Assembly: GCF_900129505.1 (NCBI RefSeq)
Contig: NZ_LT670818.1
Coordinates: forward strand, 2,666,001-2,730,000
Direction: 5' to 3'
From: Bradyrhizobium erythrophlei
GTDB lineage: Bacteria > Pseudomonadota > Alphaproteobacteria > Rhizobiales > Xanthobacteraceae
Length of the DNA: 64,000 nt
Position numbers and translations under genes: made by a program. How positions within the stretch are numbered: the stretch's first letter is position 1; the number at the start of each line of letters is the position of its first letter. Below, one piece after another: positions 1-64,000 of this stretch. Under the pieces are notes generated by a model. The model did not search any database. It was not told the origin of the DNA and was given only the letters and a program-made list of their open reading frames with translations.

Positions 1-3000
1 GCCGCGCAGACGATCTCCGGCACCGGTGAAGCCGGCACCACGATAAATCTGTTCGACAACGGCAGCCTGCTGCAACTGCCCACGGTGACGGTCGGCCAGA
101 ACGGCCTGTGGTCAGCCAGCGTGACGCTGGCCAATGGCAGCAACTCGCTGACCGCGAGCGATACCGATGCCGCCGGCAACGCCGGCTCCAGCAGCGCGGT
201 GACCTATACGCTGAGCACCGTTGGTCCGACCGTAACCGAGAGTCTTTCGATCGATAGCGGAACGTCGTCGAGCGACAGGATCACCTCGAACGATGCGCTG
301 ACCGGGACGGGGCTCGCCAACACCGTGGTGCACTTCACGGTCGACGGCAGCCCGATTGCCACCACCGTGACTGCTAACGCCCAGGGGAACTGGTCGTTCA
401 CGCCGACCGGGCTGGCCGACGGGCCGCACACCATCGTGGCCAGCCAGACCGATGGCTTTGGCAACACCGGCACGGCCTCGCTCAGCTTTACACTCGATAC
501 GACGGTGCCCGCGGTTGCAATCACCACCATCGAAGGCGGCGACAACCTCATCAACGCGGCGGAAGCGGCGGGCGGCATCCAGATCGGCGGTACCGCGGAG
601 ATCGGGTCGACGCTGACGGTGAATGGTGCCGCGGTGACGGTGGACGGCACCGGGCACTGGACCACGTCGGTGACGCCGGCGGGCCAGGGCGCGCTGGCGG
701 TGACGGCGATTGCAACGGATGCGGCCGGCAATTCGTCGAGCACCACCACCAATCTGACGGTGGACACCATCGCACCCGCGGTTGCGATCACGAGCGGGGG
801 CGGTCCGGTCAACCAGGCTGCGCAGACGATCTCCGGCACCGGTGAAGCCGGCACCACGATAAATCTGTTCGACAACGGCAGCCTGCTGCAACTGCCCACG
901 GTGACGGTCGGCCAGAACGGCCTGTGGTCAGCCAGCGTGACGCTGGCCAATGGCAGCAACTCGCTGACCGCGAGCGATACCGATGCCGCCGGCAACGCCG
1001 GCACCAGCAGCGCGGTGACCTATACGCTGAGCACCGTTGGTCCGACCGTAACCGAGAGTCTTTCGATCGATAGCGGAACGTCGTCGAGCGACAGGATCAC
1101 CTCGAACGATGCGCTGACCGGGACGGGGCTCGCCAACACCGTGGTGCACTTCACGGTCGACGGCAGCCCGATTGCCACCACCGTGACTGCTAACGCCCAG
1201 GGGAACTGGTCGTTCACGCCGACCGGGCTGGCCGACGGGCCGCACACCATCGTGGCCAGCCAGACCGATGGCTTTGGCAACACCGGCACGGCCTCGCTCA
1301 GCTTTACACTCGATACGACGGTGCCCGCGGTTGCAATCACCACCATCGAAGGCGGCGACAACCTCATCAACGCGGCGGAAGCGGCCGGCGGGATCCAGAT
1401 CGGCGGCACCGCCGAGATCGGCTCGACGCTGACGGTGAACGGCGCGGCAGTGACGGTGGACGGCACCGGGCACTGGACGACGTCAGTCACGCCGGCGGGC
1501 CAGGGTGCGCTGGCGGTGACGGCGATTGCAACGGATGCGGCCGGCAATTCGTCGACTACCTCGACGACGCTGACGGTGGATACCATCGCGCCGGCGGTTG
1601 CGATCACGAGCGGGGGCGGTCCGGTCAACCAGGCTGCGCAGACGATCTCCGGAACCGGCGAAGCCGGCACCACGATAAATCTGTTCGACAACGGCAGCCT
1701 GCTGCAACTGCCCACGGTGACGGTCGGCCAGAACGGCCTGTGGTCAGCCAGCGTGACGCTGGCCAATGGCAGCAACTCGCTGACCGCGAGCGATACCGAT
1801 GCCGCCGGCAACGCCGGCTCCAGCAGCGCGGTGACCTATACGCTGAGCACCGTTGGTCCGACCGTAACCGAGAGTCTTTCGATCGATAGCGGAACGTCGT
1901 CGAGCGACAGGATCACCTCGAACGATGCGCTGACCGGGACGGGGCTCGCCAACACCGTGGTGCACTTCACGGTCGACGGCAGCCCGATTGCCACCACCGT
2001 GACTGCTAACGCCCAGGGGAACTGGTCGTTCACGCCGACCGGGCTGGCCGACGGGCCGCACACCATCGTGGCCAGCCAGACCGATGGCTTTGGCAACACC
2101 GGCACGGCCTCGCTCAGCTTTACACTCGATACGACGGTGCCCGCGGTTGCAATCACCACCATCGAAGGCGGCGACAACCTCATCAACGCGGCGGAAGCGG
2201 CCGGCGGGATCCAGATCGGCGGCACCGCCGAGATCGGCTCGACGCTGACGGTGAACGGCGCGGCAGTGACGGTGGACGGCACCGGGCACTGGACCACGTC
2301 AGTCACGCCGGCGGGCCAGGGGGCGCTGGCGGTGACGGCGATTGCAATCGATGCGGCCGGCAACTCCTCGACTACCACCACCAATCTGACGGTCGACACC
2401 ATCGCGCCGGCGGTTGCGATCACGACCATCGAAGGCGGCGACAACCTCATCAACGCGGCGGAAGCGGCGGGCGGCATCCAGATCGGCGGTACCGCGGAGA
2501 TCGGGTCGACGCTGACGGTGAATGGTGCCGCGGTGACGGTGGACGGCACCGGGCACTGGACCACGTCGGTGACGCCGGCGGGCCAGGGCGCGCTGGCGGT
2601 GACGGCGATTGCAACGGATGCGGCCGGCAATTCGTCGAGCACCACCACCAATCTGACGGTGGACACCATCGCACCCGCGGTTGCGATCACGAGCGGGGGC
2701 GGTCCGGTCAACCAGGCTGCGCAGACGATCTCCGGCACCGGTGAAGCCGGCACCACGATAAATCTGTTCGACAACGGCAGCCTGCTGCAACTGCCCACGG
2801 TGACGGTCGGCCAGAACGGCCTGTGGTCAGCCAGCGTGACGCTGGCCAATGGCAGCAACTCGCTGACCGCGAGCGATACCGATGCCGCCGGCAACGCCGG
2901 CACCAGCAGCGCGGTGACCTATACGCTGAGCACCGTTGGTCCGACCGTAACCGAGAGTCTTTCGATCGATAGCGGAACGTCGTCGAGCGACAGGATCACC

Positions 3001-5394
3001 TCGAACGATGCGCTGACCGGGACGGGGCTCGCCAACACCGTGGTGCACTTCACGGTCGACGGCAGCCCGATTGCCACCACCGTGACGGCTAACGCCCAGG
3101 GGAACTGGTCGTTCACGCCGACCGGGCTGGCCGACGGGCCGCACACCATCGTGGCCAGCCAGACCGATGGCTTTGGCAACACCGGCACGGCCTCGCTCAG
3201 CTTTACACTCGATACGACGGTGCCCGCGGTTGCAATCACCACCATCGAAGGCGGCGACAACCTCATCAACGCGGCGGAAGCGGCCGGCGGCATCCAGATC
3301 GGCGGCACCGCCGAGATCGGCTCGACGCTGACGGTGAACGGCGCGGCAGTGACGGTGGACGGCACCGGGCACTGGACCACGTCGGTGACGCCGGCGGGCC
3401 AGGGCGCGCTGGCGGTGACGGCCATTGCCACCGATGCGGCCGGCAATTCGTCGACCACCACTACCAATCTGACGGTGGACACCATTGCGCCGGCGGTTGC
3501 AATCACGAGCGGGGGCGGTCCGGTCAACCAGGCCGCGCAGACGATCTCCGGCACCGGTGAAGCCGGCACCACGATAAATCTGTTCGACAACGGCAGCCTG
3601 CTGCAACTGCCCACGGTGACGGTCGGCCAGAATGGGCTGTGGTCAGCCAGCGTGACGCTGGCCAATGGCAGCAACTCGCTGACCGCGAGCGATACCGATG
3701 CCGCCGGCAACGCCGGCACCAGCAGCGCGGTGACCTATACGCTGAGCACCATCGGTCCGACCGTAACCGAGAGTCTTTCGATCGATACCGGGTCGTCGTC
3801 GAGCGACAGGATCACTTCGAACGATGCGCTGACGGGGACGGGGCTCGCCAACACCGTGGTGCACTTCACGGTCGACGGCAGCCCGATTGCCACCACCGTG
3901 ACGGCTAACGCCCAGGGGAACTGGTCGTTCACGCCGACCGGGCTGGCCGACGGGCCGCACACCATCGTGGCGAGCCAGACCGATGGCTTCGGCAATACCG
4001 GTACGGCCTCACTCAGCTTTACGCTCGACACCATCGCGCCGGCGGTTGCGATCACGACCATCGAAGGCGGCGACAATATCATCAACGCGGCGGAAGCGGC
4101 GGGCGGCATCCAGATCGGCGGCACCGCCGAGATCGGCTCGACGCTGACGGTGAACGGCGCGACGGTGACGGTGGACGGCACCGGGCACTGGACCACGTCA
4201 GTCACGCCGGTGGGCCAGGGGGCGCTGGCGGTGACGGCGGTGGCGACCGATGCGGCCGGCAATTCGTCGAGCACCACCACCAACCTGACGGTGGACACCA
4301 TCGCACCGGCGGTTGCGATCACGACCATCGAAGGCGGCGACAACCTCATCAATGCGGCGGAAGCGGCGGGCGGGATCCAGATCAGCGGTACCGCCGAGAT
4401 CGGCTCGACGCTGACGGTGAACGGCGCGGCGGTGACGGTGGACGGCACCGGGCACTGGACCACGTCGGTGACGCCGGCGGGCCAGGGCGCGCTGGCGGTG
4501 ACGGCGATTGCAACGGATGCGGCCGGCAATTCGTCGACCACCTCGACGACGCTGACGGTGGACACCATTGCCCCGGCGGTTGCAATCACCACCATCGAGG
4601 GTGGCGACAATCTCATCAACGCGGCGGAAGCGGCCGGTGGCATCCAGATCGGCGGGACCGCGGAGATCGGATCTTCGCTGACGGTGAACGGCGCGGCGGT
4701 GACGGTGGACGGAACCGGGCACTGGACCACATCGGTGACGCCGGCGGGCCAGGGCGCACTGGCGGTGACGGCCATTGCCACCGATGCAGCGGGCAATTCG
4801 TCGACCACCACCACCAATCTGACGGTGGACACCATTGCCCCTGCGGTTGCGATCACCACCATCGAGGGTGGCGACAATATCATCAACGCGGCGGAAGCGG
4901 CCGGTGGGATCCAGATCGGCGGCACTGCCGAGATCGGGTCTTCGCTGACGGTGAACGGCTCTGCGGTGACGGTGGACGGCACCGGGCATTGGACCACATC
5001 GGTGACGGCGGTGGGCCAGGGGGCGCTGGCGGTGACGGCGATCGCCACCGATGCAGCCGGCAACTCGTCGAGCACCTCGACGACGCTGACGGTGGATACC
5101 ATCGCGCCGGCGGTAGCGATCACCACCATCGAGGGTGGCGACAATCTCATCAACGCGGCGGAAGCGGCCGGCGGCATTCAGATCGGCGGCACCGCGGAGA
5201 TCGGGTCGACGCTGACGGTGAACGGTGCTGCGGTGACGGTGGACGGCACCGGGCACTGGACCACGTCAGTCACGCCGGCGGGTCAGGGTACGCTGGCGGT
5301 GACGGCAATTGCAACGGATGCGGCCGGGAACACCGCGACCACAACTACCAACCTGACGGTCGACACCATCGCGCCAAGCGTTGCGATCGGTATC
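1..5394 (+). repeat. Nested tandem repeats: 816-bp composite unit and 267-bp module
   Basis: A 549-bp segment (two Ig-like domains) starts at 1, 817, 1633, 2716 and 3532. A 267-bp segment (one 89-residue Ig-like domain) can be phased by its ATCGA(A/G)GG(C/T)GGCGACAA motif at 529, 1345, 2161, 2428, 3244, 4060, 4327, 4594, 4861 and 5128. The order is therefore AB-C, AB-C, AB-C-C, AB-C, AB-C-C-C-C-C. Spacing is exactly 816 or 267 bp, and copies differ by only a few bases, so expansion is recent or kept uniform by gene conversion. Such DNA is prone to length change and to assembly collapse. Confidence 0.95.
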
Positions 5395-8300
5395 GACAAC
5401 AGCAACGTGACCGCCAGCCATAATACGGCGGCGGTGACGTTCACATTCAGCGAAGCACCCATCGGGTTCAGTCTGGCAGATACCACGGCAACCGGTGGAA
5501 CGCTCAGCAACCTCCAGCAGATCGATGCGACCCATTGGACCGCGTTATTCACCGGCAGTAGCAATACTCAAATTACGAATGCGTCGGTCAAGGTCACCGC
5601 GGCCAGCTATCAGGACACCGCCGGAAATCCTGGCGCTGCAGGGAGCAGCCCGGACTTCTCAGTTAACACTTTCCCGAACTCATGGTCGGATTCGAACGGC
5701 GGAAGCTGGACCGATGCCGCCAACTGGAGTTCGGGGACAGTTCCGTCAAGTGCTACAGATGCGCTGATCACGCCCTATGGCTCTGCGCCCTACACCATTA
5801 CGCTTCTTCCCGGCGCAACGGCCGTCGTGAAGTCGCTCACGGTGAGCGATCCCAACGCAACGATTCTGGACGAAGGCACGCTTTCTGTCTTGTTCTCCCT
5901 CGTCATGAGCGCCGGCTTTCTCCAGGTGTCGAATGGCGGAACGCTCTCGCTTGGAGGCGCCGCAGCCTTCACGGTTGATTTCACCGGAACGGGCGGCAAT
6001 CTGGTACTTGGGTCTTCGCCAGGTTTCACCGGGACGGTGAACGCGATTTCGACTGCGGACGGCACGGTGGCTATTGGTGGCGGCGGGAATGTGACGACCA
6101 TTTCTGCCGACGCCATCGATTTGACGGCGTTGGGGGGTACTCAAGCTAATCCCTCGAATTTAAGTGTTGTGCCAACCGGAGCCATTACCGGTGCCGCGAA
6201 CGGAATTGCCGTCATTCAAAACGCGTTTGGCAACATTGCTGTTGCTACATCCGGGCCCGTGATTGGCCAGGCCGGCCGCGGAATTTTCGCCGAGGAAAGC
6301 GCGACCGGCGTCGGCAGTGTTCTGGTCGGCGGCTCCGGAGCTGTGACCGGCACTGGCGCTGCCTATAGCGGCATCGTCGCCGAGATCCTGAACGCCGCGA
6401 ACGCCAGTGACGTGACGGTCGAGCAAACCGGAAATATCAGCGGTGGTTACGACGGCATTCACGCGCTCACGGACGGCAACGGAAATGTGACCGTGATCAC
6501 CGGTCCGAATGCGCTCATCAGCGGCGGCCGGTTTTACGGAATTGAGGCGACCTCGAACGGTACGGGAAGTATTTCCGTAACGACGACGACGAATGACATC
6601 GTCACGTCAGGCAGCGCCGGTATCAACGCTTACAACCAGGCAACTTCGATCCCGCAAGTTGGTGGAATTACGACGAGCTCGATTACAGTCACAGCAGTCG
6701 GCACCATCAACTCAGGGTCAGATCTGACCGGAAGCAGCAGCCGACCGGCGGGCATTCTCGCAGGTTACAAAGGGGCGGCGACGACTACACCCAACGCTGC
6801 GGTTTTTGGAAATGTTCTCGTCAACAATTCCGCAAACATCAATGCCGCGGGCGGCGATGGAATCCGAGCTTACAACTACGGCAGCGGCAATGTGACCGTC
6901 CACGATCTCGCCGGTACGACGATCGTGTCCGAAGATGAATTCGGCGTGACAGCCTCGAGCTACAGCATCGGCAACGTCGCAGTCACGATCGCCGCCGGCG
7001 ACATCGTCAACTCCGGCTCCTCCGGCGTTCAGGCGATCAATCTGGCAACGGCTATTGCCGCCGGAGCGGCTTCGAGCGTCAGCCTGACGGCCAACGGTAC
7101 GATCAGTTCGGGCACCCATCTTACGCCGGGCGGCTCTCAGCCTCAGGGGATTTCCGCTGGGTACTTCCCGGGTAATGCCGGAGCTCCCAATACCAACGTC
7201 AACGGGTCGGTGGTCATCGACAACTTTGCCAATGTGACAGCGGCGGCGGGGTGGGGCGTCGACGCCTACAATTACGGCAATGGAAGCGTAACGGTGACCG
7301 ATGAGGCCAACACCACGGTGTCGGGCGCCCAGTATGGTATCGGTGCATACTCGCTAAGTCCCGGCTCAGGAAGCGTGAACGTCAACGTTGGTACTGGCGC
7401 GACGATATCCGCGGGTAAACTCTATGGTTTGACCGGAATCGTGGCCAGTTCGAACAATGCCGGCAACATTTCGATCACGACGTCGACGGGCGATGTGATC
7501 AATTCCGGAGGTACCGGAATCTCAGCCGGCAATCAGACAACCAGCGCCTCGGCCGCGAGCCAGATATCCGTTACTACTTTCGGAATCATCAACTCGGGTT
7601 TCGACATGTCGACCGGCGGCGGGCAGCCCGGCGGCATTTGGGCCGGTTATACCCCGGGCGGCGTAAATACGGTCAATAGCAACGTGCATGGCAACGTCGT
7701 TGTCGATAACAGCGCCGTCATCAATGCGGCATCCGGGGTGGGAATCGGACTCTACAACTGGGGCGCCGGCAATCTGACGGCCACCCTCGAGAGTTCCTCT
7801 GCGATAACCGCCCGGCTAACGGGCGTAACTGCCTATGCGCAGGGCGGCGGGAACGTTTCGATCACCAATCATGGGGCAATAACGGTCGCGAACGGCGTCG
7901 GAATATCCGTGGGGACGGGGACCGGTACCGCCAACAGCGTCAGCGGCATCGTCTCGATCAGCAATACCGGGGCGATTGCGGCGCTCGGTTCGGTAAACAG
8001 CCCCGTCGTCCAGATCAATAACGGCAGCACCCAAAGCGCGGTCTTTACAAATTCCGGAACAGTCACGGCGAATTTGCTTGCGACAGGCGGCTCGAATTTG
8101 GCGATAGCAGCCTATAATGGCGGCCTCACTGTCAACAATACGGGCACCATATCGGGCAGCGTCGGACTGGCGACGGCCACTTTCAACAACAATAGCGGCG
8201 GTATCTGGAATGTCGGCGGATCGAATTGGTTCGGCAACGGCGCCAACGCGATCAACAATGCCGGAACCATCAATATTTTCGGCACGAGCTTCTTTACCGC

Positions 8301-11300
8301 AGCCGGAACCCTCGCATTCAACAACTCCCTTGCATCCAGTGTCGTGAATGTCGAGGCGAATGCCGCCGCCTTCATCGGCGGCGCGGTCACCGGCAGCGGA
8401 ACGTTCACGATCGGTGATCGTGCTGAACTCGAATTCGCAAGCTCGGTCGCTGCGGGACAGACAGTTTCATTTTTCGACGGTAGCGGCTTGCTGACGCTGG
8501 ACAACCCGTCGAATTTCCATGGCACCATCGCAGGACTTGCGATCGGAGACGCCATCGAGCTCAACGGAGTTTCGGTGGCCAGTGCCGCGATCAACGGGTC
8601 GGTCCTGACGGTTACTGAAACAAACAGCCAGACCCTGACCTATCAGATCGCGGGTGCGCTTGCGGGCAACACATTCAGCGTGCTGTCCGGCAACGAAATC
8701 ATCCTGGTCCCGGCGTCGGTAGTCCCCTTGACGGGCTCCTCCGGACCACTCTCCTTCACGCCGTCAACGCAACAACTCTACATCCTGTCGAACAAGACGA
8801 TTTCTGGAGGAAGCGCCGCCGGCTTCAACGTCACGTCAGCCGACAGCACCTCGACGGATTATCTCACCGTTCAAATCAACCAGGCCTCCTCCATTTCTGG
8901 GCTCTCGGGCTCTTCCAACGGCGTCAATCTTACGACGACCGGAGCCAACATCGCGCTGATCAACGCCGGCACGATTTCGTCCGGCACCGGTGCCAGCGGC
9001 AAGGGCATCAATACGAATTCAACGACCGGCTCGACCGACATCATCGACTACGGCAACGTCACCGGTGGCCAATTCGGTATTGACGCCCATACGAGCGGGG
9101 TTGGCCCGCTCAATATCGTGGTCGGCGGGACCGCAATCATCACCGGCACAACTTCATACGGGATTCTGGCAATTTCGACCCTGGGCGTCCTGGACGTGAG
9201 CACGTTGCCTGGAATTACCATCAACTCCGCGAGCAGCGGTATTCTCGCTGAAAATCAGGGATCCTCGGTTCCGCAGGCTAATAATAGTTCGATTTCAGTG
9301 TCGACCGCAGGCACCATCAATTCGGGCAGCACACCCAATACTTCCGGCAGCGAACCGGCAGGAATTGTAGTCGGCTTTCTCGGAGGAACAACCTCGACGC
9401 CAACATCCGCGGTTGCCGGCAACGTCAACGTCAGCGACAGCGCCAACATCAACGCCGCCGCCGGAATGGGCATCGATGCTTTCAATTACGGAGTCGGTAA
9501 TCTCTCGGTGTCCGTCAGTTCGGGCGCAACAATCACGGCCGTTGCAGCCGGCGCCACCGCTTTGGGCTTCGCACAGTATGGGATTTTCGCGTTCAATTAT
9601 GAGGCGGGGAATACCAGCGTTACCACAGCATCTGGCTCGACGATCAATTCCGGCAGTTCGGGAATAAATGCCGCAAATCAGGCGACAGCTATTTCTGCGG
9701 CTGCGGCCAGCACCGTCACGGTCGTCGCACTCGGCGCGATCAATTCCGGCGCGAACCTCAACAATTCGGGCAGCACTCCTGGGGGAATCCTGGCGGGGTT
9801 CAATCCGGGCAATGCCTCGGTGTTCAACGCGAGCGTGGCCGGAAATGTCCTTGTCGAGGATAGCGGGGCCATCGTTGCTGCCGCTGGCGACGGCATCAAC
9901 GCCTACAATTATGGTATCGGAAATGTTGAGGTTGATCTCGGTTTTGGGGCCAGCATCAGTGCTCTGGTGGCGTCGACATCGACGGGGCGTAAGACGCCAT
10001 ACGGTATTGCAGCGTCGAACTACGGCCCCGGCGACGTCACCGTCATAACCACCTCCGGAAACGTAATTCAGGCCGGAGGTACGGGGATCGACATCTCCAA
10101 CCAGGCTGCCTCAATAGCCCCTGCCGCCGGTTCCGTGATCACCGTTTCAGCCGCTGGCACGATCAGTTCGGGTACCATCCTTAATTCCAGCGGCTCGCAA
10201 CCGGGCGGCATACAGGCCGGCTATTCGGGCGGGACAACCGGCGGTGCAGCGAATACGAGCGTAAACGGCACCGTCATCGTCAACAACGCTGCCAATATCA
10301 CCGCGGCCGCCGGCTGGGGCATCGATGCCTATAACTATGGGAACGGAGATGTAACGGTCAACGATTCCGCGGGAACAACGATCACCGGCGCCCAGTACGG
10401 CATTGCCGCATATGCCGAGAGCGGCGGGACGGGCAATGTCGCAGTCAACGTCTATTCCGGGGCGACCATCAACACGACGTCGAACATCGGAATTTTGGCG
10501 TTCAGCACCGATATCGGGAACATCTCGGTTATTACCTCGTCCGGCGACACCATCAACTCCGGAGGTGTCGGAATCAACGCGGTCAACGAAGCTGCAGCGA
10601 TTCCGGCGTCGGCAAGCAGTTTAATCGTTGTCACCGCCTTCGGGACGATAAACTCCGGCAGTGTTGTAACTGGCACCGGAAGGCTTCCGGCTGGAATTGC
10701 CGCCAGTTATCTTGGCGGCGGCACATTACCCACGACTTTTCCTCTAACTGCCATAAATGGAGATGTCGTTGTCAACAACTTCGCAAATATCACCGCCGCT
10801 GCCGGCGACGGCATCCGCGCCTTTACCTACGGTATCGGCAATGTCACCGTAAATGATTTTGCTGGAACGATTACGGCGCTCGATGTGGGGACCCCCACGG
10901 ACGGCAACGGTGTTCGGAACGGCTATGGCATTGGGATAAACGCAAATAATGAGGGCACGGGGGACATCCACGTCTCCACGGTCGCCGGTACCGTCATCCA
11001 TTCTGGCGGCTCAGGCATCGCGGCTGTGAATATGGCTCCGGCCCCGTCTACCAGCTTAATCTCCGTCCCCTCCAGCAGCGAAATTTCGGTGCTGGCATAC
11101 GGCACAATCAACTCGGGGACGATCCCGACCGCGGCGGCCAACAGCGATCCGGCGGCGGGCATCCTCGCGGGGTATAATCCCAACAATTCCGATACTTCGA
11201 ACAACAACGTCCACGGCAACGTCTCGATCGACGATTATGCTTCCATCCTGGCAGCTGCCGGAACTGACGGCATACGGGCTGACAATTATGGCACAGGCAC

Positions 11301-12723
11301 CGTAACGATCATTGCCGAGGCTGGAGCAACCATTACAGCCGGGCGCTATGGTATCGGCGCGTTCGGCTACGATGGCGGCGACGTGAGCGTCACCAACCAT
11401 GCGTACGTGACAGGTGCGACGGCGGCCATCGATGCGCTGGCGACATCTGCCGGCACGGTCTTCATCGACAATTATGGAATGATCGCGGGAGACGTCGTCA
11501 GCTCGGGCAATGCAACATTCCATAACGAGGTCGGAGCTATCTGGAACCTTGCGGGCAGCAGCACTTTCACCGGGACCAGTGAGCTCATCAACGACGGGGC
11601 CATCGATACGACAGGCATATCCGGCATCGCCACGTCGGGCGTATTGAGCCTCGCCAATACAGGGGTCGTGGAGGTTCAATCCGGAAGCCTCGGCGTTGCC
11701 GCAGGGGTCACAGGTCTCGGCTCGTTTACGATAGACACCGGAGGGTTACTGGAGTTTGCAGCGTCGCTCTCTGCCGGGTCGATCATCACCTTTCAGGGCA
11801 CCGCGGCCACGCTCAAGCTCGACGACGTCGCGCATTTCGCTGGCTCCGTGACCGGTTTCGCCTTCGGCGACACTATCGACCTTGTCGGCATCAGTCCCGC
11901 GAGTGTCAGCGTCGGCAATTCCGGTCCGTTGCAGATCGGTTATGGCACCGGATCCATCGCGCTGGGCGGCAACTACAACCCTGCCGATTTCACAGTCGGA
12001 GCCGACGGTCATGGTGGAACCGACGTCACCTGGAATCATCAAGCGCCGGTTATCTCAACAAGCGGCCTCACCATTATCCAAAATGGCAATGGTACGATGA
12101 CAATAACGGGCCTGCAGGTCTCGGACTCCGACGCCGCGGCATCTACCGAGACCTTCACGATGACGGCGACAACCGGCGCCGCCGGTTCCGGAACCGGTGT
12201 TTCGCCTTCGACTGGCTCCGGCCTTCTGAGCGCGATCAACAGCGAGCTCGGGACCGGCATTACCTACAATCCCGGCATAACCCCGCCTTCGACCGACAAG
12301 GTCGCCCTCACCGTCAGCGACGGCTTCGGCGCAACCGATACGGTGAATTTTGTGTTTAACCTTGCCTCCGGCCCAACAACGCCTGTGACGCTGGTGGGCA
12401 CGTCTGGCAAGGACGTGATTTTGGCCACCGGCAACAATGACGCGCTCACCGGCGGCGGCGGCGCGGATCAGTTTGTTTTCAACAAGACGACCGGCGCGCA
12501 CACGATTACGGATTTCTCAACGATTAATGACCATATTGATTTGACCGCGCTGTCGTCGATCGTGACGGCAGCTACGCTTAACGCCTGGCTCGCCAGCAAT
12601 GTGGCGCCAAGCACCACAAATCCGGCGGACACCGTGATTTCTTTGGGGAGCACCGAAACGATCACGCTGCACAATGTCCTAGCGACGAGCATCCATGCCA
12701 GCGACTTCATCATTCATGCTTGA
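1..12723 (+). CDS. Giant Ig-like repeat adhesin, type I secreted (5' partial)
   Basis: The reading frame is open from the first base, so the N-terminus lies outside the window; at least 4240 codons are present. Bases 1-5394 encode near-identical bacterial Ig-like domains with VDTIAPAVAIT linkers. One more, diverged Ig-like domain follows (about 5395-5670). A long glycine/serine/asparagine-rich part (about 5680-12030) has recurring NSGS, AGI.AGY and YNYGxGNV motifs that suggest a beta-helix or filamentous fold. The C-terminus has a cadherin-like segment, a single RTX-type glycine-rich motif (LTGGGGADQFVF, near 12450-12480) and a tail ending DFIIHA, which is what type I secretion substrates such as LapA- and BapA-like adhesins carry. 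Its expected role is surface attachment or biofilm formation; this is inferred from architecture. No ABC exporter, membrane fusion protein or TolC gene lies downstream. Function is confident as a class, but the ligand is unknown. Confidence 0.88.
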   Translation, partial: AAQTISGTGEAGTTINLFDNGSLLQLPTVTVGQNGLWSASVTLANGSNSLTASDTDAAGNAGSSSAVTYTLSTVGPTVTESLSIDSGTSSSDRITSNDALTGTGLANTVVHFTVDGSPIATTVTANAQGNWSFTPTGLADGPHTIVASQTDGFGNTGTASLSFTLDTTVPAVAITTIEGGDNLINAAEAAGGIQIGGTAEIGSTLTVNGAAVTVDGTGHWTTSVTPAGQGALAVTAIATDAAGNSSSTTTNLTVDTIAPAVAITSGGGPVNQAAQTISGTGEAGTTINLFDNGSLLQLPTVTVGQNGLWSASVTLANGSNSLTASDTDAAGNAGTSSAVTYTLSTVGPTVTESLSIDSGTSSSDRITSNDALTGTGLANTVVHFTVDGSPIATTVTANAQGNWSFTPTGLADGPHTIVASQTDGFGNTGTASLSFTLDTTVPAVAITTIEGGDNLINAAEAAGGIQIGGTAEIGSTLTVNGAAVTVDGTGHWTTSVTPAGQGALAVTAIATDAAGNSSTTSTTLTVDTIAPAVAITSGGGPVNQAAQTISGTGEAGTTINLFDNGSLLQLPTVTVGQNGLWSASVTLANGSNSLTASDTDAAGNAGSSSAVTYTLSTVGPTVTESLSIDSGTSSSDRITSNDALTGTGLANTVVHFTVDGSPIATTVTANAQGNWSFTPTGLADGPHTIVASQTDGFGNTGTASLSFTLDTTVPAVAITTIEGGDNLINAAEAAGGIQIGGTAEIGSTLTVNGAAVTVDGTGHWTTSVTPAGQGALAVTAIAIDAAGNSSTTTTNLTVDTIAPAVAITTIEGGDNLINAAEAAGGIQIGGTAEIGSTLTVNGAAVTVDGTGHWTTSVTPAGQGALAVTAIATDAAGNSSSTTTNLTVDTIAPAVAITSGGGPVNQAAQTISGTGEAGTTINLFDNGSLLQLPTVTVGQNGLWSASVTLANGSNSLTASDTDAAGNAGTSSAVTYTLSTVGPTVTESLSIDSGTSSSDRITSNDALTGTGLANTVVHFTVDGSPIATTVTANAQGNWSFTPTGLADGPHTIVASQTDGFGNTGTASLSFTLDTTVPAVAITTIEGGDNLINAAEAAGGIQIGGTAEIGSTLTVNGAAVTVDGTGHWTTSVTPAGQGALAVTAIATDAAGNSSTTTTNLTVDTIAPAVAITSGGGPVNQAAQTISGTGEAGTTINLFDNGSLLQLPTVTVGQNGLWSASVTLANGSNSLTASDTDAAGNAGTSSAVTYTLSTIGPTVTESLSIDTGSSSSDRITSNDALTGTGLANTVVHFTVDGSPIATTVTANAQGNWSFTPTGLADGPHTIVASQTDGFGNTGTASLSFTLDTIAPAVAITTIEGGDNIINAAEAAGGIQIGGTAEIGSTLTVNGATVTVDGTGHWTTSVTPVGQGALAVTAVATDAAGNSSSTTTNLTVDTIAPAVAITTIEGGDNLINAAEAAGGIQISGTAEIGSTLTVNGAAVTVDGTGHWTTSVTPAGQGALAVTAIATDAAGNSSTTSTTLTVDTIAPAVAITTIEGGDNLINAAEAAGGIQIGGTAEIGSSLTVNGAAVTVDGTGHWTTSVTPAGQGALAVTAIATDAAGNSSTTTTNLTVDTIAPAVAITTIEGGDNIINAAEAAGGIQIGGTAEIGSSLTVNGSAVTVDGTGHWTTSVTAVGQGALAVTAIATDAAGNSSSTSTTLTVDTIAPAVAITTIEGGDNLINAAEAAGGIQIGGTAEIGSTLTVNGAAVTVDGTGHWTTSVTPAGQGTLAVTAIATDAAGNTATTTTNLTVDTIAPSVAIGIDNSNVTASHNTAAVTFTFSEAPIGFSLADTTATGGTLSNLQQIDATHWTALFTGSSNTQITNASVKVTAASYQDTAGNPGAAGSSPDFSVNTFPNSWSDSNGGSWTDAANWSSGTVPSSATDALITPYGSAPYTITLLPGATAVVKSLTVSDPNATILDEGTLSVLFSLVMSAGFLQVSNGGTLSLGGAAAFTVDFTGTGGNLVLGSSPGFTGTVNAISTADGTVAIGGGGNVTTISADAIDLTALGGTQANPSNLSVVPTGAITGAANGIAVIQNAFGNIAVATSGPVIGQAGRGIFAEESATGVGSVLVGGSGAVTGTGAAYSGIVAEILNAANASDVTVEQTGNISGGYDGIHALTDGNGNVTVITGPNALISGGRFYGIEATSNGTGSISVTTTTNDIVTSGSAGINAYNQATSIPQVGGITTSSITVTAVGTINSGSDLTGSSSRPAGILAGYKGAATTTPNAAVFGNVLVNNSANINAAGGDGIRAYNYGSGNVTVHDLAGTTIVSEDEFGVTASSYSIGNVAVTIAAGDIVNSGSSGVQAINLATAIAAGAASSVSLTANGTISSGTHLTPGGSQPQGISAGYFPGNAGAPNTNVNGSVVIDNFANVTAAAGWGVDAYNYGNGSVTVTDEANTTVSGAQYGIGAYSLSPGSGSVNVNVGTGATISAGKLYGLTGIVASSNNAGNISITTSTGDVINSGGTGISAGNQTTSASAASQISVTTFGIINSGFDMSTGGGQPGGIWAGYTPGGVNTVNSNVHGNVVVDNSAVINAASGVGIGLYNWGAGNLTATLESSSAITARLTGVTAYAQGGGNVSITNHGAITVANGVGISVGTGTGTANSVSGIVSISNTGAIAALGSVNSPVVQINNGSTQSAVFTNSGTVTANLLATGGSNLAIAAYNGGLTVNNTGTISGSVGLATATFNNNSGGIWNVGGSNWFGNGANAINNAGTINIFGTSFFTAAGTLAFNNSLASSVVNVEANAAAFIGGAVTGSGTFTIGDRAELEFASSVAAGQTVSFFDGSGLLTLDNPSNFHGTIAGLAIGDAIELNGVSVASAAINGSVLTVTETNSQTLTYQIAGALAGNTFSVLSGNEIILVPASVVPLTGSSGPLSFTPSTQQLYILSNKTISGGSAAGFNVTSADSTSTDYLTVQINQASSISGLSGSSNGVNLTTTGANIALINAGTISSGTGASGKGINTNSTTGSTDIIDYGNVTGGQFGIDAHTSGVGPLNIVVGGTAIITGTTSYGILAISTLGVLDVSTLPGITINSASSGILAENQGSSVPQANNSSISVSTAGTINSGSTPNTSGSEPAGIVVGFLGGTTSTPTSAVAGNVNVSDSANINAAAGMGIDAFNYGVGNLSVSVSSGATITAVAAGATALGFAQYGIFAFNYEAGNTSVTTASGSTINSGSSGINAANQATAISAAAASTVTVVALGAINSGANLNNSGSTPGGILAGFNPGNASVFNASVAGNVLVEDSGAIVAAAGDGINAYNYGIGNVEVDLGFGASISALVASTSTGRKTPYGIAASNYGPGDVTVITTSGNVIQAGGTGIDISNQAASIAPAAGSVITVSAAGTISSGTILNSSGSQPGGIQAGYSGGTTGGAANTSVNGTVIVNNAANITAAAGWGIDAYNYGNGDVTVNDSAGTTITGAQYGIAAYAESGGTGNVAVNVYSGATINTTSNIGILAFSTDIGNISVITSSGDTINSGGVGINAVNEAAAIPASASSLIVVTAFGTINSGSVVTGTGRLPAGIAASYLGGGTLPTTFPLTAINGDVVVNNFANITAAAGDGIRAFTYGIGNVTVNDFAGTITALDVGTPTDGNGVRNGYGIGINANNEGTGDIHVSTVAGTVIHSGGSGIAAVNMAPAPSTSLISVPSSSEISVLAYGTINSGTIPTAAANSDPAAGILAGYNPNNSDTSNNNVHGNVSIDDYASILAAAGTDGIRADNYGTGTVTIIAEAGATITAGRYGIGAFGYDGGDVSVTNHAYVTGATAAIDALATSAGTVFIDNYGMIAGDVVSSGNATFHNEVGAIWNLAGSSTFTGTSELINDGAIDTTGISGIATSGVLSLANTGVVEVQSGSLGVAAGVTGLGSFTIDTGGLLEFAASLSAGSIITFQGTAATLKLDDVAHFAGSVTGFAFGDTIDLVGISPASVSVGNSGPLQIGYGTGSIALGGNYNPADFTVGADGHGGTDVTWNHQAPVISTSGLTIIQNGNGTMTITGLQVSDSDAAASTETFTMTATTGAAGSGTGVSPSTGSGLLSAINSELGTGITYNPGITPPSTDKVALTVSDGFGATDTVNFVFNLASGPTTPVTLVGTSGKDVILATGNNDALTGGGGADQFVFNKTTGAHTITDFSTINDHIDLTALSSIVTAATLNAWLASNVAPSTTNPADTVISLGSTETITLHNVLATSIHASDFIIHA
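6600..11400 (+). repeat. Eight diverged protein repeats of the adhesin shaft
   Basis: A repeat of roughly 130-165 residues recurs with the order NSGS.G..A.N.A, then ANGTINSG, then PAGI.AGY, then VHGNV.V.N.A.I.AAAG, then I.AYNYG.GNVTV. The YNYG-type anchor is found near 6871, 7267, 7753, 9481, 9904, 10331, 10822 and 11281. Three copies precede a cap-like module around 8200-8720 (IWNVGG, FTIGDRAELEFASS, LTLDNPSNFHGTI) and five precede a similar cap around 11530-11890 (IWNLAGSS, FTIDTGGLLEFAAS, LKLDDVAHFAGSV). DNA identity between copies is low, unlike the upstream Ig block. Confidence 0.8.
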
Positions 12724-12809
12724 CATGCGTCGACTTTTGTTTTTAGCGATTGTGCTTTTTCTCGTGCGTTTCCCATCATTTCTGAGCATTCGATTGCGAG
12801 GGCCCAAAA

Positions 12810-13118
12810 ATGAGTGAGCAGGTCGCAAGAGGTTTCTCCACGTCGAAGAATGAACAACGTCACGGTGAATCCGGGTATTCGAACCGAAGTAAAGATCGCT
12901 CATCGGCTAAGCCCATTACGATAGGGGCGCGGTTCAGGATGAGCGTGCTCGGCGCGGCCCGTAGTCCGCGCCTCGCCAAAAAGGAAGGCACTATTGTCGG
13001 TGCCAGCCGCCTCAATAGCAGCATTCGGGTCCTGTTCGACGGCTCCAAATCGCCAATTTCGCTGCACCGGGATTACGTCGAGCAACTCATCTCCGAGAGT
13101 GAAATATCCTTGCCGTAA
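12810..13118 (+). CDS. Small conserved-looking hypothetical protein
   Basis: A 102-residue basic protein with no signal peptide or membrane segment. The first 35 residues are polar and low complexity. The rest (IGARFRMSVLGAARSPRLAKKEGTIV and onward to the RDYVE segment) reads like a compact beta-rich domain with a G-T-I-V-G strand pattern, similar in feel to small Bradyrhizobium proteins of unknown function. A GCGAGGG stretch lies 5-6 bases before the ATG and can serve as ribosome binding site. It begins 86 bp after the adhesin stop on the same strand, but no functional link is shown. Overlapping frames on the opposite strand look like shadows. No function is assigned. Confidence 0.55.
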   Translation: MSEQVARGFSTSKNEQRHGESGYSNRSKDRSSAKPITIGARFRMSVLGAARSPRLAKKEGTIVGASRLNSSIRVLFDGSKSPISLHRDYVEQLISESEISLP

Positions 13119-13534
13119 GTCGTGATTTGACCAGGTCGTGCCTTCGCTTGCTGGGCTGAAAAGGTGTTCGAGTTGGCGGCCATCATGGGGGAGCCCCATG
13201 CTTATAATCCCGATACCTAGCTCCAGGCCGGCCTCACCGATCTGGTCAACCAGGGTGCTCGGTACAGGCTTGGCGCGAGGCCGGTGCTGACATGCGGATT
13301 GAAATGCTCACCAGAGGCATTTGGAACGAAGGCCGAAACGTTGTCGATCAGGAAGCTATCGATGACGCGATCATCGGGCGTCGTCACGAACGACCCGGCA
13401 TTCGTCGCCGGTCATCCGCTCCAGGCCGGTTTCTTGACCTCTGCAACTGGCAAAGGTGCATCGATTTTCAGATGGGCGTATCCCGACACAAGTCAGTCGA
13501 TACCCTTAGGGGCCACGTTCGCGACGCGAGCAAT
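13119..13534. other. Intergenic stretch, no supported gene
   Basis: About 415 bp between a plus-strand and a minus-strand gene that converge. Several short open frames exist on both strands, but none has a convincing start, composition or domain. No clear terminator hairpin with a T-run was found. Confidence 0.5.
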
Positions 13535-14266
13535 TCAAGGATCATGCCGGGGCTGGATTGCCCTGATCGGGGCTGTGCGCCGCATATCTGCTCCGGCGTT
13601 TTTTGCGGGCCGGGCCTTTGCACGGGCATTTTGCTCGGGCCGGATCTCTGCGCGCGCATTTTGTAAAGGATGGATTAGCCGGTGCCTTTGCACGTGCCGG
13701 ATCTGCGGTGCGGCCTCTTGCGCAACCGGTGTTCGGGAATCTTCTGCAGGCTGTACAGGTTCTGCAGGCTTTACGGTCTCTACAGACTGTACGGGCTCGA
13801 CGGACTGTACAGGCTCGACCTTTGCCCGTGCATCTTCCTCGGCCGCCCAGGCCTGGAGTTGCTTCAGCAAGTCTTCGGCTGGCTGCTGACGGATTTCGGT
13901 CTGGCTCTGATCGGCAGCTTCACGCGGGGAAGCCATTTCGTCGCCCTTCGGCACGTCCCCTGCAGTTGGCGCAGTTGGCGGCAAAACCTGACGGTCAGCG
14001 GTTGATTGAATTATTGGCGCCAGCTGACCGGTGCCATCCTGGGGTGCCGATGTGCCAATCAGGGAAGCCCTGGCTTTCGCAAAAAGCACGAGTGGATTTC
14101 CCGCCGACAGAACCGCGAACACGATCGCTCCCGCCGTTACGAACAAGATACTCGTCTTGAGGATTCGCGATGCAATTTCCGCTCTGTCCCAAGCTCTTAA
14201 AATACCCGACACATCGGGTTCTTCGGCATAATCCGAGGGAAGGAGCGGAACAAGATCGGTCCCCAT
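13535..14266 (-). CDS. Single-pass membrane protein with Pro/Val/Glu-rich linker and basic tail
   Basis: A 243-residue protein. The N-terminal 36 residues look cytoplasmic (MGTDLVPLLPSDYAEEPDVS). One hydrophobic segment spans about residues 37-60 (ILKTSILFVTAGAIVFAVLS). After it comes a long, probably extracytoplasmic, low-complexity part with PVQSVEPVQSVETVKPAEP repeats at about 150-175, then an Arg/Ala/His-rich basic tail (NARAEIRPEQNARAKARPAK). Proteins with this plan occur in Bradyrhizobium, but I know of no assigned function. The basic C-terminus may bind a polyanion such as peptidoglycan or DNA; that is speculation. Both neighbouring stretches are sparse in genes. Confidence 0.7.
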   Translation of the reverse strand: MGTDLVPLLPSDYAEEPDVSGILRAWDRAEIASRILKTSILFVTAGAIVFAVLSAGNPLVLFAKARASLIGTSAPQDGTGQLAPIIQSTADRQVLPPTAPTAGDVPKGDEMASPREAADQSQTEIRQQPAEDLLKQLQAWAAEEDARAKVEPVQSVEPVQSVETVKPAEPVQPAEDSRTPVAQEAAPQIRHVQRHRLIHPLQNARAEIRPEQNARAKARPAKNAGADMRRTAPIRAIQPRHDP

Positions 14267-14726
14267 GGTGATGTCTCCAAGCTAACGGCATCAGGTTCCT
14301 GTTGGCCAGCACTCTGCTATCGAAAGCCTCCGACGCCAGTTAGGAGAAACCTTGATTACATTAGGGCAGTGGATCTTTCGGGGGCCATGAATCGGTCGAA
14401 ACCCACGCGGCGATCGATAAAACGCGGCCGGAACCGGTGCCGGCCGTCTCGCACCACCGCTCGCAACGGGCCTGTAGCTCAATGGTTACGGGTTTGATTT
14501 GTGTTCGTTGCACTGGTGATCCTACCGTGCATGAGCACAGATTGCGGTTGTCGGATGTGATTTTGGGGGGCTGACCGGGACAACCATCTCGATAGCACGG
14601 TGATAGCGAGTTCGGTCAGACCGGCAGTCGGCGCCGGGATGGGGCGGTGATTAGCGGGGACAATTAGGTTTTCGTTAACTATTCGGGGTCATTCTACATC
14701 GATAGGTTGTATTTGGAGGACATCGC
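14267..14726. other. Intergenic stretch with a tRNA-like 5' fragment
   Basis: About 460 bp without a supported gene. At 14468-14488 the sequence reads GGGCCTGTAGCTCAATGGTT plus one base, which looks like the acceptor strand and D-arm of a tRNA. The anticodon arm, T-arm and 3' acceptor do not follow, so this is not a complete tRNA gene. The remainder shows nothing recognisable. Confidence 0.5.
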
Positions 14727-14825
14727 ATGCGGAGTCCCTGGATGCTTTCACCGGTCTCGACCTACTTCTTCATCGCGCTGGTCATTGTGATGGCCGCAGC
14801 CGGCACATGGGCGGCAGCTGGCTGA
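14727..14825 (+). CDS. Very small single-pass membrane protein
   Basis: An ORF of 32 residues (MRSPWMLSPVSTYFFIALVI followed by a short Ala/Gly-rich end). Nearly all of its second half is one hydrophobic helix. A strong TTGGAGGA ribosome binding site lies 6 bases before the ATG, which is the main reason to call it. No homology is recognised; it may be a membrane-embedded small regulator, or the ORF may be spurious. Confidence 0.5.
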   Translation: MRSPWMLSPVSTYFFIALVIVMAAAGTWAAAG

Positions 14826-15315
14826 ACGCAGAGCGGCCAGCTTTTGGTAGCGGATAGAATCCGTGAGGTCCGACACCGGGCCGCGGAAAGTCGCTCTTGG
14901 GTTCAGCCGTTTCGCGTTTCGAGCTGGGGCGACGAGCCGAGATCAGAGCCGCTGGAGCACGCGCGCGACCTGCGTCGCTGTCCACCGACCTTGCCCGCTC
15001 ATGTCACCGGAGAACACAGCGCTGCTCGCTAAAAAGAACATTAATGCAGCGATTGCCCGCCCGGACCGGCACTCTCCATCGTGGCGTCCCAGTTGCTCGA
15101 CCGGCCAAACTGTATCGGCGGCTGGGGCGGTCTCCCTAGCAGACCTGCGGCCGCCATTGGGCTAGCTCTTGGGAGGGGGATTGCCGGCGCCATACCGCCG
15201 GGTTACTACCTGTCGCGTTGGTCTATGTGGAGAAGGTTCGAACCCAGTTCCTCTCCCTCCGCCAGCTTGGCCGTTCGCCCCAGCGGCGTAAACTCAGATC
15301 CAGCGGTCCGGTGAC
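14826..15315. other. Intergenic stretch, nothing recognised
   Basis: About 490 bp. Overlapping short frames on the plus strand have shadow-like composition (runs of Arg, Ser, Pro) and lack good ribosome binding sites. It likely contains the promoter for the membrane protein starting at 15316, but no motif stands out. Confidence 0.4.
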
Positions 15316-16878
15316 ATGGTTTCCTCCGATTGGCAGGTCGTGACGGCCCGGGCGCGTCCTGGCTCGGATCGGTTCGTGGCGATTGCTGTTTTTTCGCTGC
15401 TGGCCGCCGCCTCGCTTCTCCCCGTATTGCTGACGCCCATCCCGGCGATGGTCGATTATCCCAATCACCTCGCCCGCATGTATATTCTGAGCCAGAACGG
15501 CACGCCCGATGCCAACCCGTATTACGAGGTGGCCTGGGCGCTCTATCCCAACCTGGCGATGGATTTGCTGGTGCCGCAGATGGCGCGGCTGCTCAGCGTC
15601 GAAAATGCCACGCGGCTGTTTCTGCTCTTGAGCCAATTGTTGGTCGTCGGTGGCGCGCTTGTGCTCGAGCGGGTCGTGAAGGGGCGTGTCCATATCGCCG
15701 GCTTCGCGGCGCTGATGTTTCTCTATTGCCTGCCGTTTACCTGGGGCTTCGTGAATTTCGAATTCGGTCTGGGCGTCGCGCTCTGGGCCATCGCCGCCTA
15801 TTTGATGGTGGTGGAGCACGCATGGCCGATGCGTTTCGTCGTCAACGCGGTATTCGTCACGGCCCTGTTTGCGGCGCATTTCTTCGCGCTGGGCATCTAC
15901 GGCGCGACGCTTGGGTTCTATGAGCTGTGGCGCGCCCACGACCGGAAAATTTCGTACGGCGATGCCGCGTTGCGGCTGGCAATACTCGCAATACCGGTGG
16001 TGGTGCTGTTCGCCGTCATGCGGTCGACCGCTGGCTCGATCGGAAGCGAGGGCACGATCTGGCATTTTGAATTCAAGCCGATCTGGCTGTTTCGCATCAT
16101 GAACGGCTACAATTTGACGGTGTCGGCGGCGACTGCGCTTGGGTTGATGGCCTTGGTCTATTTCGCCGCCAGGCGCGGCGTCCTAAAACTCGAACCGGCC
16201 GGAATTTGGCTCGCGACCGGCTTTGCACTGCTTTATCTTGCGATCCCGTCGAAGCTGTTTGGCACCTCGTTTGCCGACCTTCGCATCATCCCCGCGGCGG
16301 CCTTGATCATTCCGGCCTTCTGCTCGCTGTCGCTGCCCGACCGACGATGGACAATTGCTGCGCTCACTGCTGTCACCGGCATCACGCTCGCCAATCTGGC
16401 CGTGGTATTTGGGGTCTGGCTGTCCTACCGCGCGGATTATGCTTCTATCATCGAGTCGTTCCACAAGATCGACCGCGGTTCGCTGGTGCTCGTCGGGACC
16501 AGCGGCGAGGGCGAGGATCCGCCGTTCAACGATCTCACGCAGTATCCGATGTTTTATGCTCCGACACTGGCGGTGCATTACGCCGACGCCTTTGTGCCGA
16601 ACGTCTTCACCGAGGTGGGCAAGCAGCCGGTGCAGGCACGCGCCGCCATCCGCCGTCTCGCCATCCCCTATGGCGGGCCGATGCCGATACGCGTGCTTAC
16701 CGCGATTGCGGCGGGCCAGGCGCCGACCGACATTCCGCCTTTCATCCGCACCTGGTACCGGGATTACGACTATCTCTATGTGCTCGGACCGCGCGTGGTG
16801 AATCCGCTGCCAGACCTGCTGGAGGAGTTGGACGGGTCTGCGCGCTTTGTTCTCTATAAAGTCCACCGCGCGCCCTAG
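15316..16878 (+). CDS. Polytopic membrane protein, GT-C glycosyltransferase-like
   Basis: A 520-residue protein with about ten to twelve hydrophobic helices. After the first helix comes a PAMVDYPNHLARMYIL segment (about residues 43-60). The conserved acidic residue in this first extracytoplasmic loop is where GT-C glycosyltransferases such as polyprenyl-phosphate-sugar-dependent enzymes carry their catalytic Asp. The C-terminal 120 residues are soluble. The next gene is a GtrB/DPM-like GT2 that makes lipid-linked sugars, which would be a natural donor synthase for this protein. Substrate unknown; the GT-C assignment is by overall plan and motif, not by a search. The ATG at 15316 has only a weak ribosome binding site. 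Confidence 0.65.
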   Translation: MVSSDWQVVTARARPGSDRFVAIAVFSLLAAASLLPVLLTPIPAMVDYPNHLARMYILSQNGTPDANPYYEVAWALYPNLAMDLLVPQMARLLSVENATRLFLLLSQLLVVGGALVLERVVKGRVHIAGFAALMFLYCLPFTWGFVNFEFGLGVALWAIAAYLMVVEHAWPMRFVVNAVFVTALFAAHFFALGIYGATLGFYELWRAHDRKISYGDAALRLAILAIPVVVLFAVMRSTAGSIGSEGTIWHFEFKPIWLFRIMNGYNLTVSAATALGLMALVYFAARRGVLKLEPAGIWLATGFALLYLAIPSKLFGTSFADLRIIPAAALIIPAFCSLSLPDRRWTIAALTAVTGITLANLAVVFGVWLSYRADYASIIESFHKIDRGSLVLVGTSGEGEDPPFNDLTQYPMFYAPTLAVHYADAFVPNVFTEVGKQPVQARAAIRRLAIPYGGPMPIRVLTAIAAGQAPTDIPPFIRTWYRDYDYLYVLGPRVVNPLPDLLEELDGSARFVLYKVHRAP

Positions 16879-17082
16879 CTCAAGGCGTTGCCAGCTCCCG
16901 ATGACGCTCCGCGTTTCGAGCGTAGCGTATTCGGCTGCACGCTCGGAACCGGGCCATCCGGCCACGCCCACGAAAACCGCCGAAAACGCCTCGAAGCAAG
17001 CTGTCCTTAACGGTTGCAGCAAGGCCACCTTAACCAACGGTGTTCTAGACTTCCGCCCATTCAACGGAGTGAAACCTCTCAA

Positions 17083-18081
17083 ATGGCGGCCGATTCCGAA
17101 GCGATCAGCTACAGCATCGTGATTCCGGTGTTCAACGAAGAAGCCGTGCTGCCGGTGCTGCTGCGCCGGGTCGACCTGCTGCTCGCCCGGCTTGACGAGC
17201 CGTCGGAGGCGATCTTCGTCGACGACGGCAGCAGCGATTCCAGCCCCGTCGTGCTGCAGGCGCTTGCGAAGCGCGACCCGCGCTTCCGCTATCTCGGCCT
17301 GTCGCGCAATTTCGGCCACCAGATTGCCATCACCGCCGGGATGGACGCGGCGCAGGGCAAAGCGATCGTCGTCATGGACGCCGACCTGCAGGACCCGCCC
17401 GAAATCGTCGAGCAACTGATTGCCAAATGGAAGGAAGGCTACGACGTCGTCTATGCGCGCCGTCTGTCGCGCGCCGGCGAAAGCCGGTTCAAGCGCGCCA
17501 CCGCCCACTTGTTCTATCGAATGCTTGGCAGCATGTCCTCGGTCGGCATCCCGGCCGATGTCGGCGACTTCCGTCTGATCGACCGCAAGGTGCTCGACGC
17601 GTTGCGCCAGATGCCAGAGCAGGACCGCTTCGTGCGCGGCATGATCGCCTGGCTCGGCTTCCGGCAGACCGAAGTGACTTTCCATCGCCTCGAGCGCGCC
17701 GCCGGTGAAACCAAATATCCGCTGTTCAAGATGGCGCGGCTCGCCATGAATGCGGCGCTCGGCTTTTCCGACGCGCCGTTGCGGCTGGCGATCTGGTGTG
17801 GCCTCGCGGTGTCGGGCCTGGCACTGCTCTACGGCGGCTGGGTGCTGGCGTTGTGGATGAGCAACGACAGTCATCTGGTGGCCGGCTGGTCCTCGACAAT
17901 CGTTGTCGTGTCGCTGCTGTGCGGTATGAACATGTTGATGACCGGCATCGTCGGACTTTATGTCGGCCGCATCCATGCCGAGGTGAAGCGCCGGCCACTC
18001 TACGTGGTGCAGAAGCGGCTTGGCTTCGGGCGCGCCCAGGCCGCGCCGGCACACCCCGCGATCCACGCCGTGAACGAATAG
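17083..18081 (+). CDS. GT2 glycosyltransferase, GtrB/DPM1-like with C-terminal membrane helices
   Basis: A 332-residue protein. The GT-A domain occupies residues 1-230 and shows YSIVIPVFNEE, the VDDGSSDSS nucleotide-binding motif, NFGHQIAITAG, and the metal-binding MDADLQDPPE (DxD-type) motif. Two membrane helices (about 235-260 and 270-300) follow, as in polyprenyl-phosphate glucose/mannose synthases (GtrB, ArnC, Dpm1 class). It probably transfers a hexose from a nucleotide sugar to polyprenyl phosphate on the cytoplasmic face. I use ATG 17083 (MAADSEAIS), as GGAG lies 13 bases upstream; an earlier in-frame start adds a non-homologous 23-residue leader. It sits between a GT-C-like protein and a methyltransferase on the same strand. 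Confidence 0.88.
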   Translation: MAADSEAISYSIVIPVFNEEAVLPVLLRRVDLLLARLDEPSEAIFVDDGSSDSSPVVLQALAKRDPRFRYLGLSRNFGHQIAITAGMDAAQGKAIVVMDADLQDPPEIVEQLIAKWKEGYDVVYARRLSRAGESRFKRATAHLFYRMLGSMSSVGIPADVGDFRLIDRKVLDALRQMPEQDRFVRGMIAWLGFRQTEVTFHRLERAAGETKYPLFKMARLAMNAALGFSDAPLRLAIWCGLAVSGLALLYGGWVLALWMSNDSHLVAGWSSTIVVVSLLCGMNMLMTGIVGLYVGRIHAEVKRRPLYVVQKRLGFGRAQAAPAHPAIHAVNE

Positions 18082-18085
18082 GCGC

Positions 18086-18775
18086 GTGCACATGACCGAA
18101 CTCTTCGACAGCTACCGTGGCACCTACCGGGACGTGGTGCAGTCCTCGATCGACTTCTCCGGCCTGCCGCACAGTTTTTTCATGCGCGCCAAGGCCGACC
18201 TGCTGCGCGAATTGATCGCGCGCCGGCTGGGGTCGGAAAAGCCCGCCATGCTCGATGTTGGCTGCGGTGTCGGCAGCTTTCATCCCCTGCTGCGCGGCAT
18301 GGTGGGCCGCCTGAGCGGCATCGACGTTTCCTCGGCGAGCATCGCGCAGGCGCGCGCCGACAATGGCGACATCGACTACCGCGCCTTCGACGGCAGGAGC
18401 TTTCCCTTTGACGACGAAGGCTTCGATCTGGTGACCGCGATCTGCGTGCTGCACCACGTAGCGCCGGCCGAGTGGGCGCATTTCATGAGCGAGATGCGGC
18501 GCGTCGTGCGGCCCGGGGGGCTCATCTGCGTCATCGAGCACAATCCGTTCAATCCGCTAACCCGCCTTGCCGTCGCGCGTTGCGAATTCGACCGCGACGC
18601 CGTCTTGCTCGGCGCCGGCAAGACGCGGAATTTGATGGTGGCCGGCGGCTTGCGCGAGATCGGTGCACGCTATTTCCTGCTGTTGCCCTGGGAAGCGAAG
18701 CTTGCGCGCCGGGTCGAAGGCGCTTTAGGCAATTTGCCGCTTGGCGCACAATACGCCGCCTTCGGCACCGTCTGA
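18086..18775 (+). CDS. Class I SAM-dependent methyltransferase
   Basis: A 229-residue protein of the Methyltransf_11/25 type. Motif I is MLDVGCGVGSFHPLL (about residue 54-68), the acidic end of beta-2 is LSGIDVSSASI, and the post-I region is FPFDDEGFDLVTAICVLHHV (a D-L-V-x-x-x-x-V-L-H-H pattern). It starts 4 bases after the GT2 stop; GTG 18086 and ATG 18092 are both possible, two codons apart. The tight spacing implies one operon with the GT2 gene. The substrate is probably a glycolipid or small molecule of the same envelope pathway, which is inference. It converges with the next, minus-strand gene, with stops one base apart. Confidence 0.82.
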   Translation: MHMTELFDSYRGTYRDVVQSSIDFSGLPHSFFMRAKADLLRELIARRLGSEKPAMLDVGCGVGSFHPLLRGMVGRLSGIDVSSASIAQARADNGDIDYRAFDGRSFPFDDEGFDLVTAICVLHHVAPAEWAHFMSEMRRVVRPGGLICVIEHNPFNPLTRLAVARCEFDRDAVLLGAGKTRNLMVAGGLREIGARYFLLLPWEAKLARRVEGALGNLPLGAQYAAFGTV

Positions 18776-18776
18776 G

Positions 18777-20234
18777 CTATTTCTTCGGCGCATCCCGCCG
18801 CTTGTGCACTACCGCCACGTCATCGCTGTAGACGCGTTGCCAGTCCGGCAGGCGGTCAAGCAGCGCTACCGCCGGCGTGTTCGGCGCGAGCAGAGTCGCG
18901 CCGAATTGATACTGGTCAAGCAGCTCGAGAAAATCGCGCAGGTCGGCCAGCGACACATCGCGATTGTAGCGCGCGATGAATTGGCCGCCGTACAATTCGC
19001 CCCGACCGTCAATGAAAGTGGGAATGCCGGCGAAGATCAAATAGCCGCCGAACGAATAATCGTTGAGCACGGGTCCCGCCTTGGCGAGACCGGCGTTGGC
19101 CACGGCTGCCTCCGGCGTGTTGATCAGGGCCGGGCGCACGTCGCGCGCCAGCGCCAGCCCAGTCGCCAGAATCATCACGCCCAAGGCTGTCACCAAGGCC
19201 GTCAGGTTGGCGCCGCGCGCCGAGCCGGCCGCATCATCCTCGGTCCGCGCGCCAAACTGCCGCGCCAGCGGCGCCGCCAGATAGAGCGGCGCCAGCATGG
19301 CCAGCAGGTCTGCATTGCGCACCTGCGCCAGTGCAAAATGTATCAGGCCGAGTACCACCAGCGCCCGCACCACCGGCAGCGTCACCCCGCGCGACAGCGC
19401 GAAGATGCCAGCCAGCAGCAGCAGCTCGAAGGTGTCGACATGGCCGAAGTCCTGCGGCCGCCATTCCGAGATCCAGCCGAGCGCAAGGCCGAGGCCGAGC
19501 GTCTTGAGCGGCATCAGCAGCGGGGCCGACCCGTAGGGCGTCAGGCTGCACGCTGCGACCGCCAGCGCCGTGAACGGCAACCAGCGCAGCAGCACGCGCG
19601 GCCATTCGCTGCGCTTCTCGTCGAGCAGGGCCTCGAGCACGGCCGGCCCGATCAGTCCAAGCGCGAGCACCACGCTGCCATGCAGATTGGCCCACAGCAC
19701 CAGCAGCGGCAGCGCCCAATAGGGCGGGGGCGTCCGCCGGTCCATGCAGCCCACCAGCGCGGCTGCCCAGGCCACCATGATCGGCAGGGTCAGCACGTGC
19801 GGCCGCGCCAGCATATGCGGCGCCAACAGCGTTACCGCCGCTATGGCCATGAGCAGCGCCGGTGTTGGCGAAAGCTCTCGCAGCAGGAAGCGCGTCAGCA
19901 GGCCGACGGCGAGCGCGATTGCCGCCGCCGCAAGCGCCACCACGCCAGCCCAGCCGGAAAGCGCATACACGGCCGCGTAGATGACCTCCGACAGCCATTC
20001 GAAGGTGATCCAGGGCGCGCCGTGCATGGAAAATGAAAATGGGTCGCTCGCAGGCATGGCGCCGTGTGCCGTGATCCAGCGCCCGACCGCGATATGAGAA
20101 TAGCTGTCCGGATCGTTGAGCAGTCGCTGCCCGAGCGTCAGCAGCAGGACATAGACGCCTGCGCCCACCAGCGAGGGGAGCGCCGCACGCACCGGGAATG
20201 GTTTAGCCGCGCTGCGGATGACCTGCTCGCTCAT
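18777..20234 (-). CDS. Polytopic membrane protein, paralogue A
   Basis: A 485-residue protein with about ten helices. Key stretches are DPDSYSHIAVGRWI, PFSFSMHGAPWITFEWLSE, LARPHVLTLPIMVAW, LWANLHGSVVLALGL, and a soluble C-terminus with NDYSFGGYLIFAGIP and FIDGRGELYGG. These same landmarks occur in the protein at 22445-23914 (DSDTFWQIKVGQWI, LARPHVLAMPVMVAW, LWANLHGGFVLGL, FNSYEFGGYLIASGVP, FVDGRAELYGE), so the two are paralogues. The plan (acidic residue in the first loop, polytopic, soluble C-terminus) fits a GT-C-like or oligosaccharyl-transfer membrane enzyme, but no function is established. The ATG follows a GGAGCG-like site on the minus strand. Confidence 0.75.
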   Translation of the reverse strand: MSEQVIRSAAKPFPVRAALPSLVGAGVYVLLLTLGQRLLNDPDSYSHIAVGRWITAHGAMPASDPFSFSMHGAPWITFEWLSEVIYAAVYALSGWAGVVALAAAAIALAVGLLTRFLLRELSPTPALLMAIAAVTLLAPHMLARPHVLTLPIMVAWAAALVGCMDRRTPPPYWALPLLVLWANLHGSVVLALGLIGPAVLEALLDEKRSEWPRVLLRWLPFTALAVAACSLTPYGSAPLLMPLKTLGLGLALGWISEWRPQDFGHVDTFELLLLAGIFALSRGVTLPVVRALVVLGLIHFALAQVRNADLLAMLAPLYLAAPLARQFGARTEDDAAGSARGANLTALVTALGVMILATGLALARDVRPALINTPEAAVANAGLAKAGPVLNDYSFGGYLIFAGIPTFIDGRGELYGGQFIARYNRDVSLADLRDFLELLDQYQFGATLLAPNTPAVALLDRLPDWQRVYSDDVAVVHKRRDAPKK

Positions 20235-20534
20235 GAGGAGCGCAGGTTAAGGCGGCAGCCTTAATTCTTCTTTACCGTTCACCGCGTCCCGCCCACGCTG
20301 TCAGCAGAGCGATGTCGGTTTAACACCGTCAGCAGCAGGACGATCCGGTGTCATGGTGATCGTTCGCGCCGACAGAGGCCGCGACGTAGCTGAATGAGGT
20401 GGCAACTCGCACAAGTTCGGTCGACCCGGTGAACCGAACAGTAACCACGATTTTTTCCTTGGCCTTAGGAGATACCGGTAATGATCCCGCATCCGGGGTG
20501 TAGCGAACCGCCAATACGGTCGTAACGGTGCGAT
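20235..20534. other. Divergent intergenic region
   Basis: Exactly 300 bp between the divergent paralogue A and PAP2 genes; it should hold both promoters. The region is somewhat AT-richer. No operator, riboswitch or repeat was recognised. Confidence 0.4.
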
Positions 20535-21530
20535 ATGAATGGTTGGGACGCACGGCTGGCCTGGCGGACATTTAACCTGAATTGGTTTCCCATCGCGGCG
20601 TTGGGTGCCGCGCTGCTGCTTGCGATTGCGCGGACTGACTTTTCGTTGGAACCCGTTGCCTTTGGCCTCGCCGCCGCGGTCGCGCTTGCTTTGACCCTGA
20701 TCGCCTATACGCACGCGTTCGCGAGAGCACAGGCTGCGGACCCGAAGCTTATTTTCTGGCTTGGGACCACCGCCCAGGTGATCCTCGTCACCGCGATTGT
20801 CGGGCCTCTCAGTTATATCGCCAACGCGCTCGACTGGCCCTTGCAGGACCAGACATTGTTGTTGATCGATCGCGCCATGGGTCTGAATCCAGAGCCGATT
20901 GCGGCTTTCGTAAACGATCATCGATGGCTCGCGAAATGCTTCGAGACCGGCTATGGATTTATCAAATGGCCATTGCTCGGCGTCCCGATCATTCTGGCGA
21001 TGACGTTGCGGTTGATCAGGTTACAGCAATTCATATTGGCGCTGAATATCGCTCTCGCCGTAACAATCGTGATTTCAATATTTGTCCCGGCCATTGGAAC
21101 GTACTACGGCCTGAACTTGTCGCCACCCGAAAGATTTCCGTTTATAAATTCCTCGATTTATGCCGCGCAGCTGCGCGATATCTTGTCGCTGCGGGATGGA
21201 TCGTTGCGCCAGCTCGAGCTGTTCAAGCTGGCAGGCATCGTGTCATTTCCAAGCTTTCACGCGGCTTCGGCCGTGCTTTACATGTGGGCGTTGTGGCCGG
21301 TCTGGGGCTTTAGATCCGCGGCAATCGGCATCAATGTGCTGATGATCGCAGCGACACCCGTCATCGGCGCGCATTACATCATCGACGTCATCGCGGGTGT
21401 TGCCGTTGCAGCAGGATCCATCCTGCTTACGAAGCATCTTTTTCGAATTCATGCTTCCAGAAGCGCGGCGGGTGCCGAGGCAAGTTCGTCAGCCAAGACT
21501 ATCCCTCAACTTGCACTTGGTCAGAGCTAG
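20535..21530 (+). CDS. PAP2-superfamily integral membrane phosphatase/phosphotransferase
   Basis: A 331-residue protein with about six to eight helices. Late in the protein, FPSFHAASAVLYMWALW carries the PSxH-type second PAP2 motif, and ATPVIGAHYIIDVIAG carries the third motif with the catalytic His and Asp. A recognisable KxxxxxxRP first motif is not obvious. The fold resembles bacterial Aur1/inositol-phosphorylceramide-synthase-like PAP2 proteins. It probably removes or transfers a phosphate or phosphoinositol group on a lipid at the outer face of the inner membrane. Its neighbours are putative glycolipid enzymes, which fits that role. Confidence 0.75.
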   Translation: MNGWDARLAWRTFNLNWFPIAALGAALLLAIARTDFSLEPVAFGLAAAVALALTLIAYTHAFARAQAADPKLIFWLGTTAQVILVTAIVGPLSYIANALDWPLQDQTLLLIDRAMGLNPEPIAAFVNDHRWLAKCFETGYGFIKWPLLGVPIILAMTLRLIRLQQFILALNIALAVTIVISIFVPAIGTYYGLNLSPPERFPFINSSIYAAQLRDILSLRDGSLRQLELFKLAGIVSFPSFHAASAVLYMWALWPVWGFRSAAIGINVLMIAATPVIGAHYIIDVIAGVAVAAGSILLTKHLFRIHASRSAAGAEASSSAKTIPQLALGQS

Positions 21531-21624
21531 TATCGCACGCCTGAACCGGGCGGAGTGATGCTAGGCTTGCGAGGCAAGTACCCCGGACCTGTGCTCGCAT
21601 CAGCTTTTGAATATCTGCAAAATA

Positions 21625-21652
21625 GAAAGGCCCTGGCATGCCAGGGCCTTTC
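21625..21652 (-). terminator. Perfect palindrome acting as transcription terminator
   Basis: A 28-nt perfect palindrome (AAAGGCCCTGGC mirrored around CATG) lies 26 bases after the pilin stop on the minus strand. It is followed on that strand by a T-rich stretch (TATTTTGCAG). It is therefore a good intrinsic terminator for the pilin gene, and may also stop the convergent PAP2 transcript. Confidence 0.75.
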
Positions 21653-21677
21653 CGATTGGGCGATGATAGAGAGAAGC

Positions 21678-21842
21678 TTACTTGAGGCTGGTCGAGATCG
21701 ACGCGAACTTGGTGTTCAGCGTGGAGCCGAGGCCGTTCACAACCGCGATGATCGCGAGCGAGATGCCGGCGGCAATCAGACCGTATTCGATCGCGGTGGC
21801 GCCGGACTCATCCTTCACGAAACGTGCGATAACATTCTTCAT
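21678..21842 (-). CDS. Flp/Fap-type type IVb pilin
   Basis: A 54-residue protein: a short polar leader (MKNVIARFVKDE), then SGATAIEYGLIAAGISLAII, then a polar tail ending STSLK. The G-x-x-x-x-E-Y motif is the prepilin peptidase and assembly signature of Flp pilins, and the Glu five residues after the cleavage Gly is present. A GGGAG ribosome binding site lies about 8 bases before the ATG. Flp pilins build tight-adherence pili with the Tad/Cpa machinery (CpaB, CpaC, CpaF, TadB, TadC and prepilin peptidase TadV/CpaA). None of those genes is in this window, so this is an orphan pilin locus. Monocistronic, with its own terminator. Confidence 0.93.
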   Translation of the reverse strand: MKNVIARFVKDESGATAIEYGLIAAGISLAIIAVVNGLGSTLNTKFASISTSLK

Positions 21843-22444
21843 AGTGTAACTCCCGAGTGTTCACGAGCTGCTGACTAAAGCTGGTCTCACCGGCCCCTCA
21901 GCGCCGTGACCATGCGTGCATCCTAGGTTTCGCAAATTGAAGCCTAGTTAACCCGATCCCGTAAACCCGGGGGTTTTCGCGGTTTTTCCGGCGAGGTAAA
22001 TGCGGCCCTAAAATAGATGTTAAAATCCGGGAGGTCCGTCTATTGGGGACGCGCGGTCAACGGCCTCACCTCCCAGGCCTGACCGTTGGAAGCCAAAAAG
22101 CGGATCGGCAGGCCGTGAGGCGGACGCCGGAGGAGCCGGTCATCAGCACCGAGCCTTCACGGCCTTGACGATGGCATCCTTCACTGATCGCGCGCTCTCG
22201 CAGCATGCCACCGAGCGAAGCGATTGAAGCAAGCCGTCGGCTGTCGGCAGCCTTTGATTATTCTTCGTTAAAAAGTCCGAGCGTGTCTTATCTACGATTG
22301 CCGGGCGTTATTGCATCGATGCCGCAGGTTACAGGGTGCGCTCCGCAGCCGCTCGGATTTACTCGAAGTTATCACCTGCCGTGGTCCAATGATGCAGCTC
22401 CAATGAGACAACTGCGCCCGCCGCGCCCTCAAGCGAAAAAGTCC
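21843..22444. other. Intergenic stretch upstream of pilin and paralogue B
   Basis: About 600 bp between divergent genes. It must contain the pilin promoter near its left end. The right part is open in the same frame as paralogue B, but that stretch lacks homology to paralogue A and is probably non-coding. Confidence 0.4.
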
Positions 22445-23914
22445 ATGTCGATCTCCATCGCGGATACCATCGGCTCGCAAAGGGTCACACGGGGATTCCT
22501 GCCGCTTTGCGCCGGGGTGGGAGCGTATCTCTTCTTCCTGTTTACTGGCGACGGCCTGCTGCAGGATTCTGACACTTTCTGGCAAATCAAGGTCGGGCAG
22601 TGGATCATCGACCACCGCGCCGTGCCCCACACCGACTTCTACTCGTTTACAAAATTGGGGGCGCCGTGGATCTCGACATCGCCACTATCCCAGATACTTT
22701 ACGCGGCTGTCCACGCGCAATGGGAATGGGCCGGGCCGGTGATCCTGGCCTCGCTCGCAATCGCCGCGACCGTCGCGATCTTTGTCTATCTTCTTTCGGC
22801 ACATTTCGAGGCGGCTCACTGCATTCTGCTGGCGATGCTCGCGCTTCTGCTGTCGCTTCATCACCTTCTGGCGCGTCCTCACGTCCTGGCGATGCCGGTC
22901 ATGGTGGCCTGGGTTGGCGGAATGATCGCGGCTGCCGACCGGCGCGCTCCGCCGTCCCTGCTTCTGTTGCCGTTGATGGCGCTTTGGGCCAATCTACACG
23001 GCGGCTTCGTCCTGGGATTGGCGCTGATCGCGCCAGTTGCGCTGATAGCACTCTGGGATAGTGCTCCCGAACGCCGTCTATTTCTCGCATTGAGGTGGAG
23101 CTTCTTTGCAGCCGGTGCGCTGTTGGCAAGCTGCTGCACGCCGTACGGGGTGAACACATTGTTGGGCGCGGCCAAGATCCTTGACCTTGGCGAACTGTTG
23201 TCGATCATATCGGAATGGCGGCCTGCGGATTTCAGCTCGTTCGGCTTTTTTGAGGCCTCTCTCCTCGGTTTGATCGGCCTGGGATTTTATCGCGGTCTTG
23301 TTCTGTCTCCACCGCGAATTATTCTGGTGTTGGGCTTGATTTACATGGCGCTGGCGCATGTCCGAAGCATAGAGGCATTCGCGTTTCTGTTGCCGCTCGT
23401 CCTGGCGAAGCCGATCGCGAAACAGATCAGACCGGATACCGCTTCTTGCACCGCCGGGTTTTGGTCGCCACCCTACGTCACGGCCTTTGCGGCAATCGCC
23501 ATCGTCGGCGCCGCCTGGGCATCGACGATGTCCTATATGTCACATCACAGCTTTGTCTTCGTGAATTCGCAGACGCCGAGTGCGGCGGTCGAGCTTCTCA
23601 AACAACGCCAGGCCAAGCGTATCTTCAATTCATATGAATTTGGCGGCTATCTGATCGCCAGCGGCGTGCCGGCGTTCGTCGACGGTCGCGCCGAACTCTA
23701 CGGAGAGAAATTCGTTATGGATTTCTTCGATGCCGTTGAACACGGCAAGGTCGATCAGCTGCTGCGCCTGCTGGATGACTACCGCATCGATGCGACCTTG
23801 CTGGTTCCGAAGTCGCCTGCCGTACAGGTGTTGGATCACATAAAGGGCTGGCAGCGGCTTTATGCGGATGACGCCGCGGTAATCCACATCCGTCAGCCCA
23901 ATGCGGATCATTGA
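22445..23914 (+). CDS. Polytopic membrane protein, paralogue B
   Basis: A 489-residue protein with about ten helices. It is a paralogue of the minus-strand protein at 18777-20234: both share the D-x-D/S first-loop region, LARPHVLxxPxMVAW, LWANLHG, SEWRPxDF, the FGGYLI motif and F(I/V)DGRxELYG near the C-terminus, in the same order. I start at ATG 22445 (MSISIADTIG) because this gives the same length and N-terminal helix position as paralogue A; in-frame codons further upstream have no counterpart. Function unknown; a membrane enzyme of cell-surface polysaccharide or lipid handling is plausible from context. Confidence 0.72.
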   Translation: MSISIADTIGSQRVTRGFLPLCAGVGAYLFFLFTGDGLLQDSDTFWQIKVGQWIIDHRAVPHTDFYSFTKLGAPWISTSPLSQILYAAVHAQWEWAGPVILASLAIAATVAIFVYLLSAHFEAAHCILLAMLALLLSLHHLLARPHVLAMPVMVAWVGGMIAAADRRAPPSLLLLPLMALWANLHGGFVLGLALIAPVALIALWDSAPERRLFLALRWSFFAAGALLASCCTPYGVNTLLGAAKILDLGELLSIISEWRPADFSSFGFFEASLLGLIGLGFYRGLVLSPPRIILVLGLIYMALAHVRSIEAFAFLLPLVLAKPIAKQIRPDTASCTAGFWSPPYVTAFAAIAIVGAAWASTMSYMSHHSFVFVNSQTPSAAVELLKQRQAKRIFNSYEFGGYLIASGVPAFVDGRAELYGEKFVMDFFDAVEHGKVDQLLRLLDDYRIDATLLVPKSPAVQVLDHIKGWQRLYADDAAVIHIRQPNADH

Positions 23915-24045
23915 TGCGCGCTGGGTCGGAATTCAAACTGATTTCGGAATCCTCAGAAATATTGTAACCTGCGTTCGTGGCGAGCTTCTGCCGGCATGGA
24001 TGGACGGCCTTGAATTGCCGGGCGATTGGTTCGTCTGGCATCTGG

Positions 24046-25365
24046 TCAGGCCGCGGCAGACCGATCCAAATCCGGCAATACCGAAACGGGTCCAGTTCGT
24101 TCGGCTGGAACCGCGTGGCGACCGACCGTCGTCCGCCGCAGGGTCGCCATTTCAATGGTCAGGCCAGACAATCTCTCGCGCCATCGACGGGATAACGACA
24201 GTGCGGCCCGGTCGACTTGGGAAAACAACAGACCGGCGAGGAAGACAAGGCCGATGCCAGCGACGATTGCGCCGACGCGTGCCAACCCGAGTCCGACTAC
24301 TCCACTCAGCCACAGGAAGATCAGGGCTACCGGGCCAAACAGGATCGGCCAATGTACCAGGTAGACTGGAAACGACAGCCGCGAGTACCTGACCAGCCAC
24401 GGCCACGAAAGCGCTGACCGCGCCCACTGCAGATGGATCAAACCGGTCAATACGAGGATCGCTCCGAGTGCCTTCTGCTGCGGTGCCGCGGTCTGGCCCG
24501 GAAACAACCAAAACGTGGATTCGCTGCACAGTCTGCGCAACCCTTCAAATTGCCAGATGTCCGCACGCACACAAAGAAACACACCAAGCGCGACTGCCAT
24601 TGCCGGCAGCAATTGATTTGCCGGAGCGGGCTTTTCGGCACGGTGCCAGTTCGCTAGCAGATGGCCGACGACGAAGCACAGATACGCGCTGCGAATCGTA
24701 AAGAACGTCGCCAGAACGACTGCCGCCCACCACAAGGGGCGCGATCGCCGCGCGAACCATGACAGCAGGAGAACTGAGAGCGAGCCATAGAATTCGATGC
24801 TGAGCGTCCACAGCGGCGGAACGAAGGACTGGTCGATCGGCTGCTGCCATGGCGCCAGAAAAGCGACACCGGGTAAGCCGCGGTAGCCGAGGAAGAGGGC
24901 GTTGCCGACTCCATCCCGGACCACCGAGAGCATCGATAGTTCGGTGAAGTGCGGGCTGGCAAACCATTCCGAACCCGAGATGGCGCTCGCATCTACGTTC
25001 GGCCTGCCAAGGATCTCGATGACCGCCGCGCTTACCAGCACGGCCGCTACGGCCGGCAGTCCGAGGCGGAGTGCCCGCGCCGATATCAGAGCAAGCGGGC
25101 GTTGCAGATGGCGTTCGAACGAGCGGCTCAGAACATAGCCGCTGAGAACGAAGAAAATATAGACCGCCGAATGGCCGTCATAGAGAAACGAGAGGGGTGA
25201 CAGATGAACGTACCATGCCGGACTGCCACGTGCAGATTCGAACACCAGATCGGGCCGAAAGGCACTGAAGAAATGCAACAACACGACCTGAACAGCGGCG
25301 AGGCCCCTGATCGATTCCAGATAGGCAAGTCGCTGCGGTTCGGCTGAATGTGACGGAGGCGTCAT
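24046..25365 (-). CDS. Acyltransferase 3 family membrane protein (OafA/NodX-like)
   Basis: A 439-residue protein with about ten helices. The N-terminus has the family signature YLESIRGLAAVQVVLLHFFS, with the catalytic-type His in helix 1, followed by VYIFFVLSGYVLSRSF, another hallmark (F-F-V-L-S-G-F/Y). These proteins O-acylate sugars of surface polysaccharides, peptidoglycan or small molecules on the periplasmic side. I choose ATG 25365 (MTPPSHSAEPQ), since the earlier candidate is a TTG nine codons upstream. It closes the envelope region and converges with paralogue B. Confidence 0.85.
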   Translation of the reverse strand: MTPPSHSAEPQRLAYLESIRGLAAVQVVLLHFFSAFRPDLVFESARGSPAWYVHLSPLSFLYDGHSAVYIFFVLSGYVLSRSFERHLQRPLALISARALRLGLPAVAAVLVSAAVIEILGRPNVDASAISGSEWFASPHFTELSMLSVVRDGVGNALFLGYRGLPGVAFLAPWQQPIDQSFVPPLWTLSIEFYGSLSVLLLSWFARRSRPLWWAAVVLATFFTIRSAYLCFVVGHLLANWHRAEKPAPANQLLPAMAVALGVFLCVRADIWQFEGLRRLCSESTFWLFPGQTAAPQQKALGAILVLTGLIHLQWARSALSWPWLVRYSRLSFPVYLVHWPILFGPVALIFLWLSGVVGLGLARVGAIVAGIGLVFLAGLLFSQVDRAALSLSRRWRERLSGLTIEMATLRRTTVGRHAVPAERTGPVSVLPDLDRSAAA

Positions 25366-25855
25366 CAAAGGTCCGGCTTGTAAGTATCGCAAGTGTAATG
25401 AGAAGCGGCGCGCCGATCATCTTCACCGATTTGACAGCAATACCGTTACCATTGCGTCAATCCCGGCGATCGATTTTGATGGACTAAAGATGGGCCAAAG
25501 TCAGCGGACGTCTGCTTCGCGCGGGATGGCCTTTCTAACGACGCATTTTTTCGAGGCGGTCAGTTTCAAGCGCTTCGTCCACGCCCTGAACAATCCAAGG
25601 GTCGCGTTCGCCGATATAAATCGTCACGCGCGACAGCTTCAACACGCGGATGGCGAACAATGAACTTGTCAATGTGTCCACGTGGAACCGCAGAAGTGAC
25701 GGACTGCAATAATCTCGCGCGAAAATCCGGAATTGCTCGCGTCGGCAGCGATTGCAAAACGCAGGCCCGATGATAAAGTTAATCGTGCGAATTGGAACGA
25801 TTCAAGTCGCGCTATTTGCGATAAACCCGCCGGATTCATTAGGAGCGCTGCCTCT
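25366..25855. other. Intergenic stretch before the formate dehydrogenase operon
   Basis: About 490 bp, expected to contain the promoter of the formate dehydrogenase operon. A 45-codon frame at 25526-25663 has acceptable composition but no ribosome binding site and is not called. No regulator binding motif could be identified with confidence. Confidence 0.4.
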
Positions 25856-26062
25856 ATGAAGCGGCCCGGAACTGCTGTTCGCCGGCGAGATCTGCTTGGT
25901 TTTGCGGTTGCGGGCGCTGCAACGGCGGCTGCGAACACGATGGTGCCGACACCGGCGGCAGCGGCGCCCGTTAACCTCAAGGACAAGCGCAAGGCGCGCT
26001 ATCAAGCCGACTCTCCGGAGGTCAAGAACTTCTATCGCGTCAACAAATACCCGACCCAATAA
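25856..26062 (+). CDS. Formate dehydrogenase region TAT-target small protein
   Basis: A 68-residue protein with a twin-arginine signal (TAVRRRDLLGFAVAGAATAA) and a short mature part (KARYQADSPEVKNFYRVNKY). Such proteins form a known family found next to formate dehydrogenase genes (the formate_TAT family). It may co-translocate with, or assist assembly of, the periplasmic enzyme; its biochemical role is unknown. AGGAG lies 10 bases before the ATG. It begins the operon, 19 bp before the catalytic subunit. Confidence 0.85.
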   Translation: MKRPGTAVRRRDLLGFAVAGAATAAANTMVPTPAAAAPVNLKDKRKARYQADSPEVKNFYRVNKYPTQ

Positions 26063-26081
26063 GGGAATAAGGGAGACGTCC

Positions 26082-29036
26082 GTGCTGATCAAGAAGTCGG
26101 AACGTCATCGGGATCGGCAAAACCTGGATGCCGTGCCAGCTGATGAAACGAGCGATCATCCGGATCGCCGTGCGTTCCTGAAGCGCTCCGGCCTCGCCGT
26201 GGGCGCGTTGGCTGCTCTCGGAAACCTTCCGCTTGGCGGTGTACGTCAGGCGCAAGCCGGTCCGCCGCCGCCCGCGGGGGCGACGGTGACGACGCGCAAG
26301 AATATCTGCACCCATTGCTCGGTCGGCTGCTCGGTGCTCGCCAAGGTCGCGAACGGCGTGTGGATCGGTCAGGAGCCTGACTACGACAGCCCGATCAATC
26401 GCGGATCGCATTGCTGCAAGGGGGCTGCGGTCCGCGACGACGTGCTGAACCAGCGCCGCCTACGTTACCCGGTGAAGCGCGTGAACGGCGAATGGGTCCG
26501 CCTGTCCTGGGATCAGGCCGTCGACGAGATCGGCGACAAGCTTTTGGCGATTCGCGAGAAGTCCGGACCGGATTCGGTTTATTGGCTGGGCTCGGCGAAG
26601 TTCACCAACGAGGCTGCCTACCTCAACCGCAAGTTCGCCGCCTTCTGGGGCACCAACAACTCCGATCATCAGGCGCGCATCTGCCACTCCACCACGGTCA
26701 CCGGGGTCGCCAATACCTGGGGCTACGGCGCGATGACCAACAGCTACAACGACATTCGCAACGCCAAGACCATTCTGCTGATGGGCGGCAATCCGGCCGA
26801 GGCGCACCCGGTTTCGCTCCAGCACATTCTTGAAGGCAAGGAATTGAACCGCGCTAACATGATCGTGGTCGATCCGCGGATGACGCGTACCGCCGCGCAC
26901 GCGACCGAATTTGTCCGCGTGCGACCCGGCACCCATATCGCCACGATCTATGGAATGTTGTGGCACATTTTCGAAAATGGTTGGGAGGACAAGGAATTCC
27001 TGCGCCAGCGCGTCTACGGCCTCGACGAAATCCGCAAGCAGGTGGCGAAGTGGCCGCCCCATGAGGTCGAACGCGTCACCGGGCTGCCCGAAGCGCAGGT
27101 CAGGCGCGTCGCCGAGATTTTCGCCAAGCAAAAGCCGGCGACGCTGATCTGGGCGATGGGACAGACCCAGTTCGCCACCGGCACCGCGAACGTCCGCGCC
27201 AGCTGCATCCTGCTTCTCGCCACCGGCAATGTCGGACATGCCGGAGGTGGCGCCAACATCTTTCGCGGCCACACCAATGTGCAGGGCGCCACCGATCTCG
27301 GCCTCGATGTCACGACGCTGCCGCTCTATTACGGCCTTGCCGAGGAGGCGTGGCGGCATTGGTGCCGGGTATGGGAAGTCGATTATGACTGGATGAAATC
27401 CCGCTTTCCCAGCAAGACGCTGATGGAAGCGCCGGGGATTCCGAGCACGCGCTGGTTCGATGCGACTTTGCTGCCGAAGGACCAGGTCAGCCAGCCGGAA
27501 AACGTCCAGGCGATGTTCATCATGGGCCACGGCGTCAACACCATTACAAGGATGCCGGAAGCCAAGCGCGGCATCGAGAAGCTCGAGTTGCTGGTCGTCT
27601 GCGATCCTTATCCGACGGCATGGTCGGTGCTGTCGGATCGCAAGGATGGCATCTATCTTTTGCCGGCCTGCACCAGTTTCGAGATGGATGGCTCGCGCAC
27701 CGCCTCGAATCGTTCGCTGCAGTGGGGCGAGAAGATCGTGGAGCCGGTGTTCGAGTCGAAGAATGACTACGACACGATGTATCTGTTCGCCCGCAAGTTC
27801 GGCTTCGCCGACCCGATGTTCAAGAACATCAAGGTCGAGAATAACGCGGTGTCGGCGGAAGACATCCTGCGCGAGATCAATCGCGGCGGCTGGTCGACCG
27901 GCTATTGCGGGCAGTCGCCCGAGCGGCTCAAGGCCCATATGAAAAACCAGGCCAAGTTCGATCTGGTCACGCTGCGCGCGCCGAAAGACGACCCGGAAGT
28001 CGGTGGCGATTATTACGGCCTGCCGTGGCCATGCTGGGGAACGCCGGAGTTCAGGCATCCGGGCACGCCGATTCTCTACAACACCAATCTGCCGGTGAAG
28101 GACGGCGGGGGCACGTTCCGCGCCCGGTTCGGCGTCGAACGCGTGGTCAAGCGCAAGGTGATGGAAAACGGACAGGAAGTCGAAAGGGAGGAACACCACA
28201 ATCTGCTTGCGGAGGGTTCCTATTCGGTCGGCTCTGAAATCAGGGACGGCTATCCGGAGTTCACCTTGGGCGTGCTCAAGAAGCTCGGCTGGGACAAGGA
28301 TCTCACGCCGCAGGAAATGGAAGTCATCCAGCGCGTGAATTCCGCCAATCCCGACGCCGTGTCATGGTCGCTCGACCTTTCCGGCGGAATCCAGCGCGTG
28401 GCGGTCGAGCACGGCTGTTCGCCCTACGGCAATGGCAAGGCGCGCATGATCGCCTGGAATCTTCCCGATCCTGTTCCCGTCTACCGCGAGCCGATCTATA
28501 CGCCGCGCCCCGACCTCGTCGCCGACTATCCGACCTTGCCGGACGCACGGCAATTCCGCGTGCCGAATATCGGCTTTTCCGTGCAAAAGACCGCCGTCGA
28601 CCGGGGCATCGCCAAACAGTTTCCGCTGATCCTGAGTTCCGGCCGACTGGTCGAATATGAAGGCGGCGGCGAGGAGACGCGCTCCAACAAATGGCTCGCC
28701 GAGTTGATGCAGAACATGTTTGTCGAAATCAACCCGGCGGATGCGGCCGCGCGCGGCATTCAGGACGGAGGATGGGTCTGGGTGAGCGGTGCGGAGAGTA
28801 GTTCAAGGACTCGCATGAAGGCACTGGTGACCGAGCGGGTAGGCAAGGGCCTTGCCTGGATGCCTTACCATTTCGCTGGATGGTATGAGGGCGCCGAGCT
28901 GCGCGACAGATATCCGAAGGGTGCCGATCCTATCGTGCTCGGCGAGAGCGTGAACACGCTTACGACCTACGGCTACGATCCAGCGACGGGCATGCAGGAG
29001 CCCAAGGCGACTCTTTGCCAGATCAGGGCGGCGTGA
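26082..29036 (+). CDS. Formate dehydrogenase, molybdopterin catalytic (alpha) subunit
   Basis: A 984-residue subunit that oxidises formate to CO2 at a molybdenum or tungsten bis-MGD site, in the periplasm. Start is GTG 26082 with GGGAG 6 bases upstream. A TAT signal (DRRAFLKRSGLAVGALAAL) lies at about residues 28-46. A 4Fe-4S motif CTHCSVGC gives Cys76, Cys79 and Cys83, with the fourth at Cys111/112 (SHCCKGA). The metal ligand is Cys201 (QARICHSTTVTG, codon TGC), where E. coli FdnG has selenocysteine; the His after it and the downstream MGGNPAEAHP motif match the family. The C-terminal molydop-binding domain is present (from about 830). Beta and gamma subunit genes follow at once, so this is an FdnGHI/FdoGHI-type membrane-bound respiratory enzyme in its cysteine form. 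Confidence 0.95.
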   Translation: MLIKKSERHRDRQNLDAVPADETSDHPDRRAFLKRSGLAVGALAALGNLPLGGVRQAQAGPPPPAGATVTTRKNICTHCSVGCSVLAKVANGVWIGQEPDYDSPINRGSHCCKGAAVRDDVLNQRRLRYPVKRVNGEWVRLSWDQAVDEIGDKLLAIREKSGPDSVYWLGSAKFTNEAAYLNRKFAAFWGTNNSDHQARICHSTTVTGVANTWGYGAMTNSYNDIRNAKTILLMGGNPAEAHPVSLQHILEGKELNRANMIVVDPRMTRTAAHATEFVRVRPGTHIATIYGMLWHIFENGWEDKEFLRQRVYGLDEIRKQVAKWPPHEVERVTGLPEAQVRRVAEIFAKQKPATLIWAMGQTQFATGTANVRASCILLLATGNVGHAGGGANIFRGHTNVQGATDLGLDVTTLPLYYGLAEEAWRHWCRVWEVDYDWMKSRFPSKTLMEAPGIPSTRWFDATLLPKDQVSQPENVQAMFIMGHGVNTITRMPEAKRGIEKLELLVVCDPYPTAWSVLSDRKDGIYLLPACTSFEMDGSRTASNRSLQWGEKIVEPVFESKNDYDTMYLFARKFGFADPMFKNIKVENNAVSAEDILREINRGGWSTGYCGQSPERLKAHMKNQAKFDLVTLRAPKDDPEVGGDYYGLPWPCWGTPEFRHPGTPILYNTNLPVKDGGGTFRARFGVERVVKRKVMENGQEVEREEHHNLLAEGSYSVGSEIRDGYPEFTLGVLKKLGWDKDLTPQEMEVIQRVNSANPDAVSWSLDLSGGIQRVAVEHGCSPYGNGKARMIAWNLPDPVPVYREPIYTPRPDLVADYPTLPDARQFRVPNIGFSVQKTAVDRGIAKQFPLILSSGRLVEYEGGGEETRSNKWLAELMQNMFVEINPADAAARGIQDGGWVWVSGAESSSRTRMKALVTERVGKGLAWMPYHFAGWYEGAELRDRYPKGADPIVLGESVNTLTTYGYDPATGMQEPKATLCQIRAA

Positions 29037-29048
29037 GAGGGCGTAGAC

Positions 29049-29651
29049 ATGGCGCGCATGAAATTCCTTTGCGACGCGGACCGCTGCATCGACTGCAACG
29101 CCTGCGTCACCGCATGCAAGAACGAGAACGAGGTGCCATGGGGCATCAATCGCCGCCGCGTCGTCACCATCAATGACGGTAATCCCGGCGAGCGCTCGGT
29201 GTCGATGGCGTGCATGCATTGCACCGACGCGCCCTGCGCCGCCGTGTGCCCGGTGACCTGCATCTATCCGACCGACGACGGCATCGTGCTGCATAACAAG
29301 GATCTGTGCATCGGCTGCGGCTATTGCTTCTATGCCTGTCCTTTCGGCGCGCCGCAGTACCCGCAGGTCGGAAATTTCGGCTCGCGCGGCAAGATGGACA
29401 AATGCACCTATTGCGCCGGCGGCGGTGGACCAGAAGCTCCCGGCAGCGCCGAAGAATTCGCGAAATACGGCTCGAACCGGTTCGGCGAAGGCAAGCTGCC
29501 GCTATGTGCCGAGATGTGCTCCACGAAATCGTTGATGGCGGGTGACGGCGACATCATCGCGCAGATCTACAAGGAGCGTGTGCTCAAGCGCGGCTACGGC
29601 TCCGGCGCGTGGGGCTGGATGACGGCCTATCACGAGGGCATCGAGGTCTGA
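29049..29651 (+). CDS. Formate dehydrogenase, four-cluster ferredoxin (beta) subunit
   Basis: A 200-residue electron-transfer subunit. Cysteine groups CIDCNACVTAC, CMHCTDAPCAAVC, CIGCGYCFYAC and a final CTYC...CAEMC set fit four 4Fe-4S clusters, as in FdnH/FdoH and HybA-type subunits. It is shorter than E. coli FdnH because it lacks the C-terminal membrane anchor helix, so it is held by the gamma subunit alone. It should pass electrons from the alpha subunit to haem b. The ATG follows GAGAGGG, 12 bp after the alpha stop. No own signal peptide: export would be by hitchhiking on the alpha subunit TAT signal. Confidence 0.94.
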   Translation: MARMKFLCDADRCIDCNACVTACKNENEVPWGINRRRVVTINDGNPGERSVSMACMHCTDAPCAAVCPVTCIYPTDDGIVLHNKDLCIGCGYCFYACPFGAPQYPQVGNFGSRGKMDKCTYCAGGGGPEAPGSAEEFAKYGSNRFGEGKLPLCAEMCSTKSLMAGDGDIIAQIYKERVLKRGYGSGAWGWMTAYHEGIEV

Positions 29652-29695
29652 GCGGGCAGGCCTGATGGCCGGAACCCAAAACGAGGATGGTCGTC

Positions 29696-30706
29696 ATGGC
29701 TTTTTTTGCACGCATTCGCCTCGCGCTCCTCGTCATCATGCTCTTACTCGGGATCGCGGCGTTCGGCCCGGCGATCGCGCAGAAGCTCAATTCGGATGGT
29801 GCCCCCAATCCAACCGCGAGCGTCACCAGCGAACGAGAGCTGTTCAAACAAGCTCCTCGCATCGAAGGGCGCATCACCATCCCCGATAGTAAAGCCAGCG
29901 TGCTGATCCAGCCTGCCGGGCGGACTTGGGAATATTTCCGGGAGGTGGTGCTGCAATGGGGCGGCGCGATCGTGATCCTCGGCACTATCGGGATACTCGC
30001 ATTGGCCTATTTGATCGTGGGACGGATCCGGATTGCGGCAGGACGTTCGGGACAGAAAATTCGGCGCTTTAAGGCCTTTGAGAGATTTGTGCATTGGCTG
30101 ACGGCGACCTCCTTCGTCATTCTCGGATTGACCGGGTTGAATATCACCTTCGGAAAACGTCTGCTTTTGCCGATCGTCGGCGCGGACGCGTTTTCGGATA
30201 TTTCGCAGGCCTCAAAATACGTGCACAACTTTACCAGCTTTGCGTTCGTAGCCGGCCTGGTCTTGATCATCGTGATCTTCTTCAAGGACAATCTGTTTGA
30301 AATGATCGATCTCGTCTGGATCAGGCAGGGTGGAGGTTTCATCCGGAACAAGCATGCGCCCGCCGGACGTTTTAATCTCGGCGAGAAGCTCGTCTATTGG
30401 CTCGCCACTGCCGCCGGGCTCGCGGTCTCCGTGTCGGGGGTCCTGCTGCTGTTTCCGTTTTACGGAACTGATATCGCGCAGATGCAGCTCGCGCAGGTCG
30501 TTCATGCCGTCGTCGCCGTGCTGTTCGTCGCCCTGATCCTGGCGCACATCTATATCGGCACGCTCGGCATGGAGGGGGCCTTTGAGGCCATGGGAACGGG
30601 CGAAGTGGATCTCAACTGGGCCAAGGAGCATCACGATATCTGGCTCGCCCAACAACTGGAGAAGGAGCACAGTGCGGGACGCCCCTTGGCGACTCCAGCG
30701 GAGTGA
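29696..30706 (+). CDS. Formate dehydrogenase, cytochrome b556 (gamma) subunit
   Basis: A 336-residue membrane subunit. An N-terminal signal/anchor (RIRLALLVIMLLLGIAAFG) is followed by a periplasmic stretch and about four to five helices. Haem-ligand-type histidines appear in FERFVHWLTATSFVILGLTG, ASKYVHNFTSFAFVAG and VVHAVVAVLFVALILAHIYIG. This matches FdnI/FdoI with the extra N-terminal domain common in alphaproteobacteria. It should deliver electrons to quinone. ATG 29696 has GAGG 9 bases upstream; the earlier ATG 29687 directly abuts that site and is less likely. Its TGA stop is followed at once by the ATG of the small DLKEC ORF. Confidence 0.92.
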   Translation: MAFFARIRLALLVIMLLLGIAAFGPAIAQKLNSDGAPNPTASVTSERELFKQAPRIEGRITIPDSKASVLIQPAGRTWEYFREVVLQWGGAIVILGTIGILALAYLIVGRIRIAAGRSGQKIRRFKAFERFVHWLTATSFVILGLTGLNITFGKRLLLPIVGADAFSDISQASKYVHNFTSFAFVAGLVLIIVIFFKDNLFEMIDLVWIRQGGGFIRNKHAPAGRFNLGEKLVYWLATAAGLAVSVSGVLLLFPFYGTDIAQMQLAQVVHAVVAVLFVALILAHIYIGTLGMEGAFEAMGTGEVDLNWAKEHHDIWLAQQLEKEHSAGRPLATPAE

Positions 30707-30874
30707 ATGTCCGACGCATCACAACGATATCTTGTCCTCGCGGATATGGGGCGAATCCGCGAATACCGAGACTTGAAGGAGTGTGACTTGAAGGAGTGTG
30801 ACTTGAAGGAGTGTGACTTGAAGGAGTGTGACTTGAAGGAGTGTGACTTGGAGGAGTGTGACTTGGAGGAGTGA
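30707..30874 (+). CDS. Small ORF with DLKEC pentapeptide repeats
   Basis: A 55-residue frame starting at the base after the gamma-subunit stop (TGAATG), with GGAG 3 bases upstream. The first 21 residues ([20 protein letters not shown] plus R) look like ordinary protein. Then come five DLKEC units, one DLEEC and a final DLEE before TGA. The result is acidic, with a cysteine every fifth residue. The stop falls 5 bases before the oxalate decarboxylase ATG. It could be a real small protein, perhaps metal- or redox-active, or just a frame kept open across a ribosome-binding-site repeat. No family is recognised. Confidence 0.45.
30770..30874 (+). repeat. Seven 15-bp direct repeats carrying Shine-Dalgarno motifs
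   Basis: Seven exact-length copies of GACTTGAAGGAGTGT start at 30770, 30785, 30800, 30815, 30830, 30845 and 30860. The first five are identical, the last two have GAGGAG in place of AAGGAG, and the last ends GTGA. Each contains a strong Shine-Dalgarno core. The last copy supplies the site (GGAGGA, 9 bases before ATG 30880) used by the oxalate decarboxylase gene. The array is also in frame with the ORF at 30707-30874. Confidence 0.95.
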
Positions 30875-30879
30875 ACGTC

Positions 30880-32103
30880 ATGCATGATGTCACGCGACGT
30901 ACATTACTGACGACCACTGCCGCCGGCGGCTTTCTTGCAGCGGCGACCGCCGGTGCGCAGACCAACGAGCCCGTGCCGCAACCGCAGCGGCCCGGACATG
31001 GCGGCACCGATCCCGGTCCGCGCAACGTTGTCCGTGACAGGCAGAATCCCGATCTGCTGGTGCCGCCGTCCACCGATCACGGCACGCTGCCCAATTTGCG
31101 CTTCTCCTTCTCGGACGCTCATGTTCGGCAGGAAACCGGCGGCTGGACCCGCCAGGTCACGGTACGGGAACTCGGCATTTCCAAGGACATAGCCGGCGTG
31201 AACATGCGCCTGAACGCCGGAGGGGTTCGCGAGCTGCATTGGCACAAGGCCGCCGAATGGGCCTACATGCTTTACGGCACGGCCCGCATCACGGCAATCG
31301 ACCCTCAGGGGCGCAATTTCGTTGATGACGTTGGCGTCGGCGATCTCTGGTATTTTCCATCGGGCATTCCGCATTCGATCCAGGGCCTGAATCCGGACGG
31401 TTGCGAATTCCTGCTGGTGTTCGATGACGGCGATTTCGACGAAGACAACACTTTTCTGCTGAGCGACTGGTTCAAGCATACCCCGGACGAGGTGCTGTCC
31501 AAGAATTTCGGTGTTCCCGGCTCGTCTTTCGCCCACATGCCGGATCCGAGCGAACTATATATTTTCCCTGCGCCGGTGCCGGAGCCGCTCGGCTCCGACA
31601 GGGTCGTAGGGGCGGTCCCGGGAGCGCCCGGCTTCAGCCACAAGATGCTGGCGCAGCAGCCGATCAAAACCAAAAGCGGCACGGTTCGGATCACTGACAC
31701 CAGTGTGTTCCCGGCGTCGAAGACGATCTCCGCCGCGCTGGTCGAGGTTCAGCCGGGCGGCATGCGCGAGATGCACTGGCATCCCAACACCAATGAATGG
31801 CAGTACTATATTGAAGGACAAGCGCGCATGGGTGTCTTCGCGGCGTCGGGACAGGCGCGCACCTTCGATTTTCAGGCGGGCGACGTTGGTTACGTGCCGT
31901 TTGCGATGGGGCACTATATCGAAAACATCGGAACCACAGCCGTGCGCTTCCTGGAAATTTTCAAGAACAGCTATTACGCCGACGTCTCGCTGAACCAGTG
32001 GCTGGCACTAACGCCCCCCGAACTGGTGCAGGCGCATCTGAAGCTGGATCGACAAACCCTGGAGGCCTTCCATAAGGAGAAGTCTCCGGTCGTGCCGGTC
32101 TGA
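30880..32103 (+). CDS. oxdC: Bicupin oxalate decarboxylase, TAT-exported
   Basis: A 407-residue protein converting oxalate to formate and CO2 with manganese. The N-terminus is a twin-arginine signal ([19 protein letters not shown]). Cupin 1 has H120, H122, E126 ([10 protein letters not shown]) and H165 (SGIPHSI). Cupin 2 has H299, H301, E306 ([10 protein letters not shown]) and H345 (FAMGHYI). The active-site lid that reads SENST in Bacillus subtilis OxdC reads DEDNT here (residues 187-191), keeping the Glu needed for decarboxylase rather than oxidase activity. I start at ATG 30880, 9 bases after GGAGGA; GTG 30871 is an alternative overlapping the previous stop. Product formate feeds the adjacent formate dehydrogenase. 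Both enzymes carry TAT signals, so both would act in the periplasm. Confidence 0.93.
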
Positions 32104-32153
32104 GAGGCGCAGGCAGGTCAGATGTCTGGATCGTTGTGCTTCAGTGCCTCGCG

Positions 32154-34151
32154 CTAGCGCAGATAGACGTCCGTGGTGCGAACGGACTGGCCCTGCGCAC
32201 CGTAGGGATCGAAATTTTGCTCCGCGACGAAGGCGACGCGGCAGTCCTCGCACATCTTGATAGCGTCCAGGCGCCCGGACGAACCGGTGTACATCCAGTG
32301 CTTGCCTTCCAGCTTCGCCACCACGAGCTCGATCGTGCTCTTGACGCCGAACGGCTTGCTGCAGCGGATGCAGCAGAACGGTTCCTCCTCCTTGAGGATG
32401 CGGGCGGACGCCCGCGCGGCGCGAAAATCGATCTGGGGTTTGAGCGTGATAACCTTCTCTGGACAAGTGGCCTGGCACAAGCCGCACTGCACGCAGGCAT
32501 CTTCGACAAAACGCAGCATTGGCCGTTCCGGGTCGTCGCGCAGTGCACCGGTCGGACAGGCCGAAACGCAGGACAGGCACAGCGTACAGCCGTCAACGTC
32601 GATCTCCACCGCGCCGAATGGCGCTCCTTCCGGCAGTGCGACGACGTCGACGGGGGCAGGAGCGGCGCGGTGAAGTTCGCTCAACGCAAAGCGCAGAACG
32701 TCCCGCTTTCTTCCGATCGACTGGAAGCTTGCCGGACGCGGCGCCGACGGCAGTGGCGGAATGGCTTGCAACGCCGATGACAGCTGGTCCGGATCGTCGG
32801 TTTCGATGGTCGCGATTCGGCCGGCGCCAAAGCCGAGGCCGATAAGGATCGGATCGGCCAGCGCGATCGTCCGCATCAAGCCGGTTACATCGTGGCGCGG
32901 CCGCGCCCGAAGCAGAAGCCGCAAGCCGGCCGCGCCATAGGCAAAGGCGGCGGCGATGCTTTCTAGTCCCAGTTGCGTGATCTCGTTGACCGCAAACGGC
33001 AATACATTTGCCGGCAGCCCATCGCCGAACCGTGCCAGAGCGTCGATCAGTGGCGCACCGTGGGGATCATCGTGCACCAGCACGATCGCGCGTTCCCCGC
33101 CAGCTTCGCGATAGGCCATCAGCATCCTGCGCAGCTTGCGCATCAGCGCGTCTTCCGGCGGCAGGGCATAGGATGCCGCGCCGGTCGGACAGGCCGCCGC
33201 GCATTGCCCGCAACCCGCGCATATGTTGGCGTCAATCGCCACATGGTCGCCGGCGGGCGTGATTGCGCCGGTCGGGCAGAGACCGAGGCAGCGCGTGCAT
33301 CCCGTGATCTGCGAACGTGAATGCGCGCACAGTCCGGCCTCGAAGGCAACATAGCGCGGCTTCTCGAACGTGCCGACGAGGTCGCGTGCCCTGAGAACCG
33401 CCCGCAGCACCGCTGCGGGATCGCCGGGATCGGCGCGCAGATAGCCATCGCGCAAATCGGCCGCCGGGAAAAGCGGCGTGCCGCCAGTCAGATCCAGAAT
33501 GATATCGCAGCTCGAACGGGACTCGTTGCGCGATGGCCCGAACACCAGCGCGCCGCGCGAGGATGGCGCGGGTTGGGCGAAATCGTCGACCACAAGCTCG
33601 AATGTGCCGAGATGACCCCGGGCATTTCTGACCCTGCCCTTCGCCACCGGAAAATCGTTGACACGTGGCGGCAGGATGGAAGCAGGCGGTTCGATCAGGA
33701 CGGTGACGTCGAGATGGTCCTTGAGCAGGTTGCCGGCTTCGACGGCGGCTTCGTCACGGCCGCAGATCAGGATGATGCCGCCGCTCTCGAGTTCGATGAA
33801 CGGCACGGGCGGTGCGGGCTCGGCCGCCGCCGCCAGCAGCGCCGCCATTTTTGGCCCGGCCTTGGCAGCCTCGCTGGACCATCCGGCTGTCTCTCGAATA
33901 TTGGCAAACTGGATCGGAGCCGTGCGGCCAGTTTCCGCTGCCGCTTGGGAAAGAACGGCTGCTTCCTGCGTACATCCGACCGTCAGCGGCGTGTCCTTTG
34001 CCGCGATCGCCAAGAACCTGTCGCGCTCGGCGTGGCAGAGCTGGGTCGCGGTCGTGGGATCGCCGCGGCAACCGCGGCGGACCGCGTCGGCATCGAGGGG
34101 GATCGTGCCGTCGCACGAGCAGATCAGGAGATGCCTGTTGGAATCAGTCAT
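32154..34151 (-). CDS. Formate-dehydrogenase-associated polyferredoxin
   Basis: A 665-residue cytoplasmic iron-sulfur protein. Near residues 270-330 are two 4Fe-4S motifs (CTRCLGLCPTGAI and CAGCGQCAAACPTGA). Near 520-580 are two more (CTLCLSCVSACPTGAL and CVQCGLCQATCPEKV). The C-terminus has CCIRC and CEDCR pairs that look like a zinc ribbon. Between the cluster pairs is a region resembling an HdrD/CoM-type or FrhD-like domain (VLVHDDPHGAPLIDALARFG). Proteins like this accompany formate dehydrogenase accessory genes in alphaproteobacteria; a role in electron supply for cofactor assembly or an alternative acceptor is possible but unproven. ATG 34151 (MTDSNRHLLICSCDG) is chosen because upstream residues do not look coding. 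Divergent from the following gene row across 127 bp. Confidence 0.8.
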   Translation of the reverse strand: MTDSNRHLLICSCDGTIPLDADAVRRGCRGDPTTATQLCHAERDRFLAIAAKDTPLTVGCTQEAAVLSQAAAETGRTAPIQFANIRETAGWSSEAAKAGPKMAALLAAAAEPAPPVPFIELESGGIILICGRDEAAVEAGNLLKDHLDVTVLIEPPASILPPRVNDFPVAKGRVRNARGHLGTFELVVDDFAQPAPSSRGALVFGPSRNESRSSCDIILDLTGGTPLFPAADLRDGYLRADPGDPAAVLRAVLRARDLVGTFEKPRYVAFEAGLCAHSRSQITGCTRCLGLCPTGAITPAGDHVAIDANICAGCGQCAAACPTGAASYALPPEDALMRKLRRMLMAYREAGGERAIVLVHDDPHGAPLIDALARFGDGLPANVLPFAVNEITQLGLESIAAAFAYGAAGLRLLLRARPRHDVTGLMRTIALADPILIGLGFGAGRIATIETDDPDQLSSALQAIPPLPSAPRPASFQSIGRKRDVLRFALSELHRAAPAPVDVVALPEGAPFGAVEIDVDGCTLCLSCVSACPTGALRDDPERPMLRFVEDACVQCGLCQATCPEKVITLKPQIDFRAARASARILKEEEPFCCIRCSKPFGVKSTIELVVAKLEGKHWMYTGSSGRLDAIKMCEDCRVAFVAEQNFDPYGAQGQSVRTTDVYLR

Positions 34152-34278
34152 CGCTCTCACAAATTCTTGCAGACCCGGCTCCGGCTTCCGGTTGCGGACA
34201 ACTGGCCGGAACTCCGCGGAAAGTATACATTGATGGTGTTGGATAGCGATGCCGGAGGTAGGCAGGAGGCTGCTGCGG

Positions 34279-34818
34279 ATGATCCGGCTTGATGCTTCGG
34301 ATTCGTTCATTTTTGAAAAAGCGGCGGAGCCCGGCGAATGGGCTGTGTCGGGTGCGTTTGCATTTGCCCATTGCGATCAGGCAGATTTACCGGGCAAGGC
34401 ACGTGCCGCTTTCCGCGCCGGCTTTTTAGGACTAGAGTCGTTTGGCCGGTCGACATTGGCGCAAATTGTCGAAACGCACGAAAAAGATCGTCAGGCCGTT
34501 GTCGAACTGCTTGCGCGGCAATTGGTAAGGCGCTTCGGTGCACCGAAGTTTGACGTCGCTCGCCTGGCCGCTGAGGAGGAGATCGGTTTCGTGACGTCGC
34601 TCTGCGATCACCCACCGGGCGTGCTCGTTGCCGTGACCCGGCGCCATGAGGGCGGAGTCATCCGCGAGGAGTTCCGGACGCTGCGTCCGCGCGGTGGAGC
34701 GCCGCACGCCCGCGCCTTCGATTTTCTGGAGGTGGTCGGCGACGACGATGTGCCGGACGACGATGTGCCGGCGGAGCACCTCGATCTGGACAGACTGGAG
34801 AAGGAGGCGCGTCGTTGA
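34279..34818 (+). CDS. DUF6505-like protein, formate dehydrogenase accessory locus
   Basis: A 179-residue soluble protein (MIRLDASDSFIFEKAAEPGE...), ending in an acidic segment with a repeated DDDVPxDDVPAEH motif. AGGAGG lies 9 bases before ATG 34279, which decides the start over an upstream in-frame ATG. I recall the N-terminal sequence style as DUF6505, a family of unknown function near formate dehydrogenase genes; this name is from memory. It is the first gene of a tight row of five, and its stop overlaps the next start (TTGA). Confidence 0.7.
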   Translation: MIRLDASDSFIFEKAAEPGEWAVSGAFAFAHCDQADLPGKARAAFRAGFLGLESFGRSTLAQIVETHEKDRQAVVELLARQLVRRFGAPKFDVARLAAEEEIGFVTSLCDHPPGVLVAVTRRHEGGVIREEFRTLRPRGGAPHARAFDFLEVVGDDDVPDDDVPAEHLDLDRLEKEARR

Positions 34819-35831
34819 GTACATCGCGTGACTTCTGGGCCTCCTGCGGTCATCATTTGCTCGATCGCGACGCTGCCGGAAAGTTGCTCGTTACCGACGA
34901 ATTCCTGAAAGTCTATCTGGCGCGTCCTGAGCTGATGCCGCCGCCGGATGCCTGTGCCGCGGAGCAAGGCCTGCACGGCGCATTGTTGAGCGATCCACGG
35001 CGGTCGGTCGCAGCCTCGCAGGTTGCCGCGATCGCCGATGCCGATGCGCGCGAAAATTGGGAAATCATGATCGCGTGGCGCGATCATCTTGTGAAACACC
35101 GCACTCTCGAAGCCGCCTATCTCGAAATCATCAGGCGCGATATCAGGTTCCCCCATGTCTTGGTGGGTCACCTGGTGCAGCCGATCCTCCGCAATATACT
35201 GGAAGGCTGCGAGGACGCTTTCATGCTGCGGGCCGCCGAGATTTTTTTCCGTCCGCAGAAGCTGGTGATGCAGGAAGGTTCGATAACCGCGCTCGACGAA
35301 GAGGCGGACCCGTCGGCCGGCCATCACCACCCCCCGTCGCCGCTGTTCGCCTTGCTGGGATTGCCGGCGACCACCCATGTCGACGCGGTCACCGACGAAT
35401 CGGCAGCCAGCTACTGGGAACGCAGTGATCGCTTCGACATGGCGATTGATCTCACCGCAAGCGGCCGTGGCTGGGCCGCCCTTGGCGAGGTTATCACGCG
35501 CTGGCTGGCGCATTTGCTTGCGATCGACGTCGCAATCGAACCTATGGCGAAACTGCAGGCCGCGCCATGGAGCTGGTACGTCGGATTGAGTGCGGACGCC
35601 ACGCGAATCGGCGATGCGCTCTGGGGCGGCGACGCTCTCGATGATGCGACGCAGGCGCGCTTGATCGGCCTCTACCGGCTGACGTTCCGCGACCCGGCGG
35701 AGATGATCGAAAAAGTTAGAGGCGAGCCGGTCTATTTGCTGGTGGCGATGACGCCTGACGAGAAGTTGCGGTTGAAGCCGCAAAACCTGGTAACCGGCCT
35801 GCCGGTGCGGCTTGCGGAGGCAGTCCATTGA
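34815..35831 (+). CDS. DUF6352-like protein, formate dehydrogenase accessory locus
   Basis: A 338-residue soluble protein (SRDFWASCGHHLLDRDAAGKL...). It has a helical N-terminal half and a DUF-type C-terminal half with FRDPAEMIEKVRGEPVYLLV. No catalytic motif is recognised. It begins with TTG that overlaps the previous TGA (TTGA), with AAGGAGG 7 bases upstream. The family name (DUF6352) is from memory and unconfirmed. Co-occurrence with TorD and DUF3305/3306 proteins suggests a role in maturation of the molybdoenzyme. Confidence 0.75.
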   Translation: MSTSRDFWASCGHHLLDRDAAGKLLVTDEFLKVYLARPELMPPPDACAAEQGLHGALLSDPRRSVAASQVAAIADADARENWEIMIAWRDHLVKHRTLEAAYLEIIRRDIRFPHVLVGHLVQPILRNILEGCEDAFMLRAAEIFFRPQKLVMQEGSITALDEEADPSAGHHHPPSPLFALLGLPATTHVDAVTDESAASYWERSDRFDMAIDLTASGRGWAALGEVITRWLAHLLAIDVAIEPMAKLQAAPWSWYVGLSADATRIGDALWGGDALDDATQARLIGLYRLTFRDPAEMIEKVRGEPVYLLVAMTPDEKLRLKPQNLVTGLPVRLAEAVH

Positions 35832-36334
35832 GATCGACGGCTCTTGTGCGCATTGCAGTCGGCGTCGTGATCGAGCGGCGCAAGGCCAGGAGCATGTGGG
35901 TCGACTGCTTGTGGCGGCCAGTTTCGGTGTTTGCCGGAGATCCGTCGGCTTCACCGTGGACGCGGCTCGGTGCGGAGGCGGAAACAAGCTTGTTCTATGC
36001 CGGTCAGGCCGTGATCGAATTGCACCGCACCGAGACGACAAATTACCGCGGCAATCTCGCATCGGGGGCGCCCGCGCTGTGGGTCGTGATGCACCCCAAC
36101 GCGTCTCAGCCGCCCTATGAATTGCTTGCCGTCACGGCGGATCCCGCCGAGGGCGAAGCCTTCACCGATGCCGGCAACAATCTGGTTGAAGCCGTACCCA
36201 TGCCATCCGACATCGCCGAAATCATCAGCCGGTTCATCCTCCAGCATCATGTCGATCGTCCCTTCGTCAAGCGCCAGCGCGCCCAGGGGACGTCTCTCAA
36301 CGGCAACGCAGCAGCGAGAACGGGCCGTGACTGA
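35828..36334 (+). CDS. DUF3305 domain protein
   Basis: A 168-residue protein matching the DUF3305 pattern: VRIAVGVVIERRKARSMWVD, then LWRPVSVFAG, then FYAGQAVIELHRTETTNYRG, then ALWVVMHP. The family is found with molybdenum enzymes, especially formate dehydrogenase, in proteobacteria; function not established. Starts with TTG overlapping the previous stop (TTGA), with GGAGG 7 bases upstream, and its last bases overlap the DUF3306 gene by 8. This implies translational coupling. Confidence 0.82.
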   Translation: MRSTALVRIAVGVVIERRKARSMWVDCLWRPVSVFAGDPSASPWTRLGAEAETSLFYAGQAVIELHRTETTNYRGNLASGAPALWVVMHPNASQPPYELLAVTADPAEGEAFTDAGNNLVEAVPMPSDIAEIISRFILQHHVDRPFVKRQRAQGTSLNGNAAARTGRD

Positions 36335-36980
36335 CCGAGACAATTTCATTCTGCGTTGGGCGCGATTGAAGCGCGAGCAGGATATGGCACGAGAGATGGA
36401 AGGGGGTGCCGCGAGCGTTGACGCGACGACCGCGCGGGCGCCGGGTGAGGCCGCCGCCGCGCCGTTCGATCTGGCGAGCCTGCCATCGATTGAGTCGATT
36501 GTTGCCGATACGAATATCGGCGCCTTTCTGCAATCCGGTGTCCCGGCCGAGTTGACCCGCGCGGCGTTGCGCCGGGCGTGGGAAAGCGATCCCGCCATTC
36601 GCGACTTCATCGGCATCGCGGAGAACCAGTGGGATTTCAACGATCCGGATGCAATCCCCGGATTCGGCCCGCTGCACCCGTCCGACAACGCGTCTGCTCT
36701 CCTCGCGCAAGTCTCGGGCTGGTCCGAGGATGTCCGCGAGGCGCTTGCGGAAGTGCCGGTGCCGGTCGAATACAACCAACCGAGCGCAATCGATTCCGGG
36801 CGGCTGACGGCCCGGCATGGCGCACAGTTGACGTCTGGCGAACCAAGCTCCGCGGATTCTGGAAATACTTCTCCATCGAGCGAGACTGGCGAAGCGGACA
36901 AGAAGACGGGGCGTGCACCCATCGTGGAGCAATCCGATGCTCCCCGACATCGTCGTCACGGCAGCGCCTTGCCACGGTAA
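36327..36980 (+). CDS. DUF3306 domain protein
   Basis: A 217-residue protein with an N-terminal FILRWARLKREQD segment, a central LPSIESIVADTNIGAFLQSG and a LRRAWESDPAIRDFIGIAENQWDFNDP motif, which is the core of DUF3306. The C-terminal 60 residues are low-complexity and basic at the end (PRHRRHGSALPR). It is usually paired with DUF3305. GTG 36327 is the only start that gives the family N-terminus. No catalytic function known; probably an accessory or assembly factor. Confidence 0.82.
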   Translation: MTDRDNFILRWARLKREQDMAREMEGGAASVDATTARAPGEAAAAPFDLASLPSIESIVADTNIGAFLQSGVPAELTRAALRRAWESDPAIRDFIGIAENQWDFNDPDAIPGFGPLHPSDNASALLAQVSGWSEDVREALAEVPVPVEYNQPSAIDSGRLTARHGAQLTSGEPSSADSGNTSPSSETGEADKKTGRAPIVEQSDAPRHRRHGSALPR

Positions 36981-36999
36981 CAAGCCGCATCGAGAAAAG

Positions 37000-37608
37000 A
37001 TGGTTGATTTGGCCTCACAGGAGACTTCCAAACGACTTGTCGATGAGATCGACCGCGCCCGCGCGCAGGAATATGCGCTGTTGGCAAGCCTGCTCTCGCG
37101 CAGCCCGGATTCCCGGCTGATTTCCGCCCTGTCCCGCCTGCAGGAAGATGCCAGTCCGATCGGAAGGGCACACATGTCGCTGGCCGAGGCGGCAGCGCGC
37201 GCCAGCGAGGAGAGCGTTGCGCGCGAGTATTTCGATCTCTTTGCCGGTCTGGGAGCAGAAGCTCTGCTGCCGTATTCGTCCCACTATCTGGCGGGCGGGC
37301 TCTACGGACGCCCGCTGGCGCAATTGCGCCTATCGCTCCAGCGCCTCGGGATCGAAAGGTCGCCGGAACGTTCGGAACCGGAGGATCATGCCGCAATTCT
37401 CTGTGAAATCATGGCAGGGCTTGCCGGCGGCGACATTGCTGCACCCGCGGGGGCTGATCGCGACTTCTTTGTGGCGCATCTTTCGCCGTGGATCAGGCGC
37501 TTCTTTGTCGATCTCGAACGGGCTCGATCGGCTGATTTTTACGCATGTGTGGGGGCATTTGGCCGGACCTTTGTGGACATTGAAAGCGAGGCCTTTGCCC
37601 ACACATGA
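37000..37608 (+). CDS. TorD/DmsD-family molybdoenzyme chaperone
   Basis: A 202-residue all-helical protein. AREYFDLFAGLGAEALLPYSSHYLAGGLYGRPL corresponds to the TorD-family region where a Tyr/Phe-rich, P-Y-x-S-x-Y element precedes a helix; AHLSPWIRRFFVDLERA is the later H-x-x-P-W/D-x motif. Such chaperones hold TAT signals of molybdoenzymes until the cofactor is inserted; the formate dehydrogenase alpha subunit of this locus is the obvious client. ATG 37000 (MVDLASQETSKR) is chosen; an upstream in-frame ATG adds a non-homologous stretch overlapping DUF3306. Confidence 0.85.
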   Translation: MVDLASQETSKRLVDEIDRARAQEYALLASLLSRSPDSRLISALSRLQEDASPIGRAHMSLAEAAARASEESVAREYFDLFAGLGAEALLPYSSHYLAGGLYGRPLAQLRLSLQRLGIERSPERSEPEDHAAILCEIMAGLAGGDIAAPAGADRDFFVAHLSPWIRRFFVDLERARSADFYACVGAFGRTFVDIESEAFAHT

Positions 37609-37684
37609 TTCCGGAGGCGTTTTCTTGGGCCGGCCCGCCGTCTTCAAGGATGGGCTGGATGTTGCGAGAGGAAGGACAACAACC

Positions 37685-37810
37685 ATGCGTGAATTCATCG
37701 CAGCTTGCTTTGTCGCCGGTGTAATCGCCTTCGGAGCCGCCGCTATTCTTGACAATTTTGTGCAGGAGCCTGCCTCGGTGGCGTTTGCGGAACCCAGCGC
37801 GCGAATCTAG
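37685..37810 (+). CDS. Small single-pass membrane protein near TorD
   Basis: A 41-residue ORF (MREFIAACFVAGVIAFGAAA then ILDNFVQEPASVAF) with one hydrophobic helix. GAGGAAGGA lies 8 bases upstream of the ATG. Short proteins of this type occur at alphaproteobacterial formate dehydrogenase loci. Function unknown; it may be a small membrane component of the respiratory complex. Confidence 0.65.
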   Translation: MREFIAACFVAGVIAFGAAAILDNFVQEPASVAFAEPSARI

Positions 37811-37882
37811 CGCTCCTCGACGCGAATTGAACCTTGCCTGGGCTTCGCCGAAATATTCATGGCTGGGAAACGGAGACGTCCC

Positions 37883-38092
37883 ATGATGCGTCCGATCATT
37901 TCTGCCGTTGCGGTTGCCGCCCTGATCGCGATTGGAATCTCCACGTTGCAGCCCCGATCGCCTTTGATCGGGTTGTCCGCCGCCGCAATGCCGCCGTTGC
38001 AGGAACTCCATGTGATGGCCGGGGTGAATAAACTTCCGGTCCAGGAAATCGACGACCAGTCGCTGGTTTTTACGGCGGTGACGAAACATTAG
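37883..38092 (+). CDS. Small exported protein
   Basis: A 69-residue protein with a Sec-type signal sequence (MMRPIISAVAVAALIAIGIS) and a short mature part (PPLQELHVMAGVNKLPVQEI). GGAG lies 7 bases before ATG 37883; an earlier ATG 37859 is possible but has no ribosome binding site. No family recognised. Confidence 0.6.
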   Translation: MMRPIISAVAVAALIAIGISTLQPRSPLIGLSAAAMPPLQELHVMAGVNKLPVQEIDDQSLVFTAVTKH

Positions 38093-38440
38093 AAGCGACG
38101 ACCCCAGTTCTGACGCGGCGAAGTGGCTTCGCGGCCTCGAGCGATGTCGATCGCGGGAATGGCGTTCGGCGACAGAAAGCCAGCCGCCCCGCGAAGGCCT
38201 GAAGTCCAATTTTAGACTAATCTATTGATTCTACGGGACCTTAATGCCGTAAGCCTGCCCCGCCCGAAGACATGGGCTTGCTGAGGGGTCTTGCGACGCC
38301 CTATTTTTGCCGCCCCCGATTCGGAAAACCGCCTGCAAGCCGAACCGACCAATCAAGCCTTTTGGCCTGAATCGCGCCGAGTGGCATTGTGGCGTGTTGA
38401 TCACGGCGCGCTTGGGATGGCGTCTAGGAAAACAAGCCTC
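38093..38440. other. Intergenic stretch, nothing recognised
   Basis: About 350 bp separating the formate/oxalate locus from the coiled-coil protein gene. It has a short AT-rich segment (around 38205-38235) that could hold a promoter. No hairpin or repeat stands out. Confidence 0.4.
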
Positions 38441-39241
38441 ATGACCGAACCTGCCGTGGCGCCCGACACCCCCGATGTCGCGGAAACCGTCAGCTTTCTG
38501 CGCCGGTTCGCCGAGCTGATGGCCAATGGGCACAACGGGGTCTATTTGCGGCGGGCCGCCGATCTCCTGGAAACCCTGACCGTGCGGGTGGTCTCGGCCT
38601 CGGACGAAGAGGGGCTCTGGCGATACAAGTACGAGACTCTGACCCAGCATACCGAGGCACTGCAGGCCCAATGCGAGGCGCTCAAGAATGACATCGAGGG
38701 ACATCTGGAAATCGCCTCTTCGCTGCTGGCCGAACGTGACACGCTCGGGGGAACACTGCAGGCGAGAGAGGCGGAACTCGCCGTGCTACGCGAGGCCTTG
38801 AACCGGGAGCGCGATGAACGCACGGCCGAATCGGCGGCGCACGAGGAAGCGCTCAACGGGCTTCGCTCGGCATTCGACCGGATCAACGCTTTGAGGAATC
38901 AAGCGATCATGCCTCAAGCCGGCGCCGAAGCCGCCGTCGCCGCAAGAGCAGGAGCTGGCGCGGAAGCCTTTGCGCTTCCGGTCCTGCCGAACGGTCAGCA
39001 GGCCGCTGGCGGGGAAACCAGCGCCGTCGTTCCGATCACGACGCTGCGTCAGGCGCGCGCGCAGTTCGAGTATCTCGCCAGGGACTTCATCCCGCTGGGC
39101 GACATCGCCTCGCAGGTGATGTGCGAACTCGGGGCCTACACCATGCACATGGCGCTGATCGGCGGCCGGCCGAGCGACCATCTGCCGGTCGGCGAGGTGG
39201 CCCGGAGCATCCTCGCGCCCGTCAGTCTAAACCGCAGCTGA
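38441..39241 (+). CDS. Coiled-coil protein of unknown function
   Basis: A 266-residue protein. The first 70 residues are helical (VAETVSFLRRFAELMANGHN). About residues 60-150 form a long heptad-rich coiled coil (HTEALQAQCEALKNDIEGHL, LNRERDERTAESAAHEEALN). The C-terminal 70 residues form a separate helical domain (ARAQFEYLARDFIPLGDIAS). No membrane segment or catalytic motif. AGGAA lies 11 bases before ATG 38441; an ATG at 38417 in the same frame is an alternative. No function assigned. Confidence 0.68.
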   Translation: MTEPAVAPDTPDVAETVSFLRRFAELMANGHNGVYLRRAADLLETLTVRVVSASDEEGLWRYKYETLTQHTEALQAQCEALKNDIEGHLEIASSLLAERDTLGGTLQAREAELAVLREALNRERDERTAESAAHEEALNGLRSAFDRINALRNQAIMPQAGAEAAVAARAGAGAEAFALPVLPNGQQAAGGETSAVVPITTLRQARAQFEYLARDFIPLGDIASQVMCELGAYTMHMALIGGRPSDHLPVGEVARSILAPVSLNRS

Positions 39242-39278
39242 AGCGCGTCACGACCGGCTGGGATCAAGCTGGCGCGTG

Positions 39279-40067
39279 TCATTTTCGACGCGTGCCCGCC
39301 CGGCAATTATACGCCCGGCGAAAGCCCGCGGCTTGCGCGTCGTCTTCGGAGCAGAACCAGCGATCCGGTTTCGTCAGCGGCGCATAGCTTCGGCACCCCT
39401 GCAAATGATAGATGCCGAGATTGCCGGTCACGCGCGCGCGGACCGCGAATTTCGCCTTGATGTTGCAGCCGGGCGGCGCCGCAGGTTCTTCCGGAAACAG
39501 GACCTGGCGAATTTCGCGGTCCTTGTCGCTCCGGCAGGCCGCGCCCAGCAGCGTTCCGTCCTTTTTGCCATGCCGGAATTCCTGCGGTGCGACAAAGCAT
39601 CCCCGCCACAGACCCCGCCGGTCGTTCCTGGCGGCGGCTTCGTCGTCCTTGAAGGACCCCTTGGCGGAGGGCTCGAAATTCAGCGCAAAACCCTGACGCA
39701 CCAGGAGCTGGTTGAGACTGCTGGTTTCGCCGTCGACGGTACAAAGGCCCGCCCGCCGCTTGGGCAAGGTCTTGTCGGCTCCGACATCCTCGCAATGGAG
39801 GCCGCGCGCGCCGATCAGTTTTGTCAATTGGTCGCGCGCCTCGACGCCGCAGGTCCAGGGATCGGCATGATCGTCGAGGCATATCTGGTCGAATTCCGGC
39901 GCGTCGACGCCATCCAGCCGGTAGGTGACCCCGGCAAGCTGCAGGGTGGCGCCGTCCTTGACGGTTGCATTCGCAGCACAGCCCGGACTCGCCGGCAAGA
40001 GCAGGGCCAGCATCGCGAACATCAGGCGCATCGGCGCCAGGAGCTCACGCAATCCGGAATTCGACAT
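39279..40067 (-). CDS. Exported thermonuclease-family (SNase-like) protein
   Basis: A 262-residue protein with a signal peptide (about residues 13-32, RLMFAMLALLLPASPGCAA). The following domain (VKDGATLQLAGVTYRLDGVDAPEFDQIC ... WTCGVEARDQL ... RRGLWRG) follows the staphylococcal nuclease fold pattern, with the first Asp/Arg region recognisable and many cysteines that fit a periplasmic protein. The C-terminal 80 residues form an extra Cys-containing domain (CNIKAKFAVRARVTGN). Whether the full catalytic triad (Arg, Glu, Arg) is intact could not be verified by eye. Confidence 0.8.
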   Translation of the reverse strand: MSNSGLRELLAPMRLMFAMLALLLPASPGCAANATVKDGATLQLAGVTYRLDGVDAPEFDQICLDDHADPWTCGVEARDQLTKLIGARGLHCEDVGADKTLPKRRAGLCTVDGETSSLNQLLVRQGFALNFEPSAKGSFKDDEAAARNDRRGLWRGCFVAPQEFRHGKKDGTLLGAACRSDKDREIRQVLFPEEPAAPPGCNIKAKFAVRARVTGNLGIYHLQGCRSYAPLTKPDRWFCSEDDAQAAGFRRAYNCRAGTRRK

Positions 40068-40085
40068 GATTGTTCATTCTCCGTC

Positions 40086-42209
40086 TCAGCGCCACATCCT
40101 GCGCATGCTGGCGCCGACGTCAATGCGCGGCCCCTGGCTCGCAGGCCGCGGCGCGGCCGTATTGGCCGCCGCCGCTGGCCAGGTGGCCTGTTCGAACAGC
40201 CGGAGCAGAGCAGACGGAATGAACCGTGTCCGGGCGGCGTAGACATGCCGGTCGCCCTTGGCATGCTGGCCATGGGTGAAGAAGCGCTGTGGTACCACGA
40301 GATGGAGGTCGTCCTTGGCGCGCGTCATCGCAACATAGAGCAGGCGGCGTTCTTCCTCGATTTCGGCCGACGTGCCGGCGCCGAGATCCGATGGCATGCA
40401 GCCGTCGACGACATTGAGCACATATACCGATTTCCATTCCTGGCCCTTGGCGGAATGGATCGTGGACAGGATCAGATAGTCCTCGTCGAGCAAGGCAATG
40501 CCGGCCTGGTCGCTGGTGGCGTCGGGTGGATCGAGCGTGAGTTCGGTGAGGAAACGTTCGCGCGAAGGGTATCCGCTCGCGATCTGTTCGAGCTGGATCA
40601 GATCGGCGCGGCGGCTATCGGCATCCTCATGGATCCGGTCGAGATGCGGCTCGTACCAGAGACGCGCCAGTTCGAGGTCGGCCGGCCAGGTTGAATGGCT
40701 GATGTCGGTCACCGCATCGACGAATGCGCGCCAGTCGTCGCCGGCGCGCGGCGGCGCTGGCGCATGCGCAAGGGCTGCGACCGGATCGGCGGCGCCGGCC
40801 ATGTGTTCGAGCGCCCGCTGCGCGGAGGCCGGGCCCACCCCGGGGATCAGGTGCATCAGCCGGAAGCCCGCAACACGGTCGCGCGGATTTTGTGCAAACC
40901 TCAATAGCGCCAGCATGTCCTTGACATGCGCGGCATCGAGGAATTTCAGGCCGCCGAACTTGACGAAGGGGATGTTGCGCCGGGTCAGTTCGACTTCCAA
41001 CGGCCCGCTGTGGCTGGAGGTGCGGAACAGCACCGCCTGCTGCTTCAGCAGTGTACCTGCTTCGCGGTTCTCCAGGATGCGCTCGACGATGCAGCGGGCC
41101 TGGTCCGCCTCGTCGCGGACGCTGACAAGCCGGGGTTTCGTACCCGAGCTGCGATCGGTCCACAGGTTCTTGGTGAAACGCTCCTTGGCGAGATCGATGA
41201 CGCCGTTGGCGGCGGCGAGAATGGTCTGCGTCGAACGGTAGTTGCGATCGAGCGTGATGATATCGGCCGCAGGCGAGAATTTTCTCGGGAAGTCGAGGAT
41301 GTTGCGGACGGTCGCGGCGCGGAACGAATAGATCGATTGCGCATCGTCGCCGACCACCGTAAGCCCGTTGCCATCGGGCTTGAGCGCCAGCAGGATCGAG
41401 GACTGCAGACGGTTGGTGTCCTGATATTCGTCGACCAGGACATGGTCGAAGCGGCCGCCGATGTCGGTGGCGAGCGCCGCATCGCTCATGGTCTGCGCCC
41501 AGTACAGCAGGAGATCGTCGTAATCGAGCACGTTCTGGCGCTGCTTGGCTTCGACATAGGCCGCGAACAGTTCCTTCAGTTCCGCCGCCCAGCCGGAGCA
41601 CCAGGGAAACCACGCGCCCAGCACCTGCTCGATCGGAGCCTCGGCGTTGACGCAGCGCGAGTAGATCGCGAGGCAGGTGCCCTTGGTCGGGAAACGGCTT
41701 TCGGTCCTTGAAAATCCCTTTTCATGCCGGATCAGGTTCAAGAGGTCGGCGGAATCTTCGCGGTCGTGGATGGTGAAGGCGGGATCCAGACCGATCTGCC
41801 CGGCATATTCGCGCAAGAGGCGGGCGCCGATGCCGTGGAAGGTGCCGGCCCAGGCCAGCGTGTCGGTCATGATTCCGGCTTTGTCGCCGATCACCTTGCG
41901 GGCGATCCGTTCGACGCGCTTTGTCATCTCGGAGGCGGCGCGGCGGGAAAATGTCATCAACAGGATGCGCCGCGGGTCGGCGCCGTTGACCACCAGATGG
42001 GCGACGCGATGAGCCAGCGTGTTGGTCTTGCCGGACCCCGCACCGGCAATCACCAATAGCGGCGCGAACGGGCCTTGGCCGACGGCGCCGTGCTCGACGG
42101 CCCGCCGCTGCTCCGGATTGAGGCTTTCGAGGTAGGCAGCTGCCGACGGCACGGAATGGTCGTCCCTGGGGGGTGGAGGATCACATTCCGTGATTCCCGC
42201 CCTGTGCAC
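40086..42209 (-). CDS. UvrD/Rep-family superfamily 1 DNA helicase
   Basis: A 707-residue helicase. In order: Q-motif LNPEQRRAVEHG, Walker A AGAGSGKTNTL, motif Ia FSRRAASEM, motif II DEYQDTN, motif III GDDAQSIYSFRAA, motif IV NYRSTQTI, motif V STIHSAKGQEW and motif VI YVAMTRAKDDL. All catalytic motifs are intact. It is of the compact type, near the usual length of Rep/PcrA/UvrD (650-720). The start is GTG 42209 or a nearby codon; no good ATG exists before the Q-motif. It likely acts in DNA repair or replication restart. The gene sits 18 bp before the nuclease gene on the same strand, so the two may be co-transcribed. Confidence 0.92.
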   Translation of the reverse strand: MHRAGITECDPPPPRDDHSVPSAAAYLESLNPEQRRAVEHGAVGQGPFAPLLVIAGAGSGKTNTLAHRVAHLVVNGADPRRILLMTFSRRAASEMTKRVERIARKVIGDKAGIMTDTLAWAGTFHGIGARLLREYAGQIGLDPAFTIHDREDSADLLNLIRHEKGFSRTESRFPTKGTCLAIYSRCVNAEAPIEQVLGAWFPWCSGWAAELKELFAAYVEAKQRQNVLDYDDLLLYWAQTMSDAALATDIGGRFDHVLVDEYQDTNRLQSSILLALKPDGNGLTVVGDDAQSIYSFRAATVRNILDFPRKFSPAADIITLDRNYRSTQTILAAANGVIDLAKERFTKNLWTDRSSGTKPRLVSVRDEADQARCIVERILENREAGTLLKQQAVLFRTSSHSGPLEVELTRRNIPFVKFGGLKFLDAAHVKDMLALLRFAQNPRDRVAGFRLMHLIPGVGPASAQRALEHMAGAADPVAALAHAPAPPRAGDDWRAFVDAVTDISHSTWPADLELARLWYEPHLDRIHEDADSRRADLIQLEQIASGYPSRERFLTELTLDPPDATSDQAGIALLDEDYLILSTIHSAKGQEWKSVYVLNVVDGCMPSDLGAGTSAEIEEERRLLYVAMTRAKDDLHLVVPQRFFTHGQHAKGDRHVYAARTRFIPSALLRLFEQATWPAAAANTAAPRPASQGPRIDVGASMRRMWR

Positions 42210-42452
42210 AATGTTTCCGGCAGGGCAAACCCTGGCTCACTAACGCCCATCTTTCTCCAGTTTCGACGCCCTGTTGCTTGCGCTCCTTGCCGCCGATGCC
42301 GGTCGAATCCTGTGGATCGCGATCTATTCAACCAGTTGTCACAAAATTTTCGTTCGGCTGTGACGCAGCTCTGAAAAGTTCCGCGCGGTACCGCTTGGTA
42401 GCCATTCGCAACCTTCATGTTCAATTCAGCTCTTTATCAGGAGGCAACCCCG

Positions 42453-44291
42453 ATGCGTTTGCCAAAAGCTCTAGGTTTGGTTTCCGCGCTGGCCCTCGCG
42501 GCCGCGTGCGGAGGCGCTCATGCCGACGATCGCGACGATCACGCGTCCACCGCGACGCCGATCAAGCATGTCGTCGTCATCTTCCAGGAAAACGTCTCGT
42601 TCGACCACTATTTCGGCACCTATCCGAGCGCCCTCAACCTGTCCGGCGAGACCAGGTTCACGGCGTCGCCACGCACGCCGAAGGTCAACAACCTCGCGAA
42701 CCCGCTCGATGTGAATCATCATTTCGGGCCGCTCGCGGGCGTTGATCTTCTCCATAACAATCCGAACGCCAATCCCGCCAATCCGGCCTCTCCAGTCCCC
42801 CCGTTGAGCGGTGGCATCGCCAATAAGAACGGCGCCGGCGCATCAAACCCATTCCGGCTATCACCGTTACAAGCGCTGACGGCGGACCAGGGCCACAACG
42901 AGAGCCCCGAGGAAAGCGCCTACGATAATGGCAAGATGGATGGCTTTCCGGCCTTCGTCGGAACCGCTGGCCCGCCGCCGGCCGGCATCGGTACCAAGGC
43001 GCTGGTGATGGGATATTACGACGGCAACACCGTCACCGCGCTCTGGAATTACGCCCAGCATTTCGCCTTGAACGACAACAACTACACCACGCAGTTTGGT
43101 CCCTCGACGCCCGGCGCGATCAACCTGATCTCGGGCCAGACCAACGGCCTCGCCGCGTCGCTGAATGTGCTGAACGGCAGCACGCTGCTGCACGGCACCC
43201 ATGAGGCGTTCGGGGATGCGACCCAGTCGCCCACCAACATCACCGAAATCGGCGACGGCGACCCGCTGTTGGACGTGTGCTCCAACCCGACCATCGACCA
43301 GGTCACGATGGCCGGCAAGAACATCGGCGATCTCCTCAATGAAAAGAACATCACCTGGGGATCGTTCATGGGCGGCTTCGACCTGACCGTCGTCAATCCC
43401 GACGGCACCAAAGGCTGCCTGCGGCACACCAACCCGACCGCGCCGGGCACGCCCGCGTCAACCTCGGTCGACTATATTCCGCACCACGCGTGGTTCCAGT
43501 ACTACGCATCGACCCGTAATACGACCCACGCCCGGCCGAGTTCGGTTCAGGCCATCGGTCACAGCCTGATCCCGCATACCAACACGCCGGATCCGGCCAA
43601 TCACCAGTATGACATCAATGACTTCTTCACGACGCTCAAGGCGGGCAACCTGCCGGCCGTGAGCTTCCTGAAGGCCGCGGCGTTCGAGGACGGGCATGCC
43701 GGATATTCGGACCCGCTCGACGAGCAGCACTTCCTGGTTCGCGTCATCAACGCCCTGCAGAATAGCCCGGAATGGTCGGAAACCGCCGTCGTCATTCTCT
43801 ATGACGACTCCGACGGCTGGTACGATCATCAAATGCCGCCGATCGTGAACCCCTCGTTCAACCCGGCGGTGGACACGCTCAATGGGGCCGGCGTCTGCAG
43901 CACCAGCAATGGTTTCCAGCAGGACGAGCCGCTCTCGACCACGCCGCTCAACGGCAACGCCGGCACGCCGGCGTGGGGACGCTGCGGTTACGGAACGCGG
44001 ATGCCGCTGTTGGTGGTGTCGCCGTTCGCGAAACATAACCACGTCGATCACACACTGACCGACCAGAGCTCGGTGCTTCGCTTCATCGAGGACAACTGGC
44101 TGCACGGCGAGCGGATCCAGCACGGCGGCTCGTTCGACACGATCGCCGGCCCGCTCAACAACATGTTCGACTTCGACGATCATCACGAACGCAACCCGCG
44201 CAAGGTGGTGCTCGACGAGACCACCGGCGCCGTGGTTTCGGTCACCGGCGGCGACGACGATCATCATGATCATGATCATGATCGGCACTAA
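42453..44291 (+). CDS. Exported phosphoesterase family protein (phospholipase C / AcpA-like)
   Basis: A 612-residue protein with a signal peptide (MRLPKALGLVSALALAAACG). The catalytic-type start KHVVVIFQENVSFDHYFGTY is the hallmark of the phosphoesterase family that includes phospholipase C and acid phosphatase AcpA (E-N-x-S-F-D-x-x-F-G). Later motifs YDDSDGWYDHQMPP and GTRMPLLVVSPFAKHNHVDHT carry further metal ligands. The last residues (GGDDDHHDHDHDRH) form a His/Asp-rich tail that could bind metal. AGGAGG lies 8 bases upstream of the ATG. Substrate (phospholipid or phosphomonoester) cannot be told from sequence. Confidence 0.88.
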   Translation: MRLPKALGLVSALALAAACGGAHADDRDDHASTATPIKHVVVIFQENVSFDHYFGTYPSALNLSGETRFTASPRTPKVNNLANPLDVNHHFGPLAGVDLLHNNPNANPANPASPVPPLSGGIANKNGAGASNPFRLSPLQALTADQGHNESPEESAYDNGKMDGFPAFVGTAGPPPAGIGTKALVMGYYDGNTVTALWNYAQHFALNDNNYTTQFGPSTPGAINLISGQTNGLAASLNVLNGSTLLHGTHEAFGDATQSPTNITEIGDGDPLLDVCSNPTIDQVTMAGKNIGDLLNEKNITWGSFMGGFDLTVVNPDGTKGCLRHTNPTAPGTPASTSVDYIPHHAWFQYYASTRNTTHARPSSVQAIGHSLIPHTNTPDPANHQYDINDFFTTLKAGNLPAVSFLKAAAFEDGHAGYSDPLDEQHFLVRVINALQNSPEWSETAVVILYDDSDGWYDHQMPPIVNPSFNPAVDTLNGAGVCSTSNGFQQDEPLSTTPLNGNAGTPAWGRCGYGTRMPLLVVSPFAKHNHVDHTLTDQSSVLRFIEDNWLHGERIQHGGSFDTIAGPLNNMFDFDDHHERNPRKVVLDETTGAVVSVTGGDDDHHDHDHDRH

Positions 44292-44327
44292 AGCGTAAGA
44301 ATGAGCGCAAGGCAGTAGGCGTGTTAC

Positions 44328-44360
44328 CTTCCGGCGAGGCGGATTTCACCTCGCCGGAAG
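44328..44360 (+). terminator. Hairpin downstream of the phosphoesterase gene
   Basis: A perfect 12-bp inverted repeat (CTTCCGGCGAGG and its complement) with a 9-nt loop lies 37 bases after the stop, between convergent genes. No T-run follows, so it may act as a factor-dependent or bidirectional terminator or as an mRNA-stabilising hairpin. Confidence 0.55.
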
Positions 44361-44381
44361 ACCGGTCATTACCCGGTTCGG

Positions 44382-44640
44382 TCAGCCAGCGCGGTCAGCG
44401 CGCCGCCAATGTTCGGCCTTCTTGTCGCCGATGCCGAGGATTCCCGCCGCTGCGTCAATGCGCTCGGTGCGAAGCGGCGATGCCATCGATTTCTGGAACC
44501 ATGCAGCACGACACAGGCTGGTAGGCTGTGGCTGCCGTAACTTGCGACCGCCGCGGCCCGGAGCGCGCCCAGCAAGTTCGGCTCGCCGGCGTCGGTCGCT
44601 GCGTCGGGCGCGTGCGCCGGAACGAGGCCGGCCAAGCGCG
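44382..44640 (-). pseudogene. Decayed recQ 3' end (HRDC domain remnant)
   Basis: Read on the minus strand, this stretch carries LLGALRA, then LPACVVLHGS, then, in a shifted frame, PEIDGIAAS, then a GIGDKKAEHW-like motif. These match in order the HRDC end of the intact recQ at 47021-48901 ([42 protein letters not shown]). DNA similarity is visible over about 250 bp (for example CTTCTTGTCGCCGATGCC shared), but frameshifts break the reading frame, so it cannot make a functional domain. Both copies point the same way and flank the peroxidase/imelysin pair. Confidence 0.8.
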
Positions 44641-44702
44641 TCGGGCTGATCCCACGGATACGCCGCACCGTTGCGCCGGCATGGCGCTTTTGCGAGATCT
44701 GG

Positions 44703-46076
44703 CTATTGGCCCGCGCGCCGCGCGAGCATCGTCTGACGCAGCGCGGCGTAGTGCGCGTCGTGCACCGTCCTCGTGAACAGCGACCACTGCTCCGCGTTGT
44801 TCATGAGCGTTGGTACCGCAACAACCATCCGCTCGCGATAAGCTTCGTAGTCCGTTGCGGCATCGGCCAGGCGCCCGGCCCCGACGGCGATGTCGATCCG
44901 CCGCAACGTCAGCACCTGCTCCTTGAGCGCCTGGCGCGCCAGTGCGCGTACATTTTCGCCGCCGGAGACGCTGGTGTCCTTGCGATCCGGATAGAATTCG
45001 GTAAGTTCACGCAATTCGTTGCCGATGGTATCGACCGCGAGCGCGACCACATCCTTGTCGTTTGCAGTAATCGCCGCGCCGAGCACCAGCGCGAAGTCGT
45101 TGACCTCCTTCAGGGTCGATGGCGTGTCTTCATACTGGTAGGGCTGCATGCCGTTGCCGATCGCGTTGAGATAGTCGACGAGGTCCTGCCGGTTCTGGTC
45201 GGAATAGCCAAGGCCGAAAACGCGATCGAAATGCGCGACTACCTGCTCGTAGGTGTCGTAGCGTCCGTCGTGGAAATACGGCGCGTTGTAGTCGGCATTC
45301 ATCAACGTCGGGGTCTTGAACAGGCCGCCCGAGCCGACGTCATGCTGGCGGTGATCAACGAAGGCGCCGGAAGGCACGTGACAGGTCGCGCAGCTCATGT
45401 TCGGATCGTTCGGAAACGGCTTCACGAACAGCGCTTCGCCCCGACGTTCGCTCTCCATCGCCACGGGCGTCAGCCGTCCGGCCGGACCAAGATTGGGATT
45501 TGGCAGAAAATCGATGTCGTTGATATAGGCAACGATGGCTTCGACGGTCGCCGAGGACGGCTCCGGACCGGCGAACTCATTGACGATGACGTTGCGAACG
45601 AAGTCGCGCAGCGAAGCCGTGCGGCCATCGATTCCGTAGGGCGCGAGGAGGCGAGCCCCGCGAAGTGAGGGGATTCGCACCGGATCGAGCACCTGGTTGT
45701 CGGCCTTCGGATTGAACAGCGGGCCGGTGGTGTCGAAGTTGCCCGGCCGCGTCGACATTTTGGGAATGTAGAGTTTGGGGTTGCCGGCTCCGTTGACGTG
45801 GCAGGTGCTGCAGCGGAGGCCCGCCTGCCGTGCCACGCCGCCGAGAATCGAGGGGGAGCTGAAAAGAAGATCGCCGAGATTGATCAAATAGGATTTTCGT
45901 CCGTGGAGCGTCTCGGAGTGGAAGACCTCGCGTGGAGTGTTCAGCGCGTCCTCGTTCAGTTCCGTGCCGGCTGGCAGCACGGTCTGGTCGCCATTGACAG
46001 GAAATGCGGCGACCCTTCCGACCACTGCGGCGATCAGGAACGTGACCACGACAATCCCGAGACTGCTGACCCTCAT
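44703..46076 (-). CDS. MauG-like dihaem cytochrome c peroxidase
   Basis: A 457-residue periplasmic protein with a signal sequence (SLGIVVVTFLIAAVVGRVAA). Two haem c sites are visible: RCSTCH (Cys89, Cys92, His93) and SCATCH (about residue 228-232). The region FKTPTLMNADYNAPYFHDGRY is the conserved motif of dihaem peroxidases and MauG after the second haem. Its C-terminal 120 residues are helical and extend past the usual CcpA end. It is translationally linked to the imelysin gene, whose stop overlaps its start by one base. In such pairs the peroxidase-like protein may oxidise or reduce iron or another substrate of the imelysin partner; the true reaction is unknown. Confidence 0.85.
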   Translation of the reverse strand: MRVSSLGIVVVTFLIAAVVGRVAAFPVNGDQTVLPAGTELNEDALNTPREVFHSETLHGRKSYLINLGDLLFSSPSILGGVARQAGLRCSTCHVNGAGNPKLYIPKMSTRPGNFDTTGPLFNPKADNQVLDPVRIPSLRGARLLAPYGIDGRTASLRDFVRNVIVNEFAGPEPSSATVEAIVAYINDIDFLPNPNLGPAGRLTPVAMESERRGEALFVKPFPNDPNMSCATCHVPSGAFVDHRQHDVGSGGLFKTPTLMNADYNAPYFHDGRYDTYEQVVAHFDRVFGLGYSDQNRQDLVDYLNAIGNGMQPYQYEDTPSTLKEVNDFALVLGAAITANDKDVVALAVDTIGNELRELTEFYPDRKDTSVSGGENVRALARQALKEQVLTLRRIDIAVGAGRLADAATDYEAYRERMVVAVPTLMNNAEQWSLFTRTVHDAHYAALRQTMLARRAGQ

Positions 46077-46885
46077 TATTTCTGCACTTGTTCGAGTGTC
46101 GATTTCCGCAGGCCGAGCCTGCTAGCCGCGTCCTGCAACGCCACGACGAGTTCCTCGGACGCGCGCCGCAGTTTCGGCGTGTCGACCCGTCGCAGGTCTC
46201 CTACGGAGACCAGCAGCTTGAGCTCGTCGATCTTGCCGTCGATGGCACCGGCAAACTCGCGATCGATCGCATTCAAACTGGCGGCGAAAAGCGTCCGATG
46301 CACGAATTCAATGCCGGCGATGTTGTTGCGCATGTCCTCCAGCGAGGTGCCGCTGATGCGGGATTCGCCGCCGTCGGATTTGCTTTCGCCGACCTCGTAG
46401 GCCAGCCGCACGGCGCCGTCCATCAAACCCTGCGATGTCAGGGGTATGCTGCGCAACCGGTTATGGAGATCGCTGAGATGCTTGACCAGCGCATCGGCTT
46501 CGCGCGCGTCATCAGTTGTTCCGGCGCCGAACAGGTTTGCTTCGATCGCGTGAAAGCCGGTCGTGGCGTTCGGCCACGCATCGATCTCTGAGTCGAGTTC
46601 GGGCACGAAGCCTGCGGTGAAGACTTCCGAACGCTCCCACCCGGCGCGGGCGGCAAGCCACGCCCGCCTCGCTCCGGCGAGATCGTGCGCAGCGATCTTG
46701 CTCTGCAGATCGCGCGCGCCGGCCAGGGCCTGATCGATTCCCTCGGTCAGATACGGTCGATAGCGCTCGACGACGTCATCGGGCGCGGCCGCCTCGGCGC
46801 GATGAGAGCCCAACGTCAGAACCAGCACGAGCATGCCGATCGCGGAGCTCATGGTTCGCGCGAGGCCGACACCAATATCTGTCAT
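46076..46885 (-). CDS. Imelysin-family iron-regulated periplasmic protein
   Basis: A 269-residue protein with a signal peptide (MSSAIGMLVLVLTLGSHRAEA). The mature part is a helical imelysin (peptidase M75) domain with the family motif GFHAIEANLFG (GxHxxE, about residue 111-120) and a later IEFVHRTLF region. Imelysin proteins such as EfeO/EfeM and IrpA bind iron in the periplasm; protease activity is doubtful. It lies directly upstream of the dihaem peroxidase gene. ATG 46885 and a later ATG (46852) are both possible starts. Likely regulated by iron, but no Fur or Irr box could be identified by eye. Confidence 0.82.
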   Translation of the reverse strand: MTDIGVGLARTMSSAIGMLVLVLTLGSHRAEAAAPDDVVERYRPYLTEGIDQALAGARDLQSKIAAHDLAGARRAWLAARAGWERSEVFTAGFVPELDSEIDAWPNATTGFHAIEANLFGAGTTDDAREADALVKHLSDLHNRLRSIPLTSQGLMDGAVRLAYEVGESKSDGGESRISGTSLEDMRNNIAGIEFVHRTLFAASLNAIDREFAGAIDGKIDELKLLVSVGDLRRVDTPKLRRASEELVVALQDAASRLGLRKSTLEQVQK

Positions 46886-47020
46886 GAGGCGGCAGCTCAG
46901 ATTCGTTCTTCAGGGCGCTACAGTATCGAGGTCCGAACTCATAGCGTTCGCCAAAGCACTATTGTCGACTTTGTTTGCTGTTTTGTGACAGGCGCGCGGC
47001 GTGACCCGCCCGAAGTATGC

Positions 47021-48901
47021 TTACAGCCCGGTGCGACTGGCCCTCACCAGCGCGATCAGCTCGTCGCCGTAATGTTCGAGCTTCTTGTCGCCGATGCCGG
47101 GGATGCCGCGGAGCTCGTTGAGCGAAGTCGGGCGCGCGGCGGCGATGCCGTCGATCGTTGAATCGTGCAGCACGACATAGGCCGGTACGCCGCGGCTCCG
47201 CGCCATTTGCGACCGCCACGCCCGAAGCGCGCCGAGCAAGCCCGGATCGCCGGCTTTGCCCGCGCCGCCGGAAGCTGGCGCAAGATCGCCGCGCCGCGAT
47301 TTGGCACGGTTGCTGCGAATGCGGGAGCCGGGAGTTTCCTCGCGCAGCATCACCTCGGTCTCGCCCTTCAGGACGCCGCGCGCGCTCTCCGTCAGTTTCA
47401 ACGCGCCGAAGGCCTCGGAATCGGGCTTCAGGTGGCCCAGGGCGACCAACTGCCGCATGGCGGCGCGCCACTGTTTCTCATTGAGTTCGCGGCCGATGCC
47501 GAACACCGACAATTTGTCATGCCCGAATTGCTGAACCCGCTCGGTCATGCGTCCGACCAGTACATCGATCAGGTGCATCGCCCCAAAACGCTGCCCGGTG
47601 CGATAGGCGCAGGACAGCAGCTTCTGCGCGATCACCCTGCCGTCGCGCACCGCCGGCGGCGACAGGCAATTGTCGCAATTGCCGCATTTGACAGCCTTAA
47701 GCGTCTCGCCGAAATAGCCGAGCAGGCGGGTGCGCCGGCAGGCCGTGGTTTCGGCGAGGCCGACCAGCGCCTCCAGCTTGCCGAGCGAGACGCGCTTGAA
47801 CGCCTCGGAGCCGGTGGACTCCTCGATCATGCGCCGATGCTGCACGATATCCGACAGGCCATAAGCCATCCAGGCGCTGGAGGGCTTGCCGTCGCGGCCG
47901 GCGCGGCCGGTCTCCTGATAATAGGCCTCGATGCTCTTGGGCAGATCGAGATGGGCCACGAAGCGCACGTCCGGCTTGTCGATGCCCATGCCGAACGCGA
48001 TCGTGGCGACGATCACGACGCCGTCTTCGTTGATGAAGCGGTCCTGGTTGCGGGCGCGAACGCTGGCGTCGAGGCCGGCGTGATAGGGCAGTGCCTCGAC
48101 GCCGGCCTTGGTCAGCGCAGAGGCGATGTCCTCGACCTTGGCGCGCGACAGGCAGTAGACGATGCCGGCGTCGCCGGCATGGCGCTCGGTGATGAAGGTC
48201 TTGAGTTGTGCCGGGGCGTTCTGCTTGTCGACGATTTCATAGCGGATGTTGGGGCGATCGAAGCTCGCGACGAATTGCGGCGCGCCGGCAAGGCCGAGCC
48301 GGTCGACGATCTCCTGCCGGGTGAGTTCATCGGCGGTCGCGGTCAGCGCAATGCGCGGCACGTCGGGAAAACGCTCCGCGATCACCGACAGGCCGATATA
48401 TTCCGGGCGAAAATCGTGCCCCCATTGCGACACGCAATGAGCCTCGTCGATCGCGAACAACGCGATCCCGGCGCGGCCGAGCAGGCTCAGGCAGCGCGGC
48501 GTCACCAGCCGTTCGGGCGCGACGTAGAGCAGATCGAGATCGCCCGCGAGCAGCCGCGTCTCGACCGCGGAGGCCTCCTCGAAGGAGAGCGTGGAATTCA
48601 GGACCGCCGCCCTGACGCCGGCCTCATGCAGGCCCGCGACCTGGTCGCGCATCAGCGCGATCAGCGGCGAGACCACGATGCCGCAGCCCTCGCGCAACAG
48701 CGCCGGCAATTGATAGCACAGCGACTTGCCGCCGCCGGTCGGCATCAGCACCAGGCAATTGCCGCCATCGGTGACGTGACGGACGATCTTTTCCTGCGCG
48801 CCGCGAAATGCCGGCAGGCCGAACACCGAATTCAGCACGGAAAGCGCCTCAGCGGCGTCATTTCCTGCTTCAGGGGTTACAGCAATGGCGGAAAAAGACA
48901 T
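47021..48901 (-). CDS. recQ: ATP-dependent DNA helicase RecQ
   Basis: A 626-residue 3'-5' helicase in the recombination and repair pathway. Walker A is [13 protein letters not shown] (residues 53-65), the DEAH box with aromatic loop is [18 protein letters not shown] (a RecQ signature), motif VI is [11 protein letters not shown]. The zinc-binding RQC subdomain shows [10 protein letters not shown]...CGNCDNC. A winged-helix part follows, and the HRDC domain occupies the last 80 residues ([15 protein letters not shown] ... [11 protein letters not shown]). Length and domain order are standard. A partial second copy of its 3' end lies 2.6 kb downstream (44382-44640). Confidence 0.96.
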
Positions 48902-49197
48902 GTGGAATGGGTCGTCCGATGAGGCGTTTTGCTGGAGTGGCGCACCACCGCGGGAATGGCCGCCGCCGATACGGCACGATCAGCCAGTGGAGATCAAACT
49001 CCGTGATTCCCGTCGCGCGCACAACGGCTTCCTCGCCGACCCCACATCCGAAGAAATCGCGTCGCGCGCACTCTTGCTGGAATCTCCGAAACAAATCAAG
49101 AACAATTCGTTAGACCGTCGCCAGGGACGAAAGGCTGGCGGATTTCAGAAAGGCCGCGCTGGTGGTGGTCGATCACTAACTTCGCTGGATCGATCGG
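48902..49197. other. Intergenic stretch between recQ and the deacetylase gene
   Basis: About 300 bp upstream of recQ and downstream of the deacetylase gene. A plus-strand frame crosses it but has shadow-like composition and would overlap both neighbours. It probably contains the recQ promoter; no motif is recognised. Confidence 0.4.
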
Positions 49198-49950
49198 CTA
49201 CGCGCCCGCCCGCCGCAGCGCTTCCGCGACGCTCACGACCGGGATCTTGCGGCGTGACGCCGCTTCCAGCGCATGGCGCAGCATGATCGGCGAGCATCCG
49301 TAAGGGCTGGGCGCGGCCCGGACGTCGTGGCTATAGAAGATCAGCCAGCCGTCTTTGGCGACGGCCTCGTCGAATGCGCGATCTATACCCTCGCGGTCGA
49401 TATTGGTTTCGATCAGGGGTGTGGAGCGCAGGAACTGCAGGTCGATGGCACCGCTGTTGACACCGGGAAGAATGCCGCGGGCGGAACGGAACGCCTTGCC
49501 GAGCTGCCGCTTGTGCGACACCGATGCGAAGCCGTAGGGATAGGCGAAATTCTCAATTCTGATCGAAGGCTCGAGCGCCAGGAAATAACGGCGGTTCTTC
49601 TCCATCTCCAGCGTCATCGCCGCGGCGTCGAGGTCGGTCGCCCTTGCGTGCGAAAAGGTGTGGCAGGCGACTTCGTGGCCCTTGCGGTGAAGGTCAACGA
49701 TTTCATCGGCGCTGACGCCGGTCCAATGGCCTTGCCACCGATCGACCAGTCCGCCGGCGATATAGAACGTTCCCCGCGCGCCGTATTCTTCCAGGATCGG
49801 AGCCCCGGCCGTGGCTGCGCTTTTCGGAACGTCGTCGAAGGTAAAGCTGACCATCGGGCCAGTGCCCTTCAGCTGAAACGGCGCAGGGCGAAAATGCCGG
49901 GCCAGGCGGTTGCTGACGCGTGCTCTTAATGCAGACCAGGCCGGATGCAT
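49198..49950 (-). CDS. Polysaccharide deacetylase (NodB homology, CE4)
   Basis: A 250-residue protein with the NodB homology motifs: TFDDVP (Asp39, Asp40; metal-binding and catalytic Asp), HTFSHA (His97 and His101, HxxxH metal site), YPYGF, and late WLIFYSHDV with the catalytic-type His. No clear signal peptide, so it may act in the cytoplasm like NodB. It probably removes N-acetyl groups from GlcNAc-containing glycans. No other glycan gene adjoins it in the window. Confidence 0.88.
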   Translation of the reverse strand: MHPAWSALRARVSNRLARHFRPAPFQLKGTGPMVSFTFDDVPKSAATAGAPILEEYGARGTFYIAGGLVDRWQGHWTGVSADEIVDLHRKGHEVACHTFSHARATDLDAAAMTLEMEKNRRYFLALEPSIRIENFAYPYGFASVSHKRQLGKAFRSARGILPGVNSGAIDLQFLRSTPLIETNIDREGIDRAFDEAVAKDGWLIFYSHDVRAAPSPYGCSPIMLRHALEAASRRKIPVVSVAEALRRAGA

Positions 49951-50128
49951 GATGATACTTTCGCTAGGTCAGAGGTGCGCGCCACACGGGATTCCTCCTC
50001 CGGGGCGAACGCTATTTGACGCAATCAACCATTCACCGGCCATCTCAGGCAAGCTCCGTCCGCTATTATGCATAATGAGGAACCTGCTTCGCTTCCATCG
50101 AATCCGGACACGTGGTGAAGCGAGAAAA

Positions 50129-51142
50129 TCAGCGTCGTAACGACCTTCGCGCACCTTGCGATAGATAGTGGAGCCAGTTCTTGAAGATCGCGGTGGCCGC
50201 GGCTCCGGCCGCGTTGTCCTGCCGAAGGGTGCGGTCGGGCAGTTCGACGCTCAATCCGGGCCTGCGTTCGACCCGCGCCCGTTGCTCGAAGCGAAGAAGA
50301 CTCTGTTCGGTTTCGGCGTCGAAATAGCCGACAGGCAAGGCCGGATAGGTGTCGCACTGGCCGGCGAGAAAGCGCGAGATGTCGCGCAAATATTCCCGCT
50401 CTAGCGAGAGCGCGTCATATTCGGGATGTCCCTGGAAAAATACGAATTGGCTGCCAAGCTGTTTGGCGAAGATATCGACGCCGGCTTCCGGCGAAGTAGT
50501 CAGCAGTTGATAGCCGCGCGCGGCCAGGTCGTCGGCGCGCAACTCGTTGAGGCGCGAATGCGAGATCTTCAGCGGCGACGGCGCATCCCCTGTCAGCCAG
50601 TGATCGGTCACTTTGGCGCAGTCATAGATCCCGGAACATTTGGCATCGAGTCGCCGCCGCTCGATGCCGTCGAGATGCAACACCGCGGCATGGGCGGCGA
50701 GGCACGACCAGATCGTCGAGCGGGTGTTGGCCTGCGCCCAATCGACAATATCTGTGAGCTCTCGCCAGAACGGTTCTTCCGGAAGCGTCGCGGCGATCGG
50801 TTCGGCGCCAGTAACGATCAATCCGTCGAGCTGCAGGCGGTCCAGGTCGGCGATGTCGGTATATTGCTTTTCGACCCGCCACTGCGAGGTCTGCGATCTC
50901 GTGACCGAAGGCAGCGAGAAGCAGTGGAAGTCGATGCGAATATCGCCGGCGGCTTGTCTCAGCAGACGCATGAACTGACGTTCGGTCGCCTGCAGCGCCG
51001 CATCCGGCATGTTGTTGACGAGCCCGATCGTGAGATCCACATCGGCATGTTGCGGACGGCCGAATTTATCCTCGCGCCGCAACTGCGTCGGCGCGAGGCC
51101 GGGACTGACGATCAGCCGCCGTTTTTCCAACAGGACGGTCAT
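50129..51142 (-). CDS. metA: Homoserine O-succinyltransferase (MetA family)
   Basis: A 337-residue enzyme activating homoserine for methionine synthesis. The catalytic Cys147 lies in TIWSCLAAHAAVLHLDGIER; the His/Glu partners are in FVFFQGHPEYDALSLEREYL; LIVTGAEP is the usual oxyanion region. The sequence belongs to the MetA/HTS fold, but whether it uses succinyl- or acetyl-CoA depends on a single residue and cannot be stated safely. It follows the sulfhydrylase gene by 18 bp on the same strand, so both steps (activation and sulfhydrylation) are co-transcribed. Confidence 0.88.
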   Translation of the reverse strand: MTVLLEKRRLIVSPGLAPTQLRREDKFGRPQHADVDLTIGLVNNMPDAALQATERQFMRLLRQAAGDIRIDFHCFSLPSVTRSQTSQWRVEKQYTDIADLDRLQLDGLIVTGAEPIAATLPEEPFWRELTDIVDWAQANTRSTIWSCLAAHAAVLHLDGIERRRLDAKCSGIYDCAKVTDHWLTGDAPSPLKISHSRLNELRADDLAARGYQLLTTSPEAGVDIFAKQLGSQFVFFQGHPEYDALSLEREYLRDISRFLAGQCDTYPALPVGYFDAETEQSLLRFEQRARVERRPGLSVELPDRTLRQDNAAGAAATAIFKNWLHYLSQGARRSLRR

Positions 51143-51160
51143 GCTGGGCCCTCAAAAGAT

Positions 51161-52465
51161 CTATTCCGCGGCCTCGAGCCGCTGGTGCCGGCTGCATGCC
51201 TGCGCCAGCGCCTGGTCGATATCTTCAATGATGTCCGAAGAATGTTCGATGCCGATCGACAACCGGATGGTTTCCGGCAGCACGCCGGCCAGGCGCTGCT
51301 GTTCCGGAGACATCTGGCGGTGGGTGGTCGAAGCGGGGTGGCAGGCGAGCGATTTCGCGTCGCCGATATTGACCAGCCGCGTGATCAGTTTCAGGGCATC
51401 GTAGAATCGCTTGCCGGCCTCCATGCCGCCCTTGATGCCAAAGGTGAAGAGCGACGACGCGTTGCCGTCCAGATATTTCTGGACCAGTGCGTAATAAGGG
51501 CTCTCAGGAAAACCCGCGTAGTTGACCCAATCGACGCGCGGATCATTGCGCAGAAACTCGGCAACCTTGCGCGCGTTCTCGACATGCCGTTCGACGCGCA
51601 GGGCGACGGTCTCGATTCCCTGCAACAGCAGGAAGGCATTGAACGGCGAAAGCACCGAGCCCATGGTGCGCTGATAGACGCTGCGCGCGCGCTGGATATA
51701 GGCGCTGGTGCCGAATTGCCTGGTGTAGACGAGGCCGTGGTAGGATTCGTCGGGCTCGTTGAAGGTGGGGAAGCGGCGCGCGTTCTCGGTCCAGGGGAAA
51801 CGCCCGCTGTCGACGATCGCGCCGCCCAGCGTGGTGCCGTGGCCGCCGAGAAATTTCGTCAGCGAATGAATGGCGATATCGGCGCCGTAATCGAAGGGCT
51901 TCAGGAGGATCGGGGTAGCGACGGTATTGTCGACCAGCAGCGGCACGCCATGACGATGCGCGACTTTCGCCAGCGCCTCGATGTCGCAGACATTGCCGGC
52001 GGGGTTGCCGATCGTCTCGGAGAACACCGCCTTGGTATTTTCGTCGATCAGCCTTTCGATGGCGTCGGCCTTGTCGCTTTCGGCGAAACGGGCGGTGATA
52101 CCCTGGCGCGGCAGGATATGGCCGAGCAGGGTGTGCGTGGTCCCGTAGAGCTGCGGCACGGAGACGATGTTGCCGCCGGTATCGGCAAGGTTAACGAGCG
52201 CGAAATGCAGCGCCGCCTGACCGCTGGCGACCGCGAGCGCGCCGACGCCGCCCTCCAGCTCGGTGACGCGCTTTTCCAGAACCGCGGTGGTCGGGTTCGA
52301 AATCCGGCTATAGCGAAAGCCTTCGGCCTCGAGATTGAACAGGGCGGCGCCGTGATCGGCGCTGTCGAAGGCGTAGGCCGCTGTCTGGTAAATCGGGACC
52401 GCAACAGACTTGGTCGTCGGATCGGGTTCGTAGCCGGCGTGAATGGCGATAGTCTCGCTGCGCAT
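51161..52465 (-). CDS. metY: O-acyl-homoserine sulfhydrylase (Cys/Met metabolism PLP enzyme)
   Basis: A 434-residue PLP enzyme of the gamma family making homocysteine from O-acylhomoserine and sulfide. The PLP lysine is K204 in HSLTKFLGGHGTT, SGQAALHFA binds the phosphate, and the C-terminus has RLSIGIEHSSDIIEDI. Length (about 430) and insertions fit MetY rather than MetB/MetC (about 390). ATG 52465 has GAGGTGG 4 bases upstream. It is the first gene of a metY-metA operon. The 146-bp leader was examined for SAM-II and SAM/SAH riboswitch consensus; none was recognised. Confidence 0.92.
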   Translation of the reverse strand: MRSETIAIHAGYEPDPTTKSVAVPIYQTAAYAFDSADHGAALFNLEAEGFRYSRISNPTTAVLEKRVTELEGGVGALAVASGQAALHFALVNLADTGGNIVSVPQLYGTTHTLLGHILPRQGITARFAESDKADAIERLIDENTKAVFSETIGNPAGNVCDIEALAKVAHRHGVPLLVDNTVATPILLKPFDYGADIAIHSLTKFLGGHGTTLGGAIVDSGRFPWTENARRFPTFNEPDESYHGLVYTRQFGTSAYIQRARSVYQRTMGSVLSPFNAFLLLQGIETVALRVERHVENARKVAEFLRNDPRVDWVNYAGFPESPYYALVQKYLDGNASSLFTFGIKGGMEAGKRFYDALKLITRLVNIGDAKSLACHPASTTHRQMSPEQQRLAGVLPETIRLSIGIEHSSDIIEDIDQALAQACSRHQRLEAAE

Positions 52466-52611
52466 TGTCCACCTCTACGTACGCGTCGCATTTCATTATG
52501 CGTTTTGTTCGCAACATATTTGTAAGGGGCGGATGCTCAAGCCTGCAATAATTCGTGCCGACATTGATAAAATAACCCTAACGCATTTTCACCAATTGAT
52601 TAAAGCTTCAG

Positions 52612-53550
52612 TCAATTGCCGAGCGTGCGGCGGACCTGCTCGCCGATCTGATGCAGCACCAGCCGGCCCTGCGGCAGGATCGCGCCGATGGCGTGGAAAT
52701 TATGGATCATGCCGTCGTGGCAGAAATGTTCGACCTGGACACCCGCCGCGACGAGCTTTCCCGCATAGGCGTTGCCTTCGTCGCGCATCGGATCGAATTC
52801 GGCGGTATGGATAATGGCTGCGGGAAGCCCGGCGAATCTGATGGCGCGGAGCGGCGAAATCCGGGGATCGGCAAGGTCGGCGTCGCCGTGCAGATAGTCG
52901 GCGAGGTCGGCTTCCAGCGTCACCCGGTCGAGCAGATGATTTTCGGCGAATGCCTCGCGCGACGGCGAGGTGTCCTCGAAATCGAGTACCGGACAGATCA
53001 GGCATTGCGCGGCTATCGCAGGCCCGGCGTTGCGCATGCTCTCCTGGCAGACCACGGCTGCGAGCGTCGCGCCCGCGGAATCGCCGCCGACCACGAGCCT
53101 TGTCGCATCGATGCCAAGCGAGGCGGCCTGTTCGGATACCCAACGGGTCGCTGCGATCGCATCCTCGATGGCCGCCGGAAACTTGTGCTCGGGCGCGAGG
53201 CGGTAATCGATGGAGACGAGCCGGCAGCCGGTGCTCTGCGCCAGCGTCGCGGCGATGCGGTCATGGGTGTCGATGCTGCCGGCGACCATGCCGCCACCAT
53301 GGAAGAACACAAAGCCTGGCAAGGTCTCGCTCGCATCATCCGCCGGCGTGTAAAGCCGGTAAGGGAGATCGCCCGCCGGTCCCGGCAATACGCCGTCGAT
53401 CCAGCTTGCCGCCGCGACGTCGGCGCGGACGAACTGCATGAGTTTTGTCAGCGCCTGGCGGCGTTCATCCACGGTCGGTCGCGACCGATTGCTCGGCGAG
53501 GCCGCCGCCATCATGACGAGCAAACGCTTGGCCAGGGGATCGAGGGGCAT
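52612..53550 (-). CDS. Alpha/beta hydrolase, hormone-sensitive-lipase family
   Basis: A 312-residue esterase/lipase-like enzyme. The oxyanion motif is FFHGGGMV (HGGG at residues 84-87), the nucleophile is Ser158 in GGDSAGATLAA, and Asp and His candidates are in EFDPMRDEG and HDGMIHNFH. This is the complete HSL-family pattern, so activity is expected on short acyl esters. ATG 53550 (MPLDPLAKR) has GGAG 6 bases upstream. It is divergent from the aminotransferase gene. A role as thioesterase in the carrier-protein pathway nearby is possible but not shown. Confidence 0.88.
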   Translation of the reverse strand: MPLDPLAKRLLVMMAAASPSNRSRPTVDERRQALTKLMQFVRADVAAASWIDGVLPGPAGDLPYRLYTPADDASETLPGFVFFHGGGMVAGSIDTHDRIAATLAQSTGCRLVSIDYRLAPEHKFPAAIEDAIAATRWVSEQAASLGIDATRLVVGGDSAGATLAAVVCQESMRNAGPAIAAQCLICPVLDFEDTSPSREAFAENHLLDRVTLEADLADYLHGDADLADPRISPLRAIRFAGLPAAIIHTAEFDPMRDEGNAYAGKLVAAGVQVEHFCHDGMIHNFHAIGAILPQGRLVLHQIGEQVRRTLGN

Positions 53551-53704
53551 AGCGGGCTCCGGTTGCGGGAATGTAGTGTCCAATTGTGGTCTATCAATCG
53601 TGAATTGACCGCTATTGCCCAAAATCCGGCAAGGAAATCCTTAAGAGGATTTCGACAATAGTAGCGCCGATGTGCGCGGCATCGCCGCGCTTTGGATGGT
53701 GATC

Positions 53705-54577
53705 ATGGTCCAGACGATAGCTCCCGTCAGTTTTTCGCAGACCTGGACCTTCTTTGAAGGCGCCTGGCATGACGGCAACGTGCCGATCATCGGTCCCCGG
53801 ACCCATGCGGCATGGCTCGGCTCGACCGTGTTCGACGGCGCGCGCGCCTTCGAAGGCGCGGCGCCCGATCTCGACCGGCACTGCGCCAGGGTGAATCAGT
53901 CGGCCATCAACTTCATGCTGAAGCCGGTGGTCGATACCGAAACCTGGCTGGGGCTGGCGCGCGAGGGCATCGCCCGCTTCGATGCCAATGCCGAGCTCTA
54001 CATCCGGCCGATGTATTGGCCGCAGACCGGCAGCGGCGGCGGCGTGCTGTTCGATCCCGAGACGACCAACTGGTGCCTGTGCATCTATGTCGCGCCGATG
54101 CCGCCGCCGACCGGCAGCGCCATCACGCTGTCGCCATTCCGCCGGCCGACCATGGAAACCGCGCCGGTCGATTGCAAGGCGGCCTGCCTCTATCCCAACA
54201 ACTCGCGCGCGCTGATGGAAGCGCAGTCGCGCGGCTTCGACAACGCCTTGATGCTCGACATGCTCGGCAATGTCGCCGAATTCGGCAATGCGAACGTATT
54301 CATGGCGAAGGAGGGCGTGGTCTACACGCCGGCGCCGAACGGCACCTTCCTCAACGGGATCACCCGGCAGCGGGTGATCGACCTGTTGCGCGGCGATGGC
54401 GTCAGCGTGGTCGAGAAGACCCTGCGATACCGCGATTTCCAAACCGCCGACGAAATCTTCTCCAGCGGCAACTTCGCCAAGGTCGCGCCGATCATCCGGA
54501 TCGACGATCGCTCGCTGCAGCCGGGGCCGTTCTACAGCCGCGCCCGCAAGCTGTACTGGGAATTTGCGCGCGGCTGA
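53705..54577 (+). CDS. Class IV aminotransferase (branched-chain amino acid aminotransferase-like)
   Basis: A 290-residue PLP enzyme of fold type IV. The PLP lysine is Lys158 (PVDCKAACLYPNNSRAL), followed by the conserved E-A-x-x-x-G-F-D-N-A-L-M-L-D pattern and AEFGNANVFMA. The substrate loop SGNFAKVAPI replaces the usual GTAA phosphate-binding version, so the amino acid used may differ from classic IlvE. ATG 53705 (MVQTIAPVSF) is chosen among close in-frame starts. It lies between the hydrolase and the minus-strand carrier-protein ligase operon, and could serve the same pathway. Confidence 0.85.
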   Translation: MVQTIAPVSFSQTWTFFEGAWHDGNVPIIGPRTHAAWLGSTVFDGARAFEGAAPDLDRHCARVNQSAINFMLKPVVDTETWLGLAREGIARFDANAELYIRPMYWPQTGSGGGVLFDPETTNWCLCIYVAPMPPPTGSAITLSPFRRPTMETAPVDCKAACLYPNNSRALMEAQSRGFDNALMLDMLGNVAEFGNANVFMAKEGVVYTPAPNGTFLNGITRQRVIDLLRGDGVSVVEKTLRYRDFQTADEIFSSGNFAKVAPIIRIDDRSLQPGPFYSRARKLYWEFARG

Positions 54578-54721
54578 TCGGCACGCGTCATCGCTTACGC
54601 CTGACGCCGTTGATCACGAGCTGTTCGACCAGCGCGGCGGCGGTTCGGCTGGGAGTATGCTTGTGCATCCGATATCCCTCGAGGTTGTTGCGGCCGCCTG
54701 ATTGACGAGACGGCAAACGGC

Positions 54722-55600
54722 CTAAGGCCCGTACAGTACTAATTCGGTGTCGGTCAGGTCGGCCAGGCGGGGCCGGCGCGGGCCCTTGAAATATTTGCGG
54801 CCGCGCGCCCGCGAGAAGATGCCGGTGAGACCGGCGACCGGCCCATTGGCATCGAGAATGACGGAAATCTTGCCGTGCCGGATCAGGGCCCGGCCGATCG
54901 AGCCCGCGCATGCGACGAATTCGGCGACGTCGCGGCAATAGATCAGCTGCATCGCCGGCGGCGCGATCAATCCGCGGCGGATGCGCATCGGCGACAGGAT
55001 GAACGGAAACGGTCCGCCGCCGGGCGTGCGGCACGCCAGGCTGAGGCAGCCATAGCGCGCGTGTCGCGCCAGCAATTCGACCTCGTTCCCGGGCAGGCCC
55101 TCGACAGCCCCGGTATCCGGCGCGATCGTCTCAATCGTCATGCCCCGCGCGGCGCGCGACAGCACCGGGATCGAGAAGAACAAGCCGCTGCAATACGAGG
55201 AAAAACCCTGCGCCTCGATGATCGGCCAGGTCCAGGTCGCGGGGCTGATATTGAGGTAGGTGACGTCCTTGTGACGCTGCGCGATTTTCGTCAACATCGG
55301 TGCGTAATTGCGGAACGCGGGATCGACATACCAGCTCGAGAGGTTGCACCGGATCGCCGCGTCGCCGCCGTCGCTCCTCGCCGTGTAGAGCAGCAGCAGG
55401 ACGCCGGCCACGGCGCCGTCATGGTCGAGCATATAGCCAAAACGGGGATAGCCGCCTGGGACTTCGCGCACCGCCTGGCGGCGCAGCCCCTGCATCCAGT
55501 AGTCGCGCGACCTTCCGACGAACCCGCGTGTCAACAGATCCGCCACCGCATCAAGATCGGCGGCGGAAATTTCACGGCATCGAAGTGTCGCAGTGTGCAC
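54722..55600 (-). CDS. GNAT-like acyltransferase linked to amino acid:carrier protein ligase
   Basis: A 292-residue protein. The first 150 residues look like a GNAT fold (CREISAADLDAVADLLTRGF, then HDGAVAGVLLLLYTA in beta-4, then LSSWYVDPAFRNYAPMLTKI, which corresponds to the acyl-CoA-binding region). The second half may be another GNAT-like domain. It starts with GTG 55600, 22 bp after the ligase stop, so it is the last gene of a three-gene operon with the flavoprotein and ligase. It is a candidate for transferring the aminoacyl group from the carrier protein to an acceptor; acceptor unknown. Confidence 0.7.
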   Translation of the reverse strand: MHTATLRCREISAADLDAVADLLTRGFVGRSRDYWMQGLRRQAVREVPGGYPRFGYMLDHDGAVAGVLLLLYTARSDGGDAAIRCNLSSWYVDPAFRNYAPMLTKIAQRHKDVTYLNISPATWTWPIIEAQGFSSYCSGLFFSIPVLSRAARGMTIETIAPDTGAVEGLPGNEVELLARHARYGCLSLACRTPGGGPFPFILSPMRIRRGLIAPPAMQLIYCRDVAEFVACAGSIGRALIRHGKISVILDANGPVAGLTGIFSRARGRKYFKGPRRPRLADLTDTELVLYGP

Positions 55601-55622
55601 CGCCGCCTACCGATCGCATCCG

Positions 55623-56561
55623 TTATTTGTGGCCGAGCGCCTCCCGCACCGCGGCCGGCCACTTGGCGACATCGGTGCCATGGGTGTGGAACATGGCGAC
55701 CGCGAGCCGATCCATCCCGAACGCGACGCAGCCGGTATGCGCCGGCTCGCCATTGGCGTCCTTGATGTCCCAGGTGGTGCCGAAATGGTCGCGGTGGTAG
55801 TTGAAGCTCATGCACGCGGTCGGCCGCTCTTCCGAGCGCAGCGGAATCAAGAGTTCGAACTTCAGCGACTGCTGCTTCTGGCTGACCGCCTTCATCTGGC
55901 CGACGCGGCCGAAGAAGGGATCAGAGGCATAATCGACCTTGAAGGTCAGGCCGAGATCGCGCGCGATGGCCTGGGCGCGCACCATCCAGCGCTCGCGGAA
56001 ATCGGATACGTCTTCGGGGCTGCCGATGCAGACATATTCGCGCATCCGGAACGACTGCAGCCGGTCGAGATGGCGCGACGGCTCGGCGCGGAAGCAGTCG
56101 GCCGCGACGTCGAAGCGCAGGCCACCTTTGGGCAGCGCGCCGCGCGCGGCCGCGATCGGATAGACGGGATAGCAGGCCGCCGGCGACAGTACGAGGTCGG
56201 CGGGCGAGAGCGACGTGGTCCAGTCGCCACCGGCGTCGAAGCGGCTGACCGCGGAATTGATCTCGCGCTCGGTGCCATGCAGGCCGCAGACGCAGCCGAG
56301 GAGGTTGGGAAAGCTGTTCAGATAGCCGGATTTCTCCAGCTGGCCACGGTTCATCACCGGCGGGAAGCGCATCACCTCGGTATCGGGTTCGCGATTGCGC
56401 GTGATCAAGGCGGCGAGCCGATCGACCATGTCTTCGTAGAGCGCGGTGCGGGCGTAAACGCCGTCGGTTCCCATCTTGTGGAATAATTTATTGGCGAGGT
56501 GATCGAGCGGGTCGGCCGGCTGGGTGGCTTCCGGCGACGGGCTTCGGACAGCTATGTTCAT
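55623..56561 (-). CDS. Amino acid--[acyl-carrier-protein] ligase (seryl-tRNA-synthetase-like)
   Basis: A 312-residue class II synthetase catalytic core without a tRNA-binding arm. Motif 2 is FRAEPSRHLDRLQSFRMREY and motif 3 is TGCVAFGMDRLAVAMF. The zinc ligands are Cys130 (PAACYPVYP), Glu175 (FRMREYVC) and Cys278 (HTGCVAFG), at nearly the same numbers as in the characterised Bradyrhizobium enzyme (131, 176, 279 from memory). Such ligases activate glycine or alanine with ATP and load it on the phosphopantetheine of a small carrier protein, not on tRNA. The partner carrier protein is encoded at 58181-58468. Operon: flavoprotein, ligase, GNAT-like, with gaps of 31 and 22 bp. Confidence 0.93.
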   Translation of the reverse strand: MNIAVRSPSPEATQPADPLDHLANKLFHKMGTDGVYARTALYEDMVDRLAALITRNREPDTEVMRFPPVMNRGQLEKSGYLNSFPNLLGCVCGLHGTEREINSAVSRFDAGGDWTTSLSPADLVLSPAACYPVYPIAAARGALPKGGLRFDVAADCFRAEPSRHLDRLQSFRMREYVCIGSPEDVSDFRERWMVRAQAIARDLGLTFKVDYASDPFFGRVGQMKAVSQKQQSLKFELLIPLRSEERPTACMSFNYHRDHFGTTWDIKDANGEPAHTGCVAFGMDRLAVAMFHTHGTDVAKWPAAVREALGHK

Positions 56562-56592
56562 GTTCGGCGTTCCCGGTTTTCTTGTTTGTTGA

Positions 56593-57819
56593 TCAATCGC
56601 GCAAGGTCGTGGGCACGCCGCTCATCAGGCTTGCGGTCGCGATATTGGCGAGGATGCGGTCGTTGTTGATCATGATCGGCGCCGACAGCACGTCGCGCAG
56701 ATGTCGGCCGATGCTGAAGTCGCCGTCGTTGCGATATCCCGACAGGCCGCAGGCGCGCATCGCGCTCATGACGGTCGCCACCGCGAGTTCCGAAGCCTCC
56801 ACCTTCAAAAGGTTGATCTGGGACTGGAAGTCGAGGGAGGACAGCGCCCGCTCGTCATGCTCGTGGGTCAGATAGGTATCGAGATTGGTTGTGATCATGG
56901 CGCGCAGCTTTGCGAGCGACATTTTGGCGGCGGTGAAATGCGCCGCACCCGGCGGCATCTGGCCGCCGGCCCCGCGGGCGGCTTTCCGGATGAACAATTG
57001 CGCGCGCTCGACGGACGCTGCCGCGATCCCGGCCCAGGCCGAGGACCAGGAGAGATGCGCGACCGGTGTCATCGTCTGCGCGTGAATCTTGTCATAGGCT
57101 TCGGGGAAGATCTGTTCGGCGGTGCCCTTGAACTTCAGCTCGAAGCCGGCGCTGCAGGTTCCGCGCATGCCGAGCGTCTCCCATGCGAGGCTGGGCTCCA
57201 GCGTGTAATTGTCCCTGGTAATCGCCAGCAGCACCTGGTCGGAGCCGGCGGCGTCATTGGCGCGGCGCGCGATGGTGACGATGCCGTCCGCCTGCGCGCC
57301 GTATGAAATCACGGTGGCGTTGCGAGCCAGCGAGATCTCGGTGCCGGCGTGCTCGACGGCGGCGGTGGAGAAACGGATGTTGCCGCCGTTTTGTCCTTCG
57401 GTGGTTGATGACGCCAGCAGCATCTGCCCGGCCGCCGCGCGACGCATCAGCGTTTCGTGCCAGGCCGAGCCCGCGCCGTGGCGGACCAGGCAGGCGACCT
57501 TGGTCTGATGCATCGCAAAGATCATCGCTGTCGACGCACAGGCGCGGCCGAGCGTGTAGCACATGTCGGTGATATCGGCGACCGATGCGCCGTCGCCGCC
57601 GAACGCGAGCGGGATCTGGACGCCCAGCAGCCGCTGCGCGCGCATCGCGTCGAGCGCTTTCTGCGGGAACCGCGCATCGCGGTCGACCGCTTCGGCTTCC
57701 GCGGCGGCGACCGCCGCAACCGTAGCCGTTCGCAGCGGGAAGGAACTCCGGTCGGGAATGAATTGTTCGCTGATCCTGTCCGCAACGGCGTTGCGTAGTC
57801 TGGTCTCCCGCATGTTCAT
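56593..57819 (-). CDS. Acyl-CoA dehydrogenase-like flavoprotein of the carrier-protein locus
   Basis: A 408-residue protein of the acyl-CoA dehydrogenase fold. Helical N-terminal domain (FPQKALDAMRAQRLLGVQIP, FGGDGASVADI), beta domain (LASSTTEGQNGGNIRFSTAA; WETLGMRGTCSAGFELK), helical C-terminal domain (VMSAMRACGLSGYRNDGDFS, then LRDVLSAPIMINNDRILANI). Where typical members have the catalytic Glu in an Y-E-G-T motif, this protein reads SAPIMINNDRI, so the usual base seems absent. FAD use is likely. By analogy to prolyl-carrier-protein oxidases of prodigiosin-type pathways, it may oxidise an aminoacyl group bound to the carrier protein; this is inference. ATG 57819 or 57813 (MNMRETRLR). Confidence 0.82.
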   Translation of the reverse strand: MNMRETRLRNAVADRISEQFIPDRSSFPLRTATVAAVAAAEAEAVDRDARFPQKALDAMRAQRLLGVQIPLAFGGDGASVADITDMCYTLGRACASTAMIFAMHQTKVACLVRHGAGSAWHETLMRRAAAGQMLLASSTTEGQNGGNIRFSTAAVEHAGTEISLARNATVISYGAQADGIVTIARRANDAAGSDQVLLAITRDNYTLEPSLAWETLGMRGTCSAGFELKFKGTAEQIFPEAYDKIHAQTMTPVAHLSWSSAWAGIAAASVERAQLFIRKAARGAGGQMPPGAAHFTAAKMSLAKLRAMITTNLDTYLTHEHDERALSSLDFQSQINLLKVEASELAVATVMSAMRACGLSGYRNDGDFSIGRHLRDVLSAPIMINNDRILANIATASLMSGVPTTLRD

Positions 57820-58180
57820 GGCCGATATGCCTTTTAGGGGTTCTGTCGGTGCGAAACACCTGCGCGGGCTTCGCGCAATGCCACATCGATCGCTTGAACA
57901 GCTTCCGATCAAGCGTCAAGGCTAAGGATTTAATTCAAATGCGTCGACGAAATTCGGGGTAAACGACATTCGTTTCGGCGATGAAAGTTAATCCGCGGTT
58001 TTTTCGATGTCTCGTTTTCTGGCGATCGCCGTTAGCGTTAAGAACCGAATGACGGCCTCGCTCAAACGAGATTCATTGTTCTTCAAAGGCTCGTGGAATT
58101 ATAGATGGGCGTGGTAACAGCCGGTTTTGGCGGCGCAGTTTGATGCGATGGCGCATCGGCGCGACAGGTGGGAATTGAAG
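57820..58180. promoter_or_regulatory. Divergent control region of the carrier-protein locus
   Basis: A 361-bp gap between the minus-strand flavoprotein-ligase-GNAT operon and the plus-strand carrier protein gene. It is AT-richer around 57920-58080 and must hold both promoters. No specific operator motif could be assigned, but the divergent layout suggests coordinated expression. Confidence 0.5.
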
Positions 58181-58468
58181 ATGCAGGCGTTTAACCCCCA
58201 CGTCTTTAGCGCGAATGTCGGGGATCGCATCCTTGCCCTCGTCAGGGCAATCCTCGAACAGAACGCGATCGCGGCCGACGTGCGGCCGAACTCGCGGCTG
58301 GTGGATGTCGGGCTGACCTCGATGGACATGGTCAATCTGATGCTGTCGGTCGAGGCTGAATTCGATTTCACGATTCCGCAAGACCAGATCACGCCGGAAA
58401 ATTTTCAGTCGGTGAAAACGCTGGAAGCGATGATCGCCGGCCAGCTGCAGCCCGAAGCGGCGGCTTGA
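58181..58468 (+). CDS. Acyl/aminoacyl carrier protein
   Basis: A 95-residue four-helix carrier protein (MQAFNPHVFSANVGDRILAL...). The phosphopantetheine site is Ser47 in LVDVGLTSMDMVNLML (G-L-T-S-M-D). Acidic residues after it (EAEFDF) form the usual helix II interaction face. An AGGTGGGA site lies about 7 bases before the ATG. Its position opposite the ligase operon matches Bradyrhizobium loci where the ligase aminoacylates the neighbouring carrier protein. The C-terminus is short and polar. It should need a phosphopantetheinyl transferase encoded elsewhere. Confidence 0.92.
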   Translation: MQAFNPHVFSANVGDRILALVRAILEQNAIAADVRPNSRLVDVGLTSMDMVNLMLSVEAEFDFTIPQDQITPENFQSVKTLEAMIAGQLQPEAAA

Positions 58469-59373
58469 GTATCTAAAACGACGCATATGGTGGGCAAGGG
58501 CATGCTTCGCTTTGCCCAACCTTCCGCCGTCATACCCCGCGGATGCGGGGTATCCAGTACGCCGCGGCCTCTCGATTCTATCGTCAGCGTCACTGGAATA
58601 CTGGATCGCCCGCCTGCGCGGGCGACGACAACTGAGGGTGTGGCGCTCGTCTCAATGGCAAAATACGACTTTGCATTCCCGCGACACGCTGCGCCCGAGT
58701 TTTGCTAAAGCCTTCCGCCCGGAGGGCGCAGGGAATGCCGGGCGCCCGATGCGCCCGATAGCCGCGTGTGCAGAGATAGTGGAGTTACGCACACGCGTTA
58801 GTCAGGTCACACCGAAATCACCCGGCATTCCCCGCGCAATGGTTTTAACGGCTTCCTTCGTACTCTCCCCGGTGATCGGGCTTTTTTGTCACCGTCGCCG
58901 GCGGGATACTTCCCGCCAACTTGACGCCAGCGTCGAGGCGTCAGGACCACACGACTTCTCCGTCCGCAAGATAAGCGCTCTCGTCTTTAGCGCCACTTGC
59001 GTCCATCGCATCCCGCACCAACGTCCGTGACGATCGCGAAACGCCCCTCTCGGTGGGACGGGACATGTGGGTTATTAAAGTGATTCGCCTCTTCGGAAAA
59101 CCAGAATATTTTTGCAAAAGGGGCTGGACAGGCGGTTTGGAAAGCGACCCGACGGGCAAATCAGTTGACCCGGCTATCGAAGGTCGAGCGCGAAAACAAA
59201 ACGAAACAGCAGCCCTTGCGCCGTCGCCAAATGGTCGGTTTCATCACTGCGTCCGGCCACCCCCCGGGTACGGTTTACCGCGAGGCGTCCAGCAAATAAG
59301 ATGCTTCGCACCATGCTTGAACCCGGACAAAGGTGATCAGGAACGTACGTCAACGCAGGACGGAAAAACCCCG
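58469..59373. repeat. Long non-coding stretch with bradyrhizobial-type palindromic repeats
   Basis: About 900 bp with no supported gene. At 58531-58632 there is a compound element: a perfect 9-bp hairpin (ATACCCCGC, loop GGAT) at 58532-58553, an ATCCAGTA/TACTGGAT pair around it, and a second hairpin (TCGCCCGC, loop CTGC) at 58606-58625. The stretch 58680-59060 resembles a repetitive block often annotated as spurious ORFs in this bacterial group, and contains GGTGATCGGG...TCACC hairpin-like structure near 58872-58894. Open frames here have repeat-like composition and are not called. Confidence 0.6.
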
Positions 59374-59553
59374 ATGAGCGACGAGCCCTACAAATCCTGG
59401 CAATGCCGCACCTGCGGTTACATTTATGACGAGGGAAAAGGCGACCCGGATGAAGGCCTGGCGCCGGGCACAAGATGGGCCGCGATTCCGGACGACTGGA
59501 TTTGTCCGGAGTGCGGCACGCCCAAAGGCGACTTCGACATGGTTGAGCTTTAG
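59374..59553 (+). CDS. Rubredoxin
   Basis: A 59-residue one-iron electron carrier. The iron ligands are in WQCRTCGYIYDEGKGDPDEG (CxxCGxxYd) and WICPECGTPKGDFD (CPxCG), with the typical spacing of about 30 residues between pairs. Length and motifs are standard for aerobic rubredoxins that serve alkane hydroxylases or other oxygenases. The ATG 59374 start (MSDEPYKSW) gives the family N-terminus. No oxygenase or rubredoxin reductase lies nearby, so the partner is unknown. Confidence 0.95.
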   Translation: MSDEPYKSWQCRTCGYIYDEGKGDPDEGLAPGTRWAAIPDDWICPECGTPKGDFDMVEL

Positions 59554-59657
59554 CATTCGATTCCGCCTCGAGTCTCCGGCCCATTGGAGAGCCGAAATAC
59601 AATGGTCGTGCTTCATCGCCAGGATGAGTAGTGCTACGAACGGAAAATGGAGACGGC

Positions 59658-60536
59658 ATGACGAAGGCGATCCTGGGTATCATCGGCGGTTCCGGCATTT
59701 ACGATCTGCCGGGCCTTGAGAACGTGCGCGAGGAGGCGATCGCGAGCCCGTGGGGCGAGCCGTCGGCGCCCGTGCGCCACGGCACCATCGCCGGCCTGCC
59801 GATCGTGTTCCTGCCGCGCCACGACAAGGGCCACCGGCTGTCGCCGTCCGACATCAATTACCGCGCCAATATCGACGTGCTCAAGCGCGCCGGGGTCACC
59901 GACCTGATCTCGCTGTCGGCCTGCGGGTCGTTCAAGGAAGAGCTGCCGCCCGGCACCTTCGTGCTGGTCGACCAGTTCGTCGACCGTACCCACAAGCGCG
60001 AAAATTCGTTCTTCGGTAAAGGATGCGTCGCCCACGTCTCGATGGCGCATCCGGTGTCGCCGCGGCTGCGCATCCACCTTGCCGCGGCCGCCGAGGCCGA
60101 GGGCATCGCGATCGCGCGCGGCGGCACTTATCTGTGCATGGAGGGGCCGCAATTCTCCAGCTACGCCGAAAGCATGACCTACAAGAACCTGGGCTACTCC
60201 GTGATCGGCATGACCAACATGCCGGAGGCAAAACTCGCCCGCGAGGCCGAGATCTCCTACGCGACAGTGGCGATGGTGACGGACTTCGATTGCTGGCATC
60301 CCGACCATGATGCCGTGACGGTGCAGGACATCATCCGGGTATTGACCACCAACGCCGACAAGGCCAAGGGCCTGGTGGCGCGGCTTGCCAAGGATTTCCC
60401 GCGCCAGCACGAGCCGTGTCCCAACGGTTCGGACCGCGCGCTCGACACCGCCATCATCACCGCGCCGGAAGCGCGCGATCCCGCGCTTTTGAAAAAGCTC
60501 GACGCGGTGGCGGGAAGGATTTTGCGGGAGCGATGA
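59658..60536 (+). CDS. mtnP: S-methyl-5'-thioadenosine phosphorylase
   Basis: A 292-residue PNP/MTAP-family enzyme that splits 5'-methylthioadenosine with phosphate into adenine and 5-methylthioribose 1-phosphate. N-terminal ILGIIGGSGIYDLPGL is the phosphate-binding start; FLPRHDKGHRLSPSDINYRAN holds the P-R-H motif; GTYLCMEGPQFSSYAES and GMTNMPEAKLAREAEI are the substrate-binding region, and TDFDCWH carries the Asp that binds adenine. ATG 59658 has GGAG 5 bases upstream. It is followed by a SnoaL-like gene and mtnA. Confidence 0.95.
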   Translation: MTKAILGIIGGSGIYDLPGLENVREEAIASPWGEPSAPVRHGTIAGLPIVFLPRHDKGHRLSPSDINYRANIDVLKRAGVTDLISLSACGSFKEELPPGTFVLVDQFVDRTHKRENSFFGKGCVAHVSMAHPVSPRLRIHLAAAAEAEGIAIARGGTYLCMEGPQFSSYAESMTYKNLGYSVIGMTNMPEAKLAREAEISYATVAMVTDFDCWHPDHDAVTVQDIIRVLTTNADKAKGLVARLAKDFPRQHEPCPNGSDRALDTAIITAPEARDPALLKKLDAVAGRILRER

Positions 60537-60554
60537 GGCGCCGGATGGGCCTTA

Positions 60555-60672
60555 TGGTTCGAGACGCGCGGCGTTGCCGCGCTCCTCACCATGAGGGTTC
60601 GGCACCTTACCACGACGGTCCAGAGGACCTCCTCCTGAGGAGCACGCGCCAGCGTGCGTCTCGAAGGATGGA
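60555..60672. repeat. Bradyrhizobial palindromic intergenic element
   Basis: A roughly 115-bp element with terminal inverted repeats TTCGAGACGC (60558-60567) and GCGTCTCGAA (60656-60665). Internal parts CTCCTCACCATGAGG and CCTCCTCCTGAGGAG also pair. This sequence family is common between genes in Bradyrhizobium-type genomes. It sits between mtnP and the SnoaL-like gene and may act as terminator or as an RNA-stability element. Confidence 0.8.
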
Positions 60673-60690
60673 GCAATGAGGAGTTCGTCG

Positions 60691-61101
60691 ATGTCTGAGG
60701 TGTCCGCGCTGTTCGACCGATGGGAGCGGGTCTGGCATGAGGGCCAATACGATCTGATTCCGACTTGCGTGGGCCAGCACTATATCCGGCACGATGAAAA
60801 GGGCGACCGGACGGTGACGCTGGAGGCCTACGCGGCCGAGCTCGCGGCTGTCCATCGGGAGCGACCGGGTACCCGCGTAGTCGTGTACGATCACTTGTTC
60901 ACAGATGATCGCGCGTGGTTCCGCTTTTCGTTCGTTTGGCCTGATCCGCAATCCGGCGAGCGCCGCAGCCGGGCAGGCATGCAAAGCTACCGGATCGAGG
61001 ATGGAAAGCTCGCGGAGACCTGGATTACGCTGCTCCCGCTAGGGACCGCATGGACGGACGCGGTTGCGCAAGAACGCTGGACGAGCAAACGATCTATCTG
61101 A
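60691..61101 (+). CDS. SnoaL-like / nuclear transport factor 2-like protein
   Basis: A 136-residue protein of the NTF2 cone fold (SALFDRWERVWHEGQYDLIP at the start, then HLFTDDRAWFRFSFVWPDPQ and YRIEDGKLAETWI, a typical SnoaL C-terminal strand pair). Family members are small isomerases, hydrolases or ligand binders of very different function. GGAG lies 7 bases before ATG 60691. It lies between mtnP and mtnA on the same strand; a role in the same salvage pathway is only suggested by location. Confidence 0.78.
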   Translation: MSEVSALFDRWERVWHEGQYDLIPTCVGQHYIRHDEKGDRTVTLEAYAAELAAVHRERPGTRVVVYDHLFTDDRAWFRFSFVWPDPQSGERRSRAGMQSYRIEDGKLAETWITLLPLGTAWTDAVAQERWTSKRSI

Positions 61102-61167
61102 CCTGTATTCGTCAGGATACAATTCCCCGCGCGAGAGAGGGGTAGAAGAAGGGAGCAACGCGGCATC

Positions 61168-62277
61168 ATGAAGGTCGACGGCAGGCATATCCGCAGTATC
61201 TGGCTCGAGCCCGACGGCGCGACCGTCAGCGCGATCGATCAGCGCCGGCTGCCGCACCATTTTGCGGTGGAGCGGCTGACGAGTTGCGACGCCGCGGCGG
61301 ACGCGATCAAGTCCATGCTGGTGCGCGGTGCGCCGCTGATCGGCGCGACCGCCGCCTTCGGGATGGCGCTGGCGATGCGGGCCGATCCCTCCGACGCCGC
61401 GCTCGATCGCGCCTATCGAACGCTGATCGCGACGCGGCCGACCGCGATCAACCTGAAATGGGCGCTGGACGAGATGGCCTCGCTGCTGCGGCCGCTGCCG
61501 CCGTCGGACCGGACCGCGGCGGCCTATTCGCGCGCCGCCGAGATTTCCGAGGATGACATCGCCATCAACCGGGGCATCGGCGAGCACGGCATTGCGCTGA
61601 TCAAGGCGATTGCCGCGACCAAGAAGCATGGCGAGCGCGTCAATGTGCTGACCCATTGCAACGCCGGCTGGCTCGCCACCGTGGACTGGGGCACCGCGAC
61701 GGCGCCGATCTATCTGGCGCACGACAGCGGCCATGCCGTCCATGTCTGGGTCGACGAGACCCGTCCGCGCAACCAGGGTGCGTCGCTGACCGCCTGGGAG
61801 CTCGGCCATCACGGCGTGCCGCACACCGTGATCCCCGACAACACCGGCGGCCATCTGATGCAGCACGGGATGGTTGATCTCGTCATCGTCGGCACCGACC
61901 GTGTCACCGCCAATGGCGATGTCTGCAACAAGATCGGCACGTATCTCAAGGCCCTCGCCGCGCATGACAATGGCGTGCCGTTCTATGTGGCGCTGCCGTC
62001 GCCGACGATCGATTTCTCCGTCGCCGACGGGATTGCGGAAATTCCGATCGAGCAGCGCGGGCCCGACGAAGTGACCGATATGACGGGGCGCACCGCCGAT
62101 GGGCGGATCGAGACGGTACGGATCGTGCCGGACGGTTCGCCGGTCGCCAATTACGGGTTCGACGTGACGCCGGCGCGGCTGGTGACGGGATTGATCACCG
62201 AGCGCGGCGTGCTCAAAGCGAACCGCGCAGCGCTCGCAGCCGCCTTTCCCGAGAGAAACGCGACCGCGGCCGAGTAA
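61168..62277 (+). CDS. mtnA: S-methyl-5-thioribose-1-phosphate isomerase
   Basis: A 369-residue aldose-ketose isomerase (eIF2B-like fold) converting 5-methylthioribose 1-phosphate to the ribulose form. Catalytic Cys164 ([17 protein letters not shown]) and Asp244 ([19 protein letters not shown]) fall almost where Bacillus subtilis MtnA has Cys160 and Asp240. The N-terminal [18 protein letters not shown] and middle [12 protein letters not shown] motifs are family hallmarks. It is followed 16 bp downstream by the class II aldolase/dehydrogenase fusion, suggesting one operon for the next steps. Confidence 0.96.
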
Positions 62278-62293
62278 CCAAGGAAGACAGCTG

Positions 62294-64000
62294 ATGCAGA
62301 GCGCCTGGATCGATCGCGACGCGGAAACCGCCGTGGCCCGCTACGAAAAGCTCGGACGCGATGTGGGCTTGCGCGTCTACACCACGCGGCTGTTGGGCCA
62401 GGATCCGCGGCTGGTGCTGCATGGTGGCGGCAACACGTCGGTGAAGACCACCATTGCCGATCTCAACGGCGAGAACGTCGAGGTGCTCTGCGTAAAAGGC
62501 TCCGGCTGGGACATGGGCACGATCGAGCCCGCCGGCCTGCCGGCGGTGCGCCTTGCTCCCCTCTTGAGGCTGCGTGCGCGTGAAAAACTTTCCGACGAGG
62601 ACATGGTGCGGCTGCAGCGCGCCAATCTGATCGACCCGGCATCGCCCAATCCGTCGGTCGAGGCGCTGCTGCATGCCTTCATCCCGCACAAATTCATCGA
62701 CCATACCCATTCCACCGCGGTGCTCGCGCTCACCGACCAGCCCGACGGCGAGGCCCTGTGCCGCGAGGTTTATGGCGCGCGCGTCGGTTACGTGCCGTAT
62801 CTGATGCCGGGCTTTGGTCTCGCAAAGGCCGCGGCGCAAATGTTCGACGCCGATCCCTCAGTCGAGGGCCTGGTCCTGGTCAAGCACGGCATTTTCAGTT
62901 TCGGGGCCGATGCGCGGCAAGCCTATGAGCGCATGATCGCGCTGGTGACATTGGCCGAGGAACGACTGGCCAGACAGCGCAAGCCGGCTTTCGTCAGCGC
63001 AAAACTGCCGGCCCGGCCGGCGCGTCTCGCCGACGTCGCGCCGATCATCCGCGGTGCCTGCAGCCTGCCGGACAACAGGACCGACGGCGCCTGGAAGCGC
63101 TTCGTGCTGGAGTTTCGCGGCGACGATGCGGTGATGAACTTTGTCAACGGCGCGGAGGTCGTGCGCTACGGCCAGGCCGGCGTGGTGACGCCGGACCATA
63201 ACATCCGCATCAAGAACAAGCCACTGGTGGTCGCAACGCCCGAACAGGGCGATCTCGCCGGCTTCAAGCGCGCGGTCCGCGACGCCGTCGCTGCCTATGG
63301 CGAAACCTACAGGGACTATTTTGGGCGCAACAATGCACGCGTCGGCGGCATCAAGACGATACTTGACCAGGCGCCGCGCGTCATTCTGGTGCCCGGCGTC
63401 GGCTTGTTCGGGCTCGGCCGCAGCAGCAAGGACGCGAGGATCGCCGCCGATCTCGCGGAAGCCGCGATTGCCACGATCACCGATGCCGAAGCCGTCGGGC
63501 GCTTCGAGCCGCTGCCGGAGGCCGATCTGTTCGATGTCGAATACTGGTCGCTCGAACAGGCCAAACTCGGCGGCGCCAGGGAATTGCCGCTGGCGGGGCA
63601 GGTTGCGGTCATCACCGGCGCCGGCGGCGCCATAGGATTTGCAACGGCGAAAGCGTTCGCGGCGGCAGGTGCCGAGGTGGCGCTGCTGGATGTCGACGAG
63701 GCCGCGGCGCAGGCAAAGGCCAGGGCGATCGGCGGCGCGGCGCTGGGCCTTCGCTGCGATGTCACCGACGCCGCATCGGTGAAGGACGCGTTTGCGCAAG
63801 TCGCGGCCGGCTTCGGCGGGGTCGACATCGCCGTGTCGAATGCCGGTGCCGCCTGGCAGGGCCGGATCGGCGAGGTCGACGAAGCGGTGCTGCGGGAAAG
63901 TTTTGAGCTGAATTTCTATGGTCACCAGCGCGTCGCGCAGGCGGCGGTCAAAATCATGCGGGCGCAGGGCACGGGCGGCTGCCTGTTGTTCAATGTCTCC
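62294..64000 (+). CDS. Class II aldolase / short-chain dehydrogenase fusion (3' partial)
   Basis: The frame runs open to the window end (569 codons seen). The N-terminal half is a class II aldolase/adducin domain: LVLHGGGNTSVK, VKGSGWDM, zinc ligands in FIDHTHSTAVLAL (HxH) and LVLVKHGIFSFG. The C-terminal part from about residue 435 is an SDR with TGAGGAIGFA and LDVDEAAAQA, as in RhaD/AldE-type bifunctional enzymes. In the DHAP shunt, an aldolase of this class splits 5-methylthioribulose 1-phosphate into dihydroxyacetone phosphate and 2-methylthioacetaldehyde; the fused dehydrogenase could then oxidise or reduce the aldehyde. AAGGAAG lies about 8 bases upstream of ATG 62294. Confidence 0.85.
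   Translation, partial: MQSAWIDRDAETAVARYEKLGRDVGLRVYTTRLLGQDPRLVLHGGGNTSVKTTIADLNGENVEVLCVKGSGWDMGTIEPAGLPAVRLAPLLRLRAREKLSDEDMVRLQRANLIDPASPNPSVEALLHAFIPHKFIDHTHSTAVLALTDQPDGEALCREVYGARVGYVPYLMPGFGLAKAAAQMFDADPSVEGLVLVKHGIFSFGADARQAYERMIALVTLAEERLARQRKPAFVSAKLPARPARLADVAPIIRGACSLPDNRTDGAWKRFVLEFRGDDAVMNFVNGAEVVRYGQAGVVTPDHNIRIKNKPLVVATPEQGDLAGFKRAVRDAVAAYGETYRDYFGRNNARVGGIKTILDQAPRVILVPGVGLFGLGRSSKDARIAADLAEAAIATITDAEAVGRFEPLPEADLFDVEYWSLEQAKLGGARELPLAGQVAVITGAGGAIGFATAKAFAAAGAEVALLDVDEAAAQAKARAIGGAALGLRCDVTDAASVKDAFAQVAAGFGGVDIAVSNAGAAWQGRIGEVDEAVLRESFELNFYGHQRVAQAAVKIMRAQGTGGCLLFNVS

Follow-up and report, generated by a model that had tools for sequence, protein, structure and literature searches.

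The amino acid:carrier protein ligase gene of this Bradyrhizobium genome appears to belong to a larger co-inherited unit whose members lie partly at separate genome sites, and the locus described here would be one section of a carrier-protein-based pathway, split over the genome, that leads to an amino-acid-derived molecule or a surface modification; we give this explanation as a whole a probability of about 0.55. The initial annotation of the window (the whole 64,000-nucleotide stretch analysed) had proposed an undescribed four-gene pathway at 54722–58468, consisting of a ligase, its carrier protein, a flavoprotein and a GNAT-like protein. All four genes are present there and their linkage supports a single pathway, but they make up only part of the unit, and 'undescribed' was too strong, as such a neighbourhood and a modify-then-transfer model were already set out in part of a 2010 paper (PMC2922099). 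What is new here is a unit larger than the ligase, carrier protein and flavoprotein neighbourhood, including HTS, OAHS, FATP and ACP/AMP-ligase/SDR genes.

Gene content of the locus

The genes considered are the following:

49198..49950, minus strand: polysaccharide deacetylase adjoining HTS, possible member (PF01522, 73 bits)
50129..51142, minus strand: divergent MetA-like homoserine O-acyltransferase, HTS (PF04204, NF003776)
51161..52465, minus strand: O-acetylhomoserine sulfhydrylase-like PLP enzyme, OAHS (TIGR01326)
52612..53622, minus strand: alpha/beta hydrolase (Abhydrolase_3, PF07859), recurrent neighbour, 29 of 80 loci
53672..54577, plus strand: class IV aminotransferase (PF01063, NF009896), recurrent but weaker neighbour, 16 of 80 loci
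54588..54668, minus strand: remnant, 26 codons long, of a gene for a TPP enzyme that relatives carry at full length
54722..55600, minus strand: 292-aa protein with a tandem GNAT fold, probably a transferase for acyl or aminoacyl groups (AlphaFold2 model, Foldseek, homologues in related loci)
55623..56561, minus strand: amino acid:[carrier protein] ligase, Bll0957 orthologue by sequence (NF005479, PDB 3MEY)
56593..57819 if the start is MNMRET, minus strand: flavoprotein with an acyl-CoA dehydrogenase fold, lacking the canonical catalytic Glu (PF02771, PF00441)
58181..58468 if the start is MQAFN, plus strand: dedicated carrier protein, Ser47 phosphopantetheine site (PF00550, PDB 4H2S_C)

The GNAT, ligase and flavoprotein genes form a minus-strand trio with gaps of 31 and 22 bases, and the carrier protein gene diverges from them. 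HTS and OAHS lie 2–5 kb from these four genes, beside the polysaccharide deacetylase. A full-length TPP gene stands 3′ of the GNAT gene in three related loci (L045, L074, L088), and no intact copy follows the GNAT gene in the window. Beside the ligase, no DUF1839 match was found at 49–64 kb of the window, and no NRPS gene was noticed beside the locus. A promoter and terminator scan returned fewer sites than shuffled sequence did.

The ligase and carrier protein

The ligase, the sole match of its kind in the genome, passes the curated cut-off of NF005479 (481 bits against 357) and matches Bll0957 (PDB 3MEY) at E 4e-188. Its 312 residues cover only positions 308–506 of the 518-position archaeal SerRS model, leaving out the tRNA-binding domain. 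Cys130, Glu175 and Cys278, which we take to be the zinc ligands that the initial annotation had called intact, are unchanged across seven aligned sequences. The proposed pairing of the ligase with its own carrier protein also held up: the latter matches PF00550 and, at E 2e-36, 'Aminoacyl carrier protein 1' (4H2S_C), and the Ser of its GLTSMDM segment is residue 47 given the MQAFN start, a longer mechanical reading frame beginning at 58127. Judged by sequence, the two are orthologues of Bll0957 and aminoacyl carrier protein 1 from Bradyrhizobium, and because that pair has been solved, the loading step is already known; family members are reported, second hand, to load Gly or Ala on a carrier protein (PMC5370406, in part). 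The published account of the Bll0957 system, in the parts that bear on it (PMC9437257, PMC5370406), ends at loading and does not cover the wider gene set. In B. diazoefficiens the ligase and acd genes carry consecutive tags, bll0957 and bll0958 (the latter annotated as an acyl-CoA dehydrogenase), and both are listed at 3.0-fold in a phaR mutant and as increased in RNA as well as protein (Table 1 of PMC10888616), a response to PhaR loss seen in microaerobic growth. A cispentacin-type pathway was considered, the carrier protein having a match below cut-off to the AmcB model, and was rejected, as that pathway loads 2-oxoglutarate and does so with an adenylating enzyme of its own, AmcH (PMC10698177).

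Linkage across genomes

Conservation of the neighbourhood in other genomes, which the initial annotation had named as a check, was found. Among 80 related loci, with short contigs scored as misses, the ligase is present in 80, the flavoprotein in 79 and the carrier protein in 74, all three together in 74, and a GNAT homologue in 55; the four-gene grouping is thus beyond chance. These counts support an almost constant coupling of the flavoprotein to the ligase and carrier protein, with the GNAT-fold protein coupled in this clade. Outside Bradyrhizobium and Rhodopseudomonas, the 17 loci longer than 18 kb extend the set to OAHS (15), FATP (14), AMP-ligase (14), ABH (14), ACP2 (13), SDR (13), HTS (11), GNAT (only 8) and TPP (7).

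In the window genome a second operon, FATP-ACP2-AMP-ligase-SDR, lies 0.85 Mb from the locus. Across 198 genomes of the family the ligase occurs in 31, AMP-ligase in 24, HTS in 25 and GNAT in 25, with all four in 22. Of the 11 genomes from the window's genus, the same 8 carry ligase, GNAT, HTS and AMP-ligase, at three separate places in seven of the 8; such co-occurrence counts ignore kinship, and a single gain or loss would yield this 8/3 pattern. The profile has exceptions in which the ligase is missing although another member is present: HTS in G403 and G413, GNAT in G333, G402 and G403, and AMP-ligase in G402 and G403. Bradyrhizobium has 31 loci of the same type as the window, and in 28 of them no HTS or OAHS was found within the fetched flanks; HTS was located elsewhere in the seven profiled genomes that carry such a locus.

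Two further candidates were set aside. MTAP/MtnA accompany the carrier protein gene in 31 loci, all of a single Bradyrhizobium type, but in none of the other 49, which is synteny only, and the window's SnoaL gene, without a match in 43 Bradyrhizobium and Rhodopseudomonas loci, is not linked.

The flavoprotein

Matches over cut-off to PF02771 and PF00441 confirm the acyl-CoA dehydrogenase fold of the flavoprotein. At the catalytic Glu positions of MCAD and IVD, however, it has Ile and Ala. These positions were set in the alignment by paralogues that keep the Glu, taken from those with a readable motif among 16 recovered of 30 (MCAD position in L115, L131, L134 and L140; IVD position in L116, L117 and L125), and Glu is absent from both in the 22 and 14 rows, or 35 distinct sequences, of flavoproteins. 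One readable paralogue, L122, also has neither Glu, so this absence alone is no proof. With both canonical residues missing, ordinary alpha,beta-dehydrogenation is unlikely and the simple oxidation of the aminoacyl thioester first proposed is doubtful; oxygenation or imine-type oxidation would be likelier than alpha,beta-desaturation.

Two groups of known enzymes bear on this choice, and the structure search did not tell dehydrogenase from oxygenase. Prolyl-carrier-protein dehydrogenases and ColB1 (4IRN, 5ZW0, 7XP7) share the fold, and their entry names imply carrier-bound amino acid substrates; the likeness is one of profile or fold only, and the window protein differs in having Glu at neither position. 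That it is nonetheless an ordinary FAD dehydrogenase of this kind acting on the aminoacyl-carrier protein, with its base displaced, is the strongest of the alternatives that we weighed and still unlikely, given the 35 sequences above and a glycine substrate, which has no beta carbon. Nitrososynthases and the DszC/TdsC monooxygenases (3MXL, 3M9V, 3X0Y, 5XDB) also match in fold and profile, and these enzymes are not known to keep the dehydrogenase base. They differ in turn from the window family, most of whose members match PF00441; the PF08028 C-terminal domain is found in 3 of 22 members, the window protein not among them. A PF01613 flavin reductase gene, which adjoins the flavoprotein gene in L086 and forms part of the L078 cluster, would speak against a plain dehydrogenase, yet occurs in only 2 of 80 loci.

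Candidate transferases and acceptors

The GNAT-like protein has no Pfam or NCBIfam match, and its best PDB sequence match is no better than E 0.36. Its AlphaFold2 model (pLDDT 90.8) matches tandem GNATs, as the initial call suggested, with Foldseek E values of 3.6e-9 to GNAT 2OZG, 7e-7 to Eis 3RYO and 2e-6 to N-myristoyltransferase 6MAZ; no FemX-like or LuxI-like GNAT is among the structure matches listed. On this model the protein has a GNAT fold and is a probable acyl or aminoacyl transferase. The GNAT CoA loop has the consensus R/Q-x-x-G-x-G/A, and by eye the corresponding segment reads FRNYAPM in the window protein and FRGQGSP in L061. The GNAT is one candidate for the transfer role, in competition with the MetA-like acyltransferase.

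In outline, the ligase would load Gly or Ala on its carrier protein, as shown for the orthologue; the flavoprotein would modify the tethered aminoacyl group; and the tandem GNAT or the MetA-like acyltransferase would pass it to an acceptor, for which the two candidates are a homoserine-type alcohol and a sugar amine that the deacetylase next door would free. The OAHS-like enzyme, from a family using O-acylated homoserine, may supply or extend a C4 amino acid, and a second acid may be activated by the FATP-like ligase and/or AMP-ligase with ACP2, after which the SDR may reduce it. This pathway would be divided, in the window genome, between the locus and the operon 0.85 Mb off, and in relatives DUF1839 would stand in place of the GNAT/MetA-like set.

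Similar systems are known. Iyer et al. described neighbourhoods of ligase, ACP, redox enzyme and conserved ORFs in 2010, with a sugar amine as the suggested acceptor of the transfer (PMC2922099, section 17). Their StRS-paralogue system resembles the window in its ligase, ACP, redox enzyme and proposed transferase; as given in that section, it has the Atu2574 protein as transferase together with glycosidase and liposaccharide genes, whereas the window has a tandem GNAT, MetA-like and OAHS proteins and a separate AMP-ligase operon. We assign the Atu2574 protein to DUF1839 ourselves. The ligase genes might, along the lines of that proposal, act alone to aminoacylate a surface sugar or lipid amine, the OAHS gene and AMP-ligase operon being separate metabolism in shared lineages. 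Six genomes with flavoprotein-ligase-DUF1839 loci (L162, L163, L166–L169) fit this, having no AMP-ligase, HTS or GNAT matches, as does the polysaccharide deacetylase, which adjoins HTS-OAHS in the window and in all seven fetched Bradyrhizobium HTS regions (L188–L194) and could possibly free a sugar amine as acceptor. It is hard to square with the clustering of OAHS, FATP, AMP-ligase and SDR around the ligase in most of the long loci from outside Bradyrhizobium and Rhodopseudomonas, or with co-inheritance of genes at separate sites; moreover, only 5 of 80 ligase loci have the deacetylase, and no glycosyltransferase was found among the window proteins scanned. We regard it as improbable, somewhat less so for the deacetylase beside HTS.

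The same deacetylase lowers our estimate of a specific product, which we hold to be a long shot: glycine on the carrier would be N-oxygenated by the flavoprotein, the MetA-like and OAHS proteins would attach it to a homoserine unit, at the gamma carbon or at the hydroxyl, and the GNAT would add an acyl group from the distant FATP/AMP-ligase operon, giving a new class of glycine-homoserine natural products encoded at two or three loci. The azaserine pathway (PMC10445470) and rhizobitoxine synthesis offer a resemblance that serves as a lead only. Known chemistry of this kind couples a glycine-like acid, bound to a carrier, with a hydroxy amino acid, or uses OAHS-type reactions on homoserine. The literature searches, a few of which were aimed at the homoserine genes, turned up no account of the wider gene set.

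The HTS/OAHS pair

HTS is the sole match of its type in the genome (PF04204, 227 bits; NF003776, 436 bits against a cut-off of 358). OAHS (TIGR01326, 610 bits) is present in 34 of 80 loci; the two genes are less than 500 bases apart in 24 of the 27 loci that have both, and adjacent in all eight of L188–L195. All 32 HTS family sequences keep the SCLA and GHPEY segments, presumably the active-site Cys and His/Glu, and in none is the TGAPVE segment of the solved MetA proteins 2H2W and 2GHR found, another segment replacing it throughout. Loss of Lys in the MP segment was dropped as a marker, as Lys lies nearby in 4 of 32 sequences and the alignment is gapped there. Plain homocysteine supply for methionine, suggested by the profiles passed (NF003776 is named simply MetA by NCBI; TIGR01326 for OAHS) and by the pair occurring without the other genes in G413, is the least probable alternative, given the replaced segment, the lack of any HTS match at E 1e-40 in 173 of 198 family genomes and a MetX-like protein elsewhere in the genome (485 bits, short of the model's cut-off, as are all the control genomes).

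Taken as part of a split pathway, the co-inherited set provides a defined list of genes and expected intermediates for tracing the role of the ligase pathway, in which the ligase, carrier protein and flavoprotein would form a module that serves two or more distinct transferase systems.

Co-inheritance across family genomes

When one set of 198 family genomes was searched for the ligase, the AMP-ligase, the MetA-like homoserine O-acyltransferase (HTS) and the GNAT-like protein, the ligase was found in 30 genomes above the cut-off and in G449, where the gene is divided over contig ends, a tally that leaves out weak matches in G300, G302, G380, G443 and G474. AMP-ligase occurs in 24 genomes (E 1e-100), HTS in 25 (E 1e-40) and GNAT in 25 (E 1e-100; eight weaker matches left out). 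All four occur together in 22 of the 198, with Fisher p-values for co-occurrence of 4e-19 to 5e-30, which ignore the relatedness of the genomes. Eleven of the sampled genomes belong to the window's genus: the same eight carry every one of the four genes, and the other three (G393, G410 and G426) carry none of them. Seven of those eight have ligase, HTS and AMP-ligase spread over three sites, either on different contigs or no less than 0.38 Mb from one another. Exceptions are G403 (88% complete), which lacks the ligase and holds the remaining cluster, G402, G333 and G413, each with only part of the set, and G356 (66% complete), without AMP-ligase and GNAT.

Locus organization and linkage

The source genome is a single 9.18 Mb contig, in which the relevant features are:

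49198-49950 (-), polysaccharide deacetylase (PF01522), adjoining HTS
50129-54577, MetA-like (HTS), O-acetylhomoserine sulfhydrylase-like (OAHS), hydrolase and aminotransferase genes
54588-54668 (-), TPP-enzyme gene remnant of 26 codons, directly after the GNAT gene
54722-55600 (-), GNAT-like protein
55623-56561 (-), ligase
56593-57819 (-), flavoprotein
58181-58468 (+), carrier protein, divergent
59398-59553 (+), rubredoxin domain gene
59631-60536 (+), phosphorylase-superfamily gene
61168-62277 (+), IF-2B family gene

Gaps of 31 and 22 bases separate flavoprotein, ligase and GNAT-like genes. The ligase is its family's one match in the whole genome. Sequence matches pair it with Bll0957, the solved Bradyrhizobium ligase, and its carrier protein with aminoacyl carrier protein 1, so the loading step (Gly or Ala) is backed by published biochemistry, as summarised in PMC5370406, and is already known.

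The initial annotation had joined ligase, carrier protein, flavoprotein and GNAT-like protein in one pathway, and their neighbourhood is indeed conserved in other genomes. A contig scan with the ligase alignment gave at least 497 relatives, of which the best 80 were retained, so that the sample is tilted to the window's own clade: 43 loci come from Bradyrhizobium, from Rhodopseudomonas or from a Bradyrhizobiaceae MAG, and the best-matching loci among those listed are nearly all Bradyrhizobium. The sample of 198 genomes overlaps these 80 loci (L164 is L094, L171 is L024), and L006 of the class sample is L092. Carrier protein, flavoprotein and ligase are all present in 74 loci, and in 72 of these the carrier-protein gene diverges from the other two. 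FATP, PLP decarboxylase, cupin and flavin reductase families were first picked up in 25 selected loci of the 80.

Gene families in ligase loci
Best 80 loci: ligase 80, flavoprotein 79, carrier protein 74, GNAT 55, OAHS 34, HTS 33, AMP-ligase 31, FATP 31, alpha/beta hydrolase 29, ACP2 29, SDR 29, aminotransferase 16, SnoaL 16, TPP enzyme 12, PLP decarboxylase 12
17 loci >18 kb outside the Bradyrhizobium/Rhodopseudomonas group: OAHS 15, FATP 14, AMP-ligase 14, hydrolase 14, ACP2 13, SDR 13, HTS 11, GNAT 8, TPP 7

In the window genome FATP, ACP2, AMP-ligase and SDR form a single operon-like run 0.85 Mb from the locus, and two Rhodopseudomonas relatives (L045, L088) have an intact TPP-enzyme gene after the GNAT gene.

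The phosphorylase-superfamily and IF-2B genes downstream of the carrier protein, which we take to be MTA phosphorylase-like and MtnA-like, lie close to it in 31 of the 80 loci; these 31 belong without exception to a single Bradyrhizobium type. A tblastn search of the 80 loci (E 1e-5) found no copy of the rubredoxin domain gene that separates the phosphorylase gene from the carrier protein.

Among the nine genomes with ligase and without AMP-ligase, DUF1839 adjoins the ligase in six, G301 and G370 have neither partner, and the ninth is G356. Flavoprotein-ligase-DUF1839 loci without homoserine-type genes (L162, L163, L166-L169) are a second mode of use of the same module. Separately, L195 holds an HTS-OAHS pair with an adjoining cupin gene; its genome, G413, gave no match for ligase, AMP-ligase or GNAT, which can be read as pathway loss or as an independent role of the pair.

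Homoserine-type genes

The window MetA-like protein is the sole HTS match in its genome, which encodes a MetX-like protein elsewhere. SCLA and GHPEY segments are kept in 32 of 32 sequences of its family, and the TGAPVE segment of the solved MetA proteins 2H2W and 2GHR is found in none of these 32; its absence suggests that the family may use a different acyl donor or acceptor. The NCBI model NF003776 nonetheless names this type of HTS MetA. The deacetylase adjoins HTS in all seven fetched Bradyrhizobium HTS regions as in the window, a placement that favours a sugar-amine acceptor; no more than 5 of the 80 loci around the ligase contain it.

Flavoprotein

The flavoprotein has an acyl-CoA dehydrogenase fold, and a standard dehydrogenase is unlikely. 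In alignment with same-genome paralogues, the MCAD-type Glu position is Ile385 and the IVD-type position is Ala255, followed by His256 (numbered by the first row of the alignment, one more than counted from Met). Glu was found at neither position in the 22 aligned rows, window included, drawn from 80 flavoprotein sequences, or in 14 additional sequences, 35 distinct in all because L094 and L164 are one identical locus. His105, His256 and Trp259 are invariant across the alignment. A plain monooxygenase is disfavoured by the Pfam leaning (PF00441 in 20 of 22, PF08028 in 3 of 22); PDB profile matches include nitrososynthases, DszC and prolyl-carrier-protein dehydrogenases. Flavin reductase genes (PF01613) in 2 of the 80 loci, one adjoining the flavoprotein (L086:2537-3088) and one inside the cluster (L078:4690-5349), hint at a two-component oxygenase.

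Expression and relation to earlier work

Tag order and annotation point to bll0958 as the probable orthologue of the flavoprotein in the window. In a B. diazoefficiens phaR mutant at 0.5% oxygen, bll0957 and bll0958 are listed at 3.0-fold and as raised in both RNA and protein (PMC10888616, Table 1), and neither belongs to the seven new direct targets of PhaR that the consulted passages of that paper name.

In the excerpts consulted, PMC2922099 predicts amide transfer to a sugar and connects the ligase with an ACP, a redox enzyme and the conserved ORF Atu2574, as well as with glycosidase and liposaccharide genes, PMC9437257 gives the role as unknown, and PMC10318531 places DUF1839 in papain-like folds. 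No description of the homoserine-type and AMP-ligase gene set or its co-inheritance was found in the open-licence literature, and these seem to be the new part. The full mechanistic statement for the locus has a little better than even odds; that the locus belongs to one larger pathway is well supported (probability about 0.8).
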